A stretch of DNA of 39,314 nt from Syntrophomonadaceae bacterium (GTDB lineage: Bacteria; Bacillota; Dethiobacteria; DTU022; UBA8154). This document shows positions 1-39,314 of this stretch, in pieces. The stretch's first letter is position 1. Each line of letters opens with the position of its first letter. The notes under the pieces were generated by a model. The model made no database searches and was not told the origin of the DNA. It saw nothing but the letters and a program-made list of their open reading frames with translations. Made by a program: the position numbers and the translations under genes. The stretch is from positions 1 through 39,314 of the forward strand of contig PWTK01000022.1 of the NCBI GenBank assembly GCA_003563895.1, read 5' to 3'.

Positions 1-111
1 CCCTTCGCCAGTCAACAGCAAAGGGGAATACAACGGAATAAAATCCGTTCTCAAAATTTTTGTCATTATAACATATAATTAGAACCGTGTAAACCAAGCG
101 GCCGGAAGTAG

Positions 112-223
112 AGGGCTGACGCATGAAAAATGCTTCAAACCCTTTATATTTCAAAACTTTGTTAGAAAAATGGCGCGAAAAGTTGTTTGGCTGCAATCCC
201 TGTAAGCCTTGATCTGCCTGTAT
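112..223 (+). repeat. 112-bp dispersed repeat, left copy
   Basis: This AT-rich stretch recurs in the same orientation at 39196-39307 with one difference (c at 214 versus a at 39298). Both copies begin AGGGCTGACG and end TGCCTGTAT, and the flanks differ outside those limits, so the element has definite ends. Near its start is a small hairpin, GCAT-gaaaa-ATGC. The two ends are not inverted repeats of each other and no protein is evident. It may be a terminal fragment of an insertion sequence or a non-coding dispersed repeat; which of these is not decided by the sequence. Confidence 0.9.
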
Positions 224-317
224 CATATAAGTCATGTGTCAGTCCTGCCGGAAAGCAAGAACTGCGCCGGGAAACACCCGGAACCGGCAATATAAAGCAA
301 ATACCGACCGGATCTGA

Positions 318-683
318 TTACACTTCGGCAGTTATCTTTGTAATGCGGTTTTTATCGTCCACAAAAAGAACAACCGGGGAAAAACTGTCCAGATCGCTTT
401 CCGCTACCATGGCATAACTGATAATAATGACCAGGTCTCCCGGCTGCACCAAACGCGCTGCGGCTCCGTTTAAACATACATCCCCCCTGCCGCGCTCGCC
501 CTTAATGGCATAAGTTTCCAGGCGGGCGCCGTTGTTGTTGTTTACCACCTGCACCTTTTCATAGGGAAGGATGTCCGCTTTTTCCATCAACTCCTCATCG
601 ATGGTGATGCTGCCTACATAATTCAGGTCCGCATCGGTCACCGTGGCGCGGTGAATTTTAGATTTGCACATGGTCCTCCACAA
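318..683 (-). CDS. panD: aspartate 1-decarboxylase, precursor
   Basis: PanD decarboxylates L-aspartate to beta-alanine, the substrate of PanC in cytoplasmic pantothenate synthesis. The 121-residue proenzyme carries the self-cleavage site Gly24-Ser25 (YVGSITID), where Ser25 becomes the pyruvoyl cofactor. The start is TTG at 683, not the ATG at 671: the N-terminus MWRTM then aligns with the MIRTM/MYRTM start of known PanD proteins, and GGAGGTG, lying over the panC stop, sits 7 nt upstream. It is the last gene of the panG-panB-panC-panD run, 4 bp after panC. Length is close to the usual 120-130 residues. No clear terminator is seen between its stop and the contig end. Confidence 0.96.
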
Positions 684-687
684 GGCT

Positions 688-1533
688 TCACACCTCCAGC
701 ATAACGTTGTCTATTAAGCGGGTGCTCCCAAATTTGACGGCTGCGGCCAGCAGGCATTCCTGGCGCACTTCTTTCACCGGCTGGAGCCCTCGGGTTTCCA
801 CGATCTCCACGTAATCGATCAAAGCCTCTTCCGAACCGGAAATAATTTCTTTTACTTTGAGTTTCAACTGTTCGGCATCCCGCTCTCCTTCCCGAAACAG
901 TTTCCGGGCCTCCTCCAGTCCCCTGTAAATGAGGGGGGCCTCTTTTCTCTGCTCCGGGGTAAGGTACTTGTTGCGCGAACTCATGGCCAGGCAGTCCGGC
1001 TCCCGGACGGTGGGTTTAATGATAAGGTCCACGTCCACGTTTAAGTCCTCCACCATTTTTTTCAGCACCAGCGCCTGCTGGGCATCTTTCTGCCCGAAAT
1101 AAGCCCTGTGCGGGCTCACCAGGTTGAAAAGTTTTAATACCACCGTGGTTACCCCTCGGAAATGTCCCGGGCGGGAAGCCCCGCAGAGGGTTTCTGTCAA
1201 CCCTTCCACTTCGACAAAGGTCGAATAGCCTTCGGGATACATGTCCCGCACCTCGGGGTAAAATATCAGGTCACAACCGTCGGAAAGGGAAAGCTCCCTG
1301 TCCCTTTCCAGGTCTCGTGGGTATTCTTCGTAGTCTTCCCCCGCACCAAATTGTATGGGATTCACAAAGATGCTCATCACCAGGAAATCATTTTCGGAAC
1401 GGGCTGCCTGCAGCAGTGAAAGGTGGCCCTCGTGCAAATAACCCATGGTGGGGACAAGGCCGATGCTTTTTCCCTCAGCCCGAACTTTCTTCACGGTTTC
1501 TTTTAGTTTCGGGATGTCGCGGACAATCTCCAT
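688..1533 (-). CDS. panC: pantothenate synthetase (pantoate--beta-alanine ligase)
   Basis: PanC condenses pantoate with beta-alanine using ATP through a pantoyl-adenylate intermediate. It belongs to the HIGH-motif nucleotidyltransferase fold: [14 protein letters not shown] near residues 27-40 holds the HxGH signature, and MSSRN near the C-terminal third stands in for the KMSKS loop. The reading frame extends to a GTG at 1575 that overlaps the panB stop, but the ATG at 1533 ([10 protein letters not shown]) matches the family N-terminus and has AGGAGAGG upstream, giving 281 residues, the usual length. It sits between panB and panD, almost without gaps, so the three are cotranslated. Confidence 0.95.
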
Positions 1534-1571
1534 CGCCTTCAGGCCTCTCCTTTCACGAGGTGGAATTTTTT

Positions 1572-2411
1572 TCACTCCATTGCCCTGGAAAGGTCCTCTT
1601 CGTTCATGGAAAAAGTATGTTTTTCTTCGGGGAAAAGCCCGCTTCTTACCTCAGAAATGTATTCCTTGATCCCTTTTTCCATTTCATCCCTGGCCTGGGC
1701 ATACTGCTTGACAAACTTCGGTCTTTTGCCAGTATAAATCCCCATGACATCGTGGAAGACAAGGACCTGCCCGTCACATTCTTTCCCGGCACCGATTCCG
1801 ATGACCGGCACCGAAAGCCTGGAGGTAATCAAAGCTGCCAGCTGGCGCGGCACGCACTCCAGGACCAGCATGAACATGCCGGCATCTTCCAGGGCCAGTG
1901 CATCTTCAATCATTTCCCTGGCCACCCTGGGATCCTTTCCCTGCACCTTGAATCCACCGAGCTGTCCAGCGGACTGGGGGGTTAATCCCAGGTGGCCCAC
2001 AACCGGTATTCCTGCCCTGGTTATCGCGCTTACCGCTTCCACCACTTCTCCTCCGCCCTCAAGCTTAACGCCCTGGGCGCCGGTGCTCTGGATGATCCGC
2101 CCGGCATTGCGGAGGGCATCCTCTACGGTAACCTGGTAGGTTAAAAATGGCATATCTACAATGACAAAAGCCCTTTCGCTTCCCCTCACCACTGCCTTGC
2201 TGTGATGGATCATGTCTTCAATCGTCACGGAGAGGGTGTCTTCGTAGCCCAACACCACCATCCCCAGGGAATCGCCGACCAGGATCGTCTCCACTCCCGC
2301 TTCGTCAACCAACTGTGCCGTGGGATGATCATAAGCGGTCACCATGGTGATCTTTTCACCCTTTTGTTTCATTTCCCGAAAGTCGAGCGTCGATAAACGC
2401 TGTGCCGACAT
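1572..2411 (-). CDS. panB: 3-methyl-2-oxobutanoate hydroxymethyltransferase
   Basis: PanB transfers a hydroxymethyl group from 5,10-methylene-THF to 2-ketoisovalerate, giving ketopantoate, the first step of pantothenate synthesis. The 279-residue protein has the family's signatures: MVTAYDHPTAQ, VGDSLGMVVLGY with the metal-binding Asp, KLEGG, GHLGLTPQ, and the C-terminal GIGAG motif. The TIM-barrel is complete and length is normal. It follows the DUF2520 reductase gene with a 3-bp gap and its last codons overlap the upstream in-frame extension of panC. Identification is secure. Confidence 0.97.
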   Translation of the reverse strand: MSAQRLSTLDFREMKQKGEKITMVTAYDHPTAQLVDEAGVETILVGDSLGMVVLGYEDTLSVTIEDMIHHSKAVVRGSERAFVIVDMPFLTYQVTVEDALRNAGRIIQSTGAQGVKLEGGGEVVEAVSAITRAGIPVVGHLGLTPQSAGQLGGFKVQGKDPRVAREMIEDALALEDAGMFMLVLECVPRQLAALITSRLSVPVIGIGAGKECDGQVLVFHDVMGIYTGKRPKFVKQYAQARDEMEKGIKEYISEVRSGLFPEEKHTFSMNEEDLSRAME

Positions 2412-2414
2412 AAA

Positions 2415-3287
2415 CTAACCTCCCAGCATACGGATGATTTTTTCTCTGCCTTCCTCGTCCAGCGTCCCCTTGCGGAATGCCAGTTCGGCCGTATAAATGC
2501 CCAGGCTCCTGTAGTATGGGAGCAGCCCGGGGACCGTTTCCTCCATTTTCTGCAGGTGCGTCCGCAGGGTAGAGTCATCTCCCCGGGCGATAGGCCCGGT
2601 GAGCGCTTTTTCCGGCCCCAGGCTGCCGATATTTTGAAGGGTGTTCTGAATTAAGGGAGAAAGGGCTTCATACGCTTCAGGCGAAGAGACCCCCATCGCC
2701 TCAAACATTTTGAGCGAGAGATCCACGAGAGAAGTCAGGTAATTGCAAGCCGTACAGGCTGCTGCGTGATAGAGGGGCTTCAGTTCCGTCGGTATGGAGA
2801 GCATTCGGCCCTTTAAAACCCCGATCATTTCCCCGGCAAGGGGAAGCGCCTCCTCATCGCCTTCCACCGTGAAAAAGGTGCCTTCCAGCGAGCGAAGTCC
2901 TGCCTCCCAATTGGGAAAAGTCTGCAGCGGGTGAAAAGAAAGCGCTTTTGCTCCCGCTTCCCTGGCGGGTGCCAGGATATGTGAACTGTGCGCGCCGCTC
3001 GTGTGCAGCACCACCTGTTCTTCCCCAAAGCCCCCGCGTTCAGCGACCAGCCGGCAAACTTCTTCGATGGCCCTGTCGGGGGTGGTGATAAATATTATAT
3101 CCGAACCCGAAGCGGCTTTTTCCGGGGAAGTATAAACGGGACATTTCAAAATTTCGGCTGCGGAAGCGGCTGACGCCTCTGTCCTCACAGCTGCTGCGGT
3201 TAACTGAAAACCCCCACGGGAAAGGGCAAGGCCCAAAACTTTGCCCAGATTCCCGGCCCCGATAATGCCAACCCTGTAAGATTTCAC
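2415..3287 (-). CDS. panG: Rossmann-like/DUF2520 oxidoreductase, probable ketopantoate reductase (PanG-type)
   Basis: A 290-residue NAD(P)-binding protein. The N-terminal Rossmann motif GIIGAGNLGKVLG is at residues 7-19, with a second strand ending in ITTPD near residue 70 as in prephenate-dehydrogenase-like folds. The C-terminal half is the helical DUF2520 type, with SFHPLQTF, YHAAACTACNY and LTGPIARGD. It is the first gene of the pan operon, 3 bp before panB. No PanE gene lies in the window, so this gene is the natural candidate to reduce ketopantoate to pantoate. That role is inferred from position and from recollection that PanG, an alternative ketopantoate reductase, is of this type. Family membership is more certain than substrate. 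Confidence 0.75.
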   Translation of the reverse strand: MKSYRVGIIGAGNLGKVLGLALSRGGFQLTAAAVRTEASAASAAEILKCPVYTSPEKAASGSDIIFITTPDRAIEEVCRLVAERGGFGEEQVVLHTSGAHSSHILAPAREAGAKALSFHPLQTFPNWEAGLRSLEGTFFTVEGDEEALPLAGEMIGVLKGRMLSIPTELKPLYHAAACTACNYLTSLVDLSLKMFEAMGVSSPEAYEALSPLIQNTLQNIGSLGPEKALTGPIARGDDSTLRTHLQKMEETVPGLLPYYRSLGIYTAELAFRKGTLDEEGREKIIRMLGG

Positions 3288-3652
3288 GGATCATCATTCC
3301 CTAAAAAGTATTTTGAGTGAACCCTGAACGATTCGCCCCGGCACGGCCCGTCAATTTCCGGCCTTTCTAAATAAGAAAACCTTCCTGCCAAACAGGAAGG
3401 CACAAAAACACCACGGAAAAAACTCCGGCCTGCACCTTGCCTGTCCCGGGCCTCCCGTCTCTGGCTCCAGGCAGGGATTGAATGAAAAATCTTCATTCAG
3501 TTTGAAATAAGCGCGTTAACGTATTTAGATCAAAAAGCGTTTGTTTCAGCCGGCTTATTTACCGGCTCATGCGGTGTGGTACAGGACCTCGTTCCCGCCC
3601 ACACTCATCATGTTACCATTTTTCAGCAGCGTTTGCAAGAACAAAGATCCCG
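3288..3652 (-). promoter_or_regulatory. 365-nt leader/intergenic region upstream of the pan operon
   Basis: No gene is visible. On the minus strand a possible extended -10 promoter lies at 3610-3638 (TTGCAA, 17-nt spacer, TGGTAACAT). Between it and panG are several hairpins: AGCCGG/CCGGCT, TGCCTG/CAGGCA and the strong terminator at 3371-3400. If the promoter is real, the terminator lies in the panG leader and could act as an attenuator; otherwise it simply ends the M42 operon. I recognise no known riboswitch or T-box core. Confidence 0.35.
3371..3400 (-). terminator. intrinsic terminator after the M42 operon
   Basis: On the minus strand an 8-bp perfect stem CCTTCCTG/CAGGAAGG with a 5-nt loop (arms at 3380-3387 and 3393-3400) is followed by TTTTCTTATTT. 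It lies 250 nt downstream of the last M42 gene and 84 nt upstream of panG, and so separates or attenuates the two operons. Confidence 0.75.
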
Positions 3653-4651
3653 CTACTCCCATTTTTCTTCCAAAAGTCTCAGCAAAAAGAGTACGGCGTT
3701 ATCCAGATCTTCCAGGTCGACCATTTCAGCAGGTGTGTGGATATAACGACAGGGGATGGACAGCACCCCCGAGGGGATGCCTTCCCTGCTGAGGTGGATC
3801 GCACCGGCATCGGTGCCTCCTCTTTCCAGTACTTCCAGCTGGTAGGGGATTTTATTATTTTCGGCCGTTTGTATCATGAGCGACGTCACCCGCGGATGGC
3901 AGATGATGGAGGTGTCCTTAATTTTAACTGCCGGCCCTTTGCCCAGGGAAACGTCCAATTTGTACTCCGGCTCGGGAGTGTCTCCCACCCGGGTCACATC
4001 AACGCCCAGCCCGTAATCAGGCTTGAGGTGGTACGAAGCGGGCCTGGCTCCCCTCAGCCCCACTTCTTCCTGGACGGTAAATACAAAATGGATGCGGTGG
4101 GCCGGTTCCGACGGCATTTTTTTCAGAGCCTCCACCAGAACGGCACAGCCTGTGCGGTTGTCCAACGCTTTCGCCGTCACCCGGTTTTCCCCCGACATCC
4201 CCAGCGGAGAATAAAATACGGCCATATCTCCGATGTTGACTTTCTTCCGCGCTTCGTCGCGGCTGGCGGCCCCGATATCAATGTAAAGCTTGCTTAAATC
4301 CAGTTCTCCGGAGTCTTTCAACTTCTCCTGCCCGATCACCCCAACGGCGCCATTTTGAAAAACCACCCTTTTCCCGGTCAGCAGTTTTGTGAATACCCCT
4401 CCCACGTTTGTAAAACGCAGGAACCCATTTTCGTCGATATAGGTAACCATCAAACCGATTTCATCCATGTGGGCTGCTACCAAAATCGTCTTATCCCCGC
4501 TGCCGCTGCGGGTGATAACCAGGTTGCCCAAATTGTCAACGGCCTGTTCATCGCTGTATGGAGCCGTTTCTTCTTTAATCATGTCGCGCACAGGGCCTTC
4601 TGCCCCGGCCGGCCCAAAAGCCCCGCAGAGCCTGGTCAATAGTTCTTTCAT
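3653..4651 (-). CDS. M42 family aminopeptidase, paralogue 1
   Basis: A cytoplasmic co-catalytic metallo-aminopeptidase of the TET/glutamyl-aminopeptidase family, 332 residues. Dinuclear metal ligands and catalytic residues are all present: His61 and Asp63 (AAHMDE), Asp164 (KALDNRTG), Glu195-Glu196 (QEEVG), Asp218 (VDVT) and His305 (CRYIH). The GGTDAG loop is intact (278-283). Such enzymes form dodecameric tetrahedral shells that trim short peptides. It is the third and last of three tandem M42 genes, starting directly at the stop of paralogue 2, with the terminator at 3371-3400 downstream. Substrate preference (acidic, hydrophobic, basic) cannot be read from sequence alone. Confidence 0.93.
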   Translation of the reverse strand: MKELLTRLCGAFGPAGAEGPVRDMIKEETAPYSDEQAVDNLGNLVITRSGSGDKTILVAAHMDEIGLMVTYIDENGFLRFTNVGGVFTKLLTGKRVVFQNGAVGVIGQEKLKDSGELDLSKLYIDIGAASRDEARKKVNIGDMAVFYSPLGMSGENRVTAKALDNRTGCAVLVEALKKMPSEPAHRIHFVFTVQEEVGLRGARPASYHLKPDYGLGVDVTRVGDTPEPEYKLDVSLGKGPAVKIKDTSIICHPRVTSLMIQTAENNKIPYQLEVLERGGTDAGAIHLSREGIPSGVLSIPCRYIHTPAEMVDLEDLDNAVLFLLRLLEEKWE

Positions 4652-5680
4652 TTAATCAGCCACCCCTTTTTCATGAACTGACCGGATAAAACCCCCCAGG
4701 AGTTCAACCAGGTGTTCCCAATCACTGCGCCTAAGCATGGATGTCGATGAGTGGATGTAACGGCAGGGGGTGGAAACGACACCCGAAAGCACGCCTTCGC
4801 GGCTGAAGGAAGTCACCCCGGCTTCGGTAAAACTTCCGGTATAGCGGCGAAACTGGTACGGAACACCAAGCTCTTCGGCCACGGAGATAAGACGCTCCAG
4901 CACCCTGGGGTGCGTAATCACAGAACCATCCATCAGCGTCAGGGCAGGGCCCTTTCCCAGGCAGGTCGAATATTCCTTTTCCTCCACCTCCGGCGTGTCG
5001 AAAGACCCCGTGGTTTCTACCACCAGTGCCGCCCGGGGATTTAAACGGTAGGAAGCCACTGTGCCGCCGCGGCATCCCACTTCCTCCTGTACCGTAAAAA
5101 CAGCTGTGAAGCTGTAAGGCAGATCTCTTCTTAATATCTCCAGCAGCGCCGCACATCCTGCCCTGTTATCCATGGCTTTGCCGGTAATGAGCTCCTCACC
5201 GGAGGGCTCAACCAGGAAAGCTGCGTAATCTCCTACTTTAACCGATTTTTCTGCTTCTTCCTTACTTCCCGCGCCAATATCAATGTAAAGGTTTTCCGTT
5301 TTCAGCTCTTTTTTTCTCTCCTCTTCTTTTTGCAGGTGAACAGCCTTGGCCCCGATAACCCCTTTCACCTCGTTGCTGCCGATAGTCACCGGCTTGGAAA
5401 CCAGTGCTTGCCGGTCAACCCCTCCCACGGTGTAAAACCGCAGATGCCCGCTTTTTTCTATCGATGCAACGAGCAGACCGACTTCGTCCATGTGGGCGGA
5501 AAGCATTAAATCGGTTTCCCTGCCTTCGCTGCCACTCCCTTTGCAGGGAGCATACAGGTTGCCAATGCTGTCCGTATAATATTCAATACCCCAGGCAGAA
5601 AGCTTCTCCTTGATGTAGTTGCGGACCCTGGATTCATCTCCGGAAACACCGGAAATTTTTGAGAGTTCTTTTATAAACAC
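4652..5680 (-). CDS. M42 family aminopeptidase, paralogue 2 (altered metal site)
   Basis: 342 residues, same fold as its neighbours. Visible ligands are His63/Asp65 (SAHMDE), Asp171 (KAMDNRAG), Glu199-Glu200 (QEEVG) and His310 (CRYIH). Two positions differ from both neighbouring paralogues. The third-metal-ligand Asp of VDV is Glu222 (VVETTG), and the usual TDAG/TDAR loop is FTEAG (284-288). It starts with GTG, preceded by GGAGG at a 7-nt gap, and overlaps the end of paralogue 3 by 10 bp, so translation is coupled. It may be a distinct-specificity or structural subunit of a mixed TET particle; that is inference. Confidence 0.9.
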   Translation of the reverse strand: MFIKELSKISGVSGDESRVRNYIKEKLSAWGIEYYTDSIGNLYAPCKGSGSEGRETDLMLSAHMDEVGLLVASIEKSGHLRFYTVGGVDRQALVSKPVTIGSNEVKGVIGAKAVHLQKEEERKKELKTENLYIDIGAGSKEEAEKSVKVGDYAAFLVEPSGEELITGKAMDNRAGCAALLEILRRDLPYSFTAVFTVQEEVGCRGGTVASYRLNPRAALVVETTGSFDTPEVEEKEYSTCLGKGPALTLMDGSVITHPRVLERLISVAEELGVPYQFRRYTGSFTEAGVTSFSREGVLSGVVSTPCRYIHSSTSMLRRSDWEHLVELLGGFIRSVHEKGVAD

Positions 5681-6735
5681 GTTAATTCCTCCACAAAAGA
5701 GCGGTTAATACCCCTGGCAAAATAAGCCAGCAGCCGTCCGGCGGTCCTGATATCGTTGATGCTAACCAGCTCAACCGAGGTGTGCATATACCGCAGTGGA
5801 ACCGACACAAGGCCTGTGGGAATGCCTTCCAGGCTGACCTGCATGGCACGCGCATCGGTGCCGGTTGGGCCGGGAGAAAGTTCATGCTGGTAGGGGAGCT
5901 GGTATTCCCGGGCCACCCTTACCAGGCGTTCCCCTATTCCCGGATGGATATTTGGTCCGGCAACGATGGCCGGTCCCTTGTTCAACTTGGAAACCTCGTG
6001 TTCCAGCGCGCCGGGGAAGTCGCCGTGACAGACGTCAACCGCAACTCCCACATCGGGAGAGATGCCGTACGTTGCAACTACGGCCCCCCTTACCCCCACT
6101 TCCTCCTGTACGGTGGCAACCAGGTAAACATCAGCCTCATGCCTGACCGATTCCAGTTCATTTGCACACTGCAAAAGGACTGCAACACCGGCCCGGTCAT
6201 CCAGGGCCTTGCCTGCAGCGGAGTTTTGCAGCAGGGGCAGGTAACTGCGGTGAATTGCCACTGCGGAGCCGACCTGGATCACTTCTTTCACTTCTTCTTT
6301 CGAAAGGCCGGTATCGATAAAGAGGTTTTCTGTCTTCAGTCCCTGTTTTTTGTCTCTTTCGCGGCGCAGGTGAGGAGGTTTGCCGCCAATAATCCCCTTC
6401 ACCGGACGGGTCCCATAAACCGTAACCTCCTGGCCGGGAAGAGTGCGCACGTCAAACCCGCCCAGGGAAGTAAATCTCAGAAAACCTTCATCTTCCAGCT
6501 TGGTGATCAAAAAGCCGATTTCGTCCATATGGGCGCAGAACAACACCCGGGCCGGAGGCGAAGAAGCCTTGCTTTCGCCCTTTTTCAAAAAGATAAGGTT
6601 TCCCAGGTTGTCGACCCTTTTCTCGTCGACCAGCGGGGAAAACGCTTCCTCAATGCGGGACGCAACACGTCCTTCAAAGCCCGAAACCCCGTCTGTTTCG
6701 GTAATCTCCTTCAAAAATGTGCCGATTTCGAACAT
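5671..6735 (-). CDS. M42 family aminopeptidase, paralogue 3
   Basis: 354-residue M42 metallopeptidase. Ligands and catalytic residues are complete: His69/Asp71 (CAHMDE), Asp179 (KALDDRAG), Glu211-Glu212 (QEEVG), Asp234 (VDVCHGD) and His318 (LRYMH). TGTDAR at 291-296 replaces GGTDAG. The VDVxHGDFPG form resembles the YsdC/FrvX group. The start at 6735 has GGGAGGGTT 5 nt upstream. It is the first of three tandem M42 genes and follows the MetE-like gene by 22 bp, which suggests one operon. It probably trims peptides from proteasome-like or Clp degradation in the cytoplasm. Confidence 0.93.
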   Translation of the reverse strand: MFEIGTFLKEITETDGVSGFEGRVASRIEEAFSPLVDEKRVDNLGNLIFLKKGESKASSPPARVLFCAHMDEIGFLITKLEDEGFLRFTSLGGFDVRTLPGQEVTVYGTRPVKGIIGGKPPHLRRERDKKQGLKTENLFIDTGLSKEEVKEVIQVGSAVAIHRSYLPLLQNSAAGKALDDRAGVAVLLQCANELESVRHEADVYLVATVQEEVGVRGAVVATYGISPDVGVAVDVCHGDFPGALEHEVSKLNKGPAIVAGPNIHPGIGERLVRVAREYQLPYQHELSPGPTGTDARAMQVSLEGIPTGLVSVPLRYMHTSVELVSINDIRTAGRLLAYFARGINRSFVEELTCL

Positions 6736-6757
6736 CCTTGAACCCTCCCGTTACAAT

Positions 6758-7849
6758 TCACCTGCCCTCCGCCAGGGCTTCCTGGAGCTGACAGGTTAGC
6801 CGGTAGACCTTTTCTGTTTGGGCCGCACTGAGAGTGCCTGCACCGCAGCTGGGCGTCAGGAGCAGCTGCCTTCTTAACAAATCTTCGGGCACTCCCCGGC
6901 GGGTAAGCCGCTCCACACCATTCTCAAACCGGCGCAGCAGTGAGTCTACCTCTTCCTTTTCCACCGCTTCGGAAGTAGGTACCAACCCCCAGGAAAGGCA
7001 GCCGCCTCTTTCCAAAAAGCGGGTCAGCTCTTCGGTGTAGACGAGCATGGAATCAAAAAAATCGTACGCATCGAAATTCACCACGTCCAGGGGGAGTTCA
7101 AACAGTATAGACCAGTCTACACCGGAGCAGCAGTGCACTCCGCTGCTGGCCCCTTCCGCCTGCAGCGCATGAACCACCTGCTCGAAGCTCTGGACAATAT
7201 CGGGCCTGGAAAGGGAAACATAGGTGGATTGCCCGTAAGCCATCAGGGCCGGTTCATCCATAAAGATCAAAACTGGCAGGGAAAACTGCTGCATGGCGCG
7301 CGCCTGGGCCCTGGCGATAAGTTCCAGCGCCTTGACCAGGATATCGCGCAAGCCTTCCTGGTAAAAGGCCGCCCCGCCTTCTTCTGCATTGACCTGCAAA
7401 CCCATGGAAAGCGGTCCGCTGATCTGCCCCTTTAAAAAAACGGGCCGCCGATCTCCACCTTTCCAGTCTTCTTCCAAAAAGCGGTAAAAACCCTTCGCCG
7501 CGTCTTCGGGAAAGGCAAAAAAAGAAAGGGCTTGTTCCTTCTGCGAGCCCTCTCCCGCTGCATCAAGGTAATAGCTATAAAACTGCTCGCTTTTTTCCAG
7601 CCAGCTGCCTCCCTGATCGCAGAAAAAGGGTGTCTCACCCTGTTCGGTTTCCACCATTCCAAGCTTCACCAGGGGGTGCAGGTACTGCCGAACAAAGCTT
7701 TCCACCTTTCCCCTGGCCGGTAGTTGTGGCCAATGCGGCCCGTAAACGAGGTTTTCCTTGACCAACCGCAGCGCTTCTTCCGCTTCCTGGTGAGGAACAC
7801 TGCCGATAGCCGTCGCCAAGCCATATAAGTATTCAGCCTTCTGCCGCAA
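6758..7849 (-). CDS. UROD/MetE-like zinc methyltransferase family protein
   Basis: 363 residues in the uroporphyrinogen decarboxylase/cobalamin-independent methionine synthase superfamily. A MetE-like zinc site can be traced: His239-x-Cys241 (VHCCSG), an acidic residue near 260 (VNFDAYDF, where MetE has Glu) and Cys335 (TPSCGAG). FMDEPAL near 197-203 matches the barrel strand that binds substrate in MetE relatives. It lacks the N-terminal folate-binding half of full MetE, so it is a short form that may take methyl groups from a corrinoid protein or another donor; the donor is unknown. Start is TTG at 7849 with GGGGGAG 5-6 nt upstream. It leads the M42 operon. Confidence 0.75.
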   Translation of the reverse strand: MRQKAEYLYGLATAIGSVPHQEAEEALRLVKENLVYGPHWPQLPARGKVESFVRQYLHPLVKLGMVETEQGETPFFCDQGGSWLEKSEQFYSYYLDAAGEGSQKEQALSFFAFPEDAAKGFYRFLEEDWKGGDRRPVFLKGQISGPLSMGLQVNAEEGGAAFYQEGLRDILVKALELIARAQARAMQQFSLPVLIFMDEPALMAYGQSTYVSLSRPDIVQSFEQVVHALQAEGASSGVHCCSGVDWSILFELPLDVVNFDAYDFFDSMLVYTEELTRFLERGGCLSWGLVPTSEAVEKEEVDSLLRRFENGVERLTRRGVPEDLLRRQLLLTPSCGAGTLSAAQTEKVYRLTCQLQEALAEGR

Positions 7850-7908
7850 AAGATCTCCCCCTTGTCGCTCTGTATTCCCAAATAAGGCCGGGTCATAAAC
7901 CCGGCTGA

Positions 7909-7937
7909 AAAATAATAATAAAGAACATGATTATCAA
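7909..7937 (-). promoter_or_regulatory. possible promoter of the MetE-like/M42 operon
   Basis: On the minus strand TTGATA (7932-7937), a 17-nt spacer and TATTTT (7909-7914) lie about 60 nt upstream of the TTG start. A CCGGGT/ACCCGG hairpin (about 7888-7906) lies between it and the gene. The match is modest. The rest of 7938-8077 is AT-rich with no gene visible. Confidence 0.35.
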
Positions 7938-8077
7938 CTTAACTCAGGGAATTCTTGCTGAGTGGCCCTCAAAATACAACTTTTTAGCAGATCAAGGCCT
8001 TTTTGTAAGTGTGACCTTTTAAAACCTCTTTTTTGCAGGGCTTCTTTCATTTTCACCCTGAGCAAACCCGATAGTCT

Positions 8078-8129
8078 GAATAAAGAAAGAAGCCCTTATG
8101 CTGTCTTTGCAGGCTTTTAGAGGGCTTCT
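8078..8129 (-). terminator. intrinsic terminator after cimA
   Basis: On the minus strand AGAAGCCCT (8121-8129, inside the last cimA codons) pairs with AGGGCTTCT (8088-8096). The loop is about 24 nt and a U-rich tail, TTCTTTATT, follows. The stop codon lies in the loop. Confidence 0.65.
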
Positions 8130-9763
8130 TCTTCCCAACTAATTTCCTTAAGCGCTTGTTTTATGTCTTCGGCCTTTTTGTCTTCTGCCAGCAGCCTTTT
8201 GTCGCAAATCAGGCCGTATTCTATGCCGTCCACCAGGGCGATCCAGCTGGCGGCAATGATGTTTTCAGATACGCCTACCGTCCCCCATTTTTTCTTGCTG
8301 TTTTGAAAGGTGGTCAGCACGCGCACTTTGGCGGCCGTCCCGTCTTTGCCGTCAAGCACCCTCACCTTATAATCAACCAGTTTAATCTCTTTCAGCTCGG
8401 GGTAGATCTCTTCCAGGGCTTTACGCAGGGCTTTGTCCATCGCATTGACCGGCCCGTTTCCTTCAGCTGCCGTGTGGACAGTCTGCTCCTCCACTTTCAG
8501 CTTGATGGTGGCTTCCACGTAGAGATCATCCTCTTCGCGCCTCTGCTTGTCAACAATAACGCGAAAGCCTTCAAGCTCAAAGAGGGGCTTGTACGCTTTT
8601 GTTGATTTCCATACAAGCAGATCAAAAGAACCCTCGGCCCCTTCAAACTGGTACCCCTGGTGCTCCATTTCCTTCAACTTTTTTAGAACTTCTCTGGCTT
8701 CCGGCAGCTTGCCGGTAAGCCTCAACCCGTTTTCCCTGGCCTTCAGCAGGATATTCCCCTTGCCCGAAAGCTCAGAAATCAGGAAGCGCCTCCTGTTTCC
8801 CACTTCTTCGGGATCTGCGTGTTCATAAGAACGGGCGTGCTTGGCAACTGCACTAACGTGAACTCCGCCTTTATGGGTAAAGGCATTGCGGCCCACAAAG
8901 GGCTGGTTGTCCTGGGGGATCATGTTGGCCAGCTCGGCAACCAGCTTGGAAATACGGGTCAGGCCTCTTAGTTTCTCCGGGTCGAAGCTGGAAATACCCA
9001 GTTTAAACTGCAGGTTGGGGATCAGGGTGCAAAGATCGGCATTCCCGCACCTTTCTCCGTAACCGTTTATGGTTCCCTGCACGTGAACGGCCCCGCTCTG
9101 CAGGGCAATAAGAGAATTGGCCACTGCCATCCCGCAGTCATTATGGGCATGGATGCCGAGGGGTGTGGTGATCCTGGACTTAACTTCTTTCACCACCTTT
9201 TGCACTTCCAGCGGCAGTGCCCCCCCGTTGGTATCGCACAAAACGAGCACATCAGCACCGCCCTCGGCAGCGGCTTCCAGGGTTTTTAAGGCGTAATCCG
9301 GGTTGTTTTTGAACCCGTCGAAAAAATGCTCGGCATCGAAAAAAACTTCCCGGTGTTTGCTCTTGAGAAACGATACCGTATCAAAAATCATGGAGAGATT
9401 TTCCTCCAGCGTCGTTCCCAGGACATGGGTGGCATGGAAATCCCAGCATTTGCCAACTATGGTTACTGCGGGAGTTCCGGCTTCCAAAAGTGACCTGACA
9501 TTGGCGTCGGCACCCACCTCTATCCCGGCATGCCGGGTGCTGCCGAAGGCCACAACTTTGGCCCCCTGGAGAGAAAGCTCCTTCAGCCGCCGAAAAAATT
9601 CCATATCCTTGGGGTTTGAGCCGGGCCATCCGCCTTCTATATAGTCAACCCCCAGATCATCCAGCAGCCTGGCAATCTCGATTTTATCGCTGATGGAAAA
9701 AGAAATGCCTTCTCTTTGTGAACCATCCCTGAGCGTGGTATCGTATACACTGACTGTATCCAT
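8117..9763 (-). CDS. cimA: (R)-citramalate synthase
   Basis: CimA joins pyruvate and acetyl-CoA to citramalate, opening a threonine-independent route to 2-ketobutyrate and isoleucine. The 548-residue protein starts with the DRE-TIM metallolyase signature [13 protein letters not shown] (residues 7-19). [13 protein letters not shown] (Claisen-condensing His motif) lies near 205, [15 protein letters not shown] near 230, and a C-terminal LeuA dimerisation/allosteric domain runs from about residue 400. The [11 protein letters not shown] segment fits the long GSU1798-like CimA group rather than LeuA or NifV. GGAGG lies 6 nt before the ATG. It is the last gene of a long run and has its own terminator. 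Confidence 0.94.
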
Positions 9764-9828
9764 ATGCGTCCTCCATCGGAAATCCTATCTTGATTAAAAG
9801 TAATTATACTATACGGCATAAAGCCTGT

Positions 9829-10800
9829 CTACCGGCCAGAAATAATTTTATTGTGAATCTTCAGCAGCTCAATGGCCAGTTCTTCGATATAGTCTGCACC
9901 TTTACGGCCCCTTTCCAGTGCATGAAGCCAGCGCAGCGGGATGGAACCCTTCCCCCGGTAGGCACCGGCGATCGCTCCGGTCATGGCACCGATGGTATCC
10001 GTGTCCCCTCCCAGGCCCACGGAAAAAACCAGGGCCTCCTCAAAATCCTCGCTGTGCGACAGAAAAGAATAAATTGCCGGGGGTACCGAACAGAGAGCCC
10101 TGCTGTCATTCCCCAATCGATCAAGCACCTCTTCCACTGGAGGCTTTTTCTCTTTCTGCAGCAGCTCAGCAACGGCTTCCAACTTTTCCCGGAAAGGGGA
10201 ACCGGGCGAAACCTGCCCGAGCAGGGTTGAAAGAAAGTCTTCCCTGTCCAATGGACGCGCGGGGTCGCTATTTATGGCCAGCGCCACGGCACTGGCCTGC
10301 AGGGCTGCACCCTCCTGGCCCAGGGGATGGGCATGGGTGATGACAGAGGATTCAAAGGCCACTTCCCTCAGCTGCACGAGATCGTGATGATACAAGCAGC
10401 CAACCGGCGCCACACGCATCGCAGACCCGTTTCCGTAAGACCCGCCCTGGAACACCTTGGCTCCAGCTTCCCACCAGTTAACTCCACTGCGGATCAGCTC
10501 CAGCGCCCTTCGCGTACCGGCACCGTATCCTCTCTGATAATTAAAATTTTCCAGGAACGACCGGGCCAGGTCCTCGCCGTCAAAGCCTCCCTTCTGAACA
10601 AGGCTTTCAGCCAGGGCGATCATCATCTCTGTATCATCCGTGTAGGTCCCGACTCCCATTCGGGCCTCCAGCATTTCCCGCAGTTGACCGTAATGGGTCC
10701 TGATAGAAACATGGGAGGCACCTTCCACAGGCATGCCCAGCGCATCGCCCACGTGGGTGCCCAGCAGGGCTCCACAAAACCTGTCGGAAAGATCGATCAT
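9829..10800 (-). CDS. ADP-ribosylglycohydrolase family protein
   Basis: 323-residue DraG/ARH-type hydrolase, which removes ADP-ribose from proteins or small molecules using a di-Mg2+ centre. Diagnostic motifs are GALLGTHVGDALGMPVEG near the N-terminus, TYTDDTEM (about 53-60) and the C-terminal GGDTDTIGAMTGAIAGA (metal-binding Asp residues). The fold appears complete. It lies 32 bp after the CoA-transferase beta gene and 65 bp before cimA. No DraT-type ADP-ribosyltransferase is in the window, so the substrate is open. The SLOG-fold gene at 13272-13721, another predicted binder of nucleotide-derived ligands, lies in the same run. Confidence 0.9.
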   Translation of the reverse strand: MIDLSDRFCGALLGTHVGDALGMPVEGASHVSIRTHYGQLREMLEARMGVGTYTDDTEMMIALAESLVQKGGFDGEDLARSFLENFNYQRGYGAGTRRALELIRSGVNWWEAGAKVFQGGSYGNGSAMRVAPVGCLYHHDLVQLREVAFESSVITHAHPLGQEGAALQASAVALAINSDPARPLDREDFLSTLLGQVSPGSPFREKLEAVAELLQKEKKPPVEEVLDRLGNDSRALCSVPPAIYSFLSHSEDFEEALVFSVGLGGDTDTIGAMTGAIAGAYRGKGSIPLRWLHALERGRKGADYIEELAIELLKIHNKIISGR

Positions 10801-10832
10801 ACGTAATAACCCTCCTTCTTAATTCTTGGGAC

Positions 10833-11564
10833 TTAACGAATGCAGCGTTTCACGAAATGCGGGTAAGCCTGGCGTATTTTTTCTTTCACCTGCGAACGCA
10901 GCACTTCAAGCTCTTCTTCAGAGGGAGGAACGGTTTCGGTTGCCTGATCCGGCACTTCCAGGGAAAATCCCGTATTCTCCAACACCTTCTCCACGGTGAT
11001 TCCGGGATGGACGGATTCCAGCACAAACTCGCCCTTTTCCTCTATATAAGAAAGCACACACAGCGGTGTCAGGCACTTTGATGCTTTCCCCTGCCTGTAA
11101 ACCTCCGGAGGAGACTGACCTGCGCCGGTCACAAAGTCGACGTGTTCAACAAAAGATTTCGGATGGTGGTCGGTTGTGAAAAGGATCACGCGCGGCACTG
11201 TATAATATAGGGTACCCGTCCCGGCTCCGCCGGGAAGCCTGACCTTGGGCTTCTCGTAATCTCCAATGACGTGCAGGTTTGTATTGGCATACCTGTCCAC
11301 CTGGGCGCCGCCCAGAAAAAAGAGGTCAACTTTCCCCCTCTGCGCCAGGTCAAAAAACTCCTTTACCCCTTCGCTGAAGGGCCAGAATTCCCTTATCATC
11401 CAGATCAGTAATTCCGCTTCCGGCGCATGAGTCAGCTTGGCCAGTATCGCCCCCGCAGCGGGAACCGGGGAAAGGGTTCCCACCGCCACTGTTTCTTTAT
11501 CCCTGATTTCGCGGGAAACAAGAACAGACATCAGCTCTTCTACTGTGTAATCCGGGTGTTGCAA
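10833..11564 (-). CDS. CoA-transferase beta subunit (GctB/IpdB-like)
   Basis: 243-residue beta subunit of the family I CoA-transferase fold. The nucleotide-binding core RLPGGAGTG followed by PRVILFTTDH and the C-terminal IEEKGEFVLESVHPGITVEKV segment are typical of the GctB/IpdB branch. I cannot place the ENG-type catalytic glutamate of true CoA-transferases; the corresponding region reads REFWPFSEG. It may therefore be nearer to IpdB-type hydrolases, which are reported to lack that residue. It lies 12 bp downstream of the alpha subunit gene, so the two are expected to form a heteromer. The acyl substrate is unknown. Confidence 0.85.
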   Translation of the reverse strand: MQHPDYTVEELMSVLVSREIRDKETVAVGTLSPVPAAGAILAKLTHAPEAELLIWMIREFWPFSEGVKEFFDLAQRGKVDLFFLGGAQVDRYANTNLHVIGDYEKPKVRLPGGAGTGTLYYTVPRVILFTTDHHPKSFVEHVDFVTGAGQSPPEVYRQGKASKCLTPLCVLSYIEEKGEFVLESVHPGITVEKVLENTGFSLEVPDQATETVPPSEEELEVLRSQVKEKIRQAYPHFVKRCIR

Positions 11565-11576
11565 CGCAGCTCCCTC

Positions 11577-12386
11577 CTAGCCGGTAATGAAATCGCGGAG
11601 AAAACTATTGAATTTCTCCCCGTCTTTGGCGGCTTCAATATACCTTGACACAAGGTTTTCGTCCAAATCGTAATAGCCCCTGCAGGCGGTTGGACGCGCC
11701 GCGCCTTCCAGGAGCACAACCCCTGTCACATAAAGGGACGGGATCAGCACCCCTTCACCGCAAGCGAGCAGCTCCTCCCGTGAATCGACCAGTTCCTCGC
11801 AGGTGGCAATAACCTTTTCTGAAGCCCGCGCCAGGAGGGGGTCGTTTTCGAAGCCGTCTACCAAAAGGTTGCCTTTCCGATCGGCTTTAAAGGCGTGAAT
11901 AAATGCCAGGTCGGGTGTAATCGGGGGAACAAGCACCACTTTTTCCCCTTCCTGGAAAGGATTTTCCACCGCCTTGAAATCGGAACGAATGTGCATATAG
12001 CCCGTGCCGATGATGCCCCGAACCGGCATGAACGGTTGGCCCATGGCTCCAGCCTGGAGTCCCGCCAGCAGACTCGGTCAGGTGTGTTCCTTCAAGTTAA
12101 GGCGCCCCTCCTGAGCCAGGCGACGCATGTTGGGAGCCAGACCGAATTCCCACAAGCCCATCTGTGCGAACTCCAGGGATTTTACCGCACCGGCACCGAT
12201 CAAAAGATCTGCGGCAAACCCCCCTACCGGTGAAGCGATCAGCTCCAGATCTCCGGGGGCGGCTCGGATCGTTTCTTTCACCAGCTCCACCGGGTTCATG
12301 TTAATGGACTGACCGCCAAGCGCCAGGCTCATTCCGTCCGCAAGGTGCTCTCTGACTGTTCCCAGTTCAATGAGTTTGGAGCTCAT
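11577..12386 (-). CDS. CoA-transferase alpha subunit (GctA/IpdA-like) interrupted by one in-frame UGA
   Basis: Two open stretches in the same frame, separated only by TGA at 12078-12080, together make one 269-residue alpha subunit. The first 102 codons carry the N-terminal part (LALGG, NPVELVKETIR, ADLLIGAGAVKSLEF, FGLAPNMRR). After the UGA the frame continues at once with PSLLAGLQAGAMG and the conserved PFMPVRG, through to a normal C-terminus. ATG at 12386 is preferred (AGGATG 7 nt upstream) over TTG at 12392. A hairpin at 12037-12067 has its loop starting 22 nt past the UGA and resembles a bacterial SECIS. Codon 103 could be selenocysteine, a readthrough residue or a nonsense mutation; neither flank shows other damage. 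The beta subunit follows by 12 bp. Confidence 0.8.
12037..12067 (-). promoter_or_regulatory. SECIS-like hairpin downstream of in-frame UGA
   Basis: On the minus strand UGGC (12064-12067) pairs with GCCA (12037-12040), GG (12061-12062) with CC (12045-12046), and CUCC (12056-12059) with GGAG (12047-12050). The loop is AGGCU, with G in its second position. UGA-to-loop distance is 22 nt, within the range known for bacterial SECIS elements. It lies inside a coding region, so part of the pairing may be chance. Confidence 0.35.
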
Positions 12387-12463
12387 GTTCAATCATCCTT
12401 TTCTATTTGTGAGTGTTCCTGCTCAACCCGATTCTCAAGCCGTGCAGTGCGTCTTATGCCGCC

Positions 12464-13243
12464 CTATCCATAGAGAAAACTCCTGATAAAACCCTCCACT
12501 TTCGGCGCAGGGGCATAAATCCCGAAATGACCTTCGCCTAAAATATCGGCCTTCAGGGACAGCATCTCCCGCAGAGAACTTGTCCACTGCTTCCTGTCCG
12601 ATCCCCACTGCGGGTGCAGGGGGCCGTGAAGATCCTGACCAAACAGCACCCTGCCGCCGGGAAAATCCCCCCATACCGCAATGCTGCCGGGGGTGTGTCC
12701 GGGGATGTGCAAAAGCACCAGTTCCTGCTCTCCGCAGAAAATTTTCGCTTCTTTGCTTTCAACCGGCTGGTCCACCGTAACGGGGTTGTATTCCAGGCCG
12801 TAAAAATCCGCAGCCACTTTGCCGGAGTCTTTCCCTTCGATGGCGTTTTGGTCTCCCCGGTGGGCAATCACCCGGCACCCCGTTCGCCTGACAATTTCGG
12901 CCGCTCCCCCGCAGTGATCAATGTGGGCATGGGTCAGCACCAGGGTTTTCAACCCCTCCGGTTCGAATCCCGCCTTTTTAATTCTTTCCAGGATGGCCAC
13001 TGCGGTAAGGCCGCAGCCGGCATCGACCAGCAGGAGACTCCCGCTGTTTTCCACCAGGTAGACATTGCAATCCTCGGGAGCGGTCAATTCGGGGCCGCCC
13101 ACCAGGTGGACGCCTTCTGTGATCTTCAAAATCAACCCGCCTTCGAACGTGCTGTTCTTTTTGGGCCCACTTCTCGGGTCGAGCCGGCTGCGCGGGATCC
13201 GACACCCGCCACAGCGGCAGCCCTCTTTTATCAATAATTCCAT
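12464..13243 (-). CDS. MBL-fold metallo-hydrolase with Cys-rich N-terminus
   Basis: 259 residues from the ATG at 13243. The metallo-beta-lactamase metal motif THAHIDHCGG (His105, His107, Asp109, His110) is followed by HIPGHTPGS, GQDLHG and GEGHFG, so both zinc sites can be formed; glyoxalase II-like thioester hydrolysis is a possible activity. The open frame extends upstream without a good start. From 13243 the first 15 residues contain GCRCGGC, a possible metal-binding knot not usual in this family. Its closest GGAGG is 15 nt upstream, so the real start could instead be a TTG just before LILKITEGVH. It lies between the SLOG gene and the CoA-transferase genes. Confidence 0.85.
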   Translation of the reverse strand: MELLIKEGCRCGGCRIPRSRLDPRSGPKKNSTFEGGLILKITEGVHLVGGPELTAPEDCNVYLVENSGSLLLVDAGCGLTAVAILERIKKAGFEPEGLKTLVLTHAHIDHCGGAAEIVRRTGCRVIAHRGDQNAIEGKDSGKVAADFYGLEYNPVTVDQPVESKEAKIFCGEQELVLLHIPGHTPGSIAVWGDFPGGRVLFGQDLHGPLHPQWGSDRKQWTSSLREMLSLKADILGEGHFGIYAPAPKVEGFIRSFLYG

Positions 13244-13271
13244 GTGAACGGCATTTTTCCTCCCGCAATTT

Positions 13272-13721
13272 TTACCGCAGGGCCTCATCGACCGCTTGCA
13301 GGGGAGAATCGAACTCCACCACTCCGGCAATTTGGAAAGTAGGGCGCAGGGCCACAACTTTTTTGCCTGCCTTCAGGGCAACCGCCATCTCCGAGAGCGT
13401 GCCATACTCGCCCGGAAGTGCCACCAGGACATCGCTAAAGCGCACCACCAGGAAATTTCTGATTTCTCCCATGCCGGTGGGCAAAGCATAAGTCACAAAA
13501 GGGTTGGCCGCCTCCCGACTGCTGCCGGGAAGGACTCCAATGCTCGTGCCTCCGGCTTCAAGGCACCCGCGGCAGGCCTCCTCCATGACACCTCCCAACC
13601 CCCCACAAACCAGCACGGCCCCCCTGCGCGCAACTTCCCGTCCTACCTGGAAAGCGAACTGCGCCGTGTCGGCGCCACAATCGCCCGATCCGATTACACC
13701 GAGATATCGAAGTTCCACCAA
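13272..13721 (-). CDS. SLOG-fold (TIGR00725/LOG-like) nucleotide-binding protein
   Basis: 149-residue Rossmannoid protein of the DprA/LOG (SLOG) superfamily. Visible motifs are YLGVIGSG at the N-terminus, VCGGLGGVMEEACRG (phosphate-binding loop, about 38-52) and LPGEYGTLSEM (about 102-112). The PGExGTLxE form is shared with cytokinin-riboside phosphoribohydrolases of the LOG group, but the usual PGGxGTxxE has one change here (GE for GG). SLOG proteins are thought to bind NAD, ADP-ribose or nucleotide derivatives; the actual ligand is unknown. Start is TTG at 13721, or GTG one codon later, with GGGGGGA upstream. It opens the minus-strand run toward cimA. Confidence 0.85.
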   Translation of the reverse strand: MVELRYLGVIGSGDCGADTAQFAFQVGREVARRGAVLVCGGLGGVMEEACRGCLEAGGTSIGVLPGSSREAANPFVTYALPTGMGEIRNFLVVRFSDVLVALPGEYGTLSEMAVALKAGKKVVALRPTFQIAGVVEFDSPLQAVDEALR

Positions 13722-13775
13722 CGTTCCCCCCTGGACTTAAAATTTTTTCCTGCGGTAGAACAATAACCGGGAGAA

Positions 13776-13784
13776 TGTTATAAT
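13776..13784 (+). promoter_or_regulatory. extended -10 promoter of the helicase gene
   Basis: TGTTATAAT, a perfect extended -10 box, lies about 40 nt upstream of the helicase ATG. The -35 region is poor (TAGAAC-like near 13756-13761), as is common for extended -10 promoters. The divergent SLOG operon must also start in this 100-bp gap, but its promoter is not clear. Confidence 0.6.
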
Positions 13785-13824
13785 AAATCTTGCGGCCAGG
13801 TGACATGGAAAGGTGGTTGTATTC

Positions 13825-15807
13825 ATGGAACGCCCGTCAGCGGAAAAAAGCACTCAAGCATCAAACTGGGATGAAAAAATGCGCCAAGAACTGAATGAGG
13901 AACAGTGCCTTTTTGCCACCTGCGGGGACCGATCCCTGCTGGGAATCGCCGGCCCCGGATCGGGCAAAACTCGCGCCCTGACTTATCGTGTGGCTAACCT
14001 GCTGCAAAAAGGCGTCCCCCCGCACAGAGTAATGCTGGTTACATTTACCAATAAGGCCGCGGAAGAAATGAAAGAAAGGGTGAAAGAGCTGCTGGGGGGC
14101 ACCCTGCCTTCGGGGCTTTGGGAAGGCACTTTTCACAGTCTCGGCGCCCGGTTTCTGCGCCGGCACGCATCCCTTGTAAACAGAAGCCCCGGCTTTTCCA
14201 TTATGGACGAGGAAGACCGCAAGGCCATGCTGCGCTCGGCTCTTGCCGAATCCAAAATTGCGTTCAGCTCCCAAGAGAAAAACATTTTCATCAAAAGGGG
14301 TATCCTCGGCAGGATTCTCAGCTCCGCCAAAAACTCCGGCATGCAGCTTTCCGATTACCTTCCGCAACACGAACCCGCCCTCGTCGATTACCTGGAAGCA
14401 TTCACAAAAGTTCTCAGCTTTTACGAGCACAAAAAAACCCTGGCCAACAGCTTCGATTTTGACGATCTGCTCACGGAATGGCTGCGGCTGCTGGAAGAAA
14501 ATGAATCCGTTCGCGCCCGCTACCAGGAACAATTCAGCCATATCCTGGTTGATGAATTCCAGGACACGAATATTATCCAAAACCGCCTCGTGCTCCTGCT
14601 TGGAAAATTCTCTGCCATCAGCCTGGTGGGTGATGACTCCCAGTCCATCTACAGCTTCCGCTGCGCAGAAATCGGCAATATCCTGCACTTTCCCCACAAC
14701 AGGGAGGACTGTCATACCGTCAAGCTGATCCAGAATTACCGCAGCACGCCGCAAATCCTGGAACTGGCAAACTGCTCCATTGAGAATAACGTTCAGCAGG
14801 TTCCTAAAGAGCTGGTCAGTACGCGCAGTGATGGGGTAAAGCCCCGGCTCTATATTGCCAATGACAACTTCCAGGAAGCCCGGTACATCGTCAATGCCAT
14901 TGAAGATCTCTATTACGGCAACGGCCAAAACTTAAAAGACATCGCCGTCCTTTACCGCAGCTCCTATCTCTCCCAGGATCTGGAGATGGCACTGCTCAAC
15001 AAGAAGATCCCTTACCTCACATTCGGGGGGTTAAAATTTTTACAGAGGGCTCATATAAAAGACATCCTGGCCTGGTTGAAAATCCTTTACAACCAGTGGG
15101 ATGAACTGGCGTGGCAGAGAGTGGCTCTCATGCACGAGGGCATCGGTGAGGCCACCTTCCAAAAACTCTGGCAAAAACTGCGCGCCTACCCGCAGCCGAT
15201 TTCGGCAGCGCTGCAGAAGGAAGTAATCCCTTCCCGCGGGGCCCGGGGTTGGGAAGAGCTGCTTCAAACCCTGGGGGCTTTGAACCGGCTTGGCACCGAC
15301 AACGTACCGCAGCTTATACGCACACTCATGGAGAGCTCTTACGGGAATTACCTCCGGCAGCAGTACCCGGATGACTACACGGAAAGGGGCCTGGGCATTG
15401 AAAGGCTTGCCGCTTATGGGGGGAGGTGCTCATCGCTGCAAGGCTTCCTGGAATCGCTGCTGCTGGAAGAAAGCCTCATCCTGGACACCATCAAGGATGA
15501 GCGCCCGGAAAAGGACTTCCTCACCCTTACCACCATTCACAGCGCGAAAGGTAAAGAATGGAAAACAGTATTTCTGATCGGCCTAAACGATGGCCGCTTC
15601 CCCCCTCCCCAGGGAATGAACAACCTGGAGGAGGAAAGAAGGCTTTTCTATGTAGCGGTCACCAGGGCCAAAGACGATCTCTTTTTGCTGTCCTCCCGGC
15701 AGGAATATCGGAGATGGGAGAGCCTGCTGACCGGGCCTTCAACGTTCATCAAAGAGCTTCCCTTCCACTGCTACGAAATCATCATTGACGATTCTTCAGA
15801 GTATTAA
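13825..15807 (+). CDS. superfamily I (UvrD/PcrA-like) ATP-dependent DNA helicase
   Basis: 660 residues with all helicase motifs: Q-motif LNEEQ, Walker A GPGSGKT, TFTNKAAEEM (Ia), VDEFQDT (II), VGDDSQSIY (III), QNYRSTPQIL (IV), TTIHSAKGKEW (V) and LFYVAVTRAK (VI). It is shorter than PcrA/UvrD and ends soon after motif VI without the C-terminal RNA-polymerase-binding tail. It is therefore probably an accessory paralogue rather than the essential PcrA. The ATG at 13825 has AAAGGTGG 8 nt upstream; GTG at 13813 is an alternative. It stands alone on the plus strand, and its end meets minus-strand sequence carrying the intron remnant. Role in repair or recombination is inferred. Confidence 0.93.
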   Translation: MERPSAEKSTQASNWDEKMRQELNEEQCLFATCGDRSLLGIAGPGSGKTRALTYRVANLLQKGVPPHRVMLVTFTNKAAEEMKERVKELLGGTLPSGLWEGTFHSLGARFLRRHASLVNRSPGFSIMDEEDRKAMLRSALAESKIAFSSQEKNIFIKRGILGRILSSAKNSGMQLSDYLPQHEPALVDYLEAFTKVLSFYEHKKTLANSFDFDDLLTEWLRLLEENESVRARYQEQFSHILVDEFQDTNIIQNRLVLLLGKFSAISLVGDDSQSIYSFRCAEIGNILHFPHNREDCHTVKLIQNYRSTPQILELANCSIENNVQQVPKELVSTRSDGVKPRLYIANDNFQEARYIVNAIEDLYYGNGQNLKDIAVLYRSSYLSQDLEMALLNKKIPYLTFGGLKFLQRAHIKDILAWLKILYNQWDELAWQRVALMHEGIGEATFQKLWQKLRAYPQPISAALQKEVIPSRGARGWEELLQTLGALNRLGTDNVPQLIRTLMESSYGNYLRQQYPDDYTERGLGIERLAAYGGRCSSLQGFLESLLLEESLILDTIKDERPEKDFLTLTTIHSAKGKEWKTVFLIGLNDGRFPPPQGMNNLEEERRLFYVAVTRAKDDLFLLSSRQEYRRWESLLTGPSTFIKELPFHCYEIIIDDSSEY

Positions 15808-15883
15808 TAACTGACTGAAACCAGTCCCGCAGCGAAAGATCAAATGCATCTTGGTACATCGCAAGCCAAAGGAACAGCCCCAT
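15782..15883 (-). CDS. possible small ORF, 33 residues
   Basis: A 33-codon frame starting with ATG and reading MGLFLWLAMYQ onward, with an amphipathic second half and a stop 26 bp inside the convergent helicase end. There is no good ribosome-binding site and I know no homologue. It lies just downstream of the group II intron remnant, so it could be a chance frame or a leftover of the interrupted locus. Confidence 0.2.
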   Translation of the reverse strand: MGLFLWLAMYQDAFDLSLRDWFQSVINTLKNRQ

Positions 15884-15965
15884 CGTCTTGCTTTTTTAGG
15901 TATGGTGACGTATCTCTTCAAAGGAATGCCTCTTATGCTTTCACTTCACCGCGGTAACGCACGGT

Positions 15966-16039
15966 CTCGAGTGGAGCAGGGAAATCCCTCCCCTATTCCT
16001 TCAAGGAACCGGGCGTGAGACCCCCACCTCGTCCAGCTC
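15966..16039 (-). mobile_element. group II intron 3' remnant (domains V and VI)
   Basis: On the minus strand 16039-16006 is exactly 34 nt and folds as a group II intron domain V. Basal stem GAGCTGG/CCGGTTC includes the AGC triad, and the upper stem is GAGGT/GTCTC. The loop is GGGG instead of a GNRA tetraloop. It is followed by a domain VI-like hairpin (AGGG/CCCT inside a longer stem) and CTCCACTC near 15966, as at the 3' ends of bacterial class C introns. No maturase frame is found, so it is a truncated, inactive copy. The upstream 16040-16289 stretch has no recognisable gene and may be intron domain IV residue. Confidence 0.65.
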
Positions 16040-16289
16040 CCACAGAACACCTGCTGGTGGGGACAATTGCCGGTGAGCAAAACACGCCGGGACTGCGTTT
16101 GCTGTTCCGTATAGCCCGACACTGTTTGCCTACAGTGAACTCGGCCACACAACCGCCCCCATGGCAACCCCGGGTGTTCGTTCATAACGTGCTCCCGCAT
16201 TACACGCTTGACTATGACAAGCAGACCTCCTGCTTCCCCCAATCCCCTAACTTCTCCAGGAAAAGTCAACGGCGAGACCACAACCCCTT

Positions 16290-17831
16290 TTAATAATGGC
16301 GATCGAGGCTCCTGTACTGGATGGCCTCTGCCAAGTGATGGGGGCTTATTTCTATTTCCCCCTCCAGGTCGGCGATGGTGCGGGAAACCTTTATGATGCG
16401 GTCATATGCCCTCATGGAAAGGCCCAGTCCCTCAAAGGCACGGCGGAGCACATCTCGGGCCTCCTTGTTTAGCGGGCAGTACTTCTGCACCTGGCGGTGG
16501 TTCAGGGAAGCGTTACAGTCCAACTCTTTTCGCCCCGCATACCTTCTTCTCTGTATTTCACGGGTTTTTTCTACCCTGGCCCTGATCGCTGCCGAGTATT
16601 CGCCCCCCGCAGCATTTTCCAGCTCGCTGTATTCCAAAGGTGGAACATCCACGTGGAGATCGATCCTGTCCATGAGGGGGCCGGAAAATTTTAAGCGGTA
16701 GCGGCGGAGATGCCTTTCGCTGCAGCCGCACTGGCGAAAAGGATGGTTGAAAAACCCGCACGGGCAGGGATTGCCGGAGACAATGAGCATAAAGCGCGAG
16801 GGGAAACAGACAGTAACTTCCGCCCTGGTGATGGCGATTTCTCCCTCCTCCACAGGTTGGCGGAGCCCTTCCAGCACTTCCCTGCTGAACTCGGGGAATT
16901 CATCAAGAAATAAAACCCCCAGGTGGGCCAAGCTTGCTTCACCGGGTCGGGGTATGCGCCCCCCGCCCAAGATGCCGGGAACAGAGGCCGTGTGATGGGG
17001 TGCGCGAAACGGCCGCTGCCTCACCAGCGGCTCATCGCCTTTTAACAGGCCGGCGATGCTGTAAATGCGGGTTACTTCCAGGCATTCATCCAGGGTCATG
17101 GAGGGCATAATAGAAGGCATTCTGCGGGCCAGCATGGTTTTCCCTATCCCCGGCGATCCGAGGAGCAGCACGTTGTGCCCTCCTGCCGCCCCTATTTCCA
17201 GCGCCCTTTTCACGAAAAGCTGCCCCCGGACATCTCTGAAATCCGGTTCTTCTTCATCGCTGCCGGCAGGAGCTGCCGGGGGTTCCAAACAATCTTCTTC
17301 CGGCACACCTCCCCCCCTCAAAACTGAAACCAGCTCTTCCAGTGAACCCACACCCGCTATCTCAATTCCTTCAACCAGGGAGGCTTCGCGGCGGTTTTCC
17401 CTGGGCAGCACCAGTTGGGGGTGCGCATATTTGCCCGTTTTGCTTTTCAGGAAAGCAGCCACTGCCAGAATGCCCGGAACAGGCCTCACTTTTCCGTCCA
17501 GGGACAACTCCCCTACGAAAATTTTCTGTTCCAGCGCCTCTTTGGCCACCTGCCCGGTGGCAGCCAGGATCCCCACGGCGATGGCCAGGTCAAACGAGGT
17601 GCCGTCTTTTTTGAGGTCGGCAGGGGCCAAGTTAACCGTGATGCGCTTCGCGGGAAAATCGAACCCGCTATTTTTTAACGCCGCCCGGACCCTTTCCCGG
17701 GCTTCTTTGATGGAAGGTGCAGCCAGGCCTACGATGGAAAAATTGGGAAGTCCATTGGCCACATCCGTTTCTACTACCACGTCAAATCCGTTCACGCCCA
17801 GCAGGCTACAGCTCTCGACCCTGGAAAACAA
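16290..17831 (-). CDS. comM: ComM/YifB family Mg-chelatase-like AAA+ ATPase
   Basis: 513 residues. The N-terminal Lon-substrate-like ChlI domain (LPNFSIVGLAAPSIKEARERV, NLAPADLKKDG) is followed by an AAA+ core with Walker A GSPGIGKT, VLFLDEFPEF (Walker B) and GNPCPCG, and a C-terminal Mg-chelatase-like helical domain (SMRAYDRIIKVSRTIADLEG). The family is known as ComM, a helicase promoting branch migration in natural transformation in some Proteobacteria; in Firmicutes the role is less clear. Length is normal. In many Clostridia it lies near yraN, as here. Downstream lies the group II intron remnant. Confidence 0.93.
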   Translation of the reverse strand: MFSRVESCSLLGVNGFDVVVETDVANGLPNFSIVGLAAPSIKEARERVRAALKNSGFDFPAKRITVNLAPADLKKDGTSFDLAIAVGILAATGQVAKEALEQKIFVGELSLDGKVRPVPGILAVAAFLKSKTGKYAHPQLVLPRENRREASLVEGIEIAGVGSLEELVSVLRGGGVPEEDCLEPPAAPAGSDEEEPDFRDVRGQLFVKRALEIGAAGGHNVLLLGSPGIGKTMLARRMPSIMPSMTLDECLEVTRIYSIAGLLKGDEPLVRQRPFRAPHHTASVPGILGGGRIPRPGEASLAHLGVLFLDEFPEFSREVLEGLRQPVEEGEIAITRAEVTVCFPSRFMLIVSGNPCPCGFFNHPFRQCGCSERHLRRYRLKFSGPLMDRIDLHVDVPPLEYSELENAAGGEYSAAIRARVEKTREIQRRRYAGRKELDCNASLNHRQVQKYCPLNKEARDVLRRAFEGLGLSMRAYDRIIKVSRTIADLEGEIEISPHHLAEAIQYRSLDRHY

Positions 17832-17852
17832 TTCTTATCCCCTTTCTGCAGG

Positions 17853-18560
17853 TCAGGCCGGATGAATGGCCTGCAGCACGACATCTTCCACAACGGCCCG
17901 TTCGGGAAATTGAAGCACGTCTATCACCAGCTTGGCCACATCTTCTGGCTGGAGCGCCCGGGAAAAATCGTGGTTCCATTTGACTTTGCTGAAAAACGGG
18001 GAATCCACCGTTCCGGGCATGATGTTGGTTACCTTTACATTGTGTTTCCTCGCTTCCTCCCTCACGGATTCGGTAAAGCCCTTTTGCCCGTGCTTGGCCG
18101 CCGTATAAGCGGAGCAGGTGGCACAGTTTTCCTTGGCCCACAAGGAAGTGATGTTTATGACATGCCCGCTTTTGTTTTCGTATATATAAGGCAGCAGGTA
18201 GCGGGTGCAGTAGAATGTCCCGGTCAGTATCACGTCGATCACGTTCTTCCACTCTCTGCTTTCCAGTTCTTCTACATTCTTAAAGATCCCCAACCCCGCA
18301 TTGTTGATGAGGATATCTACCCGGCCAAAACGGCGGTACACGTCTTCTGCCATTTGACGCACATCATCTTCACTGGTAATGTCTGCTGTAAATATTTCTG
18401 CCTCTCCCCCCTCCGATTCCAACAGCGCCTTTGCTTCTTCCAGCTTTTTCCGGCGCCGCGCCACCATGGCCACCTTAACATTTTGCCGGGCCAGGCTCCT
18501 TGCAATGGACAGCCCGATTCCACTGTTGCCTCCGGTAACAACTGCCACTTTTCCCTCCAT
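17853..18560 (-). CDS. SDR family oxidoreductase
   Basis: 235-residue classical short-chain dehydrogenase/reductase. The cofactor motif TGGNSGIG is near residue 9, with NNAG near 85, and catalytic Ser (ITSLW) and Tyr-x-x-x-Lys (YTAAK) near 135-155. The Arg-rich segment after the second beta strand (ARRRKK) favours NADPH. ATG at 18560 has GGAGGTGA 10 nt upstream; the frame runs to 18626 without a better start. The active-site region contains ENCATCSAY, a Cys-rich stretch unusual here. It lies 21 bp before comM in the direction of transcription. Substrate unknown. Confidence 0.88.
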   Translation of the reverse strand: MEGKVAVVTGGNSGIGLSIARSLARQNVKVAMVARRRKKLEEAKALLESEGGEAEIFTADITSEDDVRQMAEDVYRRFGRVDILINNAGLGIFKNVEELESREWKNVIDVILTGTFYCTRYLLPYIYENKSGHVINITSLWAKENCATCSAYTAAKHGQKGFTESVREEARKHNVKVTNIMPGTVDSPFFSKVKWNHDFSRALQPEDVAKLVIDVLQFPERAVVEDVVLQAIHPA

Positions 18561-19068
18561 CTTAAACAACTCACCTCCGGCTTTTGAAATTATTAAAGTT
18601 GCTGGTTTTTCCCGGGCTTCCATCAAGGAGAAACTTTGCCCCGGCCTGAAGTCCGCCTTTCCCGCTAAAAGATTACATGGCCGTCAAATTAGCTCAGGCT
18701 AAAAGTGAAAAACCCTGTATATCAAAGTTTTGGATAGGCTCCAAAAGACAAGATGCTGAGGATCTGTTTAATGGCCATATCTTAAAGCTTGAATTCCTGA
18801 TGAAACTTGCCGGTCGGAAAAGATTATTTAAAAAGGCCGGCCATGAAACCTGGTGTCACCATCGGGATGGCAAAAATGCATCTCCCATGAGAGAGGGTTT
18901 ATTTTCAAAACGGTTTGCAGTTTCAGGACACATTCTGATGTTCGCCTTGCCGCTGCGGGCGACAAGGCTAATACAACTCTAACACATGCGGATCGCTAAT
19001 TCAATCGCGACTGGTTTTAAAAGACAGCCATTTGTGATATAATTTTGTTGAAAAAGGGAGGGGGAAAC
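18561..19068. other. intergenic region between divergent SDR and helical-protein genes
   Basis: About 500 bp without a convincing gene. A plus-strand frame at 18677-18982 has no ribosome-binding site and an ordinary non-coding look. A hairpin with arms CTTG-CGC/GCG-CAAG lies at 18946-18966. The plus-strand promoter at 19035-19043 is the only clear signal. Confidence 0.6.
19035..19043 (+). promoter_or_regulatory. extended -10 promoter of the 19069 gene
   Basis: TGATATAAT (extended -10) lies 25 nt upstream of the ATG, and GGGAGGGGG is the ribosome-binding site. No good -35 is visible. Confidence 0.6.
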
Positions 19069-19677
19069 ATGGTCAAAAGTTTCAGCAATGCGGCCGTCGT
19101 CAGCACCTTTCAAAAATTGTTAAGCAGCGGCAATGAAGTAATCAACGAAACATTCGAAGGCTACTTGAGACGAGAAGATGATGCGCTGGTAGGTGCTGAA
19201 GAAAAGAACCGGGAAATCCTTTCTCTGGTACAGCACCTCTTTAGCCAGGTAAGAGAAATAGAAAATATAACCAAAGAAGAATACGCCGTCATTTACGCCA
19301 TCCTGGGAAATACCAAAAAGATAAAATACAACCACGACAAACTGATCAACTACACCAGGTTAAAAAATAAAAACCTGGTTCTGTTCAGCGACACTGCAGC
19401 AGCGGAAATAGAAGAGCTGTTCAAAGGCACAAGGGCAATTTACAGCTATTTATACGAGCTGCTGCTCACCCGAAACCCGGTTCTGCTGCGCCAGATTTTC
19501 CGGGAGACAAATCGCTACGAACTGCTCTCTTTCCGTTTTTCTATCGAGCATGAGGAAAGGATGGCACAGGGTCTCTGCCTGGCCAAAGCATCCAGCGTAT
19601 ACCTTCACCTCCTGGAAACCTTTGAAGACATTTTGTGGCACCTTCACTATATGGCCAATGAACTCAAAAGCCTGTAA
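19069..19677 (+). CDS. all-helical PhoU-like protein of unknown function
   Basis: 202 residues, apparently entirely alpha-helical. The pattern of charged and hydrophobic residues around NHDKLINYTRLKNKNL and AAAEIEELFKGTRAIYSYL recalls the PhoU-like domain found at the C-terminus of Na/phosphate cotransporters and in DUF47 proteins. This assignment is tentative; I do not recognise a specific family. ATG at 19069 has GGGAGGGGG 4 nt upstream, and an extended -10 promoter precedes it, so it is probably expressed alone. Its end overlaps the convergent yraN by 14 bp. No membrane segment is seen. Confidence 0.65.
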   Translation: MVKSFSNAAVVSTFQKLLSSGNEVINETFEGYLRREDDALVGAEEKNREILSLVQHLFSQVREIENITKEEYAVIYAILGNTKKIKYNHDKLINYTRLKNKNLVLFSDTAAAEIEELFKGTRAIYSYLYELLLTRNPVLLRQIFRETNRYELLSFRFSIEHEERMAQGLCLAKASSVYLHLLETFEDILWHLHYMANELKSL

Positions 19678-20050
19678 TGACAATATTTTCAAGATGCCTG
19701 ATTGCTTCCACCTTTGTCCCTTTAACTGTCTTCATAAATGTTACGATCACCGCATCAAAACGGCATGGATGGTTGATAAACCTCTTTTCCTGAAGGTAGT
19801 AGGAAGCCACCTGCTGCAGTTTTTTTTGTTTTTTCCTGTCGATGGAGTTCTCTACCATCTCCAGGTTGGCAGAGTGGCAGGATCGCACCTCCACAAAAAC
19901 GATTTCACCCCCGTCATCTGCCACAATGTCCAGCTCCCCGAGAAGACAGGAATAGTTCCTCTCAAGAATTATGTAACCTTTCTCCTCCTCGAGATGCAGG
20001 CATGCCTGATCTTCTCCGGCTTTCCCAAGGTGTTTTTTTCTGCTCCTCAA
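19664..20050 (-). CDS. yraN: YraN/UPF0102 nuclease-like protein
   Basis: 128 residues of the UPF0102 family, a small restriction-endonuclease-like fold. Conserved features: GKAGEDQACLHLEEEKGYIILERNY at the N-terminus, GELDIVADDGGEIVFVEVR (Glu-x-Asp ... Glu-x-Arg, the PD-(D/E)xK-type core) and the later basic helix with RKKQKK. Its biochemical role is not settled; neighbours in DNA/RNA metabolism (rnhB, comM) are typical. Start is TTG at 20050 with GGAGAT upstream. The last 14 bp overlap the convergent helical-protein gene. Confidence 0.92.
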   Translation of the reverse strand: MRSRKKHLGKAGEDQACLHLEEEKGYIILERNYSCLLGELDIVADDGGEIVFVEVRSCHSANLEMVENSIDRKKQKKLQQVASYYLQEKRFINHPCRFDAVIVTFMKTVKGTKVEAIRHLENIVITGF

Positions 20051-20183
20051 TCCAGCATCTCCTCATAAATATCCGTAAGTCCTCGCGGGTCAGCAAAAAC
20101 ATGAAAACGCAGAGGGCCGCCATTTCTTCCTGCAAGGCCTTCATCCGGCGAACCGCCCCTTCATCGAAACAACCCGGCTGCAA
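19962..20183 (-). CDS. possible small ORF between rnhB and yraN
   Basis: A 73-codon frame starting with TTG, half of it in the 147-bp gap between rnhB and yraN and half overlapping yraN in another frame. The first part (MKALQEEMAALCVFMFLLTRE) looks helical and partly hydrophobic, but there is no good ribosome-binding site. Bacillus has ylqH (FlhB-like) near this site; I see no resemblance. It could be chance. Confidence 0.2.
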   Translation of the reverse strand: MQPGCFDEGAVRRMKALQEEMAALCVFMFLLTREDLRIFMRRCWIEEQKKTPWESRRRSGMPASRGGERLHNS

Positions 20184-20197
20184 ACGAGCGGGATCTT

Positions 20198-20815
20198 TCA
20201 GGGGCTGAAACCTTCCTGCCCGTTGAAAAAGCCCATTTGCCGGATATCTTTTTTTCCCATCAATTCCCGGATGGGTTTATAAGTTTTTCTGTGGATGGGG
20301 CAGGGCCCGTGCTTTCGAAGCGCCTCCAGGTGCGCGCGGGTAAGGTAGCCCTTGTTTTGATCAAACCCATATTGGGGATACTGTTCATGATAATACATCA
20401 TCGCCCGGTCACGGGTAACCTTGGCCAGGATGGAAGCGGCACTGATTGCAGGTACCGTGCCATCCCCTTTCACCACAGCCACCGCCGGCACGTCAATATC
20501 CGGCAAATACAGGCCGTCCACAAAAACCTTATGCGGTCTGATGGATAACCCCTCAACAGCCCTTTTCATGGCCAGGAGGGTTGCCCCTCGGACATTAAGC
20601 CTTTCTATCTCCTCCAGCGTAGCCCGGCTTGTACACCAGCATAAGGCCTTTTTTTTAATTTCCTCGGCCAGCACTTCTCTCTTGCCCGGGGTCAGCTTTT
20701 TTGAATCTTTCAGCCCCTCGATGGGCCGCTCAGGATGGAGGATGCAGGAAGAGACATAGACTTCGGCAGCGCCGGTGCCGTATCCGGCCTCATCCAGTCC
20801 GCAGAATAAAAGCAT
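20198..20815 (-). CDS. rnhB: ribonuclease HII with atypical GYG motif
   Basis: RNase HII nicks RNA-DNA hybrids and 5' of single ribonucleotides in DNA. 205 residues from the ATG at 20815 (GGAAGGGGG 6 nt upstream). The acidic catalytic set is Asp8-Glu9, Asp100 (VDG) and Asp136 (VTRD). DSKKLTPGKRE, ISAASILAKVTRD and HGPCPIHRKTYKPI are well kept. The signature DEAGRGP, whose GRG senses the RNA-DNA junction, reads DEAGYGT here (10-14). The enzyme is otherwise complete and lies in the usual rbgA-rnhB-yraN order, so it is the orthologue, perhaps with altered substrate recognition. Confidence 0.9.
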   Translation of the reverse strand: MLLFCGLDEAGYGTGAAEVYVSSCILHPERPIEGLKDSKKLTPGKREVLAEEIKKKALCWCTSRATLEEIERLNVRGATLLAMKRAVEGLSIRPHKVFVDGLYLPDIDVPAVAVVKGDGTVPAISAASILAKVTRDRAMMYYHEQYPQYGFDQNKGYLTRAHLEALRKHGPCPIHRKTYKPIRELMGKKDIRQMGFFNGQEGFSP

Positions 20816-21146
20816 GCCCATCCCCCTTCCGCTCCCTTTCGCTGACAGTTTTCTTCCTTTTGCAAAACTCCCCCCGCCTTGCACCCGAAAAGTCTTTTGT
20901 GGCTACCCGATTAACTCAGGAAAGGGCAGTTTCTATGTTACAATCTCGTAAGTATGCTCATACCCGCAACTTTGCACTGGAATCTATTTGGCCAGCGCAT
21001 AATGTTTAAAGGGTACCTGCGCTGAATCGATAATCATGAAGTCTTTTTTGGGTGCTGCACCGCTTTCATCTGCCAGGGGGGCAAGGTCACAGCTCTTCCC
21101 CGGGATAGAGAGGGGCGCAGCGGTTATTTCCAGAACAAAACCTTTA
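20816..21146 (-). other. 331-bp gap between rbgA and rnhB with a start-less open frame
   Basis: On the minus strand one frame is open from inside the rbgA end to TAG at 20984-20986 (over 50 codons) and reads as plausible protein near its end (DFMIIDSAQVPFKHYALAK), yet has no start besides an ATG 17 codons before the stop. It may be a degraded gene tail or chance. The remaining 20816-20983 shows no gene. I recognise no terminator or riboswitch. Confidence 0.3.
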
Positions 21147-22004
21147 TCAGAAAGTCGCCGTTTCTTCTTCCGGCATCTCCAGGGTGATACGTCCGAGTTG
21201 ACCTGCCCTGAATTCTCGAAGGATGAGCTGGGAAGCTTTCGCCGTTTCCACCTGGCCGCCTTTGGTGAGACAGCCGCGAACCTCCCCGATCTTCTGCAGG
21301 AGTTCTCCGAACTCCCATTCTTTTTCCGCCTCCAGGGAAAAACGCTTCAGCATCGACTGCCGGGGACCAGGCCGCTCCAGGAAGCGCTCCAGCAGCCAGG
21401 CCGCCGCTATTTCCTCGTCGTAAGCCTGGGATGCCACTGAGCCGACTGCCGCCAGGGCAAGTCCGGCATGAGAGGGGGCGGTATCCAGATCCGGCGAAAG
21501 GATGCCGGGCGTATCCAACAGCTCCCACCCTGACCGCAGGCGTATCCACTGCATGCCGCGGGTTATTCCAGGGGCGCCGCCGGTCTTCGAAGAAAAGCGC
21601 CGTGCCAATCGGTTTATAACGGAAGACTTGCCCACATTCGGGATGCCGACCACGACCAGACGCAGGGGTCTTTTAAATTTCTGCCCTTTCGGTCGGTTTT
21701 CCATAAAAAACCTTTCGATACGTTCTATGCCCGCGGTTTTCCGGGCGTCCAATGCAAAAACGGGCCGCTCGCTTTCGCCCAGATACTGAATCCAACGGCC
21801 CGTTACCTCTTTTTCTGCCAGGTCGGCTTTGTTTAAAATAATAATCCTTTTTTTCCTTGCATATAATTTAAAAAGCCTCTTATTCCTGCTGCTTGCCGGA
21901 ATGCGGGCATCCAGCACCTCCAGGATCAGGTCTGTGTGTTTCAAGCTTTCCTGTAACTTCTTTTCTTCCCTGGCCATCATTCCAGGGAACCAGATTCCAG
22001 CCAT
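21147..22004 (-). CDS. rbgA: ribosome biogenesis GTPase (RbgA/YlqF family), H9M variant
   Basis: Circularly permuted GTPase that helps mature the 50S subunit. G4 NKAD (58-61) precedes G1 GIPNVGKS (120-127) and G3 DTPG (164-167), with the C-terminal RNA-binding helical domain after about 200. Length is 285, near normal. The N-terminal motif WFPGHM of RbgA, whose His9 is reported to take part in GTP hydrolysis, is WFPGMM here: residue 9 is Met. ATG at 22004 is preferred, since it aligns with the family start; TTG at 22016 lacks a Shine-Dalgarno. The synteny lepB-rbgA-rnhB is typical. Confidence 0.92.
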   Translation of the reverse strand: MAGIWFPGMMAREEKKLQESLKHTDLILEVLDARIPASSRNKRLFKLYARKKRIIILNKADLAEKEVTGRWIQYLGESERPVFALDARKTAGIERIERFFMENRPKGQKFKRPLRLVVVGIPNVGKSSVINRLARRFSSKTGGAPGITRGMQWIRLRSGWELLDTPGILSPDLDTAPSHAGLALAAVGSVASQAYDEEIAAAWLLERFLERPGPRQSMLKRFSLEAEKEWEFGELLQKIGEVRGCLTKGGQVETAKASQLILREFRAGQLGRITLEMPEEETATF

Positions 22005-22073
22005 GGCCTCACCCAAACCCGGAAAATTGTGACCCTCTCCCAGAAAAACCGGAGGGGAAAAAGGCTTGAACCC

Positions 22074-22646
22074 TTACAATCCCAACATCCTCATATTGGC
22101 AGGGGGCCAGAAAACAAAAAATGCTTTCCCTTTTACCTGCTCCAGGCTGACAAAACCCACGGCCTCGTCCCTGCTGTCCATGCTGTTGCTCCTGTTGTCA
22201 CCCAGCACAAAAAGATGTCCTTCCGGCACTACCGCCGGCCCATAATCACCCACATCCTCCCGGGTGCTCTCCTTCAGGTAAGGCTCCTGTAAAGATCTTC
22301 CATCAACATAGAGTCGCCCATTTCGGAGCTCAACCTCTTCCCCTTCCTGGGCGGCCACCCTTTTAATAAAATCCCTGCTGGGGGAATAGTTAAATACCAC
22401 AATCTCTTTTCGTTCGGGTTCACGAAAATGGTAGACCGCTTTGTTCACGATCAACCTTTCCTGGTGTTCCAGGGTGGGGAACATGGAAGTCCCCTCCACG
22501 AGAAACACCTCCAAAAAAAACATCCTGATCACTATTGCCAGCGCTACGGCCAGGGCAATAGATTTGATCCACTCTTTAATTTCCTTTTTGACAGTTCCGG
22601 AACCCGCCGAATGGTTCGCAGCACGCCCCTGGTTATGTTCCTCCAT
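22074..22646 (-). CDS. lepB: signal peptidase I
   Basis: Membrane-bound serine/lysine endopeptidase that removes Sec/Tat signal peptides. About 190 residues. A short cytoplasmic N-terminus is followed by one membrane segment (about 28-46). The nucleophile is Ser54 in GTSMFPTL, the general base Lys95 in RDFIKRV, and GDNRSNSMDSR is the box E motif. The single-TM form is typical of Firmicute SipS-type enzymes. The frame opens at 22667, but the ATG at 22646 has GAGGCGG 6 nt before it. It follows rplS by about 45 bp. Confidence 0.95.
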   Translation of the reverse strand: MEEHNQGRAANHSAGSGTVKKEIKEWIKSIALAVALAIVIRMFFLEVFLVEGTSMFPTLEHQERLIVNKAVYHFREPERKEIVVFNYSPSRDFIKRVAAQEGEEVELRNGRLYVDGRSLQEPYLKESTREDVGDYGPAVVPEGHLFVLGDNRSNSMDSRDEAVGFVSLEQVKGKAFFVFWPPANMRMLGL

Positions 22647-22690
22647 TGCCATCCGCCTCTGCCGCATAATAGCCGGTAATCAGTGAGCGC

Positions 22691-23032
22691 CTATTTTTTC
22701 TCCTTGACTCTTGCCGCTTTGCCTTTCAGTTTTCTCAGGTAATAAAGCTTGGAACGCCTCACGCTTCCCCTTCTGACAACCTCTATTTTATTAATTTTGG
22801 GAGAATGAAGGGGGAAAGTCCTTTCCACTCCCACACCATAAGAAACTCTCCTCACCGTAAACATTTCGCTCATGCCGCTGCCCCTGCGCTTGATGACAAT
22901 CCCTTCAAATACCTGGATCCTCTCCCTGTTGCCCTCTACCACTTTGAAGTGCACTTTAACCGTATCGCCAGGGTTGAAATGGGGAATCCCTTCTTTCAGG
23001 TGCTCCTTTTCCATCTGGGTTAAAAGGTCCAT
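22691..23032 (-). CDS. rplS: 50S ribosomal protein L19
   Basis: 113-residue L19, at the 30S-50S interface. Conserved: [57 protein letters not shown] and the basic C-terminus [25 protein letters not shown] start follows GGAAAGGAGCGG. It has its own promoter at 23178-23206 and a structured leader, apart from the trmD operon. Confidence 0.98.
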
Positions 23033-23177
23033 CTCGCTCCGCTCCTTTCCAGTAGAGTAAAGGCAAACTCAAAGCCCGTTTTGCTGTTTCGAGCGTTGTT
23101 GCTGCGGGTGCTTTACCCTCTATAGAGTTACATTTTTATTCCCTCAAAGCCGCTTCAGCGGCGGTCCGGCAATACAC
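23033..23177 (-). promoter_or_regulatory. structured leader of rplS (possible L19-type autoregulatory leader)
   Basis: The 145-nt leader downstream of the rplS promoter holds a GCCGC-TGAA-GCGGC hairpin (about 23150-23163), a CTCTATAGAG palindrome and a pairing between AAAG..CCCG and CGGGCTTT. AGAG..GTAAAG can pair with CTTTACTCT near the gene instead. These alternative pairings suggest a ribosomal protein leader; the known L19 leader family is a candidate but I cannot confirm the match. Confidence 0.4.
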
Positions 23178-23206
23178 ATCATAGCACAAGTAAAATGCGG
23201 TTACAA
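23178..23206 (-). promoter_or_regulatory. promoter of rplS
   Basis: Minus strand TTGTAA (23201-23206), 17-nt spacer, TATGAT (23178-23183), with an extended TGC before the -10. It lies just outside the trmD stop, giving rplS independent transcription. Confidence 0.6.
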
Positions 23207-23214
23207 TTCCGGTT

Positions 23215-23964
23215 TCATTCCGCCTCTTCCCGCTCCAACTCTTCCAGCTCCTTGAAGATCTCGGCCAGTTCCTCGGGAGACATCTCCTGCAGCATATCGG
23301 GACGCCTTTCCAGGGTGCGCTTGACGGACTGCAGGCGCCTCCAGCGCCTGATCTTTTCATGGTCCCCCGACAGGAGGATTGGCGGGACCTTCAATCCCCT
23401 GTATTCTCGTGGGCGGGTATACTGAGGATACTCCAGAAGCCCTGTCGAAAAAGATTCCTCCTGGAGCGAAGCTTCATTTAGCGTCCCCGGCAGCAGCCTG
23501 ACCACGGCATCGACCAGTACCATGGCCGGCAGCTCTCCCCCTGTCAACACATAATCGCCAATAGAGATTTCTTCCTGGACCAGCGCCAGCCGTACCCGCT
23601 CATCTACGCCTTCATAATGGCCGCAGATCAGGACCAAATGCTTTAACGAGCTCAGTTCCCTGACCTTTTTCTGGGTTAAAAGGGACCCCTGGGGAGAAAA
23701 CAGGATCACCCGCGCGGCCCCTCTTTCGGCAACCTGGCTCATCACTGCCTCCACCGCTTCAAAAAAAGGTTCCGGTTTCATCACCATTCCCGGCCCGCCT
23801 CCGAAAGGATAATCATCGACACTGCGGTGCTTGTCTGCGGTGTAATCACGCAAATCATTCAGCACAATGTTTACCAGCCCTTTTTCCAGGCACCTTTTGA
23901 TCATGCTTTCGCCAAAAACGCTTTGAAACATGCCGGGGAAAGCGGTGATGATGTCAATCCTCAC
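23215..23964 (-). CDS. trmD: tRNA (guanine37-N1)-methyltransferase
   Basis: TrmD makes m1G37 in tRNAs reading CNN codons and so prevents +1 frameshifting. 249 residues. SPOUT fold with the deep trefoil knot: [44 protein letters not shown], and [11 protein letters not shown] at the C-terminal domain entry. [12 protein letters not shown] near 57-68 is the substrate loop. Start is GTG at 23964. It lies in the rpsP-khpA-rimM-trmD operon, 50 bp after rimM. Confidence 0.98.
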
Positions 23965-24014
23965 GTTAACACATCCATTGACAGCGATGAGGGGCCCTTA
24001 CTGCTGCCCGCCGC

Positions 24015-24533
24015 CTAAGAATCCTTGAGGCCGGGGGGCAGTTCCAAGAGCAAATGCCCCTCCTCCAGGTTGACCTCTTTCACCACATCCTTCAGGGCCG
24101 GAACGAGGATTTCCCTTTGGTCCTCTCCTTCCAGGACATAAACGTCATTGCTCCCCGTCCGAATGATGTCTTTCACCACACCAATTTTCTCTCTTCCCAT
24201 TGTGAAAGCTTCCAACCCGATGATCTGGTCAAAATAGTACGTATCCGGCGGCAGCGAAACCCTTTCGCTGTGAGGGATTTTCAACAGCGCATTTTTATAC
24301 TGCTCAGCCTGCTGGCGGGTTTCACAGCTTTCAAAATCCAACACCCACGCATTTTTGTGCAGGCGGGCCTTTATTACCCTCATGTAGCCGGCTGCGTTTT
24401 GCCCTTCCAGCCAAACCCAATCCAGCAAATGGCAGCGCTCCAAATAGTCCGAATAAGGCTCTACCTTCACAGACCCCCTGACACCAAAAGGGGCCGTCAC
24501 CTTACCGATAACGACCATCTGAGATGTATCCAT
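24015..24533 (-). CDS. rimM: 16S rRNA processing protein
   Basis: RimM assists 30S head assembly by binding S19. 172 residues. The N-terminal RimM barrel opens with VIGKVTAPFGVRGSVKVEPYSD. The C-terminal PRC-barrel contains YYFDQIIGLEAFT, IGVVKDIIRTGSNDVYVLEG and ILVPALKDVVKEVNLEEG. Length is normal. It lies 11 bp after khpA and before trmD in the standard order. Confidence 0.97.
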   Translation of the reverse strand: MDTSQMVVIGKVTAPFGVRGSVKVEPYSDYLERCHLLDWVWLEGQNAAGYMRVIKARLHKNAWVLDFESCETRQQAEQYKNALLKIPHSERVSLPPDTYYFDQIIGLEAFTMGREKIGVVKDIIRTGSNDVYVLEGEDQREILVPALKDVVKEVNLEEGHLLLELPPGLKDS

Positions 24534-24544
24534 CGGTCATCCAC

Positions 24545-24775
24545 CTACTGCACAATTTCAACCATGACTCTTTTATTTTCTTTAACAGCTGCCGCGCTTA
24601 CCACCGTCCGAATAGCCTTGGCGATGCGTCCCTGTTTGCCGATCACTTTGCCCATATCCTCCGGAGCGACCCTGAGCTCAAGGATTATGGAATGTTCTCC
24701 TTCCACTTGCGTTACGTCAACCTGGTCAGGATAATCAACCAGTGCTTTAGCAATGAATTCGACGAGCTCTTTCAT
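24545..24775 (-). CDS. khpA: KH-domain RNA-binding protein KhpA
   Basis: 76-residue single KH-domain protein (YlqC type). The RNA-binding loop GKQG lies in [20 protein letters not shown] (about 40-59). In streptococci and others KhpA pairs with KhpB/EloR and affects cell elongation and RNA metabolism; here the role is inferred from the family. It lies 24 bp after rpsP and 11 bp before rimM, the usual Firmicute order. Confidence 0.95.
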
Positions 24776-24799
24776 AATTATTACACTCCTCGCTTGAGC

Positions 24800-25048
24800 T
24801 TACTGCTCCCCGGCTTTGGCCTTGTCCAGTAAGGCTTTTACAGTATCGGACGGCCTTGCTCCCTTGGAGAGCCATTCCTGGGCCCTTGCCGTATCGATTT
24901 TAATGGTCATGGGCTCGGTACCGGGATCATAGTATCCCAGCTCTTCGATGAAACGACCGTCTCTCGGTGAGCGCGAATCGGCAACCACAATCCGGTAAAA
25001 GGGTTTCTTTTTTGCCCCAAACCTTTTTAAACGTATACGCACCGGCAA
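24800..25048 (-). CDS. rpsP: 30S ribosomal protein S16
   Basis: 82 residues beginning [20 protein letters not shown] after the initiator and Pro, with [19 protein letters not shown]. The start is TTG at 25048: it gives the family N-terminus [11 protein letters not shown] and has GGAGGAGGTG 8 nt upstream. The longer frame to 25075 would place that ribosome-binding site inside the gene. First gene of the rpsP-khpA-rimM-trmD group; the repeat element at 25098-25235 lies directly upstream. Confidence 0.96.
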
Positions 25049-25097
25049 TGCAACAACACCTCCTCCATGATTCATGGATTTACTAGATATCCTGTGT

Positions 25098-25235
25098 CTA
25101 CAGCGAAATTTGCACCCAGCGCTGCCATGAGAACGGCTTAAGCATCACCGCAGCGAAGTGGAGGCCCGAAGGGAAGGCGATGGCACCGTCCCTACGGCTA
25201 ACGAGTAGCATAATTCACTTGGTATTTCGCTGTAG
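25098..25235. repeat. 138-bp structured inverted-repeat element (MITE-like)
   Basis: Perfect 12-bp terminal inverted repeats, CTACAGCGAAAT (25098-25109) and ATTTCGCTGTAG (25224-25235), enclose about 114 nt that fold further: on the minus strand CATCGCC pairs with GGTGATG around a CCCTTCGGG stem. No coding frame. No target duplication is obvious. It lies between ffh and rpsP and will be transcribed as part of the rpsP leader if there is readthrough. It may be a miniature transposable element or a structured RNA; only one copy is in the window. Confidence 0.7.
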
Positions 25236-25244
25236 GGCTGTTTA

Positions 25245-26588
25245 CTAATGAAAAGGGAACATTTTTCCCATTTTTTTGGCCTTTCCCTTGTCCATGGCGC
25301 CAAATTGTTTGAAGACCTTTTTCATCTGTTCGAACTGTTTCAGGAGCTTGTTCACATCCTGTACCGTCGTTCCGCTGCCCATGGCGATGCGTTTTCTCCT
25401 GCTGCTGTTGATGATTTCCGGTTTCTGACGTTCCTCGCGCGTCATGGAATTAATGATGGCTTCCACCTGGTTGAGCTGGCTTTCATCTAAAGAGAGGTTC
25501 TTCAGCTGTTTTCCTGCTTTTTGAGCACCGGGGATCATCTGGATCAATTCATCCAGCGGGCCCATCTGGCGCACCTGCTGCAGCTGCTCCAGGAAATCCT
25601 CCAGGGTGATGGTTTGGCTGCGGAGCTTCTTTTCCATCTCCCGGCTCTTTTTTTCATCCACCACGCTCTGGGCTTTGTCAATCAGGGAGAGCACATCGCC
25701 CATGCCCAGGATGCGGGAAGCCATCCGGTCGGGGTGAAAGGGTTCCAGGGAATCGAGCCTTTCTCCCAATCCTGCAAACTTGATGGGACAGCCGGTGACG
25801 GCTTTTACAGAGAGAGCCGCTCCACCCCGGGTGTCGCCGTCGAGTTTGGTCAGCACGATGCCCGTTAAACCGAGACGCTCGTGAAACGACTGCGCCACAT
25901 TGACCGCATCCTGTCCCGTCATGGCATCTACCACCAATAATATTTCCAGCGGTTTGACCTTTTGCCGCAGCCGGTGCAGCTCTTCCATTAACGCTTCATC
26001 GATGTGAAGGCGTCCGGCCGTGTCCAAAATCACGTAATCATGGCCTTCTTTTTCAGCAAGCTTAGCGGCCCTGCCGGCGATCTCCTCAGGGTCTTCTTTG
26101 CCCCCGCTGAAAACTGCCACTCCGGCATCGCGGCCCAGCGTCTGCAGCTGGTCTATCGCCGCAGGGCGGTAGATGTCTGCCGCTACCAGCAGCGGTTTAT
26201 GGCCATGTTTCTTCAGGTAATGAGCCATTTTTGCAGCACTGGTCGTTTTTCCGGAACCCTGCAGGCCCACCATCATGATAAAACGGGGGGGATTGTCAAC
26301 AGGAGCCAGTTTACTCTGCTTTTCGCCCATCATCCTGACCAGTTCTTCATTGACAATTTTGATCACCTGTTGGGCAGGCGTCAGGCTTTCCAGCACTTCA
26401 GCACCGGCAGCCCGCTCTTTCAGGGCTGACGTAAAATCCTTGACCACTTTGTAATTAACGTCCGCCTCCAAAAGGGCAAGTCTGACTTCCCGCAGGGCCA
26501 GCTCCACATCTTTTTCGGTTAACCTGCCCTTGCGTTTTAATTTTTGAAAAGTGTCCTGCAGTTTTTCAGAGAGCCCCTTAAATAACAA
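25245..26588 (-). CDS. ffh: signal recognition particle protein
   Basis: Ffh (SRP54) binds signal sequences on the ribosome with 4.5S RNA and hands them to FtsY. About 447 residues. N domain, then G domain with GLQGSGKT, DTAGRLH, TKLDGDTRGG, then the methionine-rich M domain including SRRKRIAMGSGTTVQDVNKLLKQF. TTG at 26588 aligns with the B. subtilis N-terminus (MAFEGL against LLFKGL) but has a weak Shine-Dalgarno; the frame is open to 26663 and GTG 26624 or TTG 26594 are alternatives. It follows ylxM by 49 bp. Confidence 0.97.
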   Translation of the reverse strand: MLFKGLSEKLQDTFQKLKRKGRLTEKDVELALREVRLALLEADVNYKVVKDFTSALKERAAGAEVLESLTPAQQVIKIVNEELVRMMGEKQSKLAPVDNPPRFIMMVGLQGSGKTTSAAKMAHYLKKHGHKPLLVAADIYRPAAIDQLQTLGRDAGVAVFSGGKEDPEEIAGRAAKLAEKEGHDYVILDTAGRLHIDEALMEELHRLRQKVKPLEILLVVDAMTGQDAVNVAQSFHERLGLTGIVLTKLDGDTRGGAALSVKAVTGCPIKFAGLGERLDSLEPFHPDRMASRILGMGDVLSLIDKAQSVVDEKKSREMEKKLRSQTITLEDFLEQLQQVRQMGPLDELIQMIPGAQKAGKQLKNLSLDESQLNQVEAIINSMTREERQKPEIINSSRRKRIAMGSGTTVQDVNKLLKQFEQMKKVFKQFGAMDKGKAKKMGKMFPFH

Positions 26589-26637
26589 GTTCAATACCCG
26601 GGCATCATGTTCCCCGGGATACACCCCCCTTTTATGA

Positions 26638-26976
26638 TCAGCTTTCCATAATAAGTTTAACAAGGTTCTTCAGCTTTTCCAGGTCAGACCCTTCCAATTT
26701 TGGCTGCGAAAGCAGCTCCAGGGCCCTGGCCCCGTTTTCTTTTCTCTTCAGGTAAGAATCGTACAGCAGCAGCTCCTGCTCCCAATCCTCGAGGGTGGCA
26801 ACGGAGCGTGAAAGAAGATCGAAAACGGCCTGCCTGGAGATATTCAGATCTGCGGCAATTTCGGCCAGGGTAAAATCTTCCTTGTAATACATTTCTACGG
26901 CCGCCCGCTGTTTTTCCGTCAGCAAGCCACCATAAAAATCAAAAAGGTAATTCACCCTGTTTTTCTTCTCTAACAT
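26638..26976 (-). CDS. ylxM: YlxM-type HTH protein (UPF0122)
   Basis: 112 residues with a sigma-factor region 4-like helix-turn-helix: LTEKQRAAVEMYYKEDFTLAEIAADLNISRQAVFDLL. The N-terminus NRVNYLFDFYGGLL matches YlxM closely and fixes the ATG at 26976. YlxM is a small protein encoded with ffh and linked to SRP function in streptococci. A TTTACT-N17-TATAAA promoter ends only 4 nt before this ATG, so a transcript from it would be essentially leaderless; otherwise the gene is read from ftsY. Confidence 0.93.
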   Translation of the reverse strand: MLEKKNRVNYLFDFYGGLLTEKQRAAVEMYYKEDFTLAEIAADLNISRQAVFDLLSRSVATLEDWEQELLLYDSYLKRKENGARALELLSQPKLEGSDLEKLKNLVKLIMES

Positions 26977-26980
26977 AACA

Positions 26981-27009
26981 TTTATACACCATTCTAACTG
27001 TAAAGTAAA
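26981..27009 (-). promoter_or_regulatory. candidate promoter abutting the ylxM start
   Basis: Minus strand TTTACT (27004-27009), 17-nt spacer, TATAAA (26981-26986). The -10 box ends 4 nt before the ylxM ATG and no ribosome-binding site lies between. It is either a leaderless-type promoter or a chance match. Confidence 0.4.
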
Positions 27010-27108
27010 TACCCTTTACAAAAAAAACGACGTGACTGCCAGCGCACCCCCGGAGGATGGCATTTTTTATAAAACATGAGGCCGGCAATAATGAGGAGAG
27101 AACATCCG

Positions 27109-28014
27109 TCACAAAAAGAGGGCCTCAACAAACTTGTGGGGGTCGAAATATTCCAGGTCCTCTTTTTTCTCCCCCACCCCAACCATCTTCACCGGGATCC
27201 CCGTCTGCTGTTTCACGGCAATCACTACGCCTCCGCGGGCCGTACCGTCCAGTTTGGTCAGGATAATGCCGCTTATCGGGACGGCCTCTTGAAAATACCT
27301 GGCCTGCGCAATACCGTTGTGGCCGGTAGTCGCATCCAGGACCAGCAGCACCTCGTGGGGCGAGCCCTCCAAGGCTCGGCCGAGCACGCGGTAATTTTTC
27401 TTGATCTCTTCCAGCAGGTTGGCCTTGGTGTGCAGCCTGCCCGCGGTGTCGCAGATCAAATAATCTACCTTGCGGGCCACCGCAGCATTCAGGGCATCGT
27501 ACATCACGGCGGAGGGGTCTCCACCGGCCTGGTGTTTGACCAGATCAGCACCTACGGTTTTGGCCCACTCCTCCAGCTGTTCGATGGCTGCGGCACGAAA
27601 GGTATCGCCGGCAGCCAGCAGTACTTCCCTGCCCTCGTTTTTTAAAAGGTGCGCCATTTTGGCGATGGCCGTGGTTTTGCCCACACCGTTCACCCCGACC
27701 ACCAGGCAAACCGTGGGAGGGGAAGGGGCCGAGACCAACCCGCTTGCCGCCTCTCCTTCCATCATCTCCACCAGTAAAGCCTTCAAAATATCCTGGGCTT
27801 CATCGCGGAGTTTGATTTTTTCTTCCTTTAATCGCTCCCGAAAAAGTTCGATGATTTCCAGGGTGGTCCCCAACCCGACATCGGCTGAAATCAGTATTTC
27901 CTCCAGCTCCTCGAAAAAATCGGGGCTTATTTCGCTCCTGGTAAAAAGGCCTTCCAGCCTGCTTTTAAAGGCCCCTCTTGTTTTATTCAATCCCTTGACA
28001 AACTGCTCCAGCAT
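27109..28014 (-). CDS. ftsY: SRP receptor GTPase FtsY
   Basis: 301-residue SRP receptor, docking Ffh-ribosome complexes at the membrane. NG domains: helical N domain to about residue 95, then GVNGVGKT (G1), DTFRAAAIEQL, DTAGRLHTK (G3), TKLDGTARGG (G4) and GVGEKKEDLEYFDP. The acidic A domain of E. coli is missing, as usual in Firmicutes. It starts 9 bp after smc ends, so smc and ftsY are cotranscribed; ylxM and ffh follow after a 132-bp gap. Confidence 0.97.
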   Translation of the reverse strand: MLEQFVKGLNKTRGAFKSRLEGLFTRSEISPDFFEELEEILISADVGLGTTLEIIELFRERLKEEKIKLRDEAQDILKALLVEMMEGEAASGLVSAPSPPTVCLVVGVNGVGKTTAIAKMAHLLKNEGREVLLAAGDTFRAAAIEQLEEWAKTVGADLVKHQAGGDPSAVMYDALNAAVARKVDYLICDTAGRLHTKANLLEEIKKNYRVLGRALEGSPHEVLLVLDATTGHNGIAQARYFQEAVPISGIILTKLDGTARGGVVIAVKQQTGIPVKMVGVGEKKEDLEYFDPHKFVEALFL

Positions 28015-28023
28015 ATGGGTCGG

Positions 28024-31000
28024 TCACCCCACTTTCCTCGACAAGCTCAAGGAAACCGCATTGGAGACGCCCTGTTCCTCCATGGTCACCCCGTAGAGAA
28101 CATCGGCCTCTTCCATGGTCATTTTGCGGTGAGTAATCAGGATAAACTGGGTGTGACGGGTATATCTTTTTAAGAACAGGATAAAACGTGCCAGGTTGTT
28201 TTCATCGAGGGAAGAATCAACTTCGTCCAGCACACAGAATGGGACGGGCTTGTATTTTAAGAGGGCAAAAAGCAGCGCAATCGCTGTCAATGCCTTTTCC
28301 CCGCCGGAAAGGAGCGATATATTTTTAAGCTGCTTTCCGGGAGGCTGGGCAGCTATCTCTACACCGGATTCGAGTGCGTCCTTCGGGTCAGTCAGCTTTA
28401 AAAAAGCCTGTCCCCCCCCAAACAGTTGCTGGAAAATATCCTGAAAATTATTCTCAATCGCGCGCAGCGCTTCCAGAAAACGCTTTTTGATATGGCATTC
28501 CAATTCTTCCACCACTTCCCTGATCCCTTTTTCCCCTTCCAGTAGATCGCAGCGCTGATTTTCCAGAAATGAAATCCTCTGCTGGATTCGCTCGTGCTCC
28601 TGCAAAACACCCACGTTAACTTCCCCCAAAGCGGAAAGCTCCCGCCCACAGCGCCCTTTTTCTTCTTCCAGGGTTTTTTCATCTTCCAGCGACGCCATGA
28701 AAGCCTTAGAAAGCTCTTTTCCCGGCTGCAAGCCGTATTTTTCCCCCAGCTGCTGCCGCAGGTACTTTTCGCCTTCAGCCGCACGCACCTGCTCAATATC
28801 CAGCTCCTGCTGGCGCCTGCGGTAACGTTCCAGCTGTTTTTTCTTTTTTTCTATTTCCCACCTGACACCCTGTTCTTCCTCTTCGAGTGCCTCCAGTTCG
28901 TTCTTGAGCCCTTTCACCCTTTCTTCGAGCCGCTCGATTTCCCCGCTTCCGACTTCCTCTTGCCTCTCCAGCTCTTCTTTCTCTGCCCGGATCCGTTCCA
29001 GTTCCTTTTTTAACCTTTCTTTTTCTCGCGATGATTCATCCTTCAAAGAGTCCAGCCGATCTTTTTCAAGCAGCTGCCTGCGGTACGTCTCCTGCAGCGA
29101 GCTTTCCTTTTCTTGAAGAGAAGAAAACCTGACCCGGGCCTCAATGAGCTCTTTTTCCAGCTGCCTGTATCTTTCTTCGTTATCCCTTATCTCCTCACCG
29201 AGCCCCTGCTGCTCTTGCTGCAGTTCCTTGATCTCCCCCTCAAAAACACCCAGCTCGTTTTCCAGCTGTGCACAGTTTTCCATTATTTCGTTGTAATGGC
29301 GCTGCAGGTGCGTGATTTCCCTTTCCAGGTTTTCTATTCCATCCCCTGCCCTCTTTTTTTCCAGGTCAATCCTTTCCAGTTCCCTCTCCAGGCTGTATGC
29401 TTCCTTTTCCAAGCCAACCAGTTCCTCTTCCTTTTTTTTCAGAAAAGATTCAAGCCGGGCGATCTTTTCTTCCAGCTGTTTCCGCGAATCTTCGGCAGCT
29501 GCAAGACTTACCTGTAATGAGCCTGTCTCTGCTTCCAGATTTTTTAATTCTCTCTTACGGCTCAGTATTCCCGTTCTTTCCCGGGAGTGATACCCACCCG
29601 ACATGGCTCCTCCCGGAGAAATCATCTCGCCGTCCAGCGTGACGATTTTCCAACCGGAGCGGGTGCTTCGAATCAGCTCAACAGCGCTCTCCAGCGTTTC
29701 CGCCACCAGCACATTTCCCAGGAGGTATTCCACCACTTTATGAAACCGCGGGTCTATTGCCACCAGTTCGTGGGCTCTTCCGAGAAGCCCATCCCTTGAT
29801 GCAGGGGCCAGATCTGTTTTCAAAATGGGACGGAGCAGGTTTAACGGGAGCAGGGTGGCCCGACCGGCCTTTTTCTCTTTCAGCAGCCCGATAGCATTGC
29901 GCGCGCATCCATCGTCTTCCGTTACGATGTGCTGGAGTGCGCTGCCAAGAGCCGTATCAATCGCCCTTTCGAACCTTTGGGGGACCTGAATGAGCTCTGC
30001 TACCGGCCCATGGACACCGGCCAGCCCATTATCCTCTTTTGCTGCCTGCATGATGGTCTTGACGCCGCCGGAATAGTCACTCATTTCTTCCTGGCTGTCT
30101 TTTAGGGACTTGAGGCGGGCCTTTTTTTGTTCCAGCTCCCTGGCCCGCCGATGGCAGTCCTCGTTTTCGCGTTTCGCCTCTTTCTGAAAATCTTTGAGCC
30201 GTTCGCGCCATGAGAAGAGATCTTCTTCCAACCTTTCTCTCTCCCGTTCTTTTTCTCCCACTTGCAGCGAAAGGGTGTTTCTCCTTCCCTCGGTCCGGGA
30301 AAAATCGCTGCGCGCCGTTTCCAGCTTTTCCTGGAGTTCTACCCTGCGGGACCGCACCTCCTCTGCCCTCTGCCGGCGGTCTTTCAACGATTGCTCCGCA
30401 GCAGCCTTACAGGATTTCCGCTGCTCCGCCTGGTGCCGAAGTTCTTCCAACTGCTGGAGAAGTTCGCTGCGAGAAAGTAACGCCAGCTGCTCCTGCAGTG
30501 AAGAAACGCTGCCGGCAATGTGTTCCTGTTCTTTGTGGATTCCTTTTAACTGGGACTCCTGGTCCGCAATCGAGTCCTCCAGGCCGGAGAGTCGTTCTGT
30601 TATCTCACTGTGCGATTGCGCCTTGTAGGCAATTTTTTCATTTACGCTGCGTTCCTGCTCTCGAAGCAACAGCAGCCTGTGCATTCTCTTTTCATTTTGG
30701 TCCTTTTCCTCGCGGAGTTTTCGTTCAGCTGCTTCCATATCTTTCCTTTTGCTGTCAACTTTGGGGCGGACCTGTTCCATGTTCAGATGCAAATCATCCA
30801 GCTGTCTTTTTCTTTCTTCCAGCGCAGCTCCTGCTTCATCCAGGCTGCTGCGGATCCCTTCCAACAGTAAATTCTTTTCCCACCACTGCCGGGACAGAAG
30901 CCCCTTTTCCGCACGCCGATAAGCCTGAAGCAATTCCTTGTAGCGATAGGCTCGAGAAACCTCACCTTTTAAAGATAGCTCCCGTTCTCTCAAGTCTCCC

Positions 31001-31584
31001 AGCAGGTCCTCTATGCGGACGAGGTTCCGATTCACTTCTTCCATCCTGGAAAGGGCCTCTTTTTTGCGCTGTTTATACTTGTGAACTTCGGCCGCCTCTT
31101 CCAACAACTCGCGGTTGTCCTCGGGCCTGGCATTGATCAACTGTTCAATGCGCCCCTGCCCGATGAGGGAATAGGTTTCTCTTCCGATACCGGTATCCCA
31201 AAACAGTTCGTAGATGTCTTTCAAACGGCAGGGCGTATTGTTCAAAAAATATTCCCCTTCACCAGAACGGTAAAGCCTCCGCGTAATAATCACCTCTTTA
31301 TACTCCACCGGCAGGTGATTTTCCGCTTCGTCCAGGGTGAGTTTTACTTCGGCATAATTCATCGCCTTGCGCCCGGCCGAGCCGCTGAAGATTAACTCTT
31401 CCATCCTGCTGCCCCGGAGTATCCGGGGGCTCTGCTCACCCAACACCCAGCGAACCGCGTCCAGCAGGTTGCTTTTTCCACAGCCATTGGGGCCTATCAC
31501 CGCCGTAACCCCCGGGGAAAACCTCAACTCCAGTTTTTCCGGAAAGGATTTAAAGCCCGTCACTTCGAGACACTTCAAATACAT
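28024..31584 (-). CDS. smc: chromosome segregation/condensation protein SMC
   Basis: 1186-residue SMC ATPase of the bacterial condensin (SMC-ScpAB). Walker A GPNGCGKSN lies near 33-41. Two long coiled coils flank a hinge at about 510-640 (GGVKTIMQA, GPVAELIQV, VTEDDG, EMISPGGAMSGG). The C-terminal head has the signature LSGGEKALTAIALLFA and Walker B/D-loop VLDEVDSSLDENN. ATG at 31584 has AAGGGTGG 8 nt upstream; GTG at 31596 is an alternative. The coil is very rich in Glu, Lys and Arg. It lies between spoVS and ftsY. Confidence 0.98.
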   Translation of the reverse strand: MYLKCLEVTGFKSFPEKLELRFSPGVTAVIGPNGCGKSNLLDAVRWVLGEQSPRILRGSRMEELIFSGSAGRKAMNYAEVKLTLDEAENHLPVEYKEVIITRRLYRSGEGEYFLNNTPCRLKDIYELFWDTGIGRETYSLIGQGRIEQLINARPEDNRELLEEAAEVHKYKQRKKEALSRMEEVNRNLVRIEDLLGDLRERELSLKGEVSRAYRYKELLQAYRRAEKGLLSRQWWEKNLLLEGIRSSLDEAGAALEERKRQLDDLHLNMEQVRPKVDSKRKDMEAAERKLREEKDQNEKRMHRLLLLREQERSVNEKIAYKAQSHSEITERLSGLEDSIADQESQLKGIHKEQEHIAGSVSSLQEQLALLSRSELLQQLEELRHQAEQRKSCKAAAEQSLKDRRQRAEEVRSRRVELQEKLETARSDFSRTEGRRNTLSLQVGEKERERERLEEDLFSWRERLKDFQKEAKRENEDCHRRARELEQKKARLKSLKDSQEEMSDYSGGVKTIMQAAKEDNGLAGVHGPVAELIQVPQRFERAIDTALGSALQHIVTEDDGCARNAIGLLKEKKAGRATLLPLNLLRPILKTDLAPASRDGLLGRAHELVAIDPRFHKVVEYLLGNVLVAETLESAVELIRSTRSGWKIVTLDGEMISPGGAMSGGYHSRERTGILSRKRELKNLEAETGSLQVSLAAAEDSRKQLEEKIARLESFLKKKEEELVGLEKEAYSLERELERIDLEKKRAGDGIENLEREITHLQRHYNEIMENCAQLENELGVFEGEIKELQQEQQGLGEEIRDNEERYRQLEKELIEARVRFSSLQEKESSLQETYRRQLLEKDRLDSLKDESSREKERLKKELERIRAEKEELERQEEVGSGEIERLEERVKGLKNELEALEEEEQGVRWEIEKKKKQLERYRRRQQELDIEQVRAAEGEKYLRQQLGEKYGLQPGKELSKAFMASLEDEKTLEEEKGRCGRELSALGEVNVGVLQEHERIQQRISFLENQRCDLLEGEKGIREVVEELECHIKKRFLEALRAIENNFQDIFQQLFGGGQAFLKLTDPKDALESGVEIAAQPPGKQLKNISLLSGGEKALTAIALLFALLKYKPVPFCVLDEVDSSLDENNLARFILFLKRYTRHTQFILITHRKMTMEEADVLYGVTMEEQGVSNAVSLSLSRKVG

Positions 31585-31642
31585 TTCGGCGCCCACCCTT
31601 ATTTTATGCTGATACCCGCATTATTTGCCGGCAAACTCCACA

Positions 31643-31671
31643 AAGCTACCTGCTTGGGTTACAGGTAGCTT
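31643..31671 (-). terminator. hairpin after spoVS, possible terminator
   Basis: A 10-bp perfect stem AAGCTACCTG (31643-31652)/CAGGTAGCTT (31662-31671) with a 9-nt loop. On the minus strand the tail is only TTTGTGG, so it would be a weak terminator between spoVS and smc. Confidence 0.4.
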
Positions 31672-31700
31672 CGCTGTTTAAAACCGGCCTGCACATGATA

Positions 31701-31961
31701 TTATCTCGGTTCTACCAGAAACTTGATCGCTGTTCGCTCTTCTCCGTCGATCTGGATCTCAACAAAGGCGGGGGTGGATACCAAATCTATCCCGTTGGGG
31801 GCCACGTAACCCCTTGTGATGGCGATCGCTTTGACCGCCTGGTTAACTGCCCCCGCTCCTACCGCCTGCAGCTCAACTGCTCCGCTCTTCCTGATGACAG
31901 CCGCCAACGCTCCTGCAACCGACTTCGGCTTGGAATTCATTGACACTTTAAGGACTTCCAT
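31701..31961 (-). CDS. spoVS: stage V sporulation protein S
   Basis: 86 residues with the almost invariant SpoVS sequence: MEVLKVSMNSKPKSVAGALA, VELQAVGAGAVNQAVKAIAI and VEIQIDGEERTAIKFLVEPR. An Alba-like small protein that affects spore coat assembly and septum dynamics in B. subtilis. It indicates a sporulating lineage. GGAGG 13 nt upstream of the ATG. It lies between rnc and smc, with a SigH-like promoter and a tandem 13-bp repeat directly upstream. Confidence 0.97.
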   Translation of the reverse strand: MEVLKVSMNSKPKSVAGALAAVIRKSGAVELQAVGAGAVNQAVKAIAITRGYVAPNGIDLVSTPAFVEIQIDGEERTAIKFLVEPR

Positions 31962-31980
31962 TGGATATCTTTTCCTCCTA

Positions 31981-32006
31981 TAATGGTTTAAACTAATGGT
32001 TTAAAC
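31981..32006 (-). repeat. two tandem 13-bp repeats upstream of spoVS
   Basis: TAATGGTTTAAAC occurs twice head to tail (31981-31993 and 31994-32006); each contains the palindrome GTTTAAAC when read across units. They sit between the candidate promoter and the spoVS ribosome-binding site, where a repressor could act. Confidence 0.6.
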
Positions 32007-32014
32007 GCTTTTCT

Positions 32015-32043
32015 GAAATCACTGGCAAAACATCAATACCTGC
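32015..32043 (-). promoter_or_regulatory. SigH-like promoter of spoVS
   Basis: Minus strand GCAGGTATT (32035-32043), 11-nt spacer, AGTGATTTC (32015-32023), compared with the SigH consensus RNAGGAWWW-N11/12-RNNGAATWW. Each box has one or two mismatches. spoVS is a known SigH target in B. subtilis. Confidence 0.4.
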
Positions 32044-32130
32044 AAAGGCTGCAGCAACTTTTCCATATCGGGCTTGCGGCCGCTTTCCGAGGGGGGTGAA
32101 ACAGTGTGCTTAAGGTGGTATAGGAAAGCC

Positions 32131-32850
32131 TTACTCTGCCGGCAAGCTGTCGTCCATTTCATTCATGGATTCCCATGCCGCTTTAGCCGCTGATTGTTCG
32201 GCCTCCTTCTTGCTCTTTCCGCTGCCCTTTCCAATCTTTCTGTTATCCACCAGCACAACCGCCTCGAACGTTTTATCGTGGGCAGGCCCGCTCTCGGAAA
32301 CAATCCTGTAAACGGGCGTTTTCCCTTCATCTAACTGGAACGCTTCCTGCAAAATCGTCTTAAAATCCAGCGATGGGTACTTCCCTTCACTAATGGAATG
32401 GAGCACGGGGCGGAACAGCTCGATAATGCGATGCCTGGTCTCTTCGTATCCCAGGTCTACAAACAAAGCGCCAACGAGAGACTCCAGCGCATCGGCCAGC
32501 AGGGATTTCTTCCCGGCTCCGCCGCTGGCTGCTTCTCCCTTGCCCAACCGCAGGTAATGTCCCAGCTCCATTTTTCTGGCCAGGCGGGCCAGCGTAGCTT
32601 CATTCACCACGTGATGTCGGAGAAGGGTCAACCTCCCCTCTGGTGAATGTGGAAAGGCCTTAAAAAAATATTCTGAAATTACCAGTCCCAGCACGGCATC
32701 GCCCAAAAACTCCAACCTCTCGTTGCTGCTGATCCCTCTCTCGTAAGCGTAAGAAGAATGGGTCAGCGCCTCAACATACAGTTCGAGGTTTTGAACGGGC
32801 CAACCTATCCCCCGCAACATATTTGCAATTGCTGCATTGGACGAAGACAT
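32131..32850 (-). CDS. rnc: ribonuclease III
   Basis: Double-strand-specific RNase that processes rRNA precursors and 4.5S RNA. 239 residues. The RNase III signature ERLEFLGDAVLGL lies at about 43-55, the second acidic cluster LADALESLVGALFVD near 120, and a C-terminal dsRNA-binding domain (FKTILQEAFQL ... GKGSGKSKKEAEQSAAKAAWE) from about 160. It lies 17 bp after fabF, the usual acpP-fabF-rnc-smc order except for the inserted spoVS. Confidence 0.97.
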   Translation of the reverse strand: MSSSNAAIANMLRGIGWPVQNLELYVEALTHSSYAYERGISSNERLEFLGDAVLGLVISEYFFKAFPHSPEGRLTLLRHHVVNEATLARLARKMELGHYLRLGKGEAASGGAGKKSLLADALESLVGALFVDLGYEETRHRIIELFRPVLHSISEGKYPSLDFKTILQEAFQLDEGKTPVYRIVSESGPAHDKTFEAVVLVDNRKIGKGSGKSKKEAEQSAAKAAWESMNEMDDSLPAE

Positions 32851-32867
32851 CAGAAGAAACGCCCCAC

Positions 32868-34097
32868 TTACGGTGCCTTTACAACCAGGCAGGCGTTGGT
32901 GCCGCCAAAACCGAAGGAATTGGACATGGCCACCTTGACTTCCCGGCTTCTTGCCTCATTCGGCACGTAGTCCAAGTCGCACTCCGGATCGGGCTTCTCG
33001 TAGTTGATGGTAGGCGTGATGATGCTGTTTTTGATGGAAAGCAGCGTCGCCACCAGCTCAACCCCGGCGGCGGCCCCTAAAAGGTGGCCGATCATGGACT
33101 TGGTTGAACTGACGGCCAGTTTGTAGGCGTGCTCTTTAAACAGCCTTTTAATGGCCAGGGTCTCAATGCGGTCGTTGTATTCTGTTGAGGTACCGTGGGC
33201 ATTTATGTAATCCACGTCCTCAGAGGAAAGCCCGGAGTCAAGAAGCGCTCGCTGCATGCAGAGGTACGCGCCCTGCCCGTCGGGATCCGGTGCGGTGATG
33301 TGATAACCGTCTCCCGACATCCCGTAACCGACAACTTCGGCATATATGGAAGCCCCTCTTGCCTCGGCATGTTCCAGGGTTTCCAGGATCAACACCCCTG
33401 CCCCTTCTCCCATCACAAAACCATCGCGATCGAGGTCAAAGGGCCTGGACGCCCTTTCCGGCTCATCATTGCGGGTAGATAACGCCCTTGCCGCACAAAA
33501 TCCGGCAAAAGCGATAGACGTAACAGGAGCTTCAGCCCCGCCGGCAATCATGATGTCCGCTTCATTCCGCTGCAAAATGCGGAAGGCTTCTCCTATGGAA
33601 TGCGCTCCGCTGGCACAGGCGGTCACGTGCGCTGAGTTGGGGCCTTTCAAGCCGTGGGTGATGGAAATGTAGCCGGAAGCCATGTTGGCTATAAGCATCG
33701 GTACAAGATAAGGGCTTACTCGTCTCGGTCCCTTGGCCAGCAAGATCTTGAACTGCTTTTCAATGGTATCGAGCCCGCCGATGCCCGATCCGACGATAAC
33801 ACCAATTCTTTCCCGGTCTTCGCGTTCCAGGTTTAATTCGGCGTCCTGTATGGCCATCTCAGCAGCCGCCTGCGCAAAATGTGTAAAACGGTCCATCTTT
33901 TTAACATCGCGCTTTTCCATATAATCCTGGGGCTCGAAATCGTTTACCACCGCGGCAATATGGGTCGGGAACTCCTTCAGGTGTTCAATTGATCTGGTAC
34001 CGCTTTTTCCTCCAATCAAACTTTTCCAGTACTCTTCGTTCCCCACGCCGATGGGTGTTACTGAGCCGACTCCTGTTACGACTACTCTGTTTAACAC
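32868..34097 (-). CDS. fabF: 3-oxoacyl-ACP synthase II
   Basis: Condensing enzyme elongating acyl-ACP with malonyl-ACP. 409 residues. The catalytic Cys is in TACASGAHSIG (about 163), His in NAHGTSTEYND (about 300) and His in KSMIGHLLGAAAGVE (about 337); the thiolase fold is complete. GTG start with AGGTGA upstream. Between acpP and rnc, with a hairpin in the gap after acpP. Confidence 0.97.
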   Translation of the reverse strand: MLNRVVVTGVGSVTPIGVGNEEYWKSLIGGKSGTRSIEHLKEFPTHIAAVVNDFEPQDYMEKRDVKKMDRFTHFAQAAAEMAIQDAELNLEREDRERIGVIVGSGIGGLDTIEKQFKILLAKGPRRVSPYLVPMLIANMASGYISITHGLKGPNSAHVTACASGAHSIGEAFRILQRNEADIMIAGGAEAPVTSIAFAGFCAARALSTRNDEPERASRPFDLDRDGFVMGEGAGVLILETLEHAEARGASIYAEVVGYGMSGDGYHITAPDPDGQGAYLCMQRALLDSGLSSEDVDYINAHGTSTEYNDRIETLAIKRLFKEHAYKLAVSSTKSMIGHLLGAAAGVELVATLLSIKNSIITPTINYEKPDPECDLDYVPNEARSREVKVAMSNSFGFGGTNACLVVKAP

Positions 34098-34147
34098 TCA
34101 TTTCACCTCACCTGATTGCACAGTTCATCTATATGACCTTCTTAAGA

Positions 34148-34180
34148 GCCCTGCAACAAAGCGAGCAGGGCCCCTTTTTT
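34148..34180 (+). terminator. terminator-like hairpin between acpP and fabF, plus orientation
   Basis: Stem GCCCTGC (34148-34154)/GCAGGGC (34165-34171) followed on the plus strand by CCCTTTTTT. The T-run is on the plus strand, although both neighbouring genes run the other way; on the minus strand the tail is only TCTTAAG. It may stop antisense transcription or moderate the acpP/fabF ratio as an RNA hairpin. Confidence 0.45.
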
Positions 34181-34182
34181 GG

Positions 34183-34413
34183 CTAAGATATTTGCTTCTC
34201 TATGTAATTAATGATATCGCCTACGGTCTTAATTTGTTCCACCTCTTCATCAGCGATTTCCAGGTTAAATTCTTCTTCCAGGGCCATGACCAGCTCCACT
34301 ACATCCAGTGAATCTGCGTCAATATCCTCGAAAGTAGTCTCAAGGGTGATTTTCTCTTCTTCCACGTCAAGCTGCTCCGAAATTAATGACTTGACCTTTT
34401 CAAAAATCTCCAC
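34183..34413 (-). CDS. acpP: acyl carrier protein
   Basis: 76-residue acidic ACP. Phosphopantetheine attaches to Ser in [18 protein letters not shown] (about residue 36). Four-helix bundle with the N-terminal [20 protein letters not shown] and the C-terminal [15 protein letters not shown] start after GGGAGGTGA. Between fabG and fabF. The pantetheine arm comes from the same pantothenate route encoded by panGBCD at the other end of the window. Confidence 0.97.
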
Positions 34414-34470
34414 GCCTACTTCACCTCCCTCCAGTTATTACAGCTGGTCTTGAATGTTTGATACGTGCGG

Positions 34471-35214
34471 CTAGAGTGCAAGCCCACCGTCTATGCAGAT
34501 TACTGTTCCGGTAATGTATTCGGCGCCTTGCGCCAAAAACAACACAACTTCAGCCACCTCTTCCGGTTTGCCGAATCGCTCCTGGGCGATGGAAGCGATT
34601 GCTTTCTCCTTCAGCTCATGCGGCATCTCCCGGGTCATTTCCGTTTCAATAAAACCGGGGGCAATGGCATTCACCGTAATATCTCGTTTTCCGACTTCCC
34701 TGGCGAGAGACTTTGTGAAAGCAATCACACCGGCTTTCGCTGCAGCATAGTTGCACTGGCCGCTGTTTCCCACCAGCCCGGCAATGGAGGCCATGTTGAT
34801 AATGCGGCCGCCGCTTTTTTGTTTCAGGAGGGGTTTCAACGCGGCCTTGCAGCAGTTGTAGGTTCCCTTTAAGTTTGTATCAACAACACTGTCCCAGTCC
34901 TCTTCTTTCATCCGGGCCAGGATGTTGTCCTTGCGAATGCCTGCATTATTGACTAGTATATCAATTCTACCGAAATGATCAAGTACAGCTTTTATCATCT
35001 TCTCACATTCTTCAAAGGACGTCACATCCGCCTGGAACAGGTGTCCTTTTCCCCCTGAAGACTCGATTTCCTGCACCACTTCCCGGGCCGCTTCGTGCTG
35101 TGAAGCATAATTGACCGCCACCGCTGCCCCGGTCTTTGCCAGGGCCAGTGATATTTCACGTCCCAGCCCCCTTGATCCACCTGTTACCAGGGCCACTTTT
35201 CCCTCTAAGCTCAC
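34471..35214 (-). CDS. fabG: 3-oxoacyl-ACP reductase
   Basis: 247-residue SDR reducing 3-oxoacyl-ACP with NADPH. TGGSRGLG (about 11-18), NNAGI, catalytic Ser in MASIAGLVGN, Tyr-x-x-x-Lys in YAAAKAG, and PGFIETEMT. GTG start 3 bp after the fabD stop with GGAGGGATAGAAG upstream. Context fixes it as FabG rather than another SDR. Confidence 0.96.
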   Translation of the reverse strand: MSLEGKVALVTGGSRGLGREISLALAKTGAAVAVNYASQHEAAREVVQEIESSGGKGHLFQADVTSFEECEKMIKAVLDHFGRIDILVNNAGIRKDNILARMKEEDWDSVVDTNLKGTYNCCKAALKPLLKQKSGGRIINMASIAGLVGNSGQCNYAAAKAGVIAFTKSLAREVGKRDITVNAIAPGFIETEMTREMPHELKEKAIASIAQERFGKPEEVAEVVLFLAQGAEYITGTVICIDGGLAL

Positions 35215-35217
35215 CTT

Positions 35218-36153
35218 CTATCCCTCCTCCAGGTGCCGTAAAAACCGTTCGTGGGTTTCCAGGTCTTCGACGTGTAACGCCTGAACGTTCTTGTCAATTT
35301 TCTTCATGAAGGCGGTCAACGTCCTGCCAGGACCCACTTCAACAAAGAAATCAATGCCATCTTTCAACAAAAGCCTCATGGAATCCTCCCATAAAACAGG
35401 ATGGGAAACCTGTTTGACCAGGGATAATTTAATTTCGGAGGGGTCACTCAGGTATTGCCCGCTGGCATTTGCCACGAATGGCACCTCCGGACGATTAAGC
35501 GTTATTTCTTCAAGCACAGCAGCCATTTTATCCTCCACAGGTTTCTGCAGCCGGCAGTGGAACGGTGCACTCACAGAGAGCATGACCGCCCTGGCTCCCT
35601 TTTCCCTGCTCAGACGGCAAACCTCCTCCAGGGCCTCCCTGTGCCCGGCAACCACCACCTGGCGCGGGCAGTTGTAGTTTGCCGGTTCTGCACAGCCATG
35701 GGCCTGGCTCTGGCGGCAAAGCTTCAACACCTCCTCGTGTTCAAGCCCCAGGACGGCCGCCATCCCCCCTTGGCCAAGGGGAACCGCTTCCTGCATGTAC
35801 TTTGCCCTTTTCTGAACAACCGGCAGCGCATCACTGTATTCCATCGCCCCGGCGCATACCAGGGCGCTGTATTCACCAAGGCTCAATCCGGCAACCGCCG
35901 CCGGCCTGATGCCATTATTTTCTAGAACTTTCAAGGTGGCTATGGTGGCAGCCAGGATGGCCGGCTGCGTTCGTTCCGTTTTGCGCAGCTCTTCCTCCCG
36001 GCCCTCAAAAATGATCTCGCTCAACCTGTAACCCAGCCGCTCGTCAGCTTCTTCGAAAACTTGCCGTGCTTCGGGATAGTGTTCGGCAAAATCCCTGCCC
36101 ATCCCGACATACTGGGCTCCCTGGCCTGGAAAAAGAAATGCAATTTTTGTCAA
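35218..36153 (-). CDS. fabD: malonyl-CoA:ACP transacylase
   Basis: FabD loads malonyl groups from CoA onto ACP. 311 residues. The oxyanion motif FPGQGAQYVGMG is at the N-terminus, the nucleophile in GLSLGEYSAL (about 87-96), the catalytic His in SAPFHCRLQ and the adenine-side GPGRTLT near the end. TTG start with GGAGGGTGG 6 nt upstream. Lies between fabH and fabG. Confidence 0.97.
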   Translation of the reverse strand: MTKIAFLFPGQGAQYVGMGRDFAEHYPEARQVFEEADERLGYRLSEIIFEGREEELRKTERTQPAILAATIATLKVLENNGIRPAAVAGLSLGEYSALVCAGAMEYSDALPVVQKRAKYMQEAVPLGQGGMAAVLGLEHEEVLKLCRQSQAHGCAEPANYNCPRQVVVAGHREALEEVCRLSREKGARAVMLSVSAPFHCRLQKPVEDKMAAVLEEITLNRPEVPFVANASGQYLSDPSEIKLSLVKQVSHPVLWEDSMRLLLKDGIDFFVEVGPGRTLTAFMKKIDKNVQALHVEDLETHERFLRHLEEG

Positions 36154-36176
36154 CGATATCCACCCTCCTCCAGCCG

Positions 36177-37181
36177 TTAACCGTACCAGTGCAAAATGGA
36201 GGCGCCCCAGGTAAGACCGGCTCCAAATGCCACCAGGCCTACCAGGTCTCCAGGTTTAAACTTTCCTTCCTCCACAGCTTCATCCAGGGCAACCGGCACC
36301 GAAGCTGATGACATATTGCCGTAGCGGTCAATATTCACCAGCACCTGTTCCATGCTCAGACCCAATTTTTTGCAGGCGGATTCAATAATGCGAATGTTGG
36401 CCTGGTGCGGCACCAGGAAGTCCAGATCGGCCGGCTTCTTCCCGCACATGTCAAGCACCTTCAATGTTGATTCGGCCATAACCTTTACGGCAAACTTAAA
36501 AATTTCGGGACCGTTCATTTTAACGTAGTGCATCCTGTTCTCCACGGTCAAATGGTTGGCAGGTGCGCTGGTGCCGCCGGCTGGAATGTAGAGGAGGCCG
36601 GCCTGGTTGCCATCGGAAAACATTTTTGAGGCCAGTACTCCCCGCTCTTTTTCCACGGGCTGGATGACCACGGCTCCTGCCCCGTCACCAAAAAGCACAC
36701 AGGTATTCCGATCCTGCCAGTCGATAACGGGGGTAAGGGTGTCAACCCCTACCAGGAGGATATTCCTGGCGGCACCCGTCCTGATAAACTGGTCGGCCAC
36801 GTGAAGACCATACAAAAATCCTGTACAGCCTGCCACGACGTCGAACACGGCAGCATTGCTTGCGCCCAGGTGAGCCTGCACAAGGCAGGAAGTGGATGGT
36901 AGAGGTTGGTCCGGTGTCACCGTAGCCACGATCAGGAGATCAACTTCTTCGGGTTTTACACCGGCTCGCTCCAGGGCAATTTGAGAAGCAGCGGTCGACA
37001 GGGACGAGTTGGTTTCCTCCCTGATCATCATTCTTCTTTCTTTGACCCCTGTGCGGCTGCTTATCCACTCATCACTGGTCTCCACGATCTCTTCCAGGTC
37101 AAAATTGGTTATCTTCCCCACGGGAAGAGCTCTTCCTGTAGAAATAATTCCCGCTACCTTGCCCGAAGACAATGACAACAC
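36177..37181 (-). CDS. fabH: 3-oxoacyl-ACP synthase III
   Basis: Initiates fatty acid synthesis from an acyl-CoA (branched or straight) and malonyl-ACP. 334 residues. Catalytic Cys in VVAGCTGFLYGL (about 121), His in LVPHQANIRII (about 262) and Asn in YGNMSSASVPVAL (about 292). Start GTG at 37181 or TTG at 37178; the ribosome-binding site GAGAGG fits the second better. 8 bp from plsX. Confidence 0.97.
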   Translation of the reverse strand: MLSLSSGKVAGIISTGRALPVGKITNFDLEEIVETSDEWISSRTGVKERRMMIREETNSSLSTAASQIALERAGVKPEEVDLLIVATVTPDQPLPSTSCLVQAHLGASNAAVFDVVAGCTGFLYGLHVADQFIRTGAARNILLVGVDTLTPVIDWQDRNTCVLFGDGAGAVVIQPVEKERGVLASKMFSDGNQAGLLYIPAGGTSAPANHLTVENRMHYVKMNGPEIFKFAVKVMAESTLKVLDMCGKKPADLDFLVPHQANIRIIESACKKLGLSMEQVLVNIDRYGNMSSASVPVALDEAVEEGKFKPGDLVGLVAFGAGLTWGASILHWYG

Positions 37182-37189
37182 ATCCTCTC

Positions 37190-38191
37190 TTACGCGTTCA
37201 TCCTCAAAGCATGTTCGATTTTTTCATTGGTGCGGTTGTGCACGATTGGATAGGCCTGATTGGTCAGCGCGTGCATGATCGCTTTGCTTTGAGAGGCGCC
37301 GTGGCACTTAATGCAAGCGCCCTTTACCCCGATCAGCAACGCTCCTCCGTATTCCGACTCGTCCAGGCTGGCGCGAGCCCTGCGAAACACGGAGTAGAGC
37401 ATGGTTGAAGCGAGGCGGGCTTTGAAATCCTTCTGAATCTCTTCTTTCAAAAACGCAAAAAGGTCTCTGGAAACACCCTCAATCGTTTTAAGCAGGACAT
37501 TTCCAACAAAACCATCACAGACCAGCACATCGGTTACGTTTTGAAATATTTCCTTGGCTTCTATGTTGCCCATAAACTGATCTAAGTTATCCTTAATCAT
37601 CTGATAAGAGGTTCTTGCACAGTGGTTTCCCTTATTTTCCTCACTGCCGACATTTAGCAGTGCCACGCGAGGCAATTCTTTTCCCATGACTTCCCTGGCG
37701 TATATCTGCCCCATGAGGGCGTATTGAAACATGTGCTCAGGCCTGGCATCCATGTTCGCCCCCACATCAAGAACAGCCATGCCCTCTCCTTCAAAAGTGG
37801 GAAAAACCGATAGCAGGGCCGGCCGCTTGATCCCACTGATGCGGCCCAGGAAAAGAAGTCCTCCGGCCATCAGCGCCCCGGTGTTCCCTGCACTTAACAC
37901 CGCATCTGCTTCCCCCTGGCGGACCAATTGCATCGCCATGACCATGGAAGCGCCCTTTTTGCGCCGTATAGCAAGGCCCGGGTCTTCCTCATTTCCGATC
38001 ACTTCATCTGCGTGGACAACTTTAACCCTCGGGGAGTTTCCTTGTCGGCCCAGGGTTTCTTGAATGGTTTCTTCATTGCCGACCAGCAATATTTCAAGAT
38101 CTTCTTTTCTTTCCAGAGCAGCCAGTACTCCTTTAACAATCTCGGCGGGAGCATGATCTCCTCCCATGGCATCTACAGCTACGCGTACCAT
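37190..38191 (-). CDS. plsX: phosphate acyltransferase
   Basis: PlsX converts acyl-ACP to acyl-phosphate, the donor for PlsY in phosphatidic acid synthesis. 333 residues. N-terminal VAVDAMGGDHAPAEIVKG, SAGNTGALMAGG, DVGANMDARPEHM, NVGSEENKGN, VCDGFVGNVLLKTIEG and GVKGACIKCHGAS are all family hallmarks. ATG after GGAGATGGGGAG. No fapR regulator gene precedes it as in Bacillus; instead a palindromic hairpin lies between rpmF and plsX. Confidence 0.98.
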   Translation of the reverse strand: MVRVAVDAMGGDHAPAEIVKGVLAALERKEDLEILLVGNEETIQETLGRQGNSPRVKVVHADEVIGNEEDPGLAIRRKKGASMVMAMQLVRQGEADAVLSAGNTGALMAGGLLFLGRISGIKRPALLSVFPTFEGEGMAVLDVGANMDARPEHMFQYALMGQIYAREVMGKELPRVALLNVGSEENKGNHCARTSYQMIKDNLDQFMGNIEAKEIFQNVTDVLVCDGFVGNVLLKTIEGVSRDLFAFLKEEIQKDFKARLASTMLYSVFRRARASLDESEYGGALLIGVKGACIKCHGASQSKAIMHALTNQAYPIVHNRTNEKIEHALRMNA

Positions 38192-38247
38192 AACTCCCCA
38201 TCTCCTCTGACTACAGGAGTAAAAACTTGGAATAAAAACAAATTCCC

Positions 38248-38267
38248 GGGTTAACTGAAGTTAACCC
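38248..38267 (-). promoter_or_regulatory. palindromic hairpin between rpmF and plsX
   Basis: GGGTTAAC (38248-38255) and GTTAACCC (38260-38267) form an 8-bp perfect stem with a 4-nt loop. On the minus strand it is followed after a short gap by TTTGTTTTTATT, so it could be a partial terminator ending the yceD-rpmF message; as a palindrome it could equally be an operator. It does not resemble the FapR box. Confidence 0.5.
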
Positions 38268-38287
38268 AGGCCGAAACGCAAAAAAAT

Positions 38288-38458
38288 TTACTTGGTCACT
38301 TCTTTTCCTTTATAATACCCGCAGTGGCGGCATATGCGATGAGGAAGCTTCGCTTCATGACACTGGGGACATTCCACTAACCCTGGAACCGTAAGTTTCA
38401 CGTGTGATCTGCGTTTATTTTTTCGCATTTTTGAAGTTCTTTTCTTGGGTACGGCCAC
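38288..38458 (-). CDS. rpmF: 50S ribosomal protein L32
   Basis: 56 residues: [20 protein letters not shown], then a four-Cys zinc ribbon with Cys30 and Cys33 (VECPQC), Cys43 and Cys46 (ICRHCG), so the zinc-binding C+ form. GTG start at 38458 with GGAGGTG 8 nt upstream. It follows yceD by 136 bp, the standard bacterial pairing, and precedes plsX. Confidence 0.97.
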
Positions 38459-38594
38459 CTTTTCCACACCTCCTTCATCGGATGAACGAAAACCGGCCGG
38501 TCTTCATGCCTTTTCGTCGCAGAAATAATGCCCTGCTAAAAACAGGTTGCCCTCAAAGCTGCTGCCGGCGATCATTATTTCTTCTAAATCCCGG

Positions 38595-39119
38595 CTATCT
38601 AATTTTCTGCAACTGGGCCCAGCGGGGATCGATTACTGCTTCATCACAACTGCAGGACACCTTGTTCTTGTTTTTCCCGCAAACCGTGCAGAGGCCCCGA
38701 CAATCCTCCCGGCAAAGAATCTTCAAGGGCTCAGACATGATAAAAGACTGCCTCAGGTATTCACTGAGCTCCAGCATTTCCCCGCTAAAAACGAACTGGT
38801 CCTCGTCTTCTCCGGGAACTGCAACATAGTCTTGCGGCTCTCCAGACTCTCCAAGATGCCTGAACTCTTCATAGATATTCGACTCCAGGCCAAATGTAAC
38901 CGGGTCCAGGCAGCGACTGCAGTCACCTTCCAGCGAGACTTTCCATGAACCTTTCACGATGGCCCGGGAACGGATATAGGCCGCTTCCAGGCAAACGTCC
39001 ATCAGGGCATTCCCGTTACGCGGACTGTAGAGACCAATATGATTCAACTCCGCTTGAAAACAATAAAGCTTAAAAGCCCCTCCCGCTTTTTTTAAATCGG
39101 ACAGGTGAATCCTCGTCAT
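38595..39119 (-). CDS. yceD: YceD/DUF177 protein
   Basis: 174 residues from the ATG at 39119 (GGGGTGG 5 nt upstream; the frame also opens at GTG 39128). DUF177 hallmarks: SLEGDCSRCLDPV with a CxxC, the acidic middle, and the second Cys cluster CREDCRGLCTVCGKNKN. The family is linked to 23S rRNA and is nearly always encoded directly before rpmF, as here. A consensus promoter lies 29 nt upstream. Confidence 0.94.
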   Translation of the reverse strand: MTRIHLSDLKKAGGAFKLYCFQAELNHIGLYSPRNGNALMDVCLEAAYIRSRAIVKGSWKVSLEGDCSRCLDPVTFGLESNIYEEFRHLGESGEPQDYVAVPGEDEDQFVFSGEMLELSEYLRQSFIMSEPLKILCREDCRGLCTVCGKNKNKVSCSCDEAVIDPRWAQLQKIR

Positions 39120-39147
39120 ACACACCACCCCATTAAAACTATGCCTA

Positions 39148-39177
39148 ATTATATATGAGGGAAATCTTTCTTGTCAA
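39148..39177 (-). promoter_or_regulatory. strong sigma-A promoter of yceD-rpmF
   Basis: Minus strand TTGACA (39172-39177), 18-nt spacer and TATAAT (39148-39153), both perfect consensus boxes. It probably also feeds the fatty acid genes beyond rpmF by readthrough. Confidence 0.85.
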
Positions 39178-39195
39178 GAATTCCGGGCAGCAGCC

Positions 39196-39307
39196 AGGGC
39201 TGACGCATGAAAAATGCTTCAAACCCTTTATATTTCAAAACTTTGTTAGAAAAATGGCGCGAAAAGTTGTTTGGCTGCAATCCCTGTAAGCCTTGATATG
39301 CCTGTAT
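39196..39307 (+). repeat. 112-bp dispersed repeat, right copy
   Basis: Same sequence and orientation as 112-223 with one difference (a at 39298). It lies at the contig's right end, upstream of the yceD promoter; only 7 further bases follow, and they differ from those after the left copy. Confidence 0.9.
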
Positions 39308-39314
39308 TTTAAAA

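Follow-up and report, generated by a model that had tools for sequence, protein, structure and literature searches.

A predicted selenocysteine codon in a CoA-transferase-fold alpha subunit and its probable role in acyl-CoA chemistry

Comparative evidence supports the conclusion that the alpha subunit gene of a CoA-transferase-fold gene pair from a Syntrophomonadaceae bacterium encodes a selenoprotein. The gene lies in a stretch of 39,314 nucleotides (contig PWTK01000022.1, assembly GCA_003563895.1, positions 1 to 39,314) that is referred to here as the window. Its reading frame contains a UGA, codon 103, that is almost certainly read as selenocysteine (Sec), a prediction from sequence comparison in which insertion in the cell is inferred. 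The protein is a new selenoprotein family, a variant of the CoA-transferase fold, without a match in the lists that we checked. We consider it probable that the full statement holds, namely, that alpha is a selenoprotein and that with its beta subunit it forms a Sec-dependent acyl-CoA enzyme resembling IpdAB and AibAB. The features discussed are collected in Table 1.

Table 1. Positions in the window of the alpha and beta genes and of the elements predicted to act in their expression
Feature	Position	Strand	Description
Alpha subunit gene	11577..12386	-	269 residues with Sec103, ATG to TAG; based on PF01144 read through the UGA and on homologues in 32 genomes
UGA codon 103, predicted to be read as selenocysteine	12078..12080	-	U at this column in 31 aligned rows and also in G668; four rows from that clade have Cys
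Predicted SECIS hairpin, fold of the window copy	12037..12067	-	Three helices (4+2+5 bp), loop AGGCU, -11.4 kcal/mol; fits the published bacterial SECIS model
Conserved SECIS core	12044..12062	-	Loop GGC (12052-12054) flanked by 8 pair positions; 5 of 8 covary over 19 sequences
Beta subunit gene	10833..11564	-	TTG start; PF01144, 1.6e-22; best PDB relatives GctB 1poi, AibB 5mzw, IpdB 6co6
GGAGGG, likely beta ribosome-binding site	11572..11577	-	Overlaps the alpha stop codon; read from the sequence

A first-pass annotation of the window had described two stretches of one alpha subunit in the same frame, split by a TGA at codon 103 and with 11 sense codons before the next ATG, and had suggested that the codon may specify Sec. 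Rereading of the minus-strand frame (12386-11577) confirmed this layout: 102 residues, a single TGA (12080-12078), 166 residues, and then TAG, with the codons for PSLLAGLQAGA lying between the TGA and the next ATG. Read through the TGA, alpha matches the CoA_trans domain (PF01144) at 2e-21 over residues 11-224. Among 18 window genes checked, alpha was the only one with an in-frame TGA, and 5 of the 18 end in TGA; TGA is therefore a normal stop here and the genetic code is the ordinary one.

The TGA recurs in relatives. Sixty related genomes yielded four close homologues (47 to 67% identity), each with exactly one TGA, and paralogues at no more than 36% identity that lacked it. With a profile made from the close homologues, 11 members, counting that of the window, were recovered from the 98 genomes of the class, again with one TGA in each, and the score gap was wide, with members at 297 bits or above and TGA-free paralogues at 176 bits or below. 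Further members came from searches in other classes and, with a profile built from both Sec and Cys members, from 398 genomes that sample the phylum evenly. Altogether, TGA occupies the same column in 32 genomes from several classes of the phylum; because the search profiles were built from Sec and Cys members, such counts are not population frequencies. One scan of genome contigs turned up two relatives and no others, each in a named Syntrophomonadaceae MAG. Six-frame reading placed Sec in the motif [ED]H[TV]U, usually with Pro as the next residue; a second motif, EGSUTA, appeared among the members added later.

The residue at codon 103 itself distinguishes Sec from a sense codon lost by mutation, as the first-pass annotation had pointed out: Cys or UGA in relatives would speak for Sec, and Trp or Arg would speak for mutation. 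Over 110 aligned rows, the column holds U in 31, Glu in 32, Asn in 24, Cys in 6, Gly in 5, Ala in 4, and a few other residues, with no Trp or Arg in any row; distant paralogues have Glu, Asn, Gly, or Ala. In a maximum-likelihood tree made without this column, all 31 U rows and four of the six Cys rows fell on one side of a branch with SH-aLRT support of 94, and the four Cys rows lay among the U groups. The two Cys rows outside this clade (L098 and L159, motif ETDCN) perhaps represent an independent Cys enzyme.

The hairpin that the first-pass annotation had placed just downstream of the UGA was found, with three short helices and its loop 22 nt past the UGA. Published criteria for bacterial SECIS elements specify a loop of 3 to 9 nt whose first or second base is G, located 16 to 37 nt after the UGA, an upper stem of 4 to 16 bp, and a minimum free energy of at most -7.5 kcal/mol (PMC13188914). 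The window hairpin (loop start +23, 5-bp upper stem, -11.4 kcal/mol) lies within all of these limits, as do the hairpins of 27 of 31 UGA genes compared with 18 of 73 others (1 of 6 Cys genes and 17 of 67 genes with Glu, Asn, Ala, Gly, or His). In the 17 passing genes of the last group, the loops sit at scattered places, whereas in nearly all UGA genes the loop begins at +21 to +23 counted from the UGA. The core of the window copy, in which two of the eight pairs are open (A-C and G-A), did not stand out from synonymously shuffled sequences for its peptide (z, -0.07). Since the window hairpin taken alone is not significant, our argument for a SECIS element is built on conservation and covariation in the family.

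Covariation was assessed over 19 sequences. Five of the eight core pairs change on both sides, giving 20 such cells against 7.2 in shuffled alignments (0 of 500 as high), and controls with slid strands gave 0 to 4. Mean hairpin energy relative to synonymous shuffles was lowest in UGA genes (z, -1.73, versus -0.44 for Cys, -0.38 for Glu, and +0.66 for Asn genes), and the Cys genes of the clade had no hairpin at the register seen in UGA genes. Two Cys members (L153 and L079) and one UGA member (L078) share the peptide LRAAA, and of these only L078 forms the hairpin, so the hairpin is not dictated by the encoded protein. The loops also differ by subfamily, being CGUGC or GUG in genes with the EGSUTA motif (rows L080, L081, L082, L154-L157, L162-L167, and L171) and AGGCU or GGGCC in those with HTUP.

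Among the sel genes that the first-pass annotation had named as a check, most were recovered. The genome of the window (1.82 Mb, 79.6% complete) encodes SelA (530 bits), an adjoining SelB (419 bits), and tRNA-Sec with a UCA anticodon; the best match to SelD in this incomplete assembly scored 88.4 bits, below the cutoff of 125. Of the 32 UGA genomes, 30 had SelB above its cutoff. The two exceptions are G053 (97% complete; L131) and G092 (75%; L132), where the assembly may have a gap, the contig may be a contaminant, or the Sec machinery may have been lost. Because Glu-type genomes carry SelB too, the presence of SelB among hand-picked genomes does not discriminate; in the even phylum sample, which served in their place, SelB was found in 15 of 15 UGA genomes versus 263 of 398 genomes overall (P = 0.0017, uncorrected for relatedness).

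These data bear on two other readings of the codon. The UGA might be translated as Cys, Trp, or another residue by readthrough or a suppressor tRNA, in keeping with the subthreshold SelD match and with the two UGA genomes that lack detectable SelB. This is very improbable, however, given the covarying SECIS element, the presence of tRNA-Sec(UCA) and SelB, the use of Cys as the alternative residue in the clade, and the normal role of TGA as a stop. Negligible in turn is the chance that alpha is a pseudogene produced by a recent nonsense mutation or by a sequencing or assembly error, for which the window by itself offers a stop in a conserved gene, since the same codon is TGA in 32 genomes, and proteins diverged to about 32% identity nonetheless keep both halves conserved and an intact beta adjoining alpha. 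The alternatives listed in the first-pass annotation (UGA readthrough, a recent nonsense mutation, and a sequencing error) are thus effectively excluded by the 32-genome TGA column together with the SECIS covariation and the Sec machinery. Decoding as Sec is strongly supported; tRNA-Sec and SelB would read UGA 103 under the direction of the hairpin just downstream.

Alpha shares with known prokaryotic selenoproteins an in-frame UGA followed by a SECIS element, exchange of Sec and Cys, and SelA, SelB, and tRNA-Sec in the genome. The first-pass annotation had known of no such selenoprotein family, and the lists agree. A 2026 table of 119 prokaryotic selenoprotein families and subfamilies contains none with a CoA-transferase fold (PMC13188914), and no NCBIfam selenoprotein model matched alpha above its cutoff. 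A literature search for a Sec-containing CoA-transferase likewise returned none, within a scope that excluded preprints and most subscription papers, so that an earlier report or a GenBank annotation may exist.

The alpha gene is paired with a beta subunit gene wherever the contig allows, and the position of the likely beta ribosome-binding site over the alpha stop codon suggests that translation of full-length alpha is coupled to that of beta. The wider neighborhood showed no constant pathway; beyond alpha and beta, the remaining genes are those common to close kin. Alpha with Sec and beta would form an alpha/beta enzyme of the CoA-transferase fold that binds acyl-CoA. At the column of the CoA-transferase catalytic Glu, which forms the enzyme-CoA thioester, beta has Ile in the window and Ile or Val in 16 of 16 distinct partners of Sec and Cys alphas, whereas a CoA-transferase-like paralogue of L147 retains Glu. 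The register of this column depends on an alignment with a one-residue gap, and no partner has an acidic residue within one position of it.

The alpha profile matches the structures of GctA, AibA, and IpdA. IpdAB (PDB 6co6, 6co9, 6coj, and 6con), a steroid ring-cleaving hydrolase with the class I CoA-transferase fold, shares the fold and the alpha/beta pair. The Sec column corresponds to an IpdA residue, which we take to be the catalytic Glu105; structure 6co6 has Glu there, and for 6coj the depositors had selected this residue for replacement by Ala. The family described here has Sec or Cys at that position, and its clade is separate from the Glu-type rows in the tree. IpdAB catalyzes a retro-Claisen hydrolysis (PMC6678751). 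The AibA/AibB 3-methylglutaconyl-CoA decarboxylase (5mzw and others) also shares the fold (alpha profile match, 1.5e-38) and, like the present pair, has a beta subunit without the CoA-transferase Glu; it acts on acyl-CoA without CoA transfer, and AibB Cys56 stands in for the Glu (PMC7756340). The two arrangements differ: the former Glu column of beta is Cys in AibB and Ile or Val here, and the Sec column of alpha is Gly in AibA and Sec or Cys here. Glutaconate CoA-transferase GctAB (1poi) is the best PDB sequence match for both subunits, but the catalytic Glu of GctB is lost here and GctA has Gln at the Sec column. Class I CoA-transferases in general share the CoA_trans fold in both subunits and not the loss of the beta Glu.

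In light of these comparisons, we predict that the reactive group has moved from the beta Glu to Sec or Cys in alpha, at the IpdA Glu column, and that the enzyme acts on acyl-CoA esters. With the catalytic Glu of beta gone, it is probably not a CoA-transferase by mechanism. The description of alpha as CoA-transferase- or IpdAB-like in the first-pass annotation thus stands for the fold and for the correspondence of Sec to the IpdA Glu, and probably falls for the transferase mechanism. On balance, by analogy with its relatives, Sec would be the catalytic residue of a non-transferase acyl-CoA reaction of the IpdAB/AibAB kind, whether cleavage of a C-C bond, hydrolysis, or decarboxylation; it may act as a covalent nucleophile. 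An AlphaFold model of alpha (three rows) had a pLDDT of 37 and was set aside. The specific reaction is a guess from relatives, and nucleophilic, acid-base, and redox roles of Sec are indistinguishable with the present data. More tentatively, the shift of the catalytic group to Sec as a covalent nucleophile might make this a selenol-dependent, thiolase-like enzyme that cleaves C-C bonds and keeps the acyl group activated; if so, the activated acyl group would pay for anaerobes near the energy limit.

Two other roles for Sec103 were weighed. It could be a redox-active or metal-binding residue, for example one that reduces or senses a thiol/disulfide substrate, on a CoA-transferase scaffold. The majority of known selenoproteins are redox proteins (PMC13188914), and the hosts are Sec-rich anaerobes. 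We nevertheless regard this role as unlikely: the protein has no CxxU or UxxC partner, the HTUP and GSUTA motifs have no Cys within a few residues, and Glu at the Sec column of distant relatives points to acid-base rather than redox chemistry. Less likely still, the pair could be an ordinary CoA-transferase of the glutaconate or 3-oxoacid type in which catalysis still follows the transferase mechanism and Sec serves to adjust binding or redox sensitivity. PF01144 in both subunits and the closeness to 1poi are consistent with this, but the uniform replacement of the beta Glu in the 16 partners and scores far under the cutoff for NCBIfam CoA-transferase models (44.1 versus 315 bits) argue against it.

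If these predictions are correct, another enzyme superfamily would join the users of selenium, in acyl-CoA chemistry rather than in an obvious redox function. Genes that automatic annotation splits, or calls broken CoA-transferase subunits, would be intact. Furthermore, since this fold occurs naturally with Sec, with Cys, and with Glu, the gain from Sec in C-C or thioester chemistry could be tested directly.

Several neighboring genes of the window, all on the minus strand, also occur near the pair or near one another elsewhere. In G515 and G516 (L141 and L142), two genomes of another class, a trio from the same family as the window's three tandem M42 aminopeptidase genes (3653-6735) sits roughly 2 kb from the UGA-containing alpha gene and its beta partner. 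Beside the M42 genes, a 363-residue protein without a Pfam match (6758-7849) is conserved in the same position in G009 (L129, 13188-14291). Directly downstream of beta are genes for an ADP-ribosylglycohydrolase and a LeuA/homocitrate-synthase-like protein (8117-10800), an order that is the same in G009, and a gene of the HMGL family, to which the LeuA-like gene belongs, also lies near the pair in G086 (L136, 3689-5356).
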